A stretch of 64,000 nucleotides of DNA. It comes from Thiohalophilus thiocyanatoxydans. GTDB taxonomy: Bacteria > Pseudomonadota > Gammaproteobacteria > UBA6429 > Thiohalophilaceae. Shown piece by piece: positions 1 to 64,000 of this stretch. The notes beneath the pieces were generated by a model. The model was not told where the DNA came from. It searched no databases and saw only the letters and a program-made list of their open reading frames with translations. The stretch is from positions 310,001 through 374,000 of the forward strand of contig NZ_SOQX01000001.1 of the NCBI RefSeq assembly GCF_004366735.1, written 5' to 3'. The translations under genes and the position numbers were made by a program. The stretch's first letter is position 1, and each line of letters starts with the position of its first letter.

Positions 1-1124
1 TGGGACATGTTGAGGGTCTCCATCACCACCCCCTGTCCGGAAAAGGAGGCGTCGCCGTGGATCAGCACCGGTACCACCTGGCTGCCTTCCTGGTCCTGAC
101 GCCGATCCTGGCGGGCCCGCACCGAGCCCTCGACCACCGGATCGACAATCTCCAGGTGGGACGGATTGAAGGCCAGGGCCACATGCAACAGGCCGCCGGG
201 GGTGTTGAGATTGGAGGAGAAGCCGAGATGGTATTTCACATCGCCGGTACCGTTGCCGTTTTCGGGATGCACACCCTCGAATTCGCGGAACAGCTCCTCG
301 GGCGTTTTGCCCAGCACGTTGACCAGGAGATTGAGCCTGCCGCGATGGGCCATGCCGATCGCCATTTCTTTGACCCCGGTCTCGCCGCCGCGCTGAATCA
401 GCCGGTGCAGCATGGGAATCAGGCTTTCGGCCCCTTCCAGGGAAAAGCGTTTTTGACCCACATACTTGTTGTGCAGGTATTTTTCCAGGGTTTCGGCCGC
501 GGCCAGGCGATCAAACAGATCGCGTTTTTGCGCCTCCGACAAATCGGCGTGACCCCGGGCCGACTCCAGGTAGTGCTGAATCCAGCGTTTTTCGGTGGTG
601 TCGACCAGATGCATGTACTCGGAGCCGACCGAACCGCAGTAGGTGTTGACCAGGATGTTGAGGATTTCGGCCAGCCGCGCCCGATCCGGCCCCACCAGTG
701 ATCCGGTTTCAAACTCGGTATCCAGATCCGCGTCGCTGAGCTCGTGATGCGCCAGTGTCAGCTCGGGAATTTCGGGTGTCTCGCGCAGGCCCAGCGGATC
801 CAGATCGGCCAGCTGATGACCGCGAAAACGGTAGGCATTGATCAGCTGCAGGACCCTGACCTGCTTGTGGATCAGGCTGACATCGACATCACTGCGCCGG
901 TGAGACGGGGTCAGATGGCGGAACTGGGCGCGGATCGCCGCGTGGGAGATGTCCTTGTCGATGCCATCGACCCTGGGCAGCTCCCGGAACAGGGTCCGCC
1001 ACTGGGGATCCACCGACTCGGGATCCTGAAGATACTCTTCGTACAGTTGTTCGAGATAACCCGCATTGGGGCCGGCAAAAGCGGAACTTTTCCAGCGGGC
1101 TTTCAGGCCTTTCTCATCGGACAT
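1..1124 (-). CDS. sucA: 2-oxoglutarate dehydrogenase E1 component, N-terminal part (truncated by window edge)
   Basis: Thiamine-diphosphate-dependent decarboxylase of the 2-oxoglutarate dehydrogenase complex (TCA cycle, cytoplasm). About 374 residues are visible of a family length near 930-945; the rest lies beyond position 1. The N-terminus (MSDEKGLKARWKSSAFAG) carries the E1o-specific segment with GYLEQLYEEYLQDP, followed by the HQVRVLQLINAYRFRGHQLA region and the ThDP-fold start with MAIGMAHRGRLNLLVNVLGK. The ATG at 1122-1124 is the natural start because the conserved N-terminal segment begins directly there. The gene stands apart from the next upstream gene by 173 bases, so it probably has its own promoter; sucB and lpd would be expected past the left edge. 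Identification is firm. Confidence 0.95.
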   Translation of the reverse strand, partial: MSDEKGLKARWKSSAFAGPNAGYLEQLYEEYLQDPESVDPQWRTLFRELPRVDGIDKDISHAAIRAQFRHLTPSHRRSDVDVSLIHKQVRVLQLINAYRFRGHQLADLDPLGLRETPEIPELTLAHHELSDADLDTEFETGSLVGPDRARLAEILNILVNTYCGSVGSEYMHLVDTTEKRWIQHYLESARGHADLSEAQKRDLFDRLAAAETLEKYLHNKYVGQKRFSLEGAESLIPMLHRLIQRGGETGVKEMAIGMAHRGRLNLLVNVLGKTPEELFREFEGVHPENGNGTGDVKYHLGFSSNLNTPGGLLHVALAFNPSHLEIVDPVVEGSVRARQDRRQDQEGSQVVPVLIHGDASFSGQGVVMETLNMS

Positions 1125-1194
1125 TAACCGACATCCTTGTTGTGGAGTATTGCCGGGTTGGACACGCTGTCACCCGTCATGTTCATACTCTTTA

Positions 1195-1214
1195 TTTCGG
1201 CATATATACCGAAA
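1195..1214. promoter_or_regulatory. Near-perfect 20-bp palindrome upstream of sucA
   Basis: TTTCGG and CCGAAA arms flank CATATATA, which is itself almost self-complementary, so 18 of 20 positions are symmetric. It lies about 70 bases before the sucA start, inside the 173-base gap. It could be an operator or overlap a promoter; no protein is assigned. Confidence 0.4.
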
Positions 1215-1297
1215 TTTTCAAGCACAAAAGCGTCCGGTTCGGTATTAAAGCGGAATGGATGGTGCGTCATTGTCCTCGAGTGGTGGATAAAAGGCTA

Positions 1298-2806
1298 TTA
1301 TCGGTATTCCGGCAACACCTCGGGTCGGGGATAGAGGGTACTCATCAGCGCCGACTTGCCGTCCGGCTGGACAAGTCGGCAATGGGACCGGGTCAGGGCG
1401 CGCTGATGGGGCACGCCACAGGAGTGGGCAATCAGCGCCGTGCCGTAATGAATCTTGTCGACAAAATTCTTCACTTTGACGGCCTTTTCTTCCGGGTTCA
1501 GGCCTTTTTGAAGGCGCCGATCATGGGTGGTGACCCCGGTCGGACAGGTATTGCGGTTGCACTTGAGCGCCTGGATGCAGCCCAGAGCAAACATGAAGCC
1601 GCGTGCGGAGTTAACGTAATCGGCGCCGCTGCACAGTGCCCAGGCGACCCCGGAGGGGGTAATCAGTTTGCCGGAGGCGATAAGGCGTATTCGATCGCGC
1701 AGGCCATAGCGGGTGAGAATATCCACCACGGTTGGCAGTGACTCCTTGATGGGGAGTCCGACATCGTCCATTAATGGCATGGGCGCGGCGCCGGTTCCGC
1801 CGTCACAACTGTCCACGGTAATAAAGTCCGGCGCATGCTCGATGCCGCGTTTGTGGATTGCCATACAAAGTTGGGTGAGCCACTCGTCTTCGCCCAGCAC
1901 GAGCTTGAAGCCGGTCGGCTTGCCTGTTGCCTCACGCACTACATCGATAAAATCGAGCAATTCACCGGTATCGCCTATCTCGATATGCCGGTTGGGCGAG
2001 ATGGAGGCGTGGCCGGGGAGAATGCCACGGATGCGGGCGATTTCCGGCGTGACTTTTTCACCGGGCAGGATGCCACCCTTGCCGGGTTTGGCACCCTGGC
2101 TCAGTTTGATTTCAAACATTTTAATCCGGGGCGAGGCGGCAAGTTCATGCAATCTTTCAACATCAAACTGGCCTTCGGTATTGCGCACGCCATACTTGGC
2201 CGTACCGATCTGGAATACCAGATCGCAGCCCCCTTCCAGATGATAGGGGGCGAGCCCGCCCTCGCCGGTGTTCAGCCAGCAGCCGGCCAGTTTGGCCCCG
2301 TGTGACAGAGCGCGTATGGCCGGTTCGGAAAGCGCGCCATAGCTCATGGCGGAGATATTAATCAGCGAAGTCGGTGCATAGGGCTGTGGGCAATAAGGCC
2401 CGATGGTGACCGGTGGTGGCTCACTGGTATGTTCCGTCAGGGTCGGAAAAGAGGTATTCACGAACAGCGGTGTGCCGGTGGGCGTCAGGTTTTTGGTCGA
2501 GCCAAAGGCCACGGTATTGTCGGCACCGTCAGAGGACTTGTAGACCCATTCCCGCTCGGCGCGGTTAAAAGGCATCTCCTCGCGATCCATGGCGAAGAAA
2601 TACTGGCGGAAAAATTCGCCCAGCGAGCTGAACAGATAACGAAACCGGCCAATGACGGGGTAATTGTGGCGAATAGCATCTTTTTTCTGGGAAACGTCCC
2701 GGATGAAAACAATGATGGTGATCAGCACCATAAGACCGACAACAAAAATGAATAATGTAGCCAGAAAAATCAGTGCCTGCATGGTGACATCAGACAAGGG
2801 TGTCAT
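1298..2806 (-). CDS. FMN-binding glutamate synthase family protein, membrane-anchored
   Basis: A 502-residue protein related to the FMN/synthase domain of glutamate synthase (GltB central-C-terminal half), without the glutaminase domain. An N-terminal membrane segment at about residues 10-34 is followed by the synthase barrel: SAMSYGALSEPAIRALS, NTGEGGLAPYH, KLSQGAKPGKGG, VDSCDGGTGAAP and the late Cys-bearing stretch CNRNTCPTGVTT (Fe-S-type cysteines as in GltB). The electron donor and true substrate of this stand-alone group are not established. Its ATG overlaps the TGA of the upstream GGDEF/EAL gene by four bases (2803-2806), indicating translational coupling. Full-length gltB and gltD lie elsewhere in the window, so this is a paralogue and not the biosynthetic enzyme. 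Confidence 0.85.
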   Translation of the reverse strand: MTPLSDVTMQALIFLATLFIFVVGLMVLITIIVFIRDVSQKKDAIRHNYPVIGRFRYLFSSLGEFFRQYFFAMDREEMPFNRAEREWVYKSSDGADNTVAFGSTKNLTPTGTPLFVNTSFPTLTEHTSEPPPVTIGPYCPQPYAPTSLINISAMSYGALSEPAIRALSHGAKLAGCWLNTGEGGLAPYHLEGGCDLVFQIGTAKYGVRNTEGQFDVERLHELAASPRIKMFEIKLSQGAKPGKGGILPGEKVTPEIARIRGILPGHASISPNRHIEIGDTGELLDFIDVVREATGKPTGFKLVLGEDEWLTQLCMAIHKRGIEHAPDFITVDSCDGGTGAAPMPLMDDVGLPIKESLPTVVDILTRYGLRDRIRLIASGKLITPSGVAWALCSGADYVNSARGFMFALGCIQALKCNRNTCPTGVTTHDRRLQKGLNPEEKAVKVKNFVDKIHYGTALIAHSCGVPHQRALTRSHCRLVQPDGKSALMSTLYPRPEVLPEYR

Positions 2807-5085
2807 GTCGTTTTCCTCTTGTTGCTCGAACCCGGTGAGGGTGTAATAAGAAATTTTTCGTACTCATCGGCTGGAACCGGACGGCTGAACAAGTAGCCCT
2901 GCATGGTGTCACAGCGGTATTCTTCAAGCATTTGTTTCTGTTCGACGGTTTCAACCCCTTCGGCGACAATATCAAGCTCGAGATGGTGTCCGAGTTCGAT
3001 AATCGAACGGACGATGGCGCGATCCGACAGGCTGTGCTCCAGCTGTTTGACGAAGGATTGATCGATCTTGAGTGTCTGGATGGGAAACTGCTTGAGATAA
3101 GTCAGGGAAGAGAAACCGGTGCCAAAGTCATCGATCGCCAGTTTGACCCCTAGTTCCCGCAGCTGTCGCATGATATCGATGGAAGAGTCGACCGACATGG
3201 CGATGCCTTCGGTGATTTCCAGCTCCAGGTATTTCGCCTCCAGTCCTGTGTCACGCAGTATCTGGGCAACCTGCTTGGGAAGTTCCCGATTAAACTGACG
3301 AGCGGAGAGATTGACGGCAATGCTCTGTGGCGGATAGCCCTCGGTCTGCCATTGCCGATTCCGCGCACAGGCGGCGCGCAAAATCCACTCGCCAATCCGG
3401 CCGATGCTGCCGGTCTCCTCGGCAAGCGGAATGAATTCGGCCGGCGATATCATTCCGTGCTGCGGGTGTTGCCAGCGGACCAGCGCTTCCGCGCCAATGA
3501 GATTGCCGTTGATAAGATTGATTTTCGGCTGGTAGTAGATCAGCAGCTCGTTTTGCTCCGCGGCCTGGCGCAGATCGTGGGACAGCTCGAGTCGCAACAG
3601 CGCATCGGCATTCATTTCGGATTGATAAACACAAACACCGTTGCCGCCCTGATTGCTGATGCGGCGCATGGCGCTTTCAGCGTTTTTAAGTAACTGAAAG
3701 ATATCCTTGCCGTGTTCCGGAAAGTACGCCAGTCCGACACTCATTGAAAGTGACAGAGTGCGGTTATCGATAATAACGGGATCCCGGCTGGCGCGTTGTA
3801 ATTGTTCGGACAGTTCATCGGAAAACGAATCTTCCGCATCCTTTGCCAGAATGACAAAGTGATCGCCTTCGAGACGGTAAATCCTGATCGGGTTATCGGA
3901 CACCATTTGAGAAAAACAGTGTTCAAGGCGACTCGCCACGGCCGTGATCAGTTCATCGCCCGCCAGGTGTCCCAGGCTTTCTGAGACCATGCTGAAACGG
4001 TCGATATTGGCAATTGCTACCGCAATCCGGTTACCTGGCGCGGTTTGCTGGAGCATCCCGGAGACATCTTTTTCCAGTTGTCGCCGATTGGCCAGTCCGG
4101 TCAACGGATCATGGTAGGCCAGAAATTCATTGCGGTCCTCGGCAGTGCGGCGTGCCGTAATATCCTGCAGATAGACGTGACAGGTATCGAAATCCTCGAG
4201 GTATTGCAGGGTACAGAAAAAGATATATGTCGCTACCTGGTATTCAAAGCGCATCAAGGGTGCATGCCTGGAGCGCAATGCCGAGATATTTTCCTCGATG
4301 TTCGGCGGGAGCAACGCCTCCAGGTTCCGGGTGTCCGGGAAAATAACGCTCTGCATGTTGTAGGCGGCGGGGTTGGCAAACAGTACCTTGCCATGAGTGT
4401 CGATCTGAAAAACCGGGTTGGGATTGCGCTCCGGGAACAGTGCGAGCAACCGACGTGCTCTGGCATCGGACAGGTGCTGATAGGCGTAATGGCCGAAAAA
4501 CAGCGCCAGGATAAAGAACACCACACTCACAGCCACCACTGAGTAAAACATCTCCTGTGTTGCACGGGAAACATACTCTCCACGCTCTACAACCTGGCGC
4601 TCAACGGCGCGGACAAAACGTTCGAGTCGATTATTGAGTGACCGGGAGACGGCGGCGACGTCGCCGAGTATTCGGCGTGCCTCATCCCAGTCTACCGTAT
4701 CTGCAGTCAAGACCTGATCGAGCTTTTCGGCCAGCTTTTGTAGCGCAGCGTGCTCGTTCTGTAATTCGCCGAGTCCGGTGTTGTCAGGAAATGTGTCGGT
4801 TAGCCAGTCTATTCCGTCATTGATCTGTTTTGTGTTGCGATTGTATGAACTCTGATAGCTGTGACGATCGGTATCGGTGTAGTAGCGATAGAGAATCGGC
4901 TCGCGGGCGGTGACGGCCTGTTTGAGATCGGCTATCCGATGCAGGTGCGTGATATCCTCGTTGCTGAGGCGCAGGATCTCGTCACGCATGCTCTGGCTCT
5001 GCTGGTAGATATAAAAAGAAAGCACGGAACCCAGGCCGAGCACGACAAGATAGATTAGAAACCACCAGTGACGCCCAAAGTTCAA
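2803..5085 (-). CDS. Membrane PAS-GGDEF-EAL protein, probable c-di-GMP phosphodiesterase
   Basis: A 760-residue inner-membrane signalling protein. Membrane segments at about 8-27 and 180-200 bracket a helical periplasmic sensor; a PAS-like region follows (215-310), then GGDEF (320-485) and EAL (500-750). The cyclase signature reads EGDHF at 406-410 instead of GGDEF, so cyclase activity is probably lost or weak. The EAL domain keeps EALVRW (533-538), the DDFGTGFSS loop, LKIDQSF and AEGVET, so phosphodiesterase activity is likely. The stop overlaps the start of the FMN protein gene by four bases, so the two are probably co-translated. The degenerate GGDEF may serve as a GTP-binding regulatory domain, which is inference. 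Confidence 0.9.
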   Translation of the reverse strand: MNFGRHWWFLIYLVVLGLGSVLSFYIYQQSQSMRDEILRLSNEDITHLHRIADLKQAVTAREPILYRYYTDTDRHSYQSSYNRNTKQINDGIDWLTDTFPDNTGLGELQNEHAALQKLAEKLDQVLTADTVDWDEARRILGDVAAVSRSLNNRLERFVRAVERQVVERGEYVSRATQEMFYSVVAVSVVFFILALFFGHYAYQHLSDARARRLLALFPERNPNPVFQIDTHGKVLFANPAAYNMQSVIFPDTRNLEALLPPNIEENISALRSRHAPLMRFEYQVATYIFFCTLQYLEDFDTCHVYLQDITARRTAEDRNEFLAYHDPLTGLANRRQLEKDVSGMLQQTAPGNRIAVAIANIDRFSMVSESLGHLAGDELITAVASRLEHCFSQMVSDNPIRIYRLEGDHFVILAKDAEDSFSDELSEQLQRASRDPVIIDNRTLSLSMSVGLAYFPEHGKDIFQLLKNAESAMRRISNQGGNGVCVYQSEMNADALLRLELSHDLRQAAEQNELLIYYQPKINLINGNLIGAEALVRWQHPQHGMISPAEFIPLAEETGSIGRIGEWILRAACARNRQWQTEGYPPQSIAVNLSARQFNRELPKQVAQILRDTGLEAKYLELEITEGIAMSVDSSIDIMRQLRELGVKLAIDDFGTGFSSLTYLKQFPIQTLKIDQSFVKQLEHSLSDRAIVRSIIELGHHLELDIVAEGVETVEQKQMLEEYRCDTMQGYLFSRPVPADEYEKFLITPSPGSSNKRKTT

Positions 5086-5190
5086 AATCTGCTTATCTCC
5101 ATCGGTTGAATTAGTGAAAGGCTTCTTTTGCCGACGACTTTTTTGGAAAGGTGACTCCCTTCACCCGGCAATAGCCTCAAATCTGTCCTT

Positions 5191-5652
5191 TCAGGGACGA
5201 ATATAGGTATACCCCTGCTGTTGTTGTTTCATGATCTCAATTACCCCGGCCGGCACGTAACCGATGTCCGGCAGCATGTCACCTTTTGTCAGATCCCTGG
5301 CGCGCATGGTGTTTTCACAAGCGACAATCTTAACGCCCTGGTCCAGTGCGTTGGCGACACGGTTACCGGTTTCCGAGTCCATCTCCAGCATTCCGATGCC
5401 GGGGCCGTAGACTACGATCTCAACATCGACGTTATCGGCACCACCCAGCGCATTTTGAGCATTCCTGGCGTTATTGAGTGCCAGGTTCCATTTGCCGGGA
5501 CTGTTATCGCTGACCTGGATGACCATTTTCTGTTTGCCGGCCGTGGGAGAATTTGCTTCAGCCGCCGTTATGCTTAGAAAAGCCAATGTCAATAAGCTTA
5601 TCAGTGTAATGCGTATCAAACTTCTACTGCGCAAGTCTGCTGTTCGGTTCAT
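5191..5652 (-). CDS. Secreted DsrE/DsrF-like family protein
   Basis: A 153-residue protein with a signal peptide (hydrophobic core about 13-32, likely cleavage near AEA-N) and a DsrE-like alpha/beta fold: MVIQVSDNSPGKWNLALNN, the VDVEIVVYGPGIGML strand-turn and VKIVACENTMRARDL holding the single Cys112. Periplasmic DsrE-like proteins with one such cysteine occur near sulfur-metabolism and redox genes; a persulfide-carrier role is plausible but not shown. AGGAGAG stands before the ATG. It lies 105 bases upstream of the GGDEF/EAL gene on the same strand and is divergent from the thioredoxin/sigma operon. Confidence 0.8.
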   Translation of the reverse strand: MNRTADLRSRSLIRITLISLLTLAFLSITAAEANSPTAGKQKMVIQVSDNSPGKWNLALNNARNAQNALGGADNVDVEIVVYGPGIGMLEMDSETGNRVANALDQGVKIVACENTMRARDLTKGDMLPDIGYVPAGVIEIMKQQQQGYTYIRP

Positions 5653-5876
5653 GGATCTCTCCTACAAATGATGGTTGTCAGGGGATTAACCGGTTATGGA
5701 AGGTCGCCATACAGATGCCGCCCTCGCCACAACGGAGTTATTGATTAGACGCTCAAAAACAGGTTGCCTTACAACCGTCTGCAAGAGAATCGTGGAGGCT
5801 GTAAGGATCGGGCGGTCCGGGCGACCAAACTGTAATCCCGGGATAGGTACCGGCGAAGTGAATCAGGAGAGAGCGA

Positions 5877-6311
5877 ATGAACCATGTTATTAATGGCCTG
5901 TTGGCCGGCCTTGTTGCCACCGTCGTGTTGTCGGTACTCATGGTGATAAAAGATATGATGGGGCTGATGCCCGATCTGAATGTGATCGGTATGCTGGCCG
6001 CTCAGATGGGTTCGGGGCCGACCATGGGGTGGCTGGCCCACATTATGATCGGAGTTGTCGGTTACGGCCTGGCCTATAGTCTGCTGTTTCGTCGCCTGCC
6101 GCTGGGAGGCCATGGAGTGCGTGGCATTCTGCTGGGTGTTGTGGGCTGGCTGGTAATGATGCTGGCGCTGATGCCAATGATGGGGGGCGGTTTGTTTGGC
6201 TCAGGCATGCCCAGCGGCATGATGGTCCCCATCGCCACCCTGATTTTGCACGTCATTTTTGGTGCGGTACTGGGCGGGGTCTATGGAAGACTCGGCCACG
6301 CCGAAGTGTAA
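5877..6311 (+). CDS. DUF6789-like integral membrane protein
   Basis: A 144-residue protein with four predicted membrane helices (about 5-22, 50-70, 80-103, 117-138) rich in Gly and Met, including a Met/Gly-rich loop MMGGGLFGSGMPSGMM. It resembles small uncharacterised membrane proteins of the DUF6789 type. AGGAGAG precedes the ATG. It is the first gene of an operon with a thioredoxin-like gene 12 bases downstream, an ECF sigma and a zf-HC2 protein. The Met-rich segments are suggestive of copper contact, but no function is known. Confidence 0.7.
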   Translation: MNHVINGLLAGLVATVVLSVLMVIKDMMGLMPDLNVIGMLAAQMGSGPTMGWLAHIMIGVVGYGLAYSLLFRRLPLGGHGVRGILLGVVGWLVMMLALMPMMGGGLFGSGMPSGMMVPIATLILHVIFGAVLGGVYGRLGHAEV

Positions 6312-6323
6312 AGCGGCTTTCTC

Positions 6324-6731
6324 ATGGAACTTCTCTTTTTCGGGTTGATTGTCACCGTAACCGGCCTCCTGCTCTGGTGGCAATGGGCCATGCGGCGCCG
6401 GGCGCGACGTCTTGTCGGCCGCGCGGCGCCGGATACCCGGGCAGTTGACAGGCACTGCACGGCACGGCACCGGATCTACTTTTTTCATGCTCCTCGTTGC
6501 GGGCCGTGCCGGGCTGCGGCACCGGTGGTGGATAAGCTGTCGCGGCAATATTCCAATCTGATCTCGGTGGATGTTACCGCGCATCCCCGGCTGGCCTATG
6601 AATTTGGTATCGCTGTCACGCCCTCGTTTGTGGTTGTCACGAACGACCGGATCAGTGAGCTCAGGCTCGGCGCCGCCGGGGAGAGCTGGTTGCGCGCCCG
6701 TCTGGAGAGGGGCGCGGAGAGCATGGCATGA
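6324..6731 (+). CDS. Membrane-anchored thioredoxin-fold protein
   Basis: 135 residues: an N-terminal membrane helix (about 3-23) followed by an arginine-rich stop (RRRARRL), then a short thioredoxin fold with active-site CGPC (in FFHAPRCGPCRAAAP) and the cis-Pro loop VTPSFVVV. The positive residues after the helix would place the thioredoxin domain in the cytoplasm. It lacks the canonical WCGPC tryptophan and is not the housekeeping thioredoxin, which is trxA at 23740. It follows the membrane-protein gene by 12 bases and its stop overlaps the upstream possible start of the sigma gene (ATGA at 6728-6731). A redox-sensing or thiol-reducing role beside the sigma/anti-sigma pair is inferred. Confidence 0.8.
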   Translation: MELLFFGLIVTVTGLLLWWQWAMRRRARRLVGRAAPDTRAVDRHCTARHRIYFFHAPRCGPCRAAAPVVDKLSRQYSNLISVDVTAHPRLAYEFGIAVTPSFVVVTNDRISELRLGAAGESWLRARLERGAESMA

Positions 6732-6823
6732 GTCTGCACACCGCCTGCTACCCTGTCCCAGGGATACCCATCCCGGGTTGGCTCGGTTACACTGTGGGTT
6801 ATTTCTCCGGACCGTTTTCCGTC

Positions 6824-7429
6824 ATGCGCGAACCATTACAGAGTGTTGCCAATCAAGGGGCCGAAGATGCCTTCTCCGAAGCGGCTATCGCCGCGTTGCG
6901 CCACGACATGCTGCGCTTTGCCCGCCTGCAGTTGCGGGAAGAGGCCGCTGCGGAGGATGCGGTGCAGGAGGCGCTGGCCGCCGCCTATGTCGCCCGCGAC
7001 GGGTTTGCCGGCCGCTCCCAGCTCAAGACCTGGGTCTTTTCGATCCTGCGCAACAAGATCATCGATATCCTGCGTCAGCGCACCCGGCACCCGACCCAGA
7101 GCCTGACGGCTGACGACGGCAGCGATATGGAAGTCGAACAGCTGTTCAATGAAAAGGGCATGTGGCACAGGCAAAAGCGTCCCACCGATTGGGGCGATCC
7201 CGAAACCGAGCTCGACAACACCCAGTTCTGGCGCATCTTCGAGCTCTGCCTGGATGAGCTGGCCGAACAGCCGGCACGGGTCTTCAGCATGCGAGAATTT
7301 CTCGGTTTTGAGACGGCGGAGATCTGCGCCGAACTGGGCATCAGCGAAAGCAACTGCTGGGTGATTCTGCATCGGGCACGCTCCCGCCTGCGCCTGTGTC
7401 TTGAAAAAGAATGGTTTGCACAGGGGTAA
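6824..7429 (+). CDS. ECF-type RNA polymerase sigma-70 family factor
   Basis: A sigma factor of about 201 residues. Region 2 covers EDAVQEALAAAYVARDG and LKTWVFSILRNKIIDILRQ; region 4 holds the helix-turn-helix FLGFETAEICAELGISESN followed by CWVILHRARSRLR. A longer linker with MWHRQKRPTDWGDPE joins them. The frame is open back to an ATG at 6728 that overlaps the thioredoxin stop, but those 32 residues are proline-rich and unlike sigma factors, so the ATG at 6824 is preferred. The next gene encodes a small zf-HC2 protein, the usual anti-sigma partner. Its regulon may include the convergent hvfA/doxX genes; that link is by proximity only. Confidence 0.85.
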   Translation: MREPLQSVANQGAEDAFSEAAIAALRHDMLRFARLQLREEAAAEDAVQEALAAAYVARDGFAGRSQLKTWVFSILRNKIIDILRQRTRHPTQSLTADDGSDMEVEQLFNEKGMWHRQKRPTDWGDPETELDNTQFWRIFELCLDELAEQPARVFSMREFLGFETAEICAELGISESNCWVILHRARSRLRLCLEKEWFAQG

Positions 7430-7437
7430 TAAACAGC

Positions 7438-7614
7438 ATGCTCAACTGCAAAGACACTACCCGACTTCTGTCGCAACAGCAGGATCAATCGCTGTCGTTG
7501 CGCAGGCGGATGGCCCTGCGCTTTCACCTGATGATGTGTTCGGGCTGCCGCAACTATAACAAGCAGATCGATTTTATCCATAAAGCGTGCCGACGGTTCA
7601 GCGGTAAAGAGTAG
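7438..7614 (+). CDS. Small zf-HC2 anti-sigma-type protein
   Basis: A 58-residue protein starting at the ATG at 7438, eight bases after the sigma stop. It has the zinc-binding anti-sigma signature H-x3-C-x2-C in RFHLMMCSGCRNY plus an earlier Cys (MLNCKDTTRLLSQ), with no membrane segment, so it is a soluble one-domain anti-sigma. Thiol-based release of the sigma factor is a known mode for this fold (ZAS domains); here it is inferred, supported by the thioredoxin gene in the same operon. Confidence 0.75.
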   Translation: MLNCKDTTRLLSQQQDQSLSLRRRMALRFHLMMCSGCRNYNKQIDFIHKACRRFSGKE

Positions 7615-7685
7615 CCGATCCGGGAGGCCTGGCCTGATATCTCGATACCTTGCCACGCATTCATGTTACTGACTGTATTGAATAT

Positions 7686-7716
7686 AAAAAAGCCGGCCCG
7701 GGAGGATCGGGCCGGC
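7686..7716 (-). terminator. Intrinsic terminator of the hvfA-doxX transcript
   Basis: A 9-bp perfect GC stem (arms 7692-7700 and 7708-7716) with a 7-base loop, followed on the minus strand by six T residues. It lies just beyond the doxX stop and may also slow plus-strand transcripts of the sigma operon. Confidence 0.85.
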
Positions 7717-7742
7717 AAACGCTTACGCGGAGGCAATGTAAT

Positions 7743-8336
7743 TCAGGGGTTTAGCTTGCGACCAATCCAGTAATCCAGGCTGGCATACCGTCCGGCGCCA
7801 TGGAAGAACAGCACCAGCAGCATGATGAAATAGGTGGCAGCGAACTCGATGCCGTTTTTCAAAATGGTGATACTGCCGTGCTCGGTCAGCCAGTTGTAAT
7901 TACCATGTTCTTTGAGAATTTCACGAGCGACGTCGCGGCGTTCCACCGCACCCTCGATCATGTCCGTGCGCCACTCCCAGGGGACGGTCAGGGTGGTTTC
8001 CGGCAGGGCATGCCAGCCGTTCTCCCAGTGTGCCGTGGTCGCGGCCATGATCATGGTGATCATCAGGGGGATGGCAAACCAGCGCGTGGCTACCCCGATA
8101 AGGATGGCGATGCCACCGAAAAATTCCGCCGCACCGGCCAGCACGGCCATCAGCATCGGTGCGGGCAGACCCAGCATTTCGCCGAAATAATAGGCTGTGT
8201 TTTCCAGGCCGGTGAGCTTGCCATAACCGGCAAGAATAAAGATCGGTGCGAGAAACAGCCGCAACAACAGCGGCGCAAGAAAATCGAACTGCCGGCTCTT
8301 ATCGAGCAGCCCCTGCATTTTCAGTAGAAAGTTCAT
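7743..8336 (-). CDS. DoxX family membrane protein
   Basis: A 197-residue integral membrane protein with four helices (about 20-40, 60-83, 88-103, 160-180). It shows the DoxX signatures PLLLRLFLAPIFILAGYGKL and AGAAEFFGGIAILIGVATRW. A loop of about 55 residues separates helices 3 and 4, longer than in minimal DoxX proteins. DoxX proteins (HvfD) accompany HvfA-type metallophore precursors in other genomes, and here the gene lies 201 bases after hvfA on the same strand. GGAGG precedes the ATG. Its biochemical role (quinone or thiosulfate-linked redox, or assembly) is not known. Confidence 0.85.
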   Translation of the reverse strand: MNFLLKMQGLLDKSRQFDFLAPLLLRLFLAPIFILAGYGKLTGLENTAYYFGEMLGLPAPMLMAVLAGAAEFFGGIAILIGVATRWFAIPLMITMIMAATTAHWENGWHALPETTLTVPWEWRTDMIEGAVERRDVAREILKEHGNYNWLTEHGSITILKNGIEFAATYFIMLLVLFFHGAGRYASLDYWIGRKLNP

Positions 8337-8445
8337 TGTATCCTCCAGACCGGTTTCATTGTTTTGAGGGGGTTGCCCCTGTAACTGCAGGGACAGAATC
8401 GCATAACGGCATCGGGGCCGTGTTGTTCATTGCCTGCCTGATGAA

Positions 8446-8486
8446 ATCGGGCGCTGCGGCGAAAGAGAGATGCCGCAGTGCCCGAT
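8446..8486 (-). promoter_or_regulatory. Strong hairpin between hvfA and doxX
   Basis: Fifteen-base arms (8446-8460 and 8472-8486) pair with a single mismatch around an 11-base loop. On the minus strand only a short T run (TTTC) follows, so it is a partial terminator or an RNA-stabilising 3' structure for the hvfA message. It would favour more precursor mRNA than doxX mRNA. Confidence 0.65.
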
Positions 8487-8537
8487 AATATTGTCCGTCA
8501 GGCTGATGATGCAGTCATACGGCCTTGAGCGACAGGT

Positions 8538-8867
8538 TTAATTACTGCCGCACTTACCTTCACCGCATTTGCCTTCGGCATCTTTATCTTTTTTCTCGGA
8601 TTGGGCGCCACATTTGCCTTCTCCGCACTTGCCTTCCTGGGTTTTGGCGTCGGCGCTTTTACCTTCGCCACACTTGCCTTCGCCGCATTTACCTTCACTG
8701 CCTTTTTCGGCAAGCAGCATGTAACCGTTGTCCAGCTCGCTCATGGCAAAGGGGTTGTCGCTTGCCGGTGTGGCGGCGGAGGCGATATTGCTGGCGGCCA
8801 GGGTGGTAGCGAGTGTGGCCCCGACGGCCCACGATACGGACTTGAGTGTCTTGTTTGAATGTGACAT
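8538..8867 (-). CDS. hvfA: HvfA-type (bufferin-like) RiPP metallophore precursor
   Basis: A 109-residue secreted precursor. A signal peptide (about 1-31, ending ASA) is followed by a short spacer and a low-complexity Cys/Gly/Lys/Glu region. Six EGKCG motifs form three pairs; their cysteines fall at 61/66, 81/86 and 101/106, an exact 20-residue period, and a seventh unit is degenerate (EGKS at 68-71). In the Haemophilus hvf system the MNIO enzyme HvfB with partner HvfC converts EGKCG cysteines to copper-binding oxazolone/thioamide pairs. No DUF692 (MNIO) or DUF2063-type gene is present in this window, so modification must come from elsewhere or not occur. A good GGAG site precedes the ATG, and doxX follows on the same strand. 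Confidence 0.85.
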   Translation of the reverse strand: MSHSNKTLKSVSWAVGATLATTLAASNIASAATPASDNPFAMSELDNGYMLLAEKGSEGKCGEGKCGEGKSADAKTQEGKCGEGKCGAQSEKKDKDAEGKCGEGKCGSN

Positions 8868-9261
8868 ATGAATTCTCCATTAGCTTTTTGAATGACCATC
8901 CTGTTGATGCTCCTCCGCATGGCCGGGATGGTTGCCAATGCACGAGGTATTGATTCCAGCGAAGAGGGCTGATTCGAACAACAGAGCAAACAGGTTGTTG
9001 TTCAGACTTCTTCGTTACTGATTGGTCGTCGGGGTGCGGGGTTCCTTACACGATCTGTCTCGCTGGAGCCAGAAAAAACGCTTTCAAAAAGGCGAACAAT
9101 TCGTCGTGCAAGGATCTGTCAAAGAGGGCGCGGGAAGGGAGGACCCGGCCCAGGCCCGGCTCAGATTCGGGGAAAATGCGTCAGGCGGCCGCGACCGGGG
9201 GTGGCGGCCGCGTCACTGGAGGAGGCGCTGTCCGGCATGATGGAGCGGATCCCCTGAAAGA
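8868..9261. other. Intergenic region (394 bp) between hvfA and tatC
   Basis: No convincing gene was seen on either strand. It holds the hvfA leader with its Shine-Dalgarno site, an 8-bp-arm inverted repeat at 8976-9003, and a GC-rich hairpin at 9186-9210 (CGGCCGC arms) that may end the tatC transcript, though no clear T run follows. Confidence 0.6.
8976..9003. promoter_or_regulatory. Inverted repeat upstream of hvfA, candidate operator
   Basis: GAACAACA at 8976-8983 and TGTTGTTC at 8996-9003 are perfect 8-bp arms separated by 12 bases, about 110 bases before the hvfA start. It could be an operator or a transcript hairpin; the regulator is unknown. Confidence 0.4.
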
Positions 9262-10188
9262 TCACTCCTTTCGAGTATCGTCGCTGTTATCGCTGTTATC
9301 GCTGTTATTATCCTTGTTCAGCCCCTCTTCCTCGGCAATGGCCCGATCAAGTTCGGCTTCCATTTCAGCTTCCATCTCCTCGCTGCTGAGCGGGGCCTCT
9401 TCCTGATCGGCTTCGTCAGCGGCCGCCGTTTCTTCTTCGCGCTTGCGTTTCATGATGCGCCCGAAGATGACCCCGACTTCAAACAGCAGCCACATAGGCA
9501 CAGCCAGCAGGGTCTGGGAAATAATATCCGGCGGGGTCAGCAACATGCCCACAACGAAGGCGCCCACGATGATGTAGGGTCGTTTTTGCGCCAGAGCTTC
9601 GGGGGTTGTGACCCCGGCCAGGATCAGCATGATCGTGGCGATGGGGACCTCAAACGCCACCCCGAAAGCGAAAAACAGCTTGATGGCAAAGTCGAGATAG
9701 CTGGCGATATCCGGCCGGTAGTCAATACCTTCCGAGGCGAAGTTGGATGTGAACTCGAACACCAGCGGAAAAACGGCGTAATAGGCAAAAGCCATGCCCA
9801 GGTAAAACAGCACAATACTCGACAACAGCAAAGGCAGAGCCAGTTTTTTCTCATGTTTGTAAAGGCCGGGTGCGATAAACGACCAGATTTGATAAAGGAC
9901 ATAGGGGACAGAGAGAAAAAACGCGGCAATCAACGCCAGCTTGAATGGCGTAAAGACAGGCGAAATCACGCCGATGGCAAGCATCTTGTTGCCCTCGACC
10001 AGATAGCCCTGTAACGGTAACGAGAAGTAATAGTAGAGATCGTTGGCGACCGCCATCAAGGCCACGGTCAGGATCAATACCAGCCCGACGATACGCAGCA
10101 GGCGATCGCGTAACTCGACCAGATGCGAGAGGAACGGGGTCTCCTGTTCCACACCCTGATCGTTATCGTTCGGGTCTGTCTTGCTCAT
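9262..10188 (-). CDS. tatC: Sec-independent protein translocase TatC
   Basis: The main polytopic subunit of the twin-arginine translocase, about 308 residues with six helices. The cytoplasmic N-terminal signature FLSHLVELRDRLLRI and the loop ALIAAFFLSVPYVLYQIWSF are typical. The start is set at the ATG 10186-10188, overlapping tatB by 26 bases; an upstream extension (to 10281) would be basic and unlike TatC. The C-terminus is unusually long and acidic (EMEAEMEAELDRAIAEEEG) and ends in an NSD tripeptide repeated three times, encoded by a 9-bp tandem repeat. It is the last gene of tatABC. Confidence 0.95.
   Translation of the reverse strand: MSKTDPNDNDQGVEQETPFLSHLVELRDRLLRIVGLVLILTVALMAVANDLYYYFSLPLQGYLVEGNKMLAIGVISPVFTPFKLALIAAFFLSVPYVLYQIWSFIAPGLYKHEKKLALPLLLSSIVLFYLGMAFAYYAVFPLVFEFTSNFASEGIDYRPDIASYLDFAIKLFFAFGVAFEVPIATIMLILAGVTTPEALAQKRPYIIVGAFVVGMLLTPPDIISQTLLAVPMWLLFEVGVIFGRIMKRKREEETAAADEADQEEAPLSSEEMEAEMEAELDRAIAEEEGLNKDNNSDNSDNSDDTRKE
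9282..9308. repeat. Three tandem 9-bp units at the 3' end of tatC
   Basis: CGCTGTTAT occurs three times back to back and encodes NSD repeats on the minus strand. Copy-number change would keep the reading frame. Confidence 0.8.
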
Positions 10189-10570
10189 CAGCGGGGGTGT
10201 CGGACGCCTGATCGTCGTCAGGCGGCGTGTCAGTGGTTTCAGTGTCGGATTGCGGGCCTGCCGGTTCCGTCTTTTCGTCACGGCTTGCCTTGACCGGGTA
10301 ATCCGGCTTCTCTTCTTCCTCGATGGTAAAACGGTCGCTGTCCATGATCTGCTTGATCTCGTCCAGGCCGGCGTCTTCTTCCAGGGCCTTGCGCAGCTCT
10401 TCCTGCTTCATTTCGCGATCGATATCGGATTTGACCTGGGTGACAAAGCGGCGCGTACGGCCGACCCATTTGCCCACGCTGCGGGCCACGCCGGGCAGAC
10501 GCTCGGGACCGATCACCACCAGGCCGACCACGGCGATGATAATCATTTCAAGGAAGCCAATATCAAACAT
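10163..10570 (-). CDS. tatB: Sec-independent protein translocase TatB
   Basis: 135 residues. One N-terminal membrane helix with the TatB start MFDIGFLEMIIIAVVGLVV, the hinge GPERLPGVARSVGKWVGR and an amphipathic helix, then a long acidic, Pro/Thr-rich tail. The Glu in FLEMII and the GPERLP hinge distinguish it from TatA. It recognises Tat signal peptides together with TatC. It overlaps tatC by 26 bases and follows tatA by 90 bases. Confidence 0.95.
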   Translation of the reverse strand: MFDIGFLEMIIIAVVGLVVIGPERLPGVARSVGKWVGRTRRFVTQVKSDIDREMKQEELRKALEEDAGLDEIKQIMDSDRFTIEEEEKPDYPVKASRDEKTEPAGPQSDTETTDTPPDDDQASDTPADEQDRPER

Positions 10571-10660
10571 AAAATTAAAGGGGCGAGTGACGCGGGACGA
10601 GGGACGAGGAGACGGGCAGTCGCCCGGCTCCGCGCAGATGTGCCATGCTCAGATCCCTGT

Positions 10661-10900
10661 TCAGGTTTTGTCCTGGTCCTTGACCTTGCTGGCTTCGCCT
10701 TCGATGGTCTGGCCTTCGTCACTGCTTTCCAGTTTAGCCGAATCATCATTATCGTCGGTCTTTTCCTCGTCCTTGACCGCGCTCTTGAAGCCCTTCACGG
10801 CACTGCCGAGATCGGAGCCGATATTGCGCACCCGCTTGGCGCCGAACAGCAGCAGCACAATCAGCAGAATAATAACCAGTTGCCAGATACCAATACCCAT
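10661..10900 (-). CDS. tatA: Sec-independent protein translocase TatA
   Basis: 79 residues with the pore-forming pattern: one helix ([15 protein letters not shown]), the [14 protein letters not shown] hinge with the conserved FG pair, an amphipathic helix and an acidic tail. It is the first gene of tatABC, downstream of hinT and the his genes on the same strand. Confidence 0.95.
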
Positions 10901-10976
10901 GATGTTACTCCACGTCGTAAACGTTAACGATTATTGAGGCGCTGTCTGTATCAATTACAAACAATCAGCGCCGTGA

Positions 10977-11315
10977 CTATTCAAAGCCGGGCATATTCCG
11001 GCCGCCCATCAGATGAATGTGCAGATGAAAGATAATCTGCCCGCCACCTTCTCCGGTGTTGATAATGGTGCGAAAGCCGTCATCCAGCCCCTGCTGTTTG
11101 GCGATCTTCGGCAGTTGTCGCAGCATGTGTCCCAGCAGCGCATCGTGCTGCGGATCGAGCTCGTTGAGGCTGGCGATGTGCTCGCGCGGGATTGCCAGCA
11201 GATGCACCTCGGCCTTGGGATTGATGTCCCTGAAGACGATCATCAGCTCGTCTTCATAGACCCGATCCGAGGGAATCTCATCGGCGAGAATCTTGCAAAA
11301 CAGGCAATCGCTCAT
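10977..11315 (-). CDS. hinT: HIT-family nucleotide-binding hydrolase
   Basis: 112 residues starting at the ATG 11313-11315 (MSDCLFCKILADEIPSD). It has the zinc-type CLFCKI start of HINT proteins and the histidine triad HLHIHLMGG near the C-terminus. The family hydrolyses purine nucleoside phosphoramidates. It sits seven bases after hisE, in the hisE-hinT-tatA order common in gammaproteobacteria. An upstream in-frame extension overlaps hisE and is not conserved-looking. Confidence 0.92.
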   Translation of the reverse strand: MSDCLFCKILADEIPSDRVYEDELMIVFRDINPKAEVHLLAIPREHIASLNELDPQHDALLGHMLRQLPKIAKQQGLDDGFRTIINTGEGGGQIIFHLHIHLMGGRNMPGFE

Positions 11316-11322
11316 GATGACC

Positions 11323-11640
11323 TCACTGCTTCCGGTTGGCTTTCTCTTCCAGTCCCGACAGGCCGAAGCGGCGCGCCAGCTCGTCGAGCACCTGATCCGG
11401 GCCAAGCCCCTGCTGCGCCAGCATCACCAGGGTATGAAACCACAGATCGGCGGTTTCATAAACGATCTGTTGCGGATCCCCGTCCTTGGCGGCCATCACC
11501 GTCTCGGTAGCCTCCTCGCCGATTTTCTTCAAAATCGCGTCCAGTCCCTTGCCGTAGAGCCCGGCGACGTAGGAGCTGTCGGGATCGGCCCCCTTGCGCT
11601 GTTCGAGCACCTCGGCGAGTTGTTGCAATATGTCGCTCAT
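11323..11640 (-). CDS. hisE: Phosphoribosyl-ATP pyrophosphohydrolase
   Basis: 105 residues of the all-alpha MazG-like HisE family, with [20 protein letters not shown], the metal-binding [14 protein letters not shown] and LWFHTLVML motifs. It performs step 2 of histidine synthesis (PRATP to PRAMP). It is a separate gene, not fused to hisI, and follows hisI by 41 bases. Confidence 0.96.
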
Positions 11641-11681
11641 AGGCGGGGATTATTCCACGTTTGGGGGCGTTTGTGGGGATG

Positions 11682-12074
11682 CTATTTATATATGGCGTCG
11701 GGATCCTTGATAACCGGCTCCACCTCGACCCACTGATCGTCCTGTAACTGCTTGAAAAAACAGCGATGTCGGCCGGTGTGGCAGGCAATGCCGCCCTTTT
11801 GCTCCACCTCCAGCAAAACCACGTCATTGTCGCAGTCCAGGCGGATATCGTGGATGATCTGCTCGTGGCCCGACTCTTCGCCCTTGCGCCACAGCTTGCC
11901 CCGGGAGCGCGACCAGTAGATCGCCTTGCCCTCCTGCACACTCAGCGCCAGCGACTCGCGGTTCATCCAGGCCAGCATCAGCACCTGGCCCGTGCCCGCC
12001 TCCTGGGCAATCACCGGCACCAGCCCGTCTTCCGTCCACTTGATCTCATCCAGCCAGTTTGTGCTCATAGTCAT
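11682..12074 (-). CDS. hisI: Phosphoribosyl-AMP cyclohydrolase
   Basis: 130 residues. It shows the HisI core [36 protein letters not shown], the metal-binding [11 protein letters not shown] and the zinc Cys in [14 protein letters not shown]. It opens the adenine ring of PRAMP (step 3). Two close starts exist (12074 and 12068). A GC-rich palindromic repeat separates it from hisF. Confidence 0.96.
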
Positions 12075-12086
12075 AGTACTCTTGAA

Positions 12087-12203
12087 AACGCGGAGATCGC
12101 GGAGTCGCGGAGCCGCAGAGTTTTAAAAAAATTCAGGCTGACAGCATTCTCTGGGTTATCAATTTCATTCTCCGCGGCTCTGCGCCTCTGCGACCTCCGC
12201 GTT
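12087..12203. repeat. Intergenic palindromic repeat (GCGGAG/CTCCGC family), copy 1
   Basis: The left arm (12087-12120), built of repeated CGCGGAG/CGCAGAG words, is mirrored by CTCCGC/CTCTGCG words in the right arm (12170-12203), around an AT-rich centre of about 50 bases. It lies between hisF and hisI. Similar words recur near 13.1, 48.4 and 58.7 kb. Confidence 0.75.
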
Positions 12204-12217
12204 AATAACCCGTGTAA

Positions 12218-12985
12218 CTAGAGCCGGACTTCGATGTCGCTGCCGGCCATGCGCCGTTTGGCTTCCTCGATGCTGTATTCGCCGAAGTGGAAGATACTGG
12301 CGGCGAGCACGGCGTCGGCGTGGCCCTGTTTGATGCCGTCGACCAGGTGGTCCAGGTTGCCGACGCCGCCGGAGGCGATGACCGGGACGCTGACCGCCTC
12401 GCAGATGGCACGGGTCAGATCGAGATCGAAGCCCTGCTTGGTGCCGTCGCGATCCATGCTGGTCAGCAGGATCTCGCCGGCGCCGTACTCGACCATCTTT
12501 TGCGCCCATTCGACGGCGTCCAGGCCGGTGGCCTTGCGTCCGCCGTGGGTGAAGATCTCCCATTTTTTCGGATCCTCGCTCACCTGTTTGGCGTCGATAG
12601 CGACCACGATGCACTGGGAGCCGAATTTCTCTGCCGCCTCGCGCACGAACTCGGGGTGGTCGACCGCGGCGGTATTGATGGCGACCTTGTCGGCCCCGGC
12701 GTTGAGCATGGCGCGCACATCCTCGATCTTGCGAATCCCGCCGCCGACGGTCAGGGGAATAAACACCTGGCCGGCGACCTGTTCCACCACATTGATCATG
12801 GTCTCGCGGTTTTCGTGGCTGGCGGTAATATCCAGAAAGGTCAGCTCATCGGCGCCCTGCTCATCATAGCGGCGCGCGATCTCCACCGGATCCCCCGCAT
12901 CGCGGATATCCACAAACTGCACACCCTTCACCACGCGGCCCTTGTCCACGTCCAGGCAGGGAATAATTCGTTTGGCCAGGCCCAT
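12218..12985 (-). CDS. hisF: Imidazole glycerol phosphate synthase, cyclase subunit
   Basis: 255 residues, a (beta/alpha)8 barrel that condenses PRFAR with ammonia from HisH to give IGP and [25 protein letters not shown] is the hallmark start with catalytic Asp in CLDVD; later VPLTVGGGI-type ([15 protein letters not shown]), [15 protein letters not shown] with the second catalytic Asp, and the phosphate site [13 protein letters not shown]. Length is normal. Confidence 0.97.
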
Positions 12986-13013
12986 ATCAGTTCTCTTTTC
13001 TACATTCAGAATT

Positions 13014-13186
13014 TAACGCGGAGGACGCAGAGGCAACGTAGAGCAATTTTGAATGCTTAATGTTGAATTTTGAATTGCCAAACCGGGAGTTAATTCAAAA
13101 TTTAAAACCCAACATTCAAAATTATTACTTTTCGTCTCCTCTGCGCCTCCGCGCCTCCGCGCCTCCGCGATCTCTGCGTTTTTAAT
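13014..13186. repeat. Nested inverted repeat with AT-rich core, copy 2
   Basis: Outer arms are GCGGAGGACGCAGAGG-type on the left and CCTCTGCGCCTCCGCG-type on the right. An inner palindrome of AATGTTGAATTTTGAATT and AATTCAAAATTTAAAA words surrounds a short centre. The whole lies between hisA and hisF. A close relative lies at 48351-48500. Confidence 0.8.
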
Positions 13187-13207
13187 CAGCAACCTGGAAA
13201 AATGGCA

Positions 13208-13948
13208 CTATTCGCCGCCGCAGGTGTCGGCCAGGGCGGCGCCTTCGGCGAAGTCCAGGCTGCCTTCGTAGATGGCGCGGCCGGTGATGGCGCCCATGAT
13301 GCCTTCGTCGGCGACGTCGCAGAGGGCGCGGATGTCGTCCATGTTGGTGATGCCGCCGGAGGCGATGACCGGGATGGCCATCGACTGGGCCAGCTTGACC
13401 GTGGCCTCAACGTTGACCCCGCTCATCATGCCGTCGCGGCCGATGTCGGTGTAGACGATGGCCGAGACCCCGTCCTGTTCAAAATGCTGGGCCAGATCGA
13501 TCACGTCGTGACGCGAGAGTTTGGACCAGCCGTCGATGGCGACCTTGCCGTCTTTGGCATCCAGACCGACGATGATGTGGCCGGGAAATTCCAGGCAGAG
13601 ATCGTTGACGAAATGGGGCGCATTGACCGCCTTGGTGCCAATAATGACGTACTGCACGCCGGCATCGAGATAGGCTTCCACGGTCTCCTCGTCGCGGATG
13701 CCGCCGCCGATCTGAATGGGCAGATCGGGATAGGCGCTGGCGATGGCGTGGACGACCTCGGCGTTGACCGGCTTGCCGGCGAAGGCACCGTTGAGATCGA
13801 CGATATGCAGGCGGCGGGCGCCGGCCTCCACCCAGCGGGCGGCCACGCTGACCGGGTCGTCGGAAAAAATCGTTTCATCTTCCATTTTACCCTGACGCAA
13901 ACGGACGCATTTGCCGTCCTTGAGGTCGATGGCAGGGATCAGCAGCAT
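13208..13948 (-). CDS. hisA: ProFAR isomerase
   Basis: 246 residues, a HisF-like barrel performing step 4 of histidine synthesis. [20 protein letters not shown] opens the protein with catalytic Asp8; [34 protein letters not shown] with the second catalytic Asp, and [13 protein letters not shown] complete the phosphate and active sites. It lies 42 bases after hisH. Confidence 0.97.
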
Positions 13949-13990
13949 GGTGAAATCTCTCGTGTTTGTTCGAACGTCACAGTGGTGTGC

Positions 13991-14641
13991 TTAGAGGGAA
14001 CCGTCCCAGTTCAAAAAGTTGGTGTACAGTTGTATGCCGGCGTGCTGGCTCTTCTCCGGATGGAACTGTACGGCAAATACATTACCTTTTGCCAGTGCGC
14101 AGGTAAACGGAATCCCGTAGTTGCAGGAGGCGGCGATCAGGTCCGGTTCGCTCGGTTCCACATAATAACTGTGGACAAAGTAAAAGCGGGCGCCGTTGGC
14201 AATGCCCTGCCACAGCGGATGCTCCACCTGCGGATAGATCTGGTTCCAGCCCATGTGCGGGATCTTGAGCGGTTCGTCGCTGAGAGGATCGCGCATGGCT
14301 TTGTTGAAGGCGAGTACCTTGCCGGGCAGCAGCCCCAGACAGCGGGTGCCGTCGTTCTCGGCGCTGTACTCCATCATCGCCTGCATGCCGACGCAGACCC
14401 CCAGCAGTGGCGTGCCCTGTTCGGCCACCTGGTGAATCACCGGCTCCAGGCCCAGGCGACGGATCTCCGCCATGCAGTCGCGAATCGCGCCCACCCCGGG
14501 GAGGACAACATGCCCGGCCCGGGCGATCTGTTCGGGATCGGCGGTCACCAGAACCCGGCGGGCAGGATCGGCCTTTTCCAGAGCTTTGCTCACCGAGTGG
14601 AGATTGCCCATTCCATAATCAATTACAGCAACAGTAGACAT
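13991..14641 (-). CDS. hisH: Imidazole glycerol phosphate synthase, glutaminase subunit
   Basis: 216 residues of class I glutamine amidotransferase. DYGMGNLHSVSKAL opens the fold; the nucleophile is in GVCVGMQAMM, and the His/Glu pair is in AVQFHPEKSQHAG. It delivers ammonia to HisF. Length matches the family. Confidence 0.97.
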   Translation of the reverse strand: MSTVAVIDYGMGNLHSVSKALEKADPARRVLVTADPEQIARAGHVVLPGVGAIRDCMAEIRRLGLEPVIHQVAEQGTPLLGVCVGMQAMMEYSAENDGTRCLGLLPGKVLAFNKAMRDPLSDEPLKIPHMGWNQIYPQVEHPLWQGIANGARFYFVHSYYVEPSEPDLIAASCNYGIPFTCALAKGNVFAVQFHPEKSQHAGIQLYTNFLNWDGSL

Positions 14642-14683
14642 AGTCGTCGAGGTGGTTAAGCGGGGTCGCCCCCGGTGGTGGGT

Positions 14684-15277
14684 TCAGAGGCTGCCCTTGG
14701 TGGACGGCAGGATGCCCTGCATTCGCGGATCGGGCTCCAGCGCCATACGCAGCGCCCGGCCGAAGGCCTTGAAGGCGGTTTCGGCAATATGGTGGGCGTT
14801 GCGGCCGCGCAGGTTGTCGATATGCAGGGTTACCCGGGCGTGGTTGACGAAGCCCTGGAAGAACTCGCCCAACAGGTCCACGTCAAACTCACCGATGTGC
14901 GAGCGCGGGAAATCGAGGCCGTATTCCAGCCCCGGCCGGCCGGAGAAATCGATCACGACCCGGGAGAGTGCCTCGTCCAGCGGGACATAGGCGTGCCCGT
15001 AGCGGCGGATGCCCTGCTTGTCGCCCACCGCCTTGTCAAAAGCCTGGCCCAGGCTGATGCCGATATCCTCCACCGTGTGGTGGGCGTCGATGTGCAGATC
15101 GCCCTGTGCCTGGAGGGTGATATCGATCATGCCGTGGCGCGCCACCTGCTCGAGCATGTGCTCGAGAAACGGCAGGCCGGTACTGAGCTGGACCTCGCCC
15201 TGGCCGTCCAGATCAATACCGACCTGGATCCGGGTCTCCAGTGTGTTGCGTTCGATGTTGGCACGGCGTGCGGACAT
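14684..15277 (-). CDS. hisB: Imidazoleglycerol-phosphate dehydratase
   Basis: About 197 residues, the stand-alone dehydratase without the N-terminal phosphatase domain found in enterobacterial HisB. It has [16 protein letters not shown], the metal-binding [15 protein letters not shown] and [17 protein letters not shown], and the repeat-like RDFSGRPG-type segment [13 protein letters not shown]. The start at 15277 ([12 protein letters not shown]) is preferred; an ATG at 15292 is possible. It is the first gene of the minus-strand his-hinT-tat run and is divergent from fnr. Confidence 0.95.
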
Positions 15278-15539
15278 GATGGCTCCAGTCAATGGCGCGG
15301 GCCAGCGCCGGATTATAAAGGCGATAGCATACCGAAATAAGCGGCTGCGGCAAAATCCGGATTCTAGCAGATTCCCGGCGCAATGCCGCAGGTTTCGGCT
15401 CGGGTATTTCGTGATTTTTTAATCAAGCTATTAAACCAACTGTTTTGTTAAGTCGGGCCCGGTGCGCGTATAGTTTATCAAGGTGGTCCTGCAGGCTGCC
15501 GCTAAATCTGTCATAACCAACCGGAGTCGGTCGAGGTCC

Positions 15540-16316
15540 ATGTCCAAACAACGCGTCGTCAATCTGTCCGAAGTGCGCACCCAGTGCCAGAAGTGCAGCC
15601 TTTATCAGCTTTGCATGCCAATGGGGTTGGCCGAAGGCGATCTCAACAAGCTCGATAAAATTATCAAACGTCGCCGGCCGGTGGAAAAAGGCGAATTTCT
15701 GTTTCGTCTTGGCGAGGACTTCATCTCGTTGTATGCCATCCGCTCCGGTTCGTTGAAGACCTATACCAGCCAGAGTGATGGCCAGGAACAGGTGATCGGC
15801 ATGCACCTGCCCGGCGAGTTGATTGGCCTGGATGCGATTGGCGATAGTCGTCACGGCTGTTCGGCGGTGGCACTGGAGACCACCAGTGTCTGCGAGATTC
15901 CCTTCGAGCACCTGGAGGCGCTGAGTCGCGAGATCCCCGGTCTGCAGCATCATCTGTTCCGGTTGATGAGCGCCGAGATTCAGCACGATCAATGTCACAT
16001 GACGGTACTCGCCCGCATGCCGGTGGAGAACCGCCTGGCCAGTTTTTTGCTGAGCCTGTCCGATCGTTACAAACTGCGCGGTTACTCGGCCAGCGAGTTC
16101 AATCTCAGTATGTCGCGTAGCGATATCGCCAATATGCTCGGGATGGCCATGGAGACCATCAGCCGGTTGCTGACCGGTTTTCAGGAGCAGGGCCTGATCC
16201 AGGTGGAACGCAAACATATCCGTATTCTGGATGCGGCCGGTCTGCGCGCGATCGCCGGCCAGTGTGGCGAGTTGCCCGACAGTCCCGTGGATAACTCCAG
16301 TTCCCACAGCGCCTGA
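15540..16316 (+). CDS. fnr: FNR/Anr-type oxygen-sensing transcription regulator
   Basis: 258 residues of the CRP/FNR family. N-terminal cysteines C16-x2-C19-x5-C25 and a fourth in the beta-roll (SVCEIPFEHLEALS) match the [4Fe-4S]-binding set of FNR/Anr. The DNA-recognition helix contains MAMETISRLLTGFQ, with the E-x2-SR pattern that reads TTGAT half-sites. The ATG at 15540 (MSKQRVVNLSEVRTQC) gives the family length; earlier in-frame codons add an unlikely basic leader. A perfect FNR box stands between it and ccoN, so it probably activates the cbb3 operon at low oxygen. Confidence 0.95.
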   Translation: MSKQRVVNLSEVRTQCQKCSLYQLCMPMGLAEGDLNKLDKIIKRRRPVEKGEFLFRLGEDFISLYAIRSGSLKTYTSQSDGQEQVIGMHLPGELIGLDAIGDSRHGCSAVALETTSVCEIPFEHLEALSREIPGLQHHLFRLMSAEIQHDQCHMTVLARMPVENRLASFLLSLSDRYKLRGYSASEFNLSMSRSDIANMLGMAMETISRLLTGFQEQGLIQVERKHIRILDAAGLRAIAGQCGELPDSPVDNSSSHSA

Positions 16317-16369
16317 GCCGCTCACCCGGGCGGCAATTCCCCGACGTTAAAAAAAATACGGCTTTTCTT

Positions 16370-16383
16370 TTGATCCAGATCAA
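16370..16383 (+). promoter_or_regulatory. Perfect FNR/Anr box upstream of ccoN
   Basis: TTGATCCAGATCAA matches the consensus TTGAT-N4-ATCAA exactly. It lies 88 bases before the ccoN start and 54 bases after the fnr stop, consistent with FNR-dependent activation of the cbb3 operon under low oxygen. Confidence 0.88.
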
Positions 16384-16470
16384 GGCCTGGACTAGGTTTA
16401 CTCCTGTGGCTTGGATATGGTTCAAGCTCGTAGCCTTCCCTTGGTTTGCTGAGAACAAAAAGGAAAGTCC

Positions 16471-17889
16471 ATGGATAACCAATCGACCTATAACTACAAG
16501 GTGGTGCGCCAGTTTACGGTAATGACCGTCGTCTGGGGCATCGTCGGCATGCTGGTCGGGGTATTGATTGCGGCGCAGCTGGTCTGGCCGGCGCTCAATT
16601 TCGATATCCCCTGGCTCACCTACAGCCGCCTGCGGCCCTTGCATACCAACGCCGTAATCTTCGCCTTCGGCGGTTCGGCACTGTTTGCCACCTCCTACTA
16701 TGTGGTGCAGCGGACCTGTCAGGTGCGTCTGTTCGGCGATCGGCTGGCGGCATTTACTTTCTGGGGCTGGACCCTGGTAATTTTGCTGGCGGCCATCAGC
16801 CTGCCCCTGGGGATAACCAGCAGTAAAGAGTATGCCGAACTGGAATGGCCGATCGATCTGTTGATCACCGTGGTGTGGGTTGTCTACGCCATTGTCTTTT
16901 TCGGCACCCTCGCCAAACGCCGGGTCAAACATATCTATGTGGCCAACTGGTTCTTTGGTGCCTTTATCCTGACCATCGCGGTATTGCATGTGGTGAACAG
17001 TCTGGCCATGCCGGTGACACTGACCAAGTCCTATTCGGTTTACCCCGGGGCCATCGATGCCATGGTGCAGTGGTGGTACGGCCATAACGCGGTGGGCTTT
17101 TTCCTGACCGCGGGCTTTCTGGGTATGATGTATTACTTTATCCCCAAGCAGGCGGAGCGGCCGATCTACTCCTACCGGCTGTCGGTCGTGCACTTCTGGT
17201 CGCTGATTGCTATCTATATGTGGGCCGGGCCGCACCATCTGCACTACACCGCCCTGCCCGACTGGGCCCAGTCGCTGGGGATGGTGTTCTCGCTGATCCT
17301 GCTGGCGCCCTCCTGGGGTGGCATGATCAACGGCATCATGACCCTCTCCGGGGCGTGGCACAAATTGCGCACCGATCCGATTCTCAAGTTCCTGATCGTC
17401 TCGCTGTCGTTCTACGGCATGTCCACCTTTGAAGGGCCGATGATGTCGATCAAGACGGTCAACTCCCTCTCCCACTACACCGACTGGACCATCGGCCATG
17501 TGCATTCCGGCGCGCTGGGCTGGGTCGGGCTGGTCACCATCGGCTCGGTCTATTTCCTGATCCCCAAACTGTTTGGCCGGGCGCAGATGCATTCGGTGAA
17601 ACTGATCGATGTACATTTCTGGATCGCCACCATCGGTATCGTGGTGTACATCGCAGCGATGTGGATCGCCGGGGTCATGCAGGGGCTGATGTGGCGTGCG
17701 GTGAACGATGACGGCACCCTGACTTACAGTTTTGTGGAAAGTCTGGAAGCGATGTACCCGTTCTATGCGGTGCGTCTGCTCGGCGGGGTGTTGTATCTGG
17801 CAGGCATGTTGATCATGGCCTACAACGTATGGAAGACCATCGCCGGCCCGAAGGCCGCGGCGGATGACCGCATTCCACAGACGGCTTAA
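16471..17889 (+). CDS. ccoN: cbb3-type cytochrome c oxidase subunit I
   Basis: 472 residues with about twelve membrane helices. It is the catalytic haem-copper subunit of the high-affinity terminal oxidase. [20 protein letters not shown] holds a haem ligand His, [20 protein letters not shown] the CuB-region His, [16 protein letters not shown] the HH pair, and [19 protein letters not shown] further haem ligands. AGGAAAG precedes the ATG. Length is typical. It is first of ccoNOQP. Confidence 0.97.
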
Positions 17890-17904
17890 CCGGAGGACAG
17901 CATC

Positions 17905-18534
17905 ATGAGTCATGAAAAAGTCGAAACCCATGCCGGCCTCCTGGCCCTGTTCGTCATCATCGTGATTAGCTTCGGCGGTCTGGTGGAAATCGTACCCCTG
18001 TTCTTTATCAAGGACACCACCGAGCCGATCGATGGGCTGAAACCCTATAGTGCCCTGGAACTGGAGGGGCGTGATATCTATGTGCGTGAAGGCTGCTATA
18101 CCTGCCACTCACAGATGATCCGTCCGTTTCGGGCGGAGACCGAGCGCTATGGTCACTACTCGGTGGCGGGCGAATTCGTCTATGACCGGCCTTTCCAGTG
18201 GGGCTCGAAGCGTACCGGGCCGGATCTGGCGCGGGTCGGTGAACGTTATTCGGACGACTGGCACCGGGTGCACCTGATCAACCCCCGCGATGTAGTCCCC
18301 GAGTCCAATATGCCGGGCTTCCCGTGGCTGGCGGAAAATGAGCTGGATGGCAAACATACGGCGAAAAAGCTACAGGTTATGAACCAGCTTACTGAGGCGA
18401 CCTGTACCGGTTGCCAGACCTATAGCGAGGAAGAGATCGCCAATGCGGCCGAGCAGGTCAGGGGCAAGACGGAAATGGATGCCCTGATTGCCTATCTGCA
18501 GAGCCTGGGTACCAGCATTAAGACGCGGAGGTAA
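17905..18534 (+). CDS. ccoO: cbb3-type cytochrome c oxidase subunit II (mono-haem)
   Basis: 209 residues: one N-terminal membrane anchor (about 10-30) and a periplasmic cytochrome c domain with haem-binding [12 protein letters not shown] and distal Met in [10 protein letters not shown] further CTGCQTY near the C-terminus lacks the His of CXXCH, so it is not a second haem site. It takes electrons from CcoP to CcoN. GGAGG stands ahead of the ATG, and ccoN is 15 bases upstream. Confidence 0.97.
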
Positions 18535-18539
18535 CGAGC

Positions 18540-18716
18540 ATGGACATGAATGATGTACGCAGCTGGTACACCCTGATCGTCTTCGCAGTGTTTATCGGTA
18601 TCGTTATCTGGGCCTGGAGCAGCAAACGCAAAAAAGATTTTCACGAAGCTGCGCATCTGCCATTGAATGAGCCGGAGTATCCCCGCGCCAAAGAGAATAA
18701 GGAGAACGGATCATGA
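18540..18716 (+). CDS. ccoQ: cbb3-type oxidase small subunit CcoQ/FixQ
   Basis: A 58-residue protein (MDMNDVRSWYTLIVFAVF) with one membrane helix at about 9-27, a basic stop (SSKRKKDF) and a short acidic cytoplasmic tail, matching the CcoQ architecture. It begins five bases after ccoO and its TGA overlaps the ATG of ccoP (ATGA at 18713-18716). CcoQ stabilises the oxidase complex. Confidence 0.9.
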   Translation: MDMNDVRSWYTLIVFAVFIGIVIWAWSSKRKKDFHEAAHLPLNEPEYPRAKENKENGS

Positions 18717-19597
18717 GTACCTTCTGGAGCTGGTTTGTGGCCGTGATTTCGATCGGCATGATTCTCGCCTGCTACTGGCTGATCAAGTGGACTACCCGAC
18801 GGCGTAGCGGTGAAGCGGCCGAAGGCGATGTGACCGGGCATACCTGGGACGGCAACCTGGAGGAGTATAACAACCCGTTGCCCAACTGGTGGTTGTGGCT
18901 GTTTTATATCACCATCATTTTCGCGCTGATCTATCTGGTGCTCTATCCGGGACTGGGTAATTTTAAAGGCGTTTTAAACTGGACCTCGACCGGCCAGTAT
19001 GAACAGGAGATGGAAGTGGCCCAGCAGGAGTATGGTCCCATCTTTGCCGGTTACGCCGAAACGGAGATTCCGGCGCTGGCACAGGATAACGAGGCGATGG
19101 CCTCCGGTCGGCGTCTGTTTCTGACTTATTGCGCCACCTGTCACGGTTCCGATGCCGGGGGCGCGCGCGGCTTCCCCAGCCTCAAGGACGATGACTGGTT
19201 ATGGGGGGAGCATCCCCAGGCAATCAAGACCAGTATTCTCGATGGTCGCACCGGGGTGATGCCGGCGCAGGGGCACCTGGGTGAGGAGGCGATCGACAAT
19301 GTCACGGCCTACGTGATGAGCCTCAGCGGTCGCGAGGCGGATGAGGAAAAGATCAGGGCCGGTCAGCAGGTATTCAAACAAAACTGCGCGGTATGTCATG
19401 GTTCGGACGGTACCGGTCAGAGCACGATGGGCGCACCTAATCTGACCGACAATATATGGTTGTACGGAGGTTCGCCGGGCGTTATCCGTCAGACCATTCG
19501 TGAGGGGCGTCAGGGCGAGATGCCCGCGCATCGCGAATTCCTCGGTGAGGACAAGGCACACCTGCTGGCGGCCTACGTCTATAGCCTGTCTGATTAA
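18713..19597 (+). CDS. ccoP: cbb3-type cytochrome c oxidase subunit III (di-haem)
   Basis: 294 residues. Two N-terminal membrane segments (about 4-22 and 55-75) with the FixP signature HTWDGNLEEYNNPLPNWW between them, then two periplasmic cytochrome c domains with CATCHGSD and CAVCHGSDG. Distal Met candidates lie in TGVMPAQGHLG and GEMPAHREFLG. It passes electrons from soluble cytochrome c to CcoO. Translation is coupled to ccoQ by a four-base overlap. Confidence 0.97.
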   Translation: MSTFWSWFVAVISIGMILACYWLIKWTTRRRSGEAAEGDVTGHTWDGNLEEYNNPLPNWWLWLFYITIIFALIYLVLYPGLGNFKGVLNWTSTGQYEQEMEVAQQEYGPIFAGYAETEIPALAQDNEAMASGRRLFLTYCATCHGSDAGGARGFPSLKDDDWLWGEHPQAIKTSILDGRTGVMPAQGHLGEEAIDNVTAYVMSLSGREADEEKIRAGQQVFKQNCAVCHGSDGTGQSTMGAPNLTDNIWLYGGSPGVIRQTIREGRQGEMPAHREFLGEDKAHLLAAYVYSLSD

Positions 19598-19656
19598 CCC
19601 TCATCAGCGGCGGCGGGAGTGGATACCCGCCGCCCGGTATCATAAGGAGTTGCGTC

Positions 19657-19776
19657 ATGCTGGATCTATTGTTCGGAAGCTGGACCGGTATCCTCTCGTT
19701 GGGTGTATTGATCGTCTCCGTGGCGATTATCGGCTATCTTTTCTATATGTTTTTTTTCAGGCCGCCGAAAAAGTAG
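19657..19776 (+). CDS. DUF3149-type single-helix mini-protein
   Basis: 39 residues (MLDLLFGSWTGILSLGVLIV...) ending FRPPKK, with one membrane helix and the LLFGS start typical of DUF3149 proteins, which often sit beside cbb3 genes. AAGGAG precedes the ATG. It may be a small accessory subunit of the oxidase; this is inferred from position and size. Confidence 0.7.
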   Translation: MLDLLFGSWTGILSLGVLIVSVAIIGYLFYMFFFRPPKK

Positions 19777-19898
19777 TCGCATCATGCACAGGGTGCCTTT
19801 CCGGCAAGGCGTCAACTCTGGGCGATGATATTCGGGCCGGTATGTATGACGGAGGTAGTCGAGCGTGGTGAAACAATCTGCCAGTTGTCGGAGTTTTG

Positions 19899-21308
19899 AT
19901 GAGTAACCGGCAAGACAAGGCCCGGCCGTCCGAACAGGCCGTTGAGCAGGAACTTTACGCCAAACACCAGAAGATCTATCCGCGCGAGGTGCACGGTATT
20001 TTTGCCACCCTGCGGATTATCGGGGTGCTGGTGTTGCTGGGGCTCTATTACCTGTTGCCGTGGTTCTCCTGGGACGGCCATCAGGCGGTGTTGTTCGATC
20101 TGCCGGCGCGCAAGTTTTATATCTTCGATCTGACTTTCTGGCCACAGGACTTTTTCTATCTGGCCGCGCTGTTGATCATCGCCGGCCTGTCGCTGTTTTT
20201 CTTCACTGCCCTGGCGGGACGGCTGTGGTGCGGTTATGCCTGTCCGCAGACGGTCTGGACCGAGCTGTTTCTCTGGATCGAGCGCAAGATCGAAGGCGAT
20301 CGGCCCAAGCAGATGAAACTGGCCAAGTCGCCCTGGAACACCAACAAGCTCGTACGCCGTGGCAGCAAGCAGATTGTGTGGATTTTATTGTCCCTGTGGA
20401 CCGGCTTCACCTTTGTCGGCTATTTCACGCCGATTACCGAATTATGGCAGAGCATGCTGCAATTCGATCTGGGGCCGTGGGAAACCTTCTGGGTCTTCTT
20501 CTACGGTTTTGCGACCTATGGCAATGCCGGCTTCATGCGCGAGCAGGTGTGTATTTACATGTGCCCCTACGCGCGCTTTCAAAGCGCCATGTTCGACAAG
20601 AATACCCTGGTCATCTCCTACGATCCCAACCGTGGCGAGCCGCGCGGGGCGCGCAAACGGGGGACGGACAAAGAGGCGAAAGGGCTGGGGGACTGTATCG
20701 ACTGTACGCTCTGTGTGCAGGCCTGCCCCACCGGCATCGATATCCGTGACGGCCTGCAGTATCAGTGCATCGGGTGTGCCGCCTGTATCGATGCCTGTAA
20801 TGAAGTCATGGACAAGATGAATTATCCGCGCGGGCTGATCCGCTATACCACCGAAAATGCCCTGGAAGGCAAGCCGAGTCGGGTGCTGCGCCCGCGCATC
20901 TTTGTTTATGGTCTGTTACTGCTGCTGATTACCGCGGCGGTCTTTTACAGCATTGCCACACGCGTGCCCCTGGAACTCAACGTGATGCGCGATCGCAATA
21001 CCCTCTATCGCGAAACCAATCAGGGGCTGGTGGAGAATATCTATACGCTCAAGATTCTGAATATGGACGATACGGCGCACACCTATCGCCTGACCATCGA
21101 CGGTCCGCCGCAGATGGAGTTGCAAATGGCGCGCGATGTGTTGAGGGTGGAGCGCGGCGGCGTGATGGAATTCCCGGTTCAGTTACGTATCGATCCGGTC
21201 CATCTGGAGAAAACCGGCTATGACATACAATTCCACCTGGAAGCTGTCGACGAGCCGGAGTTGACGGTAACCCAGACCGGCCGGTTTATCGGTCCGGCGA
21301 TGCGCTAA
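19899..21308 (+). CDS. ccoG: cbb3 oxidase assembly ferredoxin-type protein CcoG/FixG
   Basis: 469 residues. An N-terminal four-helix membrane part contains WCGYACPQTVWTELFLWIE and QVCIYMCPYARFQSAMFD. Then come two ferredoxin-like cluster motifs, GDCIDCTLCVQACPTGIDIR and CIGCAACIDACNEVMDKM, a further helix, and a C-terminal Ig-like domain of the FixG type. It takes part in copper reduction and delivery during oxidase assembly. The ATG at 19899 has CGGAG ahead of it; a TTG directly before it is less likely. Confidence 0.95.
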   Translation: MSNRQDKARPSEQAVEQELYAKHQKIYPREVHGIFATLRIIGVLVLLGLYYLLPWFSWDGHQAVLFDLPARKFYIFDLTFWPQDFFYLAALLIIAGLSLFFFTALAGRLWCGYACPQTVWTELFLWIERKIEGDRPKQMKLAKSPWNTNKLVRRGSKQIVWILLSLWTGFTFVGYFTPITELWQSMLQFDLGPWETFWVFFYGFATYGNAGFMREQVCIYMCPYARFQSAMFDKNTLVISYDPNRGEPRGARKRGTDKEAKGLGDCIDCTLCVQACPTGIDIRDGLQYQCIGCAACIDACNEVMDKMNYPRGLIRYTTENALEGKPSRVLRPRIFVYGLLLLLITAAVFYSIATRVPLELNVMRDRNTLYRETNQGLVENIYTLKILNMDDTAHTYRLTIDGPPQMELQMARDVLRVERGGVMEFPVQLRIDPVHLEKTGYDIQFHLEAVDEPELTVTQTGRFIGPAMR

Positions 21309-21326
21309 CCAGGGAGACCCTCGGTA

Positions 21327-21857
21327 ATGGTTTACACAGCTGTCGAAAACAATCCACCACCCTGGTACCGGCAGTTCTGGCCCTGGGCTTTGATCGCCCT
21401 GCCGGGCACGGCGGTCATCGCCAGTATTGCGACCCTGATCATTGCCATACAGAACCCCGATGGGCTGGTGGTGGATGACTATTACAAGCAGGGCCTGGCG
21501 ATTAATCAGACCCTGGCCCGGGATCGCCAGGCCCGTTTTCTCGGCCTGCAGGCAACGGGCCGGATCGGAGCGGACGGCGCGATCCGCCTGACCCTGGACG
21601 GCAAGCAACCTGTCGCGGCGCAGCGGCTTCGCCTGCGTCTGCTCCATCCCACCCGGGCCGATGAAGACCAGACACGCTGGTTAGAGGCGGGGGAGTCCCC
21701 CACCACCGCTTATCGCGGCCAGCTTGAGACGCCGCAGCCGGGCCGCTGGCATCTGCTGCTGGAGCCGGAACAGGGTGGCTGGCGCCTGGTCGGCCGCCTG
21801 GAATGGCCCGGCGAGGGGCAGATCGAGCTCGCGCCCGCTCGGGGCGCAGACGAATAA
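21327..21857 (+). CDS. ccoH: FixH family protein
   Basis: 176 residues: one N-terminal membrane helix (about 16-40), the FixH signature PDGLVVDDYYKQGLAINQTL, and a periplasmic beta-rich domain ending WRLVGRLEWPGEGQIEL. FixH/CcoH is required for cbb3 assembly. It follows ccoG by 18 bases. Confidence 0.92.
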   Translation: MVYTAVENNPPPWYRQFWPWALIALPGTAVIASIATLIIAIQNPDGLVVDDYYKQGLAINQTLARDRQARFLGLQATGRIGADGAIRLTLDGKQPVAAQRLRLRLLHPTRADEDQTRWLEAGESPTTAYRGQLETPQPGRWHLLLEPEQGGWRLVGRLEWPGEGQIELAPARGADE

Positions 21858-21896
21858 GGGCTATAATCAGCGGGTCTTTTATCCGGGAGAAAGAGG

Positions 21897-22142
21897 ATGT
21901 CGCAAATACCGAAAATCCAGCAGGTGGTCGCGGTACTCTGGCCCTCGTTTTTGACAGCGGCGCTGGCAACGATCCTGTTTTTTACGGCGTTTGATCCGCA
22001 GTTGCTGATGGAGCTGGCCGGTTACGGCGAGATCAGTCGTCTGGCGGGGTACACCATGGGCTTCTTTTTGTTCTGGTTATTGACGGCGGTGACCTGCGCC
22101 CTGACCTGCTATTTTCAAAAGCCCCTGCCCCGGCCCCGGTGA
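21897..22142 (+). CDS. Small two-helix membrane protein of the cbb3 cluster, function unknown
   Basis: 81 residues with two hydrophobic helices (about 10-30 and 48-70) separated by a short polar loop, ending in a basic-proline tail (KPLPRPR). GGGAGAAAGAGG precedes the ATG. It follows fixH by 39 bases. It shares no visible signature with CcoS or CcoI, which are the usual next genes and are missing here. Whether it is an assembly factor is unknown. Confidence 0.6.
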   Translation: MSQIPKIQQVVAVLWPSFLTAALATILFFTAFDPQLLMELAGYGEISRLAGYTMGFFLFWLLTAVTCALTCYFQKPLPRPR

Positions 22143-22217
22143 GTAGCGGCCCGGCGGGTTTGCGTTTTACGAAGCAGCAGGCAGGATAACCACGCGGATC
22201 GACCTCAGGGGCCGGGG

Positions 22218-23513
<1,296 letters not shown>

Positions 23514-23739
23514 GGGCACACAGAATAGCAGATCAGCATCTTTTTGGGACTTGAAATAACGCCAATCTTGGGCTCAAATGTAACTTCATACGCTCCCTGC
23601 ACAAGCGACCCCGCACGGGCAGGGCAATGGCCCACATGGTATGTCAGGCGCCCGAAGACGTGTTAAGGTTAGCCGCCCGATATCACCCGAGTCAGTCAAT
23701 GTTCTGCGACTGCAAAACAACACAAATGGGAGAAACACG

Positions 23740-24066
23740 TTGAGCGACAAGATCGTTTACGTCACAGATGCCACGTTTGAAGATGAAGTTCTCAAGGCGG
23801 AAGAACCGGTCCTGGTCGACTACTGGGCCGACTGGTGTGGCCCCTGCAAGATGATTGCCCCGATTCTGGATGAAATCGCCGATGAGTATGGTGGCAAGAT
23901 CAAGATCGCCAAACTCAATATTGACGAAAATCCCGGGACCCCGCCCAAATTCGGCATCCGCGGTATTCCAACCCTGATGCTCTTCAAAAGCGGCAATGTC
24001 GAGGCGACCAAGGTGGGCGCGGTTTCCAAGTCCCAGCTGACCGCGTTTATCGACAGCAACCTGTGA
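23740..24066 (+). CDS. trxA: Thioredoxin 1
   Basis: 108 residues, the exact classical length, if translation starts at the TTG at 23740, which has GGGAGA at 23728-23733. It contains the [19 protein letters not shown] active site and the cis-Pro in [14 protein letters not shown]. It reduces protein disulfides in the cytoplasm. An ATG at 23641 in the same frame would add an arginine-rich leader unlike thioredoxins. It is followed by an intrinsic terminator and then by rho. Confidence 0.94.
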
Positions 24067-24076
24067 GCATTTTTTT

Positions 24077-24117
24077 GGTCCAGCTCATCACGCCGGGGCT
24101 GGACGAACCTGTTTTTT
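24077..24117 (+). terminator. Intrinsic terminator after trxA
   Basis: GTCCAGC (24078-24084) pairs with GCTGGAC (24098-24104), and a six-T run lies at 24112-24117, seven bases after the stem. It separates trxA from rho; the gap between stem and T run makes it moderate in strength. Confidence 0.6.
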
Positions 24118-24282
24118 GGTGATAACTTTAAGGCCAAGAACGCATACGAATACCATCGTTTTATTTGTAACCGGCCTTCACGGGCAACCCCTCAAGCAAC
24201 CCTGATACAGACGCTGACCGCGTAGCCGGCAGTCCGGTGCGTGTGATGCCGCGTAACCCAACCTGATTGTAAGACAACACCT

Positions 24283-25532
<1,250 letters not shown>

Positions 25533-25539
<7 letters not shown>

Positions 25540-25574
25540 TCCGGCAGCGTTGATCAGGCCGCGTTGATCGGGCA
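25533..25574. repeat. Three 14-bp tandem units across the rho stop codon
   Basis: GCGTTGATC starts at 25533, 25547 and 25561, a 14-bp period. The first unit contains the rho TGA stop. Copy change would not alter Rho. Confidence 0.65.
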
Positions 25575-25754
25575 ACGTTCAGGCTCCCGCGGCAGGACTG
25601 AACCAGGACGAAAATGCCAGCCAGGACAAACGACTGTAAACAGTTGTTCAGGTGGTTTGTGCGCTGACCCACCGCGCCGGTTTTGACAGTTTCGGGAAAA
25701 AGAACGAAGATTATTGTAGGGGCATCGGTGCCCCGGTAGCTGCAGGATCGAGCC

Positions 25755-26105
25755 ATGCCAGGATCCGGGACGACCTACCACATTGATTTCGACGACTGGG
25801 TGCGCCTGGCCCGGACCGATCCGGCGCGGTTCGAGCATTTGCGGGACCGGGTGCTGGATTACTCGATTGCCCGTGCTCCGGCTGATCGCCAGGAGCGGCT
25901 GCGGCGTCTGCAATGGCGTGTCAACCAGGTGCGCAACACCGCCAGCAATCCTCTTTCGGCCTGCATCGCCATCTCCAACATGATGTGGTCCAGCTTCAAT
26001 CATCTGGGCGAGGCCTATGACGATTTGCAGCACGCCCGGCGTCCGTTCCGCCGCTGTGCCCGGATTCTGCCGTTTCCCGAACAGCCGCCCCGCAGCAAGG
26101 TGTAA
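25755..26105 (+). CDS. DUF3135 family protein
   Basis: 116 residues with FDDWVRLARTDPARFEHLRD followed by the basic helix RQERLRRLQWRVNQVRNT and NPLSACIAISNMMWSSF, which match DUF3135. It is soluble, helical and without membrane segments. The family is of unknown function. It lies 215 bases after rho and 121 bases before rpmE. Confidence 0.75.
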   Translation: MPGSGTTYHIDFDDWVRLARTDPARFEHLRDRVLDYSIARAPADRQERLRRLQWRVNQVRNTASNPLSACIAISNMMWSSFNHLGEAYDDLQHARRPFRRCARILPFPEQPPRSKV

Positions 26106-26226
26106 ATCGTCGGCGAGACTTGCCCTGCGGCGGCCAATTCCCGTATGATCGCCCGCCTCGATGCGCATGGTGCCCGGACAGGCCGGTGTGGCGATGCGCC
26201 CGAAAGAGAACTGTGAGGTTTACCAA

Positions 26227-26433
26227 ATGAAAGCTGAAATTCACCCCGCTTACCAGGAAGTGTCCGTCACCTGTAGTTGTGGCAATCACTTCACCACCCG
26301 TTCGACGGTTGGCAAGGATCTGAATATCGAAGTCTGCGCCCAGTGTCACCCCTTCTATACCGGCAAGCAGAAACTGCTGGATACCGCCGGTCGCGTGGAC
26401 AAGTTCCGCCAGAAGTACGGCATGAAAAAGTAA
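26227..26433 (+). CDS. rpmE: 50S ribosomal protein L31
   Basis: 68 residues. This is the zinc-binding (C+) form of L31: CSCGNHF (Cys16, Cys18) and [14 protein letters not shown] (Cys37, Cys40), ending [11 protein letters not shown]. The start at 26227 gives the family length; earlier in-frame codons do not fit. Its terminator lies inside the coding start of the next gene. Confidence 0.97.
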
Positions 26434-26437
26434 GTCC

Positions 26438-27229
26438 GTGGCAATACGCACGACGGAAGTTATCAAAAAGGCGCTGTTTACAGCGCCTTTTTTGTTACTG
26501 GCGGGGCCGTCGGCGATCGCCGACCCCTGCCGTCCGGCACAGTTCGACGCCCAGGTCAGCGTACGTTATGTCCATGACGGCGATACCGTGCACCTGCGCG
26601 ATGGACGCAAGTTGCGGATCATCGGTATCAATACCCCCGAACGGGCCCGCGAGGAACAGCCCGCCGAGCCCTATGCAGACACCGCGCGGCGCCAGCTGCA
26701 GGCCCAGGCCGAAGGGCCCTGGTCGCTGGTCTATGATCAGCAGCGGCGGGATCGTTACGGTCGCCTGCTGGCCCATGTGTTCGATCGGCAGGGGCGCAAC
26801 ATTACCCGTCGGCTGCTCGCCGCGGGGGCCGGGCAGCTGCTGGTTATCCCGCCCAATCTGAAATTCGTCGACTGTTACCGCCGCGCCCAGCAAACGGCGC
26901 GCCGGGCACGACGGGGTCTGTGGGCGCTGTCGGCCTACCGGCCGCTGGCGGCGGACGAGTTGCGCGCCCGCCACGTCGGGCAATACCGTCTGGTGCGGGG
27001 ACAGCTGGGCCGGATCGGCGAAAGCCGCTCCGCGCTGTGGCTCAACCTGGGTGAGGATGAGGATTTTGCACTGCGCATTGCCGGATCGGATCGGGACTAT
27101 TTCGAGCGCCGGCAGATCGAAACCTGGCGCCGGCAACCGCTGTTGGCGCAGGGCTGGATCTATCGACGCAATGATCAATGGCGCATGCGCCTGCGCCATC
27201 CGGCAAATCTGCTGGAGGCGGCTGACTGA
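26438..27229 (+). CDS. Secreted staphylococcal-nuclease-like (thermonuclease) family protein
   Basis: 263 residues with a GTG start, a signal peptide (about 1-28, core ALFTAPFLLLAG, cleavage near AIA-D) and one SNase domain: VRYVHDGDTVHLRDGRKLRI, GINTPERAR, and DRYGRLLAHVFDRQG with the catalytic Arg/Asp pattern, followed by a second basic OB-like half (VRGQLGRIGESRSALWLNLG). Order rpmE-nuclease-malic enzyme resembles Pseudomonas. The first 18 codons contain the rpmE terminator (26465-26493), so expression probably needs readthrough or ongoing translation. Confidence 0.85.
   Translation: MAIRTTEVIKKALFTAPFLLLAGPSAIADPCRPAQFDAQVSVRYVHDGDTVHLRDGRKLRIIGINTPERAREEQPAEPYADTARRQLQAQAEGPWSLVYDQQRRDRYGRLLAHVFDRQGRNITRRLLAAGAGQLLVIPPNLKFVDCYRRAQQTARRARRGLWALSAYRPLAADELRARHVGQYRLVRGQLGRIGESRSALWLNLGEDEDFALRIAGSDRDYFERRQIETWRRQPLLAQGWIYRRNDQWRMRLRHPANLLEAAD
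26465..26493 (+). terminator. Intrinsic terminator of rpmE inside the nuclease signal-peptide codons
   Basis: A-rich left flank plus GGCGCTG (26470-26476), loop TTTA, CAGCGCC (26481-26487) and six Ts (26488-26493) make a textbook terminator. It lies 28-56 nucleotides into the nuclease frame and encodes the Lys-Lys and hydrophobic start of the signal peptide. Confidence 0.9.
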
Positions 27230-27360
27230 AGAATTTGTGCCACTGGTAAAACCGCAGACCATGCGCCACCATAGGCATTCCAGCGCCGCGTTGGCGCCGT
27301 TACTCTGACCCCGTCGGCAGCTTGGCCGGCGGCACAACATCCCGGGCTGAACTTGCACCC

Positions 27361-28599
27361 ATGAATGACGACGAACTGCCCTTTTCCGAACAGGCCCTGC
27401 GCTATCATGCCGAACCGCGCCCGGGTAAAACCGCCACCGCCCTGACCAAACCGGTCGTGACCCAGCACGATCTGAGCCTGGCCTACACCCCCGGCGTGGC
27501 GGTGCCGGTGCGTGCCATCGCCGGGGACCCGCAACTGGCCTATCGCTATACCAACAAGGGGAACCTGGTGGCGGTCATCTCCAACGGCACGGCGGTGCTG
27601 GGACTGGGTAACGTGGGTGCGCTGGCCGGCAAGCCGGTGATGGAGGGCAAGGCGGTTCTGTTTAAATATTTCGCCGATGTGGATGTGGTGGACATCGAGG
27701 TGGATGCCGAATCTCCGAAAGCCTTTATCGATACCGTACGCCGCATCGCGCCGAGTTTTGGCGGTATCAACCTGGAGGATATCGCCGCGCCCGACTGCTT
27801 CGATATCGAACAGGCGCTCAAGGAGCAACTGGATATTCCGGTGTTCCATGATGATCAGCACGGCACCGCGATCATTATTGCCGCCGGCCTGCTCAATGCC
27901 CTGGAACTGACCGGGCGCACGCTCAAGGAGGCGCGGATCGTTTGCCTGGGTGCCGGGTCGGCGGGCATCGCCTCCATGCGGCTGTTACATGAACTGGGCG
28001 CTGATAAGCGGCATATCACCCTGGTGGATCGCAAGGGCGTGGTGCATGCCGGGCGGCGCAACATCAATGCCCACAAGCGCGAATTTGCCCGGCGCACCGG
28101 CCTGCGCACCCTGGAAGAGGCGCTGGCCGGGGCGGATGTCTTTATCGGGGTGTCGGGGCCGAACCTGGTCTCGCCGGGCATGTTGCAGGGCATGGCTGAC
28201 AACCCGATCGTCTTTGCCCTCTCCAATCCCGATCCGGAGATCACCCCGGCCAACGCCCATGCGGCACGCAGTGATCTGATCATGGCAACCGGGCGCAGTG
28301 ACTATCCCAATCAGGTGAACAATGTCCTGGGATTTCCGTTTATTTTTCGCGGCGCGCTGGATGTGCAGGCCTCGGCCATCAATACCGAGATGGTGATCGC
28401 GGCAGTGAAGGCGCTGGCACAGCTGGCTCATGAGCCGGTGCCCGAGGAGGTGCTACAGGCCTACGGGCTCGACCAGCTTGTTTTCGGGCGGGACTACATC
28501 ATTCCCAAACCGTTTGATCCGCGGCTGCGGGAGTTTGTCGCCGGGGCCGTGGCGCGGGCGGCACAGGAGAGCGGCGTGGCGCGGGTGAGGGATACCTAG
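27361..28599 (+). CDS. Malic enzyme, short form (NAD(P)-dependent)
   Basis: 412 residues from the ATG at 27361. It oxidatively decarboxylates malate to pyruvate. LSLAYTPGVAVPVRAIAGDP, GNVGALAGKPVMEGKAVLFK, FHDDQHGTAIIIAAGLLNAL with the metal-binding Asp pair, the Rossmann IVCLGAGSAGIASMRLL and FALSNPDPEITPANA are all present. The phosphotransacetylase-like C-terminal half of large MaeB proteins is absent, so it is the short form. Its stop overlaps the end of the convergent gene at 28596-29207 by four bases. Confidence 0.93.
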   Translation: MNDDELPFSEQALRYHAEPRPGKTATALTKPVVTQHDLSLAYTPGVAVPVRAIAGDPQLAYRYTNKGNLVAVISNGTAVLGLGNVGALAGKPVMEGKAVLFKYFADVDVVDIEVDAESPKAFIDTVRRIAPSFGGINLEDIAAPDCFDIEQALKEQLDIPVFHDDQHGTAIIIAAGLLNALELTGRTLKEARIVCLGAGSAGIASMRLLHELGADKRHITLVDRKGVVHAGRRNINAHKREFARRTGLRTLEEALAGADVFIGVSGPNLVSPGMLQGMADNPIVFALSNPDPEITPANAHAARSDLIMATGRSDYPNQVNNVLGFPFIFRGALDVQASAINTEMVIAAVKALAQLAHEPVPEEVLQAYGLDQLVFGRDYIIPKPFDPRLREFVAGAVARAAQESGVARVRDT

Positions 28600-29207
28600 G
28601 CGGCCGGGCCGACAAGTTCCCGCACCCGGTTCAATGAGGCCCGTTGCATCGGCCGCCCGTCGACCGGGCTCAGGGGCGGCTGGAGGGGCCCGTCCTGCAC
28701 AAACACCACCAGCTCGATACGGGTGTCCTCGGCATAAAAGCGCAGCACCGGCAGCGTGAGGGTCTGTTCCGCGGAGAAGCGGACTTTGCGTTCGCCCTGC
28801 TCATAGGGGATCTGGTGCTCCATCAAAAAGATATCCAGATCTTCCAGGCGCGGCACGAACAGGTGCAGGACCACGGGGGAGTGGATGTCGGCACTGCCGT
28901 CGAGGACGCTGCCGACCAGTTTGGGCCTGAAGGGCGCGAAAAATTCCATCGCCTGCAGGGCCCGGGCACGCAGGTTTTGCAGGGCGGCAGGCTGGGCGTC
29001 GGCACGGAACAGGCGCTGGTATTCGCGCAGGGCCTGATCGATCTCAGCGTTGCTCGGCATGTTGCGGGTGTCGACCGCGCCCAGGTGCAGGGCCGCCTTG
29101 CGTTTGGCGGCATAAAAATCGCGGCTGCCGCTCTCCGCCAGGATCTGGGCGGCGGCCTGGGCCAGCCGCTGTCGCATTTGCAGATCCTTGGTGTGTTTGT
29201 GTCCCAT
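28596..29207 (-). CDS. Conserved protein of unknown function downstream of ponA
   Basis: 203 residues with no signal peptide or membrane segment. A helical N-terminus (KDLQMRQRLAQAAAQILAES) is followed by a mixed region with KLVGSVLDGSADIHSPVVLH and LHLFVPRLEDLDIFLMEH, faintly reminiscent of a nucleotidyltransferase fold (S...D-x-D), but the key pattern is not certain. It follows ponA by eight bases, so it is probably co-transcribed with it. A similar unknown gene sits near malic enzyme and ponA in Pseudomonas. Confidence 0.75.
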   Translation of the reverse strand: MGHKHTKDLQMRQRLAQAAAQILAESGSRDFYAAKRKAALHLGAVDTRNMPSNAEIDQALREYQRLFRADAQPAALQNLRARALQAMEFFAPFRPKLVGSVLDGSADIHSPVVLHLFVPRLEDLDIFLMEHQIPYEQGERKVRFSAEQTLTLPVLRFYAEDTRIELVVFVQDGPLQPPLSPVDGRPMQRASLNRVRELVGPAA

Positions 29208-29215
29208 TGCGACGC

Positions 29216-31807
29216 CTAGAAGAGATCGCGGGTAATATTACCATTATCCTTCCGGTCGCCGTTCGAGTCACTCCGGCTGTCGGTGCGACGTTCGGGGACC
29301 TGATCTTCCAGGAAGTATTCGAACACGGCGTCCGGCGCACCGCTGCCGGCCAGCTCCCCGGTTTCGGGATCAATCAATACCGAGACAATGCCCGGCGGCT
29401 GCTCCAGGCGCGCCTCGGGCTCGTCGCGCAGGGCCTCGCGCATGTATTTGATCCACATGGGGAGTGCAGCGCGCCCCCCGGTTTCGCGCTGGCCGAGCGG
29501 CTGGGGGGTATCAAAGCCGACCCACGCGGTGGAGACCAGGTTACGGTTGAAGCCGGAGAACCAGGCGTCCTGCTGATCGTTGGTGGTGCCGGTTTTGCCG
29601 GCCAGGTCCTCCCGGCCCAGCACCATGGCGCCGCGGCCGGTGCCGCGGCGAACCACATCACGCATCATGCTGTTCATCAAGAAGGCGGTCTGGGGAGTGA
29701 GCACCCGCGGGGCAATGCGCGGTTGTCGCGGGCCCTGCATGACCTGTCTCCATTCCCCGGGTGTCACATCGTCCCGGGTGAAACTGGGCACCCAGGTCTC
29801 AGCGGCCGGCGGGGTGCTGTCCATCTGCCGCAGGGGATCGGTTACCAGCTCGATCTCTCCGTCGCTTTGCGACTCGAGACAGTCCGGGCAGACCCGGGCC
29901 GGTCGATCGAGGAGCACCACCCTCTGATCGGCATCCAGGACATGGTCGATCAGATGGGGCTGGACAAAATAACCGCCATTGGCAAACACGGCATAGCCGC
30001 GCGCCAGCTCCAGGGGGGTCAGGACACCGCTGCCCAGCGCCAGCGAGAGATCCCGCGGCAGGGTATTGGGGTCAAAGCCAAAGCGTTGCTGATAACGTAA
30101 CGCATAACCGATGCCGATTTCGCGTAACAGGCGGATGGAGACCAGGTTGCGCGAGTTGACCAGTGCCGCGCGCAGGCGCGTGGGGCCGTGGAAGCGGCCG
30201 CTGTAGTTTTCCGGGCGCCAGGTATCCTCCAGTCCGGGGGCCTCGAACACGACCGGGGCGTCATTGATGATGCTGGCGGCGTTAAAACCCTTGTCGATGG
30301 CGGCGGAGTAGATAAACGGCTTGAAGCTGGAACCGGGCTGGCGCTCGGCCTGGACGACCCGGTTGAATTTACTGGTGTAATAGTCGAAGCCGCCGCTCAA
30401 AGCCTCAATGGCGCCGTTATCGGGGTTGAGCGAGACCAGCGCGCCGCCCACCTGCGGCAGCTGGGCCAGCCAGCTGCAGCCCGCCCCGGCGGGTGTCACG
30501 TAAATCACGTCGCCCCGCTGCAGTACCTCGGCGGCTGACTCCAGCTCCGGTCCACGGCTGTTTTCATTAATATATTCGCGCGCCCAGTTGATCTGTTCCC
30601 AGGGCAGGTAGGTCAGCCGGTTGTCGCGGGTCAGGGCGTAGACCGCCTGCTCCTCGACCTGCAGTACCAGTGCCGGAGTCAGGTTGCCCGGCGCGGGAAC
30701 ATTTTTGAGCAGGCTGCTCCACTGAGCCTCGCCGACCGGGATCTCGAGCAGGGATTGCCGGGCTTCACGGGGTACTTCCCCGGGCTGCACTGCCGGGTCG
30801 GGGGTGACGCCGGCAAACAGATCAATGTGATTGACAGGACCGCGATAACCATGGCGCCGATCATATTCCAGCAGGGCCTGGCGCAGCGCCCGGTTGGCGG
30901 CCTTTTGGCGGCGGGGATCGACGCTGGTGTAGACCTCGTAGCCGGCCGTGTACGCTTTGTCGCCGTAACGGGTGACCATTTCGTTGCGCGCCATCTCGGC
31001 GATGTAGGGGGCCTCGAGATCGGAAGACTGGCCATAGGTTTTGGCGTGGACCGGCACCGCCAGGGCGAGCTGGTACGCCTCGTCGGAGATGTAATCGAGA
31101 TCGCGCATCCGGCCCAGTACATAGTTGCGACGCTGAATCGCGCGTGCGGGATTGGCCACCGGGTTGTAGCTGGAGGGGGCCTTGGGCAGTCCGGCAATCA
31201 TCGCCATCTCATCCAGGCTCAGGTCGGCCAGCGCCTTGTCGTAATAGACCTGTGCGGCCGCCGAAGCGCCGTAGGCCCGCTTGCCCAGATAGATCTTGTT
31301 CAGATAGAGGGAGAGAATATCCTCCTTGGAGAGTTCGCCCTCGATTTTCAGCGCCAGGAAAATTTCGTTGAGCTTGCGCAGGTAGGTCTTCTCCCGGCTT
31401 AAAAAGAAGTTGCGGGCCACCTGCATGGTGATGGTGCTGCCGCCCTGCCCCTTTTCGCCGGTGAGGATCAAATTAATCGCCGCGCGCAGGATACCCTGGT
31501 AATCGACGCCCGGATGTTCGAAGAAACGGTCATCCTCGGCGGCCAGTACCGCCTGAATGAGCTGTTCGGGGAACTCCTCGTATTTCAACGGAGTTCGCTT
31601 CATTTCGCCGAATTCCGCGATCAATCCCCCCTCTTTATCGTAGATTCGCAAGGGAACCTGGAGGCGGACATCCTTGAGGGTGTCGATATCCGGCAGGCGC
31701 GGGGTGATGTAGGCGTAGGCCCCCAGCAGGCCAAGGGCACCGAGCAGGCTCAGGGTCAGGGCGGAGGCGAGGGAAAATGTGACCAACTTCTTAAATATGG
31801 GTTTCAT
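29216..31807 (-). CDS. mrcA: Penicillin-binding protein 1A, bifunctional
   Basis: 863 residues. Membrane anchor (about 10-32), GT51 glycosyltransferase with AAEDDRFFEHPGVDYQGI and GGSTITMQVARNFFLSREK, an OB-like insertion, then the transpeptidase with catalytic Ser493 in PGSSFKPFIYSAAID, the SRN motif (VNSRNLVSIRLL) and KTGTTNDQQDAWFSG. It polymerises and cross-links peptidoglycan in the periplasm. It is divergent from pilM, the arrangement known from Pseudomonas ponA. Confidence 0.96.
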   Translation of the reverse strand: MKPIFKKLVTFSLASALTLSLLGALGLLGAYAYITPRLPDIDTLKDVRLQVPLRIYDKEGGLIAEFGEMKRTPLKYEEFPEQLIQAVLAAEDDRFFEHPGVDYQGILRAAINLILTGEKGQGGSTITMQVARNFFLSREKTYLRKLNEIFLALKIEGELSKEDILSLYLNKIYLGKRAYGASAAAQVYYDKALADLSLDEMAMIAGLPKAPSSYNPVANPARAIQRRNYVLGRMRDLDYISDEAYQLALAVPVHAKTYGQSSDLEAPYIAEMARNEMVTRYGDKAYTAGYEVYTSVDPRRQKAANRALRQALLEYDRRHGYRGPVNHIDLFAGVTPDPAVQPGEVPREARQSLLEIPVGEAQWSSLLKNVPAPGNLTPALVLQVEEQAVYALTRDNRLTYLPWEQINWAREYINENSRGPELESAAEVLQRGDVIYVTPAGAGCSWLAQLPQVGGALVSLNPDNGAIEALSGGFDYYTSKFNRVVQAERQPGSSFKPFIYSAAIDKGFNAASIINDAPVVFEAPGLEDTWRPENYSGRFHGPTRLRAALVNSRNLVSIRLLREIGIGYALRYQQRFGFDPNTLPRDLSLALGSGVLTPLELARGYAVFANGGYFVQPHLIDHVLDADQRVVLLDRPARVCPDCLESQSDGEIELVTDPLRQMDSTPPAAETWVPSFTRDDVTPGEWRQVMQGPRQPRIAPRVLTPQTAFLMNSMMRDVVRRGTGRGAMVLGREDLAGKTGTTNDQQDAWFSGFNRNLVSTAWVGFDTPQPLGQRETGGRAALPMWIKYMREALRDEPEARLEQPPGIVSVLIDPETGELAGSGAPDAVFEYFLEDQVPERRTDSRSDSNGDRKDNGNITRDLF

Positions 31808-31926
31808 ATACCTAATTTTAATAAAGAATCGGATTGTGCCACCCGATAGAGGACAAGCGTCCAGTATAATTCTTCCGTTCTGTGAACACTATTCCCATTT
31901 GTATTTATAGTTTTGCTGACCTATAG

Positions 31927-33058
<1,132 letters not shown>

Positions 33059-33059
<1 letters not shown>

Positions 33060-33634
33060 TGGCGCATATCAACCTTTTACCCTGGCGCGAAGAGCTACGC
33101 CGTGAGCGGCAGCGGCAGTTTCTGACGACGCTGGTTCTGTCCGTCATTCTTATGGGCGTGATTATTCTGGGTGTGCACCTGCGCCTGGCCGCAATGATCG
33201 ATCATCAGGAGTCGCGCAACCGGTATCTGCAAAATGAAATCAGCAAGGTGGAAAAGCAGATCAAGGAAATTGATCAGATTGAAGAAGACAAACAGCGCCT
33301 GTTGGCACGCATGGAGGTTATCCAGCAATTACAGCGCAACCGCCCCGAGGTGGTTCATCTGTTTGATGAGATGCTTGATATTATCCCGGACGGCGTTCAT
33401 CTGGAGAGTATGAACCAGTCTGGTGACAAGGTAGTACTTAACGGGGTGGCGGAATCCAATGCCCGTGTATCGGCCTTTATGCGCAATATCGAATCTTCGA
33501 ACTGGCTGACTGAACCGCGGCTGGAAGTAATCGAGAAAAAAGGCAAAGGTGATGAGCAAGACAGCTCAAGGTCATTTGTTCTGCATATGTCGCAGGTCAG
33601 TGTGGACAATGCTGGTGAGGACCGGGAAAAATGA
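33059..33634 (+). CDS. pilN: Type IV pilus assembly protein PilN
   Basis: 191 residues: cytoplasmic start AHINLLPWREELRRERQRQF, which is the PilM-binding INLLPWR motif, one membrane helix (about 20-42), a coiled coil (45-85) and a ferredoxin-like periplasmic domain. It pairs with PilO in the alignment complex. It overlaps pilM and pilO by one and four bases. Confidence 0.96.
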
Positions 33635-34233
33635 AAGATCTCGATTTAAGTGAATTAGACCTGAGCACCATCGGATCCTGGCCGACCGCCGCCAAGGCGG
33701 CGGTAGTCGCGGTTGTCTGTGTTGCAGTACTGGCGCTGGGGTATTTCCTGCATGTCCAGAAAAAAATGGAACAGCTGGAACAGGTCAGGGGCAAAGAGCC
33801 GACTCTGAAACGTCAGTTTGAGAAAAAACAGGCCAAGGCGGCGAATCTGGATGCCTATAAAGAACAAATGCAGGATATGGAAGAGTCTTTCGGCACAATG
33901 TTGCGGCAATTACCCAGTAAAACCGAGGTGGATGATCTGCTCGTTGATGTATCACAAACCGGACTGAGCAGTGGTATCGAATTTGAGTTGTTCAAACCCC
34001 AGTCAGAAAGGCAGATCGAGTTTTATGCCGAATTACCGATTCAGATAAGTATGCTGGGAACCTATCATCAATTCGGCAGGTTCGTCAGCGGGGTTGCCGC
34101 ACTGCCGCGGATTGTTACCCTGCATGATATTAAACTTTCGAATAGCAGGGATGGCAGGCTGAAGATGGATGTTACGGCCAAGACCTATCGCTATCTGGAT
34201 GAGGATGAACTGGCGTCCGCCAAAAAGAAATGA
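33631..34233 (+). CDS. pilO: Type IV pilus assembly protein PilO
   Basis: 200 residues with one membrane helix (about 22-43), a coiled coil (46-85) and a periplasmic domain with FKPQSERQIEFYAELPIQI and the GTYHQFGRFVSGVAALPRIV signature. It forms heterodimers with PilN and contacts PilP. It begins with a four-base overlap with pilN. Confidence 0.96.
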   Translation: MKDLDLSELDLSTIGSWPTAAKAAVVAVVCVAVLALGYFLHVQKKMEQLEQVRGKEPTLKRQFEKKQAKAANLDAYKEQMQDMEESFGTMLRQLPSKTEVDDLLVDVSQTGLSSGIEFELFKPQSERQIEFYAELPIQISMLGTYHQFGRFVSGVAALPRIVTLHDIKLSNSRDGRLKMDVTAKTYRYLDEDELASAKKK

Positions 34234-34272
34234 GTCGAGGAGACGAGAGGGTTCAATTCCTGAGAGCGAGCT

Positions 34273-34806
34273 ATGCTGAATAATAAATTGACAAAACTTG
34301 GCCTGGTAGCGGCAGCAATGCTGCTGGGCGTCTCGTGCGGGGGGCCGGAACATACCGATCTGCAGGAGTATGTGCAACGGGTCAAGGCAAAGGATCGGGG
34401 TGGTATCGAGCCGCTACCCGAGATTAAACCTTACGAAACTTTTATCTATAAACCGGCTGATCGACGGGATCCTTTCACGCCGTTCGCACAGGAAACAGTG
34501 AGAGAGGAGGGTCCTGTCGACAGTGGACTTCGCCCGGACAAGGATCGTAAACGGGAAGCACTGGAACAGTTCTCACTCGATTCATTGGCGTTTGTCGGTC
34601 ATCTGGAGAAGGATGGCATATTGTGGGGCTTGATTGTTGCCCCCGATTCGACTGTCTACAGAGTCAGGGAAGGCAATTATATCGGGCAGAATTACGGTGA
34701 AATAGAAGAGATTTCCGAGACAGAAATACTGCTCACAGAGATTGTGTCTGATGGAAGTGGTGGATGGATAGAAAGAGAGGCGGCCCTGACGCTGGAAAGC
34801 GAATAA
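34273..34806 (+). CDS. pilP: Type IV pilus lipoprotein PilP
   Basis: 177 residues. A lipoprotein signal ends in the lipobox LGVSC (Cys about 23); a disordered linker with YETFIYKPADRRDPFTPF is followed by the beta-sandwich domain (ALEQFSLDSLAFVGHLEKDG, VREGNYIGQNYGEI). It bridges PilN/PilO and the PilQ secretin. It precedes pilQ closely. Confidence 0.95.
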   Translation: MLNNKLTKLGLVAAAMLLGVSCGGPEHTDLQEYVQRVKAKDRGGIEPLPEIKPYETFIYKPADRRDPFTPFAQETVREEGPVDSGLRPDKDRKREALEQFSLDSLAFVGHLEKDGILWGLIVAPDSTVYRVREGNYIGQNYGEIEEISETEILLTEIVSDGSGGWIEREAALTLESE

Positions 34807-34839
34807 GTGGCGCTCCGTATAATTTTTTGGAGTAGAACC

Positions 34840-36936
34840 ATGATAAACCAGAGTGGTTATGCAAGCAGAATCATGAACGCTACCGGCATTCTGTCGGTGA
34901 TGCTGTTAATGTTTCTTACCTCGATGCCGGCACAGGCGCAAAACAGCCTGAACGACATAGGCTACTCGACCCTGCCCGGCGACAAGGTGCAAATCAAGCT
35001 GACACTGGATAGTCCTCTGGAAGCTGAGCCGGCAAGTTTTACTATCGATAACCCCGCTCGAATTGCTTTTGATCTGCCCGATACCAGACTGAATCTGGAT
35101 GAGCGCAGCAAGGATATCGGTATTGGGGTAGCTCGCAGTGTTAACGTAGCGGAGGCCGGTAACCGTACACGCGTCGTCCTGAACCTTTCCAATCTGGTGG
35201 GTTACAACACGGTGTTGGAAGGCAATGATGTCATCATTACCCTGAATGAAAGCGGGAAAACCAGTTTTTCCCAGGCCGGTAGATCGGCCGGGGGAAAAAC
35301 AATGGGCCAGACTGGCTCCGTCAATGTGCTGGATCTTGATTTTCGTCGCGGTGAACAGGGCGAAGGCCGGGTGGAAATGACACTGGCTGATCCGAATACC
35401 GCCGTGGATATGAAACGGCGCGGCAGTGAGGTGGTAGTGACATTGAAAAACAGCCTGCTGGATGAAGATCTGGAGCGGCGCGTCGATGTGCTGGACTTCG
35501 CCACCCCGGTCAGTACCGTGGATGCCTTTAATCAGGGTGATGATGTCCGGGTCGTTATTAATACCAGGGATGATTTCGAACATATCGCCTATCAGGCCGA
35601 TCAGAAACTGACAATTGATATCAAGCCGGTTGTCGAGGAAGAAGAGGACCGTTCGCGTCGGCGCAAGGAATACACCGGCGAGAAGCTGTCGTTGAACTTC
35701 CAGAATATCGAGGTACGGGCGGTTCTGCAGCTGATCGCGGACTTTACCGGCATTAACATGGTGACCAGTGATACTGTCTCGGGGGAAGTCACCCTGCGGT
35801 TGAAAAACGTGCCCTGGGACCAGGCGCTGGATATTATTCTCAAGACCAAGGGGCTCGCCAAACGGGAGTCGGGTAATGTCATGCTGATTGCCCCTGCCGA
35901 GGAGATCGCGGCCCGTGAAAAAATGGAAATGGAAGCCAACAAGCAGGTCGAAGCACTGGCACCGCTGATTAGCGAAACCATTCAGGTCAATTATGCGAAA
36001 GCCTCGGAAGTGGCGTCCCTGCTCAAACAAAAAGGGAGTGAGCTTCTCTCCGAACGGGGTAACGTGAGCGTCGATGAACGGACTAACAAATTGTTGGTGC
36101 AGGAGACGGCGGAACGTATTGATGAGATTATCTCGCTGGTGGATGAGCTGGATGTGCCCGTGCGCCAGGTGCTGATTGAGTCGCGCATTGTGCTGGCCAG
36201 CACCAACTTCAGCAAAGAGGTTGGGGTACGCTTTGGTGTCTCGCGTAACTATGTGGGATCGGACGGGCGTGAGCGGGCGGTATCAGGGAACCTTAGTGCG
36301 ACCGAGAATCTGATCAACAATGAGACCCTCGAGGCACCGGGTCGCTGGAACGTCAATTTGCCCGCCGCGAGCGGTTCCGCCGGCACCATCGGTATGGCAT
36401 TGGCCAGGTTGCCGTTCGGCACCCTGGTGGAGCTGGAGTTGTCCGCCGCCCAGGCCGAAGGTGAAACCGAGATCGTCTCCAGCCCACGGGTTATCACCGC
36501 CAATCAGCAGGAGGCGGTGATCGAATCCGGGCAGGAGATTCCCTATCAGGAGGCCAGTTCCAGCGGTGCCACCAGTGTCTCTTTCAAGAAGGCGGTACTG
36601 AGTCTGACCGTTACGCCGCAGATCACCCCGGATGATCGGGTTATCATGGATCTGGCGGTCACGAGCGATAATCCTGACTTCGGGAACCTGGTGCTGGGTG
36701 TGCCGCCCATTACAACCCAGAACGTACAGACGCAGGTGTTGATTAACAACGGCGAGACGGTGGTACTGGGCGGTGTCTACGAGCAGACCAAGAGTAACAC
36801 CATTAATCGCGTGCCCTTCTTTGGCGATCTGCCGGTCGTCGGCGCCCTGTTCAGGAGCAAGTCCCAGCTGGACGAAAAGAACGAACTGTTGATCTTTGTG
36901 ACACCGAAGATCGTCAAGGATGACATGCGAATCTAG
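34840..36936 (+). CDS. pilQ: Type IV pilus secretin PilQ
   Basis: About 698 residues. Signal peptide (to about QAQ), two AMIN domains for peptidoglycan binding, an STN/N0 domain ([20 protein letters not shown]), N1/NolW repeats and the C-terminal secretin with [20 protein letters not shown] and [11 protein letters not shown]-type [16 protein letters not shown], ending [10 protein letters not shown]. The ATG at 34840 has GGAG at 34828-34831; a GTG at 34807 is less likely. It forms the outer-membrane gate for the pilus fibre. Confidence 0.95.
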
Positions 36937-36945
36937 TCGGCCCGG

Positions 36946-36984
36946 CCGGTGGTGCCGCCAGGCATCACCGGTCGGATTGTCTTT
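36946..36984 (+). terminator. Possible intrinsic terminator or attenuator between pilQ and aroK
   Basis: An 11-base stem with one G-U type pair (arms 36946-36956 and 36961-36971), loop GCCA, followed by a T-rich stretch ending TCTTTTC. It would reduce readthrough from pilQ into aroK. Confidence 0.5.
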
Positions 36985-36995
36985 TCTGCCATCTC

Positions 36996-37508
36996 ATGTC
37001 TTCAGTCAATAATATTTTTCTCGTCGGATTGATGGGGGCGGGTAAAACCACCATTGGCCGCCAGCTTGCCCAGGTTCTGGACAAGGAATTCATCGACAGC
37101 GATCATGAAATCGAGGCCCGCACCGGGGTGAATATTCCGTTGATCTTCGAACTTGAAGGAGAAGCGGGATTTCGGGAGCGTGAAGCGGCGATGCTCGATG
37201 AGCTGACCGGTCGGGAGAATGTGGTGCTGGCCACTGGCGGCGGCGCGGTACTGCGCGAGGAAAACCGCCGCCACCTGAAACAGCGCGGCACCGTGGTCTA
37301 TCTGCAGACTGACGTCACGCAGTTGCTGGAGCGGACCCGTAAAGACAAGAACCGGCCGTTGCTGCAGACCGATGATCCACAAGCCCGATTGACCCGGCTG
37401 CTGCAGGAACGGGAACCGCTCTATCTCGAACTGGCGGATCTGGTGGTCAATACCGGTCAGGGCAATATCCGCGGCGTGGTCGATACAATTCTGGAAAAAC
37501 TTGCCTGA
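36996..37508 (+). CDS. aroK: Shikimate kinase
   Basis: 170 residues of P-loop kinase: Walker [16 protein letters not shown], shikimate-binding [25 protein letters not shown] and the LID region [11 protein letters not shown]. It phosphorylates shikimate in aromatic amino-acid synthesis. The pilQ-aroK-aroB order is typical of gammaproteobacteria. Confidence 0.97.
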
Positions 37509-37578
37509 ACCGTTGCTTATCGCGCACGGTGCCGACTATCCTGTATAATCCGACAGTTACCGGCGCAATGAAGGCAAG

Positions 37579-38664
37579 ATGATTACTCTCAACGTCGATC
37601 TGGGCGAACGCAGTTATCCGATATTCATCGGCCAGCAGTTGCTGGGCGATGCCGAACGGGTCAGCCCCTGTATTGCCGGCACCCAGGTGATGATTGTCAC
37701 CAATGAAACCATTGCGCCGTTGTATCTCGACAGGACCCTGCAGGCGTTTACGGACTACGACCCCGCCCACGTTATCCTGCCTGACGGCGAGCAATACAAG
37801 ACTCTGGAGATTCTCAACCGCATCTTTGATGAACTGCTGGTGCAGCATTTTGATCGCCACAGTACCCTGGTGGCCCTGGGCGGCGGGGTCATCGGCGATA
37901 TGACCGGCTTCGCCGCCGCCTGCTATCAGCGCGGCGTCGATTTTATCCAGATCCCCACCACCCTGCTGGCCCAGGTCGATTCCTCGGTCGGCGGCAAGAC
38001 CGGCGTCAATCATCCCCAGGGCAAGAACATGATCGGGGCCTTTCATCAGCCGCGCTGTGTAATCGTCGATACCGATACCCTGAAAACACTGGATGATCGT
38101 CAGCTCAGCGCCGGCCTGGCGGAGATCATCAAGTACGGGCTGATTCGGGACCATGATTTTATCGCGTGGCTGGAGCAGAACATGGACAGGCTGCTGGCGC
38201 GTGATCCCGAGGCCACCGCGTATGCCATCGAGACCTCCTGCCGGAGCAAGGCCGCCATCGTGGCCGCCGATGAAAAAGAGAGCGGCGTGCGGGCCCTGCT
38301 CAATCTCGGTCACACCTTCGGCCATGCCATTGAAACCGGGGCCGGTTACGGTCACTGGCTGCATGGCGAGGCGGTGGGTACCGGGATGCTGATGGCGGCG
38401 GATCTCTCCATGCGCCAGGGCTGGTTATCGGAGCAGGATGTGCTGCGGGTGGAAAACCTGCTCGACAAGGCCGAGCTGCCCACGCGTGCGCCGCATAATA
38501 TGTCTTATGAGCGCTTCATGGAGCTGATGGCGGTGGACAAAAAAGTCCGCGCCGGTCAGGTCAATCTGGTGCTGTTAAAATCACTGGGCGAGGCGGTGGT
38601 GACCGCCGATTTCGAACCCGCCCTGCTGCGCGAGACCGTCGAGGCCCATCGCGCCACCGAATGA
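37579..38664 (+). CDS. aroB: 3-dehydroquinate synthase
   Basis: 361 residues, NAD- and zinc-dependent. It has [55 protein letters not shown] and the metal-ligand stretch [23 protein letters not shown] (His pair). It follows aroK by 70 bases and is followed by the dGTPase gene. Confidence 0.97.
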
Positions 38665-38680
38665 ACAGACGGTAAATCCT

Positions 38681-39832
38681 ATGTTAAGTCTTGCGCCCTA
38701 TGCCGCGAACGAAAAGAACAGTCTGGGGCGACGTATCCCCGAAGAAGTGCCCAGTTATCGCAGTGAGTTTCAGCGGGATCGGGATCGCATTGTTCACTCC
38801 GCCGCGTTTCGCCGTCTGGAATACAAGACCCAGGTGTTCGTCAATCACGAAGGGGACATGTTCCGTACCCGCCTGACTCACTCCATCGAAGTGGCGCAGA
38901 TCAGCCGTTCCATCGCCCGGATTCTCAATATCAATGAAGACCTGAGCGAGACCATTGCCCTGGCGCACGATCTGGGACATACCCCGTTCGGCCATGCCGG
39001 TCAGGATGCCCTGAACGGTTGCATGAAAGAATATGGCGGGTTCGAACATAATCTGCAGTCATTGCGGACGGTGGACAAACTGGAGCAACGTTACGCGGAC
39101 TTTGAGGGATTGAATCTGACGTTCGAGGCGCGCGAGGGGATTCTCAAACATTGCTCGCTCGGGCATGCCCGGGAACTGGGTGAGGTGGGGCGGCGCTTTC
39201 TCGACAAGACCCAGCCCTCGCTGGAGGCCCAGGCAGTGAACCTGGCCGACGAGATTGCCTATAATAACCATGATGTGGACGACGGCCTGCGCTCGGGGCT
39301 GATTACCCTGGCGGAACTGGAAGAGATCGAGCTGTTCAATGATCAATACAGGGAGGTCAAAGCGCGCTATCGGGCGCTGACCGATCGGCGGCTGATTCAC
39401 GAGATTATTCGGCGCATGATCAACCGCCAGATCATCGATCTGGTAGAGACAAGCCAGGCGGCGATCGAAGCGCTGTCGCCAGAGAAGATCGATGATGTCC
39501 GCCGCCATACTCAGAGTCTGATCGGTTTCAGCGATGAGATGCGTGCCGCCAATCTGGCGTTAAAACAGTTTTTACGCAGCCGGCTCTACTCCCATTACCG
39601 GGTGCATCGCATGACCTCGAAAGCGCAACGGATTATCGAGTCGCTGTTCAGTGCGTTTTTTCAGGATCCCAAACTGTTGCAACCCAAACATCAGCAGCAG
39701 GTCTATATGATGGAAGAAAAAGAGGGTGCCAATGGCCGCGCCCGCGCCGTTGCCGATTACATTGCCGGCATGACGGATCGTTATGCGATTGCCGAATACG
39801 GGCGTATTTTCGATCCGGCTGAACTAACCTGA
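38681..39832 (+). CDS. dgt: dGTPase-like HD-domain triphosphohydrolase
   Basis: 383 residues. The HD domain is intact: [19 protein letters not shown] (first His), [20 protein letters not shown] (HD pair) and a later Asp in [19 protein letters not shown]. The [20 protein letters not shown] start marks the short type-2 dGTPase group. It hydrolyses dNTP to nucleoside and triphosphate. It lies 16 bases after aroB. Confidence 0.92.
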
Positions 39833-39859
39833 ACCGTATAATTGTGAGCTTGCCTGTTC

Positions 39860-40117
39860 ATGCGCATCTATATGCAAATACCGGCCATGGAAGACAAGCC
39901 GCCGCGCTTCTATCAGCTCATGCTGCAAAAGGATCTGGTCGACGGCTGGAATCTGATTCGCAACTGGGGCGAGACCGGCAGCCGCGGGCGGGTCAAGCAG
40001 GATCATTACAGTGATCTGGAACAGGCCCAAACAGCCCTGCTCAGGGTACGGGACATGCAGCTTGAGCGTGGCTACAAGGTAATGTTCATGCAGGGACAGG
40101 AACTGCCGCATGAGTAA
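39860..40117 (+). CDS. WGR-domain protein
   Basis: 85 residues that are essentially one WGR domain: FYQLMLQKDLVDGWNLIRNW followed by GETGSRGRVKQDHY with the conserved G-x-GR core, and a helix AQTALLRVRDMQLERGYKV. WGR domains bind nucleic acids in larger proteins; stand-alone forms are uncharacterised. It overlaps the damX-like gene by eight bases, so the two are translated together. Confidence 0.8.
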   Translation: MRIYMQIPAMEDKPPRFYQLMLQKDLVDGWNLIRNWGETGSRGRVKQDHYSDLEQAQTALLRVRDMQLERGYKVMFMQGQELPHE

Positions 40118-42206
40118 CGACGATGATATCCCGACATTGGGCCACGAGCCCGAGTATCTGGCGGACTACGGTCTGCAGAGAGCCCCTTTTCCCGTCGAGT
40201 ACGATGATCGTTTTGTCTATCTGGATGAGGCACGTCGGCAATTGCTCGACGACTTGCAGCAGCTGACCCGTTACAGCCGCCTGATGTTGCTCGTCATCGG
40301 TGAACGCGGCAGCGGCAAGAGCTCCCTCAAACAGCACTTTATTCATCAGGCGGATGAGGCTTACCTGATCAGTGATGTGGCGGCGCATCCGATGATGGAT
40401 GCCGACGAGCTGCTCTCGGATATTGCCCGGGGTTTCGGTCTGAATGACCTGCCCGCCAGCCCGTCGGAATTGCAGGATATGCTCTATCGTTATCTGGCGG
40501 GGATGCAGGGGGATCGGGTACCGGTGTTGCTGGTGGACGACGCCCACGAACTGCCCCGGGAAGCGTTGGAAGCGCTGTTTTACCTTGCTGATGCCGAGGG
40601 CGGAGAGGGGCAACTGTTGCGTTCGGTCCTGTTCTGCGAACCGGCGATTGAGGTGATGCTCGAATCGACTGCCTTCCAGCCGTTCAGGGATCAGGTGACC
40701 CGGCGCGTGCACCTGGCGCCTCTCGATGAGGCGCAGACCGCCGAGTACATTCGCCACCACCTGGCCGTTGCCGGGCTGGATGGCACCAGCCCGTTTACAC
40801 CGCAGGCGATTCGCCGGATTCACCAGAGCTCCGGGGGACTGCCGGCCCGGATCAACGATGCCGCCCACCAGCTGCTTGCCGGGGAGGAGCCCGACGGGGC
40901 GGTCGATCCGGCACCCGAGGGGCCGCCGGGAAGCCGTAAGCCGGCATGGAACCGTCGCTATGTTGCCGCCGCCGTGGGGATGGTGCTCCTCATCGCGATC
41001 GTGTTCGGCTGGCCGACGCGGCAAACCGACCCCACGGCGGAGACGCCAGCGGTCACCGCCCGGGAAGAATCCACCGCGATGCCACCGCAGAAGGTGGTGG
41101 AACTGGGGGTCGGCGGGCTGAGCGGCAGGCCGGCCGGGACGCCAGACAGTGAACAGAATGTCACTGCCGATGAGTTTGAGCCGCCCGTCGAGCCGGTGGA
41201 GGAGCCCGTGGCGTCGCCCCCCGCCCTGGTGATCGAGGCGATCGAGCCCGATCCGGTGCCGGCCGGAGACCAGCGACAGACGTTAAGCCTGCACGGTGAA
41301 GGCTTTGATGAATCCACCCGGATTACCCTCGAATGGGGAAATCAGCGCAAGACACTGGATCCGTCCCGGGTCTCGCTGATCAGCGACAAACAACTCGATT
41401 TGCATCTCAGTGTGGGCACGCGGCCGCAAACCTGGGAGCTGCTTGCGCGGAACCCGCAAAGCGGTGCCCGGGCCCGGGCCCGTTTCACGGTCGAGGCGGC
41501 AGAAGCCGAGGCAGAGACTGAGGCAGAGGCAGAGAAAGACAATGCCCCGGTGGCGGAGCCTGTCGACATGGCCTGGCTGCAACGTCAGCCCGCCGATCAC
41601 TACACCCTGCAACTGCTGGCGGCGCAACAACGTGACAACCTGCAGGCCTTTTTAAAGCGCCATGAACTGGACGGGCAAAGCGTGATTGTCGAAAGTCGCA
41701 AGGACGGGGAGCCGTGGTTCACCGCACTCTTCGGCAGTTATGCCGATCGCGAAGCGGCCCGGGAGGCGGCCGGGAATCTGCCCGATGAGATTGAGGCGCC
41801 GTGGATCCGGCGTTTCGAGGCGGTTCAAAGCCGTGACACGTCGCCGGCCGACGAGCCTGTAGCTGACCCGGCGATCACCGACAGATCGGTACCGAATTCG
41901 ACCACCCTGCGCGAGCATACGGCCTGGTTGTGGGATCAGGATCCGGACGCCTACACCCTGCAGCTGATCGCCGGCGGCAATGAACAGGCGATCCAGCACT
42001 TTATCGAGCAGCATGATCTGCGCGGTGAAGCCGTGTTTTATCAGACCCAACGTGAGGGCGAGCCCTGGTTTGTTGTGGTACTGGGCCGGCATGCCGATCG
42101 TGATGCGGCGCTGGCGGCACGCCAGGGCTTGCCAAAGGCCCTGCGCGAGCAATCGCCGTGGCCGCGCGCCTTCGGCGATATTCATAGCGAACTTGCCGCC
42201 CCCTGA
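40110..42206 (+). CDS. damX: DamX-like AAA/SPOR cell-division protein with two SPOR domains
   Basis: 698 residues. Cytoplasmic AAA ATPase with Walker A in IGERGSGKSSLKQHF and Walker B in VPVLLVDDAHELPREALEAL; membrane helix about 288-305; an acidic-proline linker; an IPT/TIG-like beta domain (LVIEAIEPDPVPAGDQ to ARFTVEAAE); then a first SPOR domain (HYTLQLLAAQQRDN, FTALFGSYADREAA) and a second (AYTLQLIAGGNEQ, FVVVLGRHADRDAA). E. coli DamX has one SPOR and no IPT domain. It probably binds denuded septal peptidoglycan. It sits in the aroKB-damX context, as in enterobacteria. Confidence 0.85.
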   Translation: MSNDDDIPTLGHEPEYLADYGLQRAPFPVEYDDRFVYLDEARRQLLDDLQQLTRYSRLMLLVIGERGSGKSSLKQHFIHQADEAYLISDVAAHPMMDADELLSDIARGFGLNDLPASPSELQDMLYRYLAGMQGDRVPVLLVDDAHELPREALEALFYLADAEGGEGQLLRSVLFCEPAIEVMLESTAFQPFRDQVTRRVHLAPLDEAQTAEYIRHHLAVAGLDGTSPFTPQAIRRIHQSSGGLPARINDAAHQLLAGEEPDGAVDPAPEGPPGSRKPAWNRRYVAAAVGMVLLIAIVFGWPTRQTDPTAETPAVTAREESTAMPPQKVVELGVGGLSGRPAGTPDSEQNVTADEFEPPVEPVEEPVASPPALVIEAIEPDPVPAGDQRQTLSLHGEGFDESTRITLEWGNQRKTLDPSRVSLISDKQLDLHLSVGTRPQTWELLARNPQSGARARARFTVEAAEAEAETEAEAEKDNAPVAEPVDMAWLQRQPADHYTLQLLAAQQRDNLQAFLKRHELDGQSVIVESRKDGEPWFTALFGSYADREAAREAAGNLPDEIEAPWIRRFEAVQSRDTSPADEPVADPAITDRSVPNSTTLREHTAWLWDQDPDAYTLQLIAGGNEQAIQHFIEQHDLRGEAVFYQTQREGEPWFVVVLGRHADRDAALAARQGLPKALREQSPWPRAFGDIHSELAAP

Positions 42207-42290
42207 ATCAGCCGGGGATCGGGATAACCCTGTCGACTCTCCTGTCATTATTCCCTCGAAACGTCAAGTAAAACAGTCCCTTACGGAGCA

Positions 42291-42320
42291 TTGCAGGGGG
42301 CTGTAGCCTGGCTGTATACT
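42291..42320 (+). promoter_or_regulatory. Candidate sigma70 promoter of gltBD
   Basis: TTGCAG (42291-42296), 18-base spacer, TATACT (42315-42320; five of six consensus positions). It precedes the favoured gltB start by about 58 bases and argues against starts further upstream. Confidence 0.5.
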
Positions 42321-42377
42321 TCTGGGCCATTTTGCCCGCGATCTGCGGGTAAAAAGTCGAATCACGGTAAGAATTTA

Positions 42378-48343
<5,966 letters not shown>

Positions 48344-48350
48344 AACATTC

Positions 48351-48500
48351 AACGCAGAGGCGCGAAGATATAATTTTTAATGTTGAATGTTAAATTTTGA
48401 ATTGTGGCGTCTGTATTTAATTCAAAATTCAACATTAAAAACTCAAAATTGCCTTACGTCCTCTGCACCCAAACAACGGGCATAAACGTCTCTGCGGTAA
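48351..48500. repeat. Nested inverted repeat with AT-rich core, copy 3
   Basis: Outer CGCAGAGG and CCTCTGC/CTCTGCGG words enclose an AT-rich inner palindrome (TTTTTAATGTTGAATGTT against AATTCAACATTAAAAA), matching the core of the copy at 13014-13186. The right flank also contains GCACCCAAACAACGGGCATA, found in the opposite orientation near 58700. Confidence 0.8.
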
Positions 48501-48513
48501 AAAAGATAAAAAC

Positions 48514-49581
48514 ATGACTGAATTGAAAAATGATCGTTTGTTGAAAGCCCTGGCGCGGGAGTCGGTGGATGTGACGCCGGTGTGGATGATGCGTCAGGCC
48601 GGGCGGTATCTGCCCGAGTATCGTGCCACGCGCGAGAAGGCGGGTAGCTTTCTGGATCTGTGCAAGAATCCGGAGCTGGCTACCGAAGTTACGATGCAGC
48701 CGCTGGACCGTTTTGATCTGGACGCGGCGATTCTGTTTTCCGATATCCTGACCATTCCCGATGCCATGGATCTGGGTCTCTATTTTGCCGAGGGCGAAGG
48801 CCCCTGTTTCGAGCGGCCGCTGCGCACGGCCGCGGCGATCGAACAACTCCCGGTTCCCGATGTCGCGGACAGCCTGGGTTATGTGATGGACGCGGTGAGT
48901 AGCATCCGGCGGGAACTGGACGGGCGGGTGCCGCTGATCGGCTTCTCCGGCAGTCCCTGGACCCTGGCCACCTATATGGTGGAGGGCGGCACCACCAAGG
49001 AATTCGCCCGGGTCAAAGGTCTGCTTTACGAAAATCCCCGTGCGATGCACCAGTTGCTGGAGAAACTGGCGGTTACCGTGATCGACTACCTCAACGCCCA
49101 GATCGCCGCCGGCGCCCAGGCGGTAATGATTTTCGATACCTGGGGCGGGGTGCTGACCACCCGGGATTACAGTGAATTCTCTCTCGACTATATGCGCCGG
49201 ATCATCGCCGGGCTGACCCGCGAGCACGAGGGTCGCAAGGTGCCGGTAACCATCTTCAGCAAGGGGGGCTGCCAGTGGCTGGAGGATCAGGCCGACATTG
49301 GCGCCGATGCGCTGGGACTGGACTGGACCATCGATATCGGTCTGGCCCGCCAGCGGGTCGGTGAGCGGGTCGCCCTGCAGGGCAACATGGATCCCTGTGT
49401 GCTGTATGCCTCCCCGGAGCGGATCCAGACCGAGGTGGCGACCATCCTGGAAAGCTACGGCGCAGGAGCCGGTCATATCTTTAACCTGGGTCACGGCATC
49501 CATCAGCATGTGGATCCCGATCACGCCAAAGCATTCATCGATGCCGTCCATGAGCTGAGTGTTCCCTATCATCGGACCTGA
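48514..49581 (+). CDS. hemE: Uroporphyrinogen decarboxylase
   Basis: 355 residues. It has the N-terminal signature [20 protein letters not shown], the substrate-binding Asp in [19 protein letters not shown] and LVEGG-type [16 protein letters not shown], and the C-terminal [15 protein letters not shown]. It makes coproporphyrinogen III in haem synthesis. It is separated from gltD by the palindromic repeat. Confidence 0.97.
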
Positions 49582-49829
49582 ATCCGTTGTCTCACCGGGC
49601 GGTGTGGTGTCGGGTAAATACAAAAACTGCGTTAGCTCAACTAAAGCAGACCGATCGAGGCGGCGACACTAAAGTCCGCATAAAGTCGTGCAGTGCACAA
49701 CAGCGCCGCGACGTTGAAAAAAGCCCCTGTTTTGATACCGGCCCACGGGCGCCGGGTAACAGAGCCAGCCTCAAAGTACGCTCATTTGCGGCGATGGGCG
49801 CCGGGTATAAACTGTGCGACAATCTGTGT

Positions 49830-50654
49830 ATGCAAATCTCCGGCAACACTCGCAAACTGGTCACCCGACTCGATGACTCGGTCGACTATCATCTGCCCAT
49901 CGGTGAACAGACGATCCCGCTCAATCCCCTGATCGGAGAGAATCTGTCGCTGGAATTTCTCGGCGAGATTCATTGCATCGAATGTGGCCGCAAGACCAGC
50001 AAAAGCTTCAACCAGGGATATTGTTATCCCTGCTTCCGTTCCCTGGCCCAGTGTGACAGTTGTATTGTCAAACCCGAGCAATGCCATTATTTCGAAGGGA
50101 CCTGCCGCGAGCCGCAGTGGGGCGAGCAGCATTGCCTGCAGGACCATTATGTCTACCTGGCCAATTCGTCGGGGATCAAGGTCGGCATCACCCGGGGCAG
50201 CCAGATCCCGACGCGCTGGATGGATCAGGGCGCCAGTCAGGCGTTGCCGATCATGCGGGTCAAAAATCGCCTGCTCGCCGGTCTGGTGGAAGTGATCCTC
50301 AAACAGCATGTGGCGGACAAGACAGCCTGGCAACGGATGCTCAAGGGTGAACCCGAAGCGGTCGATCTGGCGGCGCGACGGGATGAACTGTTCGAACAGT
50401 GTGATCAGGAGCTGGCGCAGCTGGCTCAACAGCAGGAAGAGGGCAGTCTGAATCTGTTGACCGATGAGGCCGTGGTGGATATTCACTATCCGGTGCTCGC
50501 TTACCCGCAGAAGGTCACTTCCCTGAATTTCGACAAGACCCCGTTTGTTGAAGGGACACTGCAGGGGATCAAGGGGCAGTATCTGATTCTGAGCAGCGGC
50601 GTCTTGAACCTGCGCAAGTTTTCGGGGTATAAACTGCAGTTGACCTGCCCCTGA
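49830..50654 (+). CDS. DUF2797 family protein
   Basis: About 274 residues. It has an N-terminal MQISGNTRKLVTRLDD, a zinc-type cysteine set (CIECGRKTSKSFNQGYCYPC, CDSCIVKPEQCHY), the loop EQHCLQDHYVYLANSSGIKV and the KVGITRGSQIPTRWMDQGA motif, which is reminiscent of GIY-YIG-like folds, an inference. The ATG at 49830 is chosen because the preceding in-frame sequence is low-quality and arginine-rich. An ATG at 49794 is possible. Function unknown. Confidence 0.8.
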   Translation: MQISGNTRKLVTRLDDSVDYHLPIGEQTIPLNPLIGENLSLEFLGEIHCIECGRKTSKSFNQGYCYPCFRSLAQCDSCIVKPEQCHYFEGTCREPQWGEQHCLQDHYVYLANSSGIKVGITRGSQIPTRWMDQGASQALPIMRVKNRLLAGLVEVILKQHVADKTAWQRMLKGEPEAVDLAARRDELFEQCDQELAQLAQQQEEGSLNLLTDEAVVDIHYPVLAYPQKVTSLNFDKTPFVEGTLQGIKGQYLILSSGVLNLRKFSGYKLQLTCP

Positions 50655-50674
50655 GCGGACTGCAATCGACCATC

Positions 50675-50965
50675 ATGCACATCTGGCGACACTATAACTG
50701 GCATAAACCGGCAAGCGTTGTTCTGCTGCTGGTATTGCTGGGTCAATCCGCCCTGCTGTTGCATGAAATCGGCCACACGAATGCCGTTGCCGATACCGAG
50801 TGTCAGTTATGCCTGCATGCTCAGCCGAACCTCTCTCCCGATGAGTTACCGCTGGCTCCGACGGCTTACCTTGCCCGGATCAGCGTGGTTGATCTGCAGG
50901 TTGAGCAACCGGTTTATTTCTCCCCAATCTACGCCAATTCTTCCCGCGGCCCGCCGCGCGCCTGA
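50675..50965 (+). CDS. Small membrane/periplasmic protein of the zinc cluster, unknown
   Basis: 96 residues. A hydrophobic signal or anchor (about 13-31) leads into LLLHEIGHTNAVADTECQLC, with two His and a C-x2-C pair that could hold metal, then a proline-rich tail. It resembles DUF2946-like small proteins near metal-transport genes. It begins 20 bases after the DUF2797 stop and 147 bases before the outer-membrane gene. Confidence 0.55.
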   Translation: MHIWRHYNWHKPASVVLLLVLLGQSALLLHEIGHTNAVADTECQLCLHAQPNLSPDELPLAPTAYLARISVVDLQVEQPVYFSPIYANSSRGPPRA

Positions 50966-51112
50966 ACTCACTCTATCCTTATTAAACGCGATTCCTGAAC
51001 GGGAATGGCAATGCTTTGATTATCCCGTGTTGGTATGCCGGCCGGTGGCCGAAAATCGTGAGCCATGCGATCACCCATGCGTGATCTGACGGGAATGAGT
51101 CAGGAGATAAAA

Positions 51113-52360
51113 ATGTTCAGAACAACAGTACTGTTATTGAGTCTGGCAGGGCTGAGTGCGATGCCGGGGTTTTTATATGCACAGGGCATGGGGAAAATAG
51201 CCGGCAATGAGTTCAATCCCGCGGTCAGTCTGATCCTGGAGGGGCGCTATACCGATCTGGATAACAGCGAGCTCGAGTTGCCCGGTTTTCAACCCGGTGG
51301 CGAGGCCGGGTTGCCGGAAAAAGGTTTCTCGATGGGCCACAATGAGCTGGTTATATCCGCCAACGTGGATGACAAGTTCTATGGCCAGCTGACGGCACCG
51401 ATACTTTACGAAAACAATGAAACAACGATCGAACTGGAAGAGGCTTTCATGGAAACCCTGGGGCTGGGGCATGGCGCGACGGTCCGGGGCGGCAAGTTTT
51501 ATTCCGGTATCGGCTATCTCAATGCCGTCCACGATCATGCCCATGACTTTGCGGATCGCCCCCTGGTCTACGACGCGCTGGTGGGCGGGCACCTCAACGA
51601 TACCGGCGTACAGCTGCGCTGGGTCGCGCCGACTGCGTGGTACCTGAACCTGGGTGCCGAAGTGACAACCGGCAGCGAGTTTCCCGGTGGCGAGAATGAG
51701 GATAATAACAACGGCATGGCCCTGTTTGCCAAAACCGGCGGCGATATCAGCGTCAGTGCCAGCTGGCAACTGGGTGTCAGTTACTACAGCACCGAATTCG
51801 CCAGCCGCGAGGCGGGCGGGCACGCTCACGGCGGTGAAACCGCGGAGGCAGACAACGAGTTGCTGGATGGCGAGGTGGATATGGCCGGGATCGATTTTGT
51901 CTACAAATGGGCACCCAACGGCAACTCACGGCAGACCAATTTCAAGTTCCAGGCCGAGTATTTCGTCCGCGATGAAGACGGCCATTCGGAATTTACCGAG
52001 GGAAGTGATTCCGCGACAGCTGATTATACGGGTGAGCAGACCGGCTTCTACATGCAGGGGGTTTATCAGTTTATGCCCGCCTGGCGCGTGGGGCTGCGTT
52101 ACGATCGGCTCGAGGCCGACAACACGATTACCAACTTTTCCGGAACGAACATCGATCAGGAGGAGTATCTGGAGGAGTCCGGGCTGGGAAGCGAGGCAAA
52201 GGATCCCGAGCGCTACAGTGTGATGGTTGATTATTCCCCCAGTCATTTTAGTCTTTTGCGGCTGCAGTACAGTGAACTGGACAACGGACGTGAAAAAAAT
52301 GACATGCTGATGCTGCAATACATCATGAGCCTGGGGGCTCACGGTGCTCACAGGTACTGA
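51113..52360 (+). CDS. Outer-membrane beta-barrel protein of the zinc-uptake cluster
   Basis: 415 residues with a signal peptide (about 1-23, ending LYAQG) and alternating strands ending in an aromatic-rich C-terminus typical of porins (LLRLQYSELDNGRE, SLGAHGAHRY). A loop with GGHAHGGETAEADNE is histidine-rich, and others are acidic, suggesting divalent metal. It lacks a TonB plug domain. The ATG at 51113 has AGGAGA. It lies nine bases before the znuA-like gene. Confidence 0.75.
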   Translation: MFRTTVLLLSLAGLSAMPGFLYAQGMGKIAGNEFNPAVSLILEGRYTDLDNSELELPGFQPGGEAGLPEKGFSMGHNELVISANVDDKFYGQLTAPILYENNETTIELEEAFMETLGLGHGATVRGGKFYSGIGYLNAVHDHAHDFADRPLVYDALVGGHLNDTGVQLRWVAPTAWYLNLGAEVTTGSEFPGGENEDNNNGMALFAKTGGDISVSASWQLGVSYYSTEFASREAGGHAHGGETAEADNELLDGEVDMAGIDFVYKWAPNGNSRQTNFKFQAEYFVRDEDGHSEFTEGSDSATADYTGEQTGFYMQGVYQFMPAWRVGLRYDRLEADNTITNFSGTNIDQEEYLEESGLGSEAKDPERYSVMVDYSPSHFSLLRLQYSELDNGREKNDMLMLQYIMSLGAHGAHRY

Positions 52361-52369
52361 AAGGAGAGC

Positions 52370-53293
52370 ATGATGAACAAACGCAACAGGTTGTTGTCTG
52401 TCCCGTTGTTCGCCCTGCTGTCTGTCATGGCCGGCCAGGGCGTGGCTAAGGTTGATATCCTGGCCTGCGAGCCGGAATGGGCGGCGCTGGCAGAGGAACT
52501 TGGCCGGGATCGCGTCAGCGTCGTCTCGGCGACCACGGCGTATCAGGATCCGCATCATATCGAGGCCCGGCCTTCACTGATCGCCCGGGCTAGAAACGCG
52601 GATCTGGTGACCTGTACCGGGGCGGAACTGGAAGTCGGCTGGTTACCGTTGCTGTTGCGCCAGTCCGGCAATACCCGTATCCAGCAGGGTAAGCCCGGTT
52701 ATTTCCTGGCAAGCGAGCAGGTACCGCTGCTGGAGACCCTGGAGAAGGTTGATCGCAGCATGGGCGATATCCATGCGGCGGGGAATCCGCATGTTCATCT
52801 GGATCCCTACCGGTTGCTGGACATTGCCGAGGCGTTAACGCAGCGACTGAAGACGATCGATGAATCGAACAGGCAATATTATCAGGATAACTTCGATCGC
52901 TTCGCTGACCAGTGGCAAGCGGCAATCAAGGAGTGGGAGCGCAAAGCGGAAGAACTGCGGGGTAAAAAAGCGATCGTGCAACACCGTAGCTGGAGTTATC
53001 TGCTCACCTGGCTGGGCATCGACGTGCTGGCCGATCTCGAGCCCAGGCCGGGCCTGCCGCCAACCAGTGGACATCTGGCAAAATTGCTGGAAACGACGGA
53101 AAAGACCCCGCCGGATTTTATCCTGATCGCGTCATATCAAAACGATCGGGGCGCGCAATGGCTCGCCCGGCGCAGTGAGGCGCCGTTGGTAAGCCTGCCA
53201 TATACCGTCGGCGGTAATGAACGGGCACAGGATCTGTTCAGCCTGTATAACAATACCCTCGAGCTGCTGCTGGCGGAGATTGAAGATGATTGA
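52370..53293 (+). CDS. znuA: Metal (zinc/manganese-type) ABC transporter substrate-binding protein
   Basis: 307 residues with a signal peptide (about 1-26, ending GVAK). A ZnuA/PsaA-type fold: first metal ligands in TTAYQDPHHIEARPSLIARA, the DLVTCTGAELEVGWLPLLL segment, His ligands in GNPHVHLDPYRLLDI, and a later Glu/His-rich site. The long His-rich loop of E. coli ZnuA is missing, so exact metal preference is uncertain. It overlaps the permease gene by eight bases. AGGAGAG precedes the start. Confidence 0.85.
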   Translation: MMNKRNRLLSVPLFALLSVMAGQGVAKVDILACEPEWAALAEELGRDRVSVVSATTAYQDPHHIEARPSLIARARNADLVTCTGAELEVGWLPLLLRQSGNTRIQQGKPGYFLASEQVPLLETLEKVDRSMGDIHAAGNPHVHLDPYRLLDIAEALTQRLKTIDESNRQYYQDNFDRFADQWQAAIKEWERKAEELRGKKAIVQHRSWSYLLTWLGIDVLADLEPRPGLPPTSGHLAKLLETTEKTPPDFILIASYQNDRGAQWLARRSEAPLVSLPYTVGGNERAQDLFSLYNNTLELLLAEIEDD

Positions 53294-54062
53294 ATCACTG
53301 ACATTACAGGCCGGGATCATATTACCGGCCTTGCTGGCAGGCGTGTTGATCCTGAGTACTCATGTACCGCTGGGCAGGGAGGTGCTGCAGCGCGGTATCA
53401 TCTTCCTGGATCTTGCTATTGCGCAAATGGCGGCGCTGGGGCTGATTCTGTCGAGTTATCTCGGATTGCAGGCCCACGGCGCTATACTTGACCAGCTGGT
53501 GGCGATGGCTGCCGCGGTTGTCGGTGCAAGCCTGCTGTATCGCGTACGCCATGCCCCGACGCGCATCCAGGAGGCGCTGATCGGGGTTCTGTTCATGCTG
53601 GCGGCGACCGGGAGCATCCTGCTTTTGTCCAAGGATCCCCATGGTGGCGAACGATTACGGGAGATGCTCGTCGGGCAAATTCTCTGGGTGGAATATACCG
53701 ACCTGATTGTCACGGTGCTCATCTATCTTGTGGTATTGGCGTTGTGGTTTGGAATGCGAAAGAAGATCGGCGGTTATGCGTTCTATCCGTTGTTTGCCGT
53801 TACCATCACCCTGTCCACGCAGCTGGTGGGAATTTATCTGGTTTTCGCCAGTCTGATTATCCCGGCACTGGCAAGTCTGCATTCGACCAGGCCGTTAATT
53901 ACCGCTTACAGCATCGGTCTGGCGGGTTATTTTTTCGGGTTGCTGTTTTCCGCCTTGTTTGATTTCCCTTCCGGGGCGATGATCACCTGGTGCCTGGCTG
54001 TTGTTGCAGGCGGGGTCGCCTGGATAAGCCGCGCAAAGGGGATGCATCGCCAGGTTGAGTGA
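53286..54062 (+). CDS. znuB: Metal ABC transporter permease, ZnuB family
   Basis: 258 residues with about eight helices. It shows LSTHVPLGREVLQRGIIFLD, AQMAALGLILSSYLGL and LVFASLIIPALASLHSTRP, typical of ABC-3 metal permeases. It overlaps the substrate-binding gene by eight bases. No ATPase gene lies beside it in this window, so the transporter needs a ZnuC encoded elsewhere. Confidence 0.88.
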   Translation: MIESLTLQAGIILPALLAGVLILSTHVPLGREVLQRGIIFLDLAIAQMAALGLILSSYLGLQAHGAILDQLVAMAAAVVGASLLYRVRHAPTRIQEALIGVLFMLAATGSILLLSKDPHGGERLREMLVGQILWVEYTDLIVTVLIYLVVLALWFGMRKKIGGYAFYPLFAVTITLSTQLVGIYLVFASLIIPALASLHSTRPLITAYSIGLAGYFFGLLFSALFDFPSGAMITWCLAVVAGGVAWISRAKGMHRQVE

Positions 54063-54169
54063 AGGGGCCACAGGAATAAGTCAGTCACGGGCGTCGAGCG
54101 GGACAGGGGAGTTATCCGACGGGTATTGCAGTCAATAGAACACGGTTTGCCACGACAGGCAAGCGGGGT

Positions 54170-54709
54170 TTATTTCAAGGGCTCGTAGCTGAAGTTTTGC
54201 CCGCCCACCGAGGCCTCGTACATCAGTCCGCCTTTGGCCAGGGTAAAGACGGCCACGCCCTGTTCATAACCGGCGTCGGCGGAGGCCCCCTGTGTGGCGG
54301 CAACAGCCGACAGCTGGGCCGATAATTCCAGCCGGCCGGTTTTGAATCGTTCGAAAGCCGCCCTGTCAGCGAAGAAGATGATCTCGTGATAGGCCTGGCC
54401 ACCCAGTTGCAGCCCGAGGGTGAGCTGGGTCAGAGAGGTCCGGGCGACCGGCTTGCCGTTTTGATAGACCAGTCCCTCACCATAGGCGCCACCGATCCCC
54501 ATGCCGCCTTTTCCCACGGTCGGAAATACCGCATAGGCATACGCGTTATCAAAGAAACGCTGCATCCCCGGATCCCGGGCGCGAAATACCTTGACGGTCT
54601 CCGCGGCCTCCTGTTGCAGGCTGGCTTCGCCATCCGGGTCCCAGGTGGCACAGCTGGTGAGACCCGATAATAACAACACAGTAAGAACCAGATTAAGTGT
54701 GCGGGTCAT
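54170..54709 (-). CDS. SYLF/YSC84-domain lipoprotein
   Basis: 179 residues from the ATG 54707-54709. Lipobox LLSGLTSC (Cys about 18), then the SYLF domain with YAYAVFPTVGKGGMGIGGAY, GLVYQNGKPVARTSLTQLTL and FTLAKGGLMYEASVGGQNF. SYLF domains bind lipids; the bacterial role is unclear. It is convergent with znuB. Confidence 0.85.
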   Translation of the reverse strand: MTRTLNLVLTVLLLSGLTSCATWDPDGEASLQQEAAETVKVFRARDPGMQRFFDNAYAYAVFPTVGKGGMGIGGAYGEGLVYQNGKPVARTSLTQLTLGLQLGGQAYHEIIFFADRAAFERFKTGRLELSAQLSAVAATQGASADAGYEQGVAVFTLAKGGLMYEASVGGQNFSYEPLK

Positions 54710-54743
54710 GGGATGGCTCCCTTGCATGAAGCAGCTGTCTAGT

Positions 54744-55712
54744 TTACTCCATTTGTTGACGCTGATGAACTTCCTCAAGGGTTTGCCGGTAAGCTTCAAG
54801 GTGTTCATCGCCCAGGGCAATGGCGCGCCGGGCATGATGTTCGGCTCGGGGGATATTGCCTGCCTCTAAATAGAGGTGCGCCAGATTGTTGTGCGCCGGG
54901 GCATAATCGGGTTGGGCATCGAGCAATTGTTGCCAGGTGGCCATCGCCGCCGAGGTATTGCCCTGTGCATACTGACTGTTTCCCAGCCCCATCAACAGAC
55001 GGGCATCGTCCGGCCACTGTTGCAGGCCGGCGCGGTATCCCGCTGCCGCTTCGGCGTGTCGGTTAACCTGTTCCATGGCGGACAGGGCGCGTAGATAACG
55101 CCAGTATTCCACCGTGGTCGGCAGTTGTCCGGGCTTGAGCGCCAGCATGGCCCAGCGATCGGCCCGCTGCCAGGTACGTTCGAACTGGGCCAGGGTATTA
55201 ATGCGTCGTCGGTTAACACCTGAACGCAAGATAACCTCATCGGCATTCAGGTCATAACCGATCAGCACCGCATAATGCCAGCGGGGATACCAGTCCAGCG
55301 CCAGATTCTGGAATACCAGTACCGGATTGCCCGCCTCGACCTCGCGCAGCAGATCGTCCAGTTCGGGTTTCAGGAGATAAGGAATAAGCCCCAGCCGGCG
55401 GGTGTTGCTGAGCAGCTCAATCTGCAAGCTGCCTTTTTTACCGGGAATATAAAGTTTCGGGGTCAGTGCCTGCGGGGTGATATTGACGGCCTGCCAGTTG
55501 GCGAGCATCGCCAGTGAGGCGGGACCACATTGATAAGCTTCCTGGGGGTGAAACGGGACTTCGTTCAACTCTACCGCCGGACTGATATCCGCCGGCGGCG
55601 CATCGAGCAGGCGATCGCTTTGCGGCGTGCCGGCGCAACCGCCAAGCAGTAAACCCGTCAGGGTTAAAAGAAAAACCCCCGCAAGGCGGGGGCCGGTGTA
55701 ACAGACAGTCAT
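54744..55712 (-). CDS. PA2778-type cysteine peptidase lipoprotein with TPR repeats
   Basis: 322 residues. Lipoprotein signal with lipobox LLLGGC, then a C39-like papain fold: Cys in EAYQCGPASLAMLANW and His in YPRWHYAVLIGYD, followed by TPR-like helices (LLMGLGNSQYAQGNTSAAMA, APAHNNLAHLYLEAGNIPRA). It pairs with the PA2779-type gene upstream, as in Pseudomonas. An intrinsic terminator (55664-55692) lies inside codons 7-16, so expression may depend on translation or readthrough. Confidence 0.88.
   Translation of the reverse strand: MTVCYTGPRLAGVFLLTLTGLLLGGCAGTPQSDRLLDAPPADISPAVELNEVPFHPQEAYQCGPASLAMLANWQAVNITPQALTPKLYIPGKKGSLQIELLSNTRRLGLIPYLLKPELDDLLREVEAGNPVLVFQNLALDWYPRWHYAVLIGYDLNADEVILRSGVNRRRINTLAQFERTWQRADRWAMLALKPGQLPTTVEYWRYLRALSAMEQVNRHAEAAAGYRAGLQQWPDDARLLMGLGNSQYAQGNTSAAMATWQQLLDAQPDYAPAHNNLAHLYLEAGNIPRAEHHARRAIALGDEHLEAYRQTLEEVHQRQQME
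55664..55692 (-). terminator. Intrinsic terminator inside the PA2778-type signal-peptide codons
   Basis: On the minus strand CCCCCGC (55692-55686) pairs with GCGGGGG (55682-55676) around CTT, followed by TTTTTCTTTT. It ends the PA2779-type transcript, yet lies 20-48 nucleotides into the next gene, where the T run encodes Phe and Leu of the signal core. Confidence 0.88.
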
Positions 55713-55723
55713 TAAAACGGATC

Positions 55724-56107
55724 TCAGATATTGTAGACGTTGGTCAGATTAAGCAGATCGGTAATCAGCAGAACGACCAGCACAAAGGCGAGCAGTCCCA
55801 GCGCGCTGGCACCGGCAGGCAGTTCTTCAAGCTGACTGGACAGGGTCTGAATTTCCTGTTCGGTCATTGCGTCAACCCGCTGTTCGGCTTCAAGCGGATC
55901 CACGCCCATATCGGCCAGTTGATTCTGGACTTCGTCGCGATTCAGCAGTTCCTTGACGTAATCCCGTTGTTGCTGAAGGTTATCACCCGCAAGGATATCA
56001 TCGGTACCGAGCATGGCTGCGTAACCGGGAGCCGTGATCCCCAGTGACATCATGGTGGTAAGAATGATCAGACTAAAGACCTTACGAAATTTGCGTAACA
56101 TATACAT
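55724..56107 (-). CDS. PA2779 family protein
   Basis: 127 residues with a signal peptide (about 1-30, ending GYAA), a helical middle (NLQQQRDYVKELLNRDEVQN, LADMGVDPLEAEQRVDAMTE) and a C-terminal membrane helix (ALGLLAFVLVVLLITDLLNL). It matches the PA2779 family, the usual partner of PA2778-type peptidases. GGAG stands before the ATG. The pair may act in envelope processing; unproven. Confidence 0.88.
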   Translation of the reverse strand: MYMLRKFRKVFSLIILTTMMSLGITAPGYAAMLGTDDILAGDNLQQQRDYVKELLNRDEVQNQLADMGVDPLEAEQRVDAMTEQEIQTLSSQLEELPAGASALGLLAFVLVVLLITDLLNLTNVYNI

Positions 56108-56195
56108 GGGACGACTCCTTGTTGTCCGATTAACTCATGAACAAGCTTAGTTCAGACAGGGAGAGATAGACAGCCGTTAAGCGTGAGATGTGAAT

Positions 56196-57104
56196 TTAAT
56201 CACGCCGCTTCTTACGTGCCCGGGGATGGGCCTGGTCATAGACTCTGGCAAGATGCTGGAAATCGAGATGGGTATAGATCTGGGTGGTGCTGATGTCCGC
56301 GTGGCCGAGCAGTTCCTGCACCGCGCGCAGATCGCCGCTCGATTCGAGCAGATGGCTGGCAAAAGAGTGACGCAGCATGTGGGGATGAACCGGGACATCA
56401 ATTCCCTGGCGTTGTGCCCATTCGCGTAGCCGTTTTTGAATATTGCGTCCGGAGATTCGCCGCCCCTGGCGACTGACAAACAAAGCCGGTTCATCCTGTA
56501 AGGGGATTGCCTCGCGAACGACGAGCCAGGCCTGCAATGCCGCCAGCGCCTGGCGGCCAACGGGGACAATGCGGCTTTTGTTACCCTTGCCGTGCAGACT
56601 GACCTGCGCCTCGGCCAGATCCAGCTGGGATCGATCCAGTTGCACCAGTTCGGCCAGGCGCAGTCCGGATGAGTAAAACAGTTCCAGAATGGCGCGATCG
56701 CGGATGACCAGGGGATCCTTGCCCTGCAGATCCAGCAGCGCGGCGGTCTTGTCCACGTCCAGGGTGTGCGGCAGGTTGCGTTTGACCTTCGGCGCCTGAA
56801 CGTCGCGGGCCGGGTTATGGTTGAGTCGGCCTGCGCGGATCAGAAAATCGAAAAACCCGCGCATGGACGACAGGGCCCGCTGCAGGCTGCGGGCACCCAG
56901 GCCGTTGCGATGGCGTTGTGCCACATACTGGCGAACATGCTGGCTGTCCAGCTGCGACCAGTCGGTCAGATCGTGCGCGTCGCAAAACCCGGTGAGCTGT
57001 TGCAGATCGCGCCGGTAGTTACTGAGAGTGTGGGGAGAAACCTGGCGTTCGTTTTGCAGCTTGGCCAGATAATCCTGCACGGCCTGCTGTGCGCCGGCGA
57101 TCAT
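56196..57104 (-). CDS. xerC: Tyrosine recombinase XerC
   Basis: 302 residues from the ATG 57102-57104. N-terminal core-binding domain ([38 protein letters not shown]), then the catalytic domain with Arg in [11 protein letters not shown], His/Arg in [16 protein letters not shown] and Tyr in [18 protein letters not shown]. It resolves chromosome dimers at dif with XerD. Its ATG overlaps the end of the DUF484 gene by four bases. Confidence 0.95.
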
Positions 57105-57814
57105 GAGCCCAGATGGAGCTTCAGAATCCGGGTGAGCACGTGGCTCAGATGGGAGAGGAACAGGGTTCCCATGTTGGTGCGAAAACGTTGCGGATCCTGG
57201 CTGCCGATGGCGAGCAGGCCGATGCATTGCTTGCTGGATTCGCTTTCCACCAGCGGAATCAGGGCGGCGGAGCGTACCACCTCGGCATAATCGTTAAACA
57301 GGGCGTCGAGCTGGCCCGGTTTGAGCGGACCGCAGACTGGTTTGCGGCCGTCGATCACTTTTTCGAAGGCGCCGAGTGCCGGTTCGCTCCAATCCATGAT
57401 ATCGGGATGGGCCTTGAGGATCGGTGCCCCGGAATTGAACAGCCGAATCACGACCGCATCGGCCTCGAAATCGGACTTGAGGCGCTCCTGGATCAGTCCC
57501 AGCAGGCTGTCAAAGTCATCGGCATCCAGCAGATCCAGAATCAGCTTGTTCAGCCGGCTACTGAGATCCTCGTTTTGCCGGGCGTAATCGGTCAGTTCCT
57601 GAAGACGCTGCTTGAGTGCCTGCTTGTGATCGCGCAGCACCGAGACCTGACGCTCGATCAGGGAGACGGCACCCTGTGGCTGATGCGGCAGTACCATGTC
57701 GGCCAGCAGATCCAGATGGCGTTCGAAAAAGTCGGGATTGTCACGCAGGTAGCGCACTACCTCGCGCTCGAATGCCTTGTCCACAGCGAGCGGATTTTGC
57801 TGGCGGTTACTCAT
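57101..57814 (-). CDS. DUF484 family protein (GAF-like)
   Basis: 237 residues: VVRYLRDNPDFFERHLDLLA start, a coiled coil (HKQALKQRLQELTDYARQNE) and a GAF-like C-terminal half (DAVVIRLFNSGAP, KQCIGLLAIGSQDPQRFRTN). It matches DUF484 proteins found between dapF and xerC in gammaproteobacteria. Function is unknown. The gene overlaps xerC by four bases and follows dapF by nine. Confidence 0.9.
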   Translation of the reverse strand: MSNRQQNPLAVDKAFEREVVRYLRDNPDFFERHLDLLADMVLPHQPQGAVSLIERQVSVLRDHKQALKQRLQELTDYARQNEDLSSRLNKLILDLLDADDFDSLLGLIQERLKSDFEADAVVIRLFNSGAPILKAHPDIMDWSEPALGAFEKVIDGRKPVCGPLKPGQLDALFNDYAEVVRSAALIPLVESESSKQCIGLLAIGSQDPQRFRTNMGTLFLSHLSHVLTRILKLHLGS

Positions 57815-57823
57815 AACGTGCTC

Positions 57824-58660
57824 TTACCCCTGAACCTGGATGTTGCCTTCAAACACTGTCGTTGCCGGGCCGGTCATCAGTACGGGTGAATCCCCTCCCT
57901 GCCACTGGATTTGCAGCGTCCCGCCGGGCAGGGTGACCTCAACCTTATCACCAAGTCGGCCCTGTTGGCGACCCACAACCACCGCCGCACAGGCGCCGCT
58001 GCCGCAGGCCAGGGTCTCGCCGGCGCCGCGCTCGTAGACCCGCAGGCGGATATGACCGGCATCCAGGATCTGCATAAACCCGGCATTCACCCGCCGGGGA
58101 AAGCGGGGATGGGCTTCGATCAGGGGTCCGAGCCGTTCCACCGGGGCGGTATCGATATTGTCCACTTCCAGCACCGCGTGTGGGTTGCCCAGCGAAACGG
58201 CGCCCATGCCGAGGGTTTCATCCCCCACCTGCAGAGCGTAGCGCTCGGCGGGGGCGTCTGCTTCAAAGGGCACATCCGCCGGGGCAAAGTGCGGTACCCC
58301 CATATTCACGGTGACCTGCCCGTCGGGCTCGATCCGCAGGGTCATGCGTCCGGCGGCGGTGGCCACCGCAATGGTATCGCGATCGATCAGGCCCTTGTCG
58401 CGCACAAAGCGGGCAAAGCAGCGCGCGCCGTTGCCGCACTGCGCCACCTCGCCGCCGTCGGCGTTGAAGATCCGGTAGGTAAAATCGACGCCCGCCTCGC
58501 GCGGCGGTTCCACCAGCAACAGCTGATCGCAGCCGATACCAAAACGGCGATCGGCCAGCTGGCGGATCTGCTCGCGAGCCAGGTCAATCTTCTGGTTAAT
58601 GGCGTCAATGACCACGAAGTCATTGCCCAGGCCGTGCATCTTGGTGAAGCGAAGTGACAT
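57824..58660 (-). CDS. dapF: Diaminopimelate epimerase
   Basis: 278 residues with two mirror-image domains. The catalytic cysteines lie in [16 protein letters not shown] and [17 protein letters not shown]. It interconverts LL- and meso-diaminopimelate for lysine and peptidoglycan synthesis. [14 protein letters not shown] is the family start. It precedes DUF484 and xerC in an operon order conserved in gammaproteobacteria. Confidence 0.97.
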
Positions 58661-58688
58661 CAGTCTTCCATCAGGGTTAAAAAGATAT

Positions 58689-58742
58689 CAACGCAGAGGC
58701 GTTTATGCCCGCTGTTTGGGTGCAAAGACGCAGAGGACGCAA
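58689..58742. repeat. Intergenic repeat (CGCAGAGG family), copy 4
   Basis: Two CGCAGAGG words bracket GTTTATGCCCGCTGTTTGGG, which matches, in opposite orientation and with one change, the module at about 48464-48489. It stands between dapF and the CoA-binding gene. Confidence 0.7.
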
Positions 58743-58854
58743 AGTAATATTAATGTAGCCCTTTGGTGTGAACCGTGTCTTTTGCCTTGCAGCTTTATAA
58801 TGTCTATCCAGACTTATCGTTATTGTAACTAAAATGACAGAGTTAGGCCGGGGT

Positions 58855-59271
58855 TTAGCGCATCAGCTGCATATAGTCGCGGTAGATGCAGCGGTCCATG
58901 ATCACGGTGAGGCCGGCGTCGCGGGCGCGTTGCGCCTCGGCTTCGTTGATCACGCCGTCCTGCAGCCAGATGGCCGGCAGTTTGCGTTCGATGCAGGCAT
59001 CGATGATGGGCGCGATCTGATCCGGGGCGCGGAACACGTCCACCAGATCGATGGGGCCGGGAACGTCGGCGAGCTTCGCGTAGGCCGGCTCGCCGAGAAT
59101 TTCGTCCACCGCCGGACGCACCGGGATAATGTGGTAACCAAACTGCTGCAGGGCGCTGGCCACCTGGTGGCTGGGGCGGTTGGGTTTGGGTGAAAGACCG
59201 ACCACCGCAACGTGCCGGATCGCACCGAGCAGGGCACGGATTTCCTCAGGGCTGGGGTTGGTGAAAGCCAT
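58855..59271 (-). CDS. CoA-binding domain protein (YccU-like)
   Basis: 138 residues of the Rossmann-like CoA-binding fold: HVAVVGLSPKPNRPSHQVAS start, YHIIPVRPAVDEILGEPAY, DLVDVFRAPDQIAPIIDACI and AIWLQDGVINEAEAQRARDA, with MDRCIYRDYM at the end. It matches small YccU/YmdF-like proteins of unknown role. It follows the methyltransferase gene by ten bases. Confidence 0.9.
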   Translation of the reverse strand: MAFTNPSPEEIRALLGAIRHVAVVGLSPKPNRPSHQVASALQQFGYHIIPVRPAVDEILGEPAYAKLADVPGPIDLVDVFRAPDQIAPIIDACIERKLPAIWLQDGVINEAEAQRARDAGLTVIMDRCIYRDYMQLMR

Positions 59272-59281
59272 AATAATAAGT

Positions 59282-59950
59282 CTACTCGCCCAGGTGGCCC
59301 TGTACCACCAGATGCCGGTCGCTGACGCTGTTTACTTCGAGATAATCGAGTCCGGCCTGGTGTAATTGCTGGCGTACCTCTTCCGGCGTAAAGGCGGCGC
59401 ACAACGATTGATAAAAATCGTGTTGCAGGATGGGCGGCTCGCCGGCGGCGTAGTGTTCCATCAGTTCCCGGGCCTCCCGGGCGCTGGCGGGACGTTGCAG
59501 GTCCATCACAAATACCGGGGTGCCGGGGCGGCCGTGCTGTTTGACGGCCTGCCAGAGCACCTGCGGTTCGTGCAGGTGATGCAGCAGACTGTTACTGATA
59601 ATGACATCGTAGGCGGGCTGGGGAATGGTGTCCCGTGGCAGTCTGGCCTGATACAGGTGGATGCGTTCGGTGAGCTGCTCCTGCTTCAGGCGCTGGTGGC
59701 CCTCCCGCAACATCGCTTCGGCGCCGTCGACACCGTCAATATGGCAGTGCGGGTAGGCCCGCGCAAAGCGCACGCTGATATCGGCCGGCCCGCAACCCAG
59801 ATCCAGGACATTGCCATGCAGGGTCGGGTTGGTAAAACGCTGCCTGAAACAGTCGATGAAGAACTGGTGCGGCGCGTCGAAGTCGGCCCAGGCATAGGCG
59901 CGGGCCTGCTCCGCCTCGTTCATCAGTTCCGGTTCGGGGATGCGCTCCAT
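59282..59950 (-). CDS. Class I SAM-dependent methyltransferase
   Basis: 222 residues with motif I VLDLGCGPADISVRFARAYP, an acidic residue after DGVDGAEAM, and YDVIISNSLLHHLHEP, in the order of class I methyltransferases. The substrate is unknown. It follows lysA by 12 bases and precedes the CoA-binding gene by ten. Confidence 0.85.
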   Translation of the reverse strand: MERIPEPELMNEAEQARAYAWADFDAPHQFFIDCFRQRFTNPTLHGNVLDLGCGPADISVRFARAYPHCHIDGVDGAEAMLREGHQRLKQEQLTERIHLYQARLPRDTIPQPAYDVIISNSLLHHLHEPQVLWQAVKQHGRPGTPVFVMDLQRPASAREARELMEHYAAGEPPILQHDFYQSLCAAFTPEEVRQQLHQAGLDYLEVNSVSDRHLVVQGHLGE

Positions 59951-59962
59951 GGGTGAGGCGGC

Positions 59963-61210
59963 TCAGGGCAGAGTGGCTTCGCCGGCATACAGCCCGGCCA
60001 GCGACTCACGTTCGCGTACTACATGGATCTGATCGCCGTCGACCATGATCTCGGCGGCGCGCGGCCGGGTGTTGTAATTGGAACTCATGGAAAAACCGTA
60101 GGCGCCAGAGGAGCGCACCGCCAGCAAATCACCTTCGGCGACCGACAGGGCGCGATCCTTGCCGAGAAAGTCACCGGTCTCGCAAACCGGTCCGACCACG
60201 TCATAGTAACGGGGATCGCCGTGAGGTTCGGTGTTGACCGGGATGATCTCCTGCCAGGCGTTGTACAGGGCCGGGCGCATCAGATCGTTCATGGCCGCGT
60301 CGACAATGGCGAAGTTTTTGTCCGGGGTCGGCTTGAGGTATTCGATCTGCGTGACCAGGATACCGGCATTGCCGGCAATGGCCCGACCCGGTTCCAGCAG
60401 GATGGTTTGCGGCCGGTCGGCCAGCAGCTCGCGCAGGGCCGCGGCATAATCGCCCGGCTCCGGCGGCGTCTCCTCGTGATAACGGATCCCCAGGCCGCCG
60501 CCCAGATCCAGGTGTTCGATCGGAATACCGTCCTGCTCCAGCTGATCCACCAGCAACAGCACGCGACGCAGCGCATCCAGAAACGGTTCGGTCTCGGTCA
60601 GTTGCGAACCGATATGACAATCGATGCCGACGATGGTGATGTGCGCCAGATCGGCGGCCCGGGTATAGACGTCCTGCGCCTCATCGATGCCGATACCGAA
60701 CTTGTTCTCTTTGAGGCCGGTCGAAATATAGGGATGGGTCCGGGCGTCCACATCCGGGTTGACCCGCAACGACACCGGTGCGCTGAGGTTCAGTTCGGCG
60801 GCGATCTGATTGAGCCGCCGCAGCTCGGATTCGGACTCCACGTTAAAACAGTGAATGCCCACTTCCAGGGCGCGGCGCATCTCGTCGGCCCGTTTGCCGA
60901 CACCCGAGAAGACCACTTTGGCGGGATCGCCGCCGGCAGCCAGCACCCGTTCCAGCTCGCCCTGGGAGACGATGTCAAAACCGGAGCCCAGGCGTGCAAA
61001 CAGGTTGAGCACCGCCAGATTGGCATTGGCCTTGACCGCGTAACAGATCAGGTGCGGATGATCGCCCAGCGCCTGATCGAAGGCCTGCCAGTGGCGCTCC
61101 AGCGTGGCGCGCGAATAGATATAACAGGGTGTGCCGTGTTGCCCGGCAATCGTGGCCACCGGCACCTGTTCGGCGTACAGCTCGCCGTTTTGATAATTGA
61201 AATGATCCAT
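59963..61210 (-). CDS. lysA: Diaminopimelate decarboxylase
   Basis: 415 residues, PLP-dependent alanine-racemase-type barrel. The PLP lysine is Lys60 in LICYAVKANANLAVLNLFAR. Other marks are GSGFDIVSQGELERVLAAGG, LDLGGGLGIRYHEE, EPGRAIAGNAGIL and the catalytic Cys in VGPVCETGDFLGKDR. It performs the last step of lysine synthesis. It lies directly after lptM. Confidence 0.97.
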   Translation of the reverse strand: MDHFNYQNGELYAEQVPVATIAGQHGTPCYIYSRATLERHWQAFDQALGDHPHLICYAVKANANLAVLNLFARLGSGFDIVSQGELERVLAAGGDPAKVVFSGVGKRADEMRRALEVGIHCFNVESESELRRLNQIAAELNLSAPVSLRVNPDVDARTHPYISTGLKENKFGIGIDEAQDVYTRAADLAHITIVGIDCHIGSQLTETEPFLDALRRVLLLVDQLEQDGIPIEHLDLGGGLGIRYHEETPPEPGDYAAALRELLADRPQTILLEPGRAIAGNAGILVTQIEYLKPTPDKNFAIVDAAMNDLMRPALYNAWQEIIPVNTEPHGDPRYYDVVGPVCETGDFLGKDRALSVAEGDLLAVRSSGAYGFSMSSNYNTRPRAAEIMVDGDQIHVVRERESLAGLYAGEATLP

Positions 61211-61216
61211 GCTCGC

Positions 61217-61354
61217 TCAGGAATCCTGTCGGGTTTGTTGTTGTTCGTCGGGCAGGTAGAGGGGCCCTTTCTTGCCGCAGCCGGAGAGCATGCTGCTGAC
61301 GCCCAGGACAATAACCAGAAGGATAAACAGGGTTTGTGGCCAGCAGAAGCGCAT
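61217..61354 (-). CDS. lptM: LPS assembly lipoprotein LptM (YifL)
   Basis: 45 residues (MRFCWPQTLFILLVIVLG...) with the lipobox MLSGC followed by GKKGPLYLP, the LptM signature. It assists LptD maturation in the outer membrane. It lies six bases before lysA, in the lptM-lysA-dapF order of gammaproteobacteria. Confidence 0.9.
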   Translation of the reverse strand: MRFCWPQTLFILLVIVLGVSSMLSGCGKKGPLYLPDEQQQTRQDS

Positions 61355-61447
61355 GGGCGGACTCATTCATAGAAGGTTTGTGGCATTATACGCCGATGGC
61401 CGGGCCGATGTCAGAGGTCGTGGCCCCATCGACAGCCGGTAACGCAT

Positions 61448-62098
61448 ATGCTGACCAAGATCATTATTCTGGGAATCTCTCTGCTGGGGCTGGTGCTGCT
61501 GCTGGCCGGCGTCGCCCGGCTGTTTCGGCGCAAGGTGTTGCGCGGTGCCCTGGAGGGGCTTACCGGACTGGTGTTGATCTTTGCCGCCATCCTGAGCTGG
61601 TCGGTGGCGCTGAATCTGTATGGTTATCAGCGTCTCACCCAGGAGCAGCCGATTGCCACACTGCGTTTCGAGGCGCGCGGGCCACAGGCTTTTCGGGTCT
61701 ATGTGATTTACCCCGATCAGATGTCGCAGAGTTTCGAGTTGCGCGGTGACGAATGGCAGATCGAGGCGCGGGTTTTGAAGTGGAGCGGGCTGGCGACGGT
61801 GCTGGGTCTGGATACCGCCTATCAGCTGGATCGCCTGACCGGCCGTTTCCGGAATCTGCAACAGGCCCGGGAGTTGCCGCATACCGTCTATAGTCTGTAC
61901 CAGCCGCGCGGCATGGATATCTGGCAAGTGGCGCGCGAGTACCGCGGCTGGTTGCCGTGGGTCGATGCAATCTATGGCAGTGCCACCTACATGCCGATGG
62001 CGGATCGCGCCGAATACCGGGTCAGCCTGACCGCCAGCGGCCTGATCGCCCGGCCCGACAACGCCGTCGCCGAACAGGCGCTGCGCCGCTGGCGCTGA
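61448..62098 (+). CDS. Membrane protein of unknown function
   Basis: 216 residues: two N-terminal helices (about 4-25 and 37-57), then a soluble domain with YQRLTQEQPIATLRFEARGP, WQIEARVLKWSGLATVLGL and WLPWVDAIYGSATYMPM. Similar proteins are sometimes annotated as cation/multidrug efflux-like, but no transporter signature is visible. It is divergent from lptM-lysA. Confidence 0.7.
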   Translation: MLTKIIILGISLLGLVLLLAGVARLFRRKVLRGALEGLTGLVLIFAAILSWSVALNLYGYQRLTQEQPIATLRFEARGPQAFRVYVIYPDQMSQSFELRGDEWQIEARVLKWSGLATVLGLDTAYQLDRLTGRFRNLQQARELPHTVYSLYQPRGMDIWQVAREYRGWLPWVDAIYGSATYMPMADRAEYRVSLTASGLIARPDNAVAEQALRRWR

Positions 62099-62122
62099 AC
62101 AGGTGCGTTAACGTAAAAACAT

Positions 62123-62222
62123 CACCACCAAGACACCAAGCCACCAAGGGAAATAATGTGGTGAATCGCAATTTCCCAAAATCGAAACAAAGAACTCTTT
62201 GTGTCTTGGCGTCTTGGTGGTG
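62123..62222. repeat. Intergenic palindrome (CACCAAG/CTTGGTG family)
   Basis: The left arm (62123-62149), made of CACCAAG-like words, faces the right arm (62196-62222) of CTTGGTG-like words around about 46 bases. It is similar in design to, but different in sequence from, the GCGGAG palindromes elsewhere. Confidence 0.75.
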
Positions 62223-62262
62223 AGATTTTCGTCGAGCCGCCTGACGGACAGGAAGTGAAACC

Positions 62263-64000
62263 TTGCGTATACGAACCAACATCTTCATCTGGGTATTTTT
62301 CGCCACGGTGGTACCGCTGACCGGTCTGATGCTGGGCGCGACCTATTACAGCCAGAACGCCTATCAACAGGCGGTTTCCCATGATGTGTTGTCGAGCCTG
62401 GAGAGTATTTCGCGCGAGCTGGAGCGCCATCTGCGGGATAACCAGGAGCTGGTACAGGGGATGGCGCGGGCGCCGGCAGTGCAGGGGTTTGTTCCGGTAC
62501 TGGCGGGGCAGGCCTCCGGCCGCTTGCCGGAGCACAGTGCCCGTTTACGTGCGCAGGTCAATCGCTATTTTGAAGGCTTTCAGACTATCTTGCCGGGGAC
62601 CTTTTACCTGCGTCTGCTGGACGTCAAAGGCAACTCGCTGGTCAAGGTCAGTCACAATAACCGCAGCGATCCGACGTACGAAAGCCTCTCGGGGCTCGAT
62701 TATGTCGAGCAGGAGATCGCTTCGGAAAAGTTTGTCACGCGATTGCGCGAACTGGCACCGGATCAGGCCCATGCGCTGGATCTGCCGCACAACCGGCTCA
62801 ATGAGATGCTGGAATTTAACTTCACCTTGCTCGATTATGTGGTCCCGCTCTATCAGGACGATCAATGGGTGGGGGCGCTGGCCGTCACACTGGGTGGCCG
62901 GCATCTGGACAGGATTCTGGATAACGCCTCGCGCCTGTATCAGGGCGAATTGTTCGTGGTGGAAAACAATCCCGACAAGCCGCGGCGCCACGGCCGGATT
63001 TTGTATGACAAGAGCAGCGACATCCGTTTTGCCCAGATCCGGGCCGAGACAGTGTTTGCCGGCGACAAATACGATGATCAGATGTTGACCGAAGTGGTGG
63101 ACAGTACCCGCGGCTTATATCGCAGTGAGGACGAACGATTCCACAACTATTATGTCGAGCTGACCCCCTATCCGGATCGGCTGATCAGCTGGGTATTGAC
63201 CTCGCATATCGACTCCAGTGTCATTTTTTCCCCCTATTCCGTCATTCTGATCGGCATCGGGTTGTTCGGTATTGCTGCCCTGATTATCACGCTGTTGTTG
63301 AGCGACATCGGCGTGCGCAAGGTGGCGCAACCGGTCTGTCGACTGGCTGGCCGAATCAAGGCCTATGCCAATGGCGATCATACCCAGCGCGCCGAGGAGA
63401 AGCAGGCGATCGATGAAATCGGGGCGCTGGCCCAGGCTTTCAATTATCTGGCCGACACCCTGGATACCGCGCGCGAGCAGCGTGATCGCGCCGAACACAT
63501 GATGTTGCAGAGTAACAAGCTGGCCAGTATCGGCCAGATGGCGGCGGGCATCGGTCATGAGATCAATAACCCACTCAACAATGTGCTCTCCTATACCAAA
63601 TTATTGCAGCGTACGCTGCAAAAAGTGGAATACGATGAGCCTCAAACCCGTCAACGTGTACAGACGGATCTGGACGCCCTGCGCGACGAGGCCTTGAGAG
63701 CATCGGACATCGTGCGCGGGATTCTCAATTTCGCCCGCCAGGTACCGCCGCAATACAGTCATTTCGATGTTCAGCCCTGGCTGGAAAATACGCTGGCCCT
63801 GGTCAGACAGGCCGCCAGGGGACGGCATGTACAGCTGGATCTGCAGTGTGATTTTGCGGGCGAGCTGGAGGGCGACCGCAGTCAGCTACAGCAGGCGCTA
63901 ATCAATCTGCTGTTGAATGCGATTCAGGCCAGTCCCCCGGATGGCCGGGTCCTGATTCGGTGTCAGCGTCAGGCGACGCGGTTGATACTGACCATTCGCG
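62263..64000 (+). CDS. Sensor histidine kinase (truncated by window edge)
   Basis: About 579 residues visible. It starts at TTG 62263 with AGGAAG ahead. Membrane helix at about 8-27, large periplasmic sensor (28-325, possibly dCache-like), second helix 327-347, HAMP (348-402) and HisKA with the phospho-acceptor His432 in AAGIGHEINNPLNN, followed by the N-box region NLLLNAIQASPPDGRVLI. The catalytic ATPase end lies past 64000. The signal and response regulator are not visible. Confidence 0.88.
   Translation, partial: MRIRTNIFIWVFFATVVPLTGLMLGATYYSQNAYQQAVSHDVLSSLESISRELERHLRDNQELVQGMARAPAVQGFVPVLAGQASGRLPEHSARLRAQVNRYFEGFQTILPGTFYLRLLDVKGNSLVKVSHNNRSDPTYESLSGLDYVEQEIASEKFVTRLRELAPDQAHALDLPHNRLNEMLEFNFTLLDYVVPLYQDDQWVGALAVTLGGRHLDRILDNASRLYQGELFVVENNPDKPRRHGRILYDKSSDIRFAQIRAETVFAGDKYDDQMLTEVVDSTRGLYRSEDERFHNYYVELTPYPDRLISWVLTSHIDSSVIFSPYSVILIGIGLFGIAALIITLLLSDIGVRKVAQPVCRLAGRIKAYANGDHTQRAEEKQAIDEIGALAQAFNYLADTLDTAREQRDRAEHMMLQSNKLASIGQMAAGIGHEINNPLNNVLSYTKLLQRTLQKVEYDEPQTRQRVQTDLDALRDEALRASDIVRGILNFARQVPPQYSHFDVQPWLENTLALVRQAARGRHVQLDLQCDFAGELEGDRSQLQQALINLLLNAIQASPPDGRVLIRCQRQATRLILTIR

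Follow-up and report, generated by a model that had tools for sequence, protein, structure and literature searches.

Several described systems lie close to the locus studied here; the papers are cited by PMC number. In Haemophilus influenzae, the hvfABCX (oxazolin) operon encodes an EGKCG-repeat precursor, an MNIO (DUF692) enzyme, a DUF2063 partner, and HvfX, which has been called uncharacterised (PMC13419390). The fontiphorin genes fonABC encode an EGKCG precursor that is converted by an MNIO and PME1 to a product with 5-thiooxazoles that binds copper, and purified FonBC accepts most substitutions in a two-repeat substrate (PMC12668002). The older assignment of oxazolone/thioamide pairs, on which the initial annotation of this locus relied, has been superseded by 5-thiooxazole, with a change of −4 Da per Cys (PMC12668002, PMC13419390). 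For precursor genes that lack an adjacent MNIO gene, modification from another locus, or none at all, has been suggested (PMC12452194).

Regulation by alternative sigma factors has also been described. RpoE2 of H. influenzae is HOCl responsive and is restrained by an anti-sigma factor of 67 aa; an operon that includes DoxX, DUF2063, and UPF0276 genes, taken here to be hvf, is affected by RpoE2 (PMC7907618). The sigma-E operon of Neisseria (NMB2140-NMB2145; NGO1944-NGO1948) includes genes for the sigma factor, a ZAS anti-sigma factor, and DUF692, DUF2063, and DoxX proteins, and this cluster is cotranscribed in meningococci (PMC2893595, PMC2954202). The meningococcal sigma-E promoter consists of a -35 element GTMAGBWTT, a spacer of 12-13 nt, and a -10 element CGTCTAAH (PMC2893595).

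The stretch of DNA analyzed here (the window; 64 kb) corresponds to C1:310001-374000 of a 2.9-Mb assembly (G000) that has 15 contigs and is listed as 100% complete. Its features are given in Table 1.

Table 1. Features at and near hvfA1, in window positions
Feature	Position	Strand	Basis or remark
DsrE-like protein	5191..5652	-	ORF list, profile
Divergent promoter-like match, -10 CGTCTAA, 92 nt before DsrE gene	5745..5773	-	One mismatch
Sigma-E-type promoter before DUF6789 - thioredoxin-like - sigma - anti-sigma genes	5800..5828	+	Same promoter as before hvfA1
DUF6789 protein, first gene of sigma operon	5877..6311	+	ORF list, profile
Thioredoxin-like protein of sigma operon	6324..6731	+	ORF list, profiles
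ECF sigma factor, TIGR02943 family	6728..7429	+	248 bits, cut-off 162
Zinc-type anti-sigma factor, 67 aa	7411..7614	+	NF052368, 77.8 bits, cut-off 50
hvfX, DoxX-type membrane protein, 197 aa	7743..8336	-	NF050144 match
Stem-loop between hvfA1 and hvfX	8447..8485	-	RNA fold; without clear T-run
hvfA1, HvfA-family EGKCG precursor, 109 aa, six cysteines	8538..8867	-	ORF list, profile matches, dN/dS
Sigma-E-type promoter before hvfA1, TGTAAGG-N15-CGACCAA	9022..9050	-	154 nt before ATG

The EGKCG motifs of HvfA1 start at residues 58, 63, 78, 83, 98, and 103 of the translation, and the cysteines are at residues 61, 66, 81, 86, 101, and 106, as first read from the ORF. The protein passes the cut-off of the NCBIfam HvfA-family repeat model NF050137 (69.4 bits; cut-off, 19.5) and falls short of that of the narrower HvfA equivalog NF050188 (73.9 bits; cut-off, 95), so it is filed in the wider family only. 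By eye, its N terminus has a charged start, a hydrophobic stretch, and an ASAA-type site, indicating a putative signal peptide. Compared with the same-genus genome G038, hvfA1 has a dN/dS of 0.13 and all six cysteine positions are identical, which argues for a maintained gene and against a chance ORF; hvfA1 is a real gene under purifying selection. The perfect 20-residue period of the cysteine pairs described in the initial annotation is real in HvfA1 and is also present in G038, but it does not characterize the family. Repeats of 17 residues have been described among HvfA-type precursors (PMC12452194), the second EGKCG precursor of the genome (HvfA2) has irregular spacing, and other members differ; the period was therefore rejected as a family hallmark.

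The next gene on the same strand, previously considered a nearby DoxX gene of HvfD-like type, encodes HvfX, with a score of 201 bits against NF050144 (cut-off, 80). It is the sole match above the cut-off in the genome, the second (on C5) reaching 33.7 bits. The two genes are also together in G038, where the comparison gives a dN/dS of 0.06 for hvfX, and the closest HvfX in the named collection, from an uncultured gammaproteobacterial MAG (L090), is 81% identical. The predicted fold has a mean pLDDT of 81.3, and a Foldseek search of the PDB with this model gave no match at E ≤ 0.001. A second structure comparison placed NACHO/TMEM35A first (Z, 11.8; 116 aligned; 3.3 Å), followed by the vitamin K-dependent carboxylase (Z, 9.2; 134 aligned; 4.1 Å). 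Both are under the Z of ~13 that marks the caution level of such comparisons for helical bundles, so a quinone role for HvfX remains a guess. The stem-loop predicted between the two genes may set the ratio of both products; a stem that differs in sequence is located at the corresponding position in G038.

A whole-genome profile search, proposed in the initial annotation, found two MNIO and two DUF2063 matches, on C3 and C7; as had been stated there, the 64-kb window itself contains neither. On C3, the MNIO and DUF2063 genes lie beside a HvfA-family EGKCG precursor gene in the order hvfA2-hvfB-hvfC, an operon from which hvfX is absent. The term “orphan” thus fits hvfA1 at its own locus, but not in the genome as a whole. 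All four hvfABCX gene types are present in the genome, distributed as hvfA1 and hvfX in the window and hvfA2, hvfB, and hvfC on C3. Since the C3 operon lacks hvfX and the window lacks hvfBC, we read the two as one hvfABCX set split over two loci, plus a second precursor. The same split is found in G038, in which hvfA1-hvfX and hvfA2BC are ~2 Mb apart on one contig and the single MNIO match is that of hvfA2BC. In a tree of 35 HvfB proteins, those of G000 and G038 group with three sequences, two of them of genus g16 (90/83, not starred), and the two copies from G029 are unplaced, so we claim no history for hvfA2BC.

The MNIO/DUF2063 pair on C7 follows a different Cys-rich precursor, without EGKCG repeats. 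This precursor (87 aa; L001:1142-1405) has the N terminus MISRRKFAKLS, which we take to resemble a twin-arginine (Tat) export motif. If it does follow the Tat route, modification could precede export. No mention of twin-arginine was found in the accessible parts of the bufferin and MNIO literature.

The sigma operon adjoins hvfA1-hvfX on the opposite strand. Since the TIGR02943 match begins at residue 50 of the sigma ORF, the true start may lie further inside. The anti-sigma factor has the arrangement C13-X25-H39-X3-C43-X2-C46, which fits the published ZAS pattern (PMC7907618). Alignment of upstream regions revealed TGTAAGG-N15-CGACYAA before hvfA1, hvfA2, and the sigma operon in both G000 and G038. 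We searched 13 whole genomes for this pattern, allowing at most one mismatch and using the reversed pattern as the control. In G000, there are exactly three perfect matches (hvfA1-hvfX, the sigma operon, and hvfA2BC), where ~0.04 would be expected for 2.9 Mb at equal base frequencies, and three more with one mismatch (before the DsrE gene, on C2, and on C7). G038 has four exact matches, of which three precede the corresponding genes and the fourth lies 44 nt upstream of an ORF that is at least 485 aa long. A TIGR02943 sigma factor above the cut-off is found in 5 of the 40 genomes of the family; these five have 30 promoter matches versus 9 for the control, compared with 10 versus 10 in eight genomes without the sigma factor (Fisher P = 0.045). 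Without G000 and G038, in which the motif was found, the sigma-bearing genomes still have 18 matches versus 6.

In G029, where dsrE follows the other genes in the order hvfA-B-C-X-dsrE, the promoter pattern occurs upstream of hvfABCX, dsrE, and the sigma gene, as well as before another module, hvfA-DoxX-sigma. At the same threshold, no match was found before hvfABC of G001, hvfABCX of G017, or the sigma operon of G017, and five hvf loci that lie outside the family and have a linked sigma gene (G041, G148, G401, L153, and L161) did not show the pattern. G006, which has no sigma factor above the cut-off, has one exact match, with no ORF of at least 60 aa starting within 400 nt. Rather than being a chance neighbor, the sigma/anti-sigma pair of the window probably regulates both hvf loci.

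The linker between the signal peptide and the first cysteine is NPFAMSELDNGYMLLA in HvfA1 and NPFAMSELSSGYMQLA in HvfA2, with 13 of 16 residues identical. Among the fetched loci, 86 distinct HvfA-like ORFs were scored for the dipeptide GY upstream of their first Cys motif. It is present in 50 of the 54 that adjoin an MNIO gene, and one of the four exceptions (L145) is probably a wrong ORF. Of the 32 with no MNIO gene nearby, seven were set aside: L035, at a contig break; L097, a fragment at an edge; an ORF of L174 that lies within another; and L131, L144, L160, and L161, from genomes outside the MNIO search. Among the remainder, GY occurs in 17 of 20 orphan precursors of MNIO-bearing genomes, the misses being in G401, G336, and G160, but in none of the five from the four genomes that lack MNIO matches (one each in G006, G007, and G024 and two in G158); the Fisher P value of 0.001 for this comparison is computed on related rows that are not independent. 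Two of the counted orphans (L185 and L186) are at contig edges, and without them the fraction is 15/18. The linker idea arose from G006, G007, and G024, that is, three of the four MNIO-free genomes; in the later test set alone, GY is found in 0 of 2 precursors (G158) versus 12 of 15 orphans.

Our reading of this pattern is that GY-bearing orphans stay under selection as MNIO substrates, with NPFAMxEL..GYMxLA as a candidate recognition element. HvfA without its signal sequence is poorly modified (PMC13419390). In an alanine scan of a FonA fragment, no single pre-core residue was essential (PMC12668002), which counts against a strict requirement for any linker residue. The element can be mutated or exchanged, and the MNIO-free relatives are available for comparison.

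HvfA-DoxX loci without HvfB and HvfC, for which a survey of relatives had been suggested, do occur. In the family, an MNIO gene lies within 1.5 kb of 26 of the 32 NF050137 loci; the other six are in G000 (C1), G038, G024, G029 (C6), G031 (C217), and G039, the last at a contig break. G039 was dropped as an MNIO-free case, its hvfA and hvfC-hvfX being at contig ends. A class-wide sample of 370 genomes, each with a completeness of at least 90%, includes 103 with NF050137 matches. Outside the family, 79 of the 80 HvfA-bearing genomes searched for MNIO (of 99) have one, the exception being G158. Among the class matches listed, 17 of 75 loci (68 genomes) have no MNIO within 3 kb, two of these 17 being in G158 and another two at contig edges. 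This distance count excluded seven MNIO rows that were weak or partial, and none of the seven shares a contig with one of the 17 loci. Loci without a neighboring MNIO are thus fairly common, whereas genomes without any MNIO are rare, in agreement with PMC12452194, whose Table 3 lists 67 of 2,583 genomes with Buf_EGKCG genes as lacking MNIO genes.

A second natural split is found in G041, in which hvfA-hvfX and a divergent sigma/anti-sigma pair are on C18 (L171:3785-5964) and the only MNIO gene is on C12 (L189:3405-5004), as part of an hvfBC pair with no precursor recognised beside it; the 8-kb stretch around this hvfBC contains no ORF of <320 aa that passes the Cys filter. The G041 sigma factor is 34% identical to that of the window.

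Other arrangements were also observed. Two genomes with an orphan hvfA elsewhere have one-locus clusters, hvfX-sigma-anti-sigma-hvfA-B-C in G148 (L187:2457-6216) and hvfA-B-C-X-sigma-anti-sigma in G401 (L188:1132-4793). Compact modules of an hvfA-like gene, a short DoxX gene, a TIGR02943 sigma gene, and an anti-sigma gene, without MNIO, are present in G029 (L046:6510-8467) and G001 (L049:6467-8549), both of which hold MNIO elsewhere; the G001 peptide of this module has SCG/SCGG instead of KCG. In G006 (L055:5710-6654), G007 (L056:5430-6436), and G024 (L051:3712-4655), an HvfA-like gene lies beside a shorter DoxX gene in a genome with no MNIO match, possibly as an enzyme-free branch of the family. 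We inspected 80 named HvfX loci. On the stretches fetched, 36 of them show no labelled MNIO, and contig ends truncate several of these; L160 and L161 clearly have hvfA directly before hvfX without MNIO, and L097, which lies at a contig edge, may have the same arrangement. Nine Microbulbifer loci (L105, L109, L112-L114, L117, L118, L121, and L122) have hvfX without a recognised precursor or MNIO on the fetched stretch, and hvfX may be split off there too. An EGKCG cluster, mmrA-C, has been described in Microbulbifer, and the main text of that report does not mention DoxX (PMC12538549).

On the basis of these comparisons, it is probable that HvfA1 is modified in trans by the HvfBC pair of C3 and that hvfA1-hvfX belongs to an hvf (oxazolin/captophorin-type) system whose other half lies at a separate locus. 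Modification by an MNIO encoded elsewhere was the first of two alternatives given in the initial annotation, and the presence of hvfA2-hvfB-hvfC on another contig behind the same promoter sequence supports it. We favor it because hvfBC adjoins a second EGKCG precursor, the only hvfX above the cut-off is that of the window, and the three exact promoter matches mark hvfA1-hvfX, the sigma operon, and hvfA2BC. The sister genome G038 repeats both the split and the exact promoters, with its single MNIO in hvfA2BC; the GY linker is kept in HvfA1, HvfA2, and most orphans of MNIO-bearing genomes; G041 has hvfA-hvfX and its sole hvfBC on separate contigs; and purified FonBC tolerates most substitutions (PMC12668002). 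Counted against it are the G001 and G017 hvf loci and the G017 sigma operon without a promoter match, the absence of the pattern from the sigma-linked hvf loci outside the family, the isolated exact match in G006, the three orphans without GY (G401, G336, and G160), and the four no-GY rows beside MNIO.

In the mechanism that we propose, oxidative or metal stress would probably cause the 67-aa anti-sigma factor to release the ECF sigma factor. Judging from the shared promoter, the released sigma factor would transcribe its own operon, hvfA1-hvfX, and the distant hvfA2-hvfB-hvfC. HvfB and its partner HvfC may then recognise the signal peptide plus the NPFAMxEL..GYMxLA linker and would convert the cysteines of HvfA1 and HvfA2 to 5-thiooxazoles before export. 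The exported peptides would hold copper(I) in the periplasm, and the single HvfX presumably serves both of them.

The second alternative of the initial annotation, that of unmodified thiols, now appears less likely and is given a small share of the probability. Here, the six free thiols of HvfA1, together with HvfX and perhaps the thioredoxin-like protein, would buffer copper or oxidants in the periplasm. HvfA-like and DoxX genes are paired in all four MNIO-free genomes (G006, G007, G024, and, ~1.8 kb apart, C13 of G158), which suggests that such peptides may function without the enzyme. However, HvfA1 retains the GY linker that is absent from the five precursors of those genomes, an HvfBC pair with the same promoter is present in the genome, and all but 1 of the 80 searched class genomes with an HvfA match have an MNIO. 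In a mixed form of this reading, which we also regard as unlikely, one sigma factor would govern two pools: HvfA2 would be modified by HvfBC, and HvfA1 would keep wholly or partly free thiols that are worked on by HvfX, giving a mixed periplasmic buffer. If this were true, the HvfA-DoxX modules without MNIO in relatives would represent a branch of the family that works with thiols alone.

It is very improbable that the C7 pair modifies HvfA1 instead of HvfBC: it is present in the same genome, but it follows a different kind of precursor, has no exact promoter match, and has no counterpart in G038, where HvfA1 is found without a second MNIO. We give equally little credence to the idea that hvfA1 is decaying after the loss of hvfBC from a former hvfABCX cluster. 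Although the window resembles the G029 order hvfA-B-C-X-dsrE minus B and C, hvfA1 and hvfX have low dN/dS values (0.13 and 0.06, respectively), and all six cysteines and the promoter are kept in G038. In addition, tblastn found no hvfB or hvfC remnants between hvfA1 and hvfX, which leaves the loss itself likewise unproven.

With respect to earlier work, orphan precursors are already published, and sigma-E control of hvf genes is not new, given the Neisseria and Haemophilus reports; here, that control appears to join separate loci. The new elements are the split hvf set under one promoter and the linker pattern, for neither of which a report was found in the accessible open-licence main texts. 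A survey of 2025 (PMC12452194) left open whether remote precursors are modified from another locus or stay unmodified. The genus of the window is a clean case for this question: a single HvfBC pair, a single HvfX, and promoters of one type go with two EGKCG precursors, and the sister genome has no other MNIO.

HvfA1 is like the Buf_EGKCG/oxazolin orphans of that survey in that its gene is not beside an MNIO gene; for those orphans, the accessible text names no serving enzyme, shared promoter, or linker criterion (PMC12452194). The work on FonABC and the captophorins, in its accessible parts, concerns each cluster's own precursor, and trans service of a remote precursor was not found reported there. 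In the window, a sigma factor assigned to TIGR02943 by its profile score lies next to a small anti-sigma factor assigned by profile score and the ZAS pattern; the Neisseria operon likewise encodes a sigma factor and a ZAS anti-sigma factor. The promoter found here has the layout of the Neisseria sigma-E promoter (PMC2893595), with a -10 element of CGACYAA, compared with CGTCTAAH in Neisseria; CGTCTAA occurs here only before the DsrE gene. The Neisseria genes are contiguous, whereas the system of the window is split. H. influenzae shares with this genome an EGKCG precursor, an MNIO, a DUF2063 partner, and HvfX, and its anti-sigma factor for RpoE2, HrsE, has the same length of 67 aa as that of the window (PMC7907618). 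The H. influenzae system has one operon and one precursor, whereas here there are two loci, two precursors, and one HvfX. The hvfA1 locus seems to represent a known system in rearranged form, not a new kind of system.
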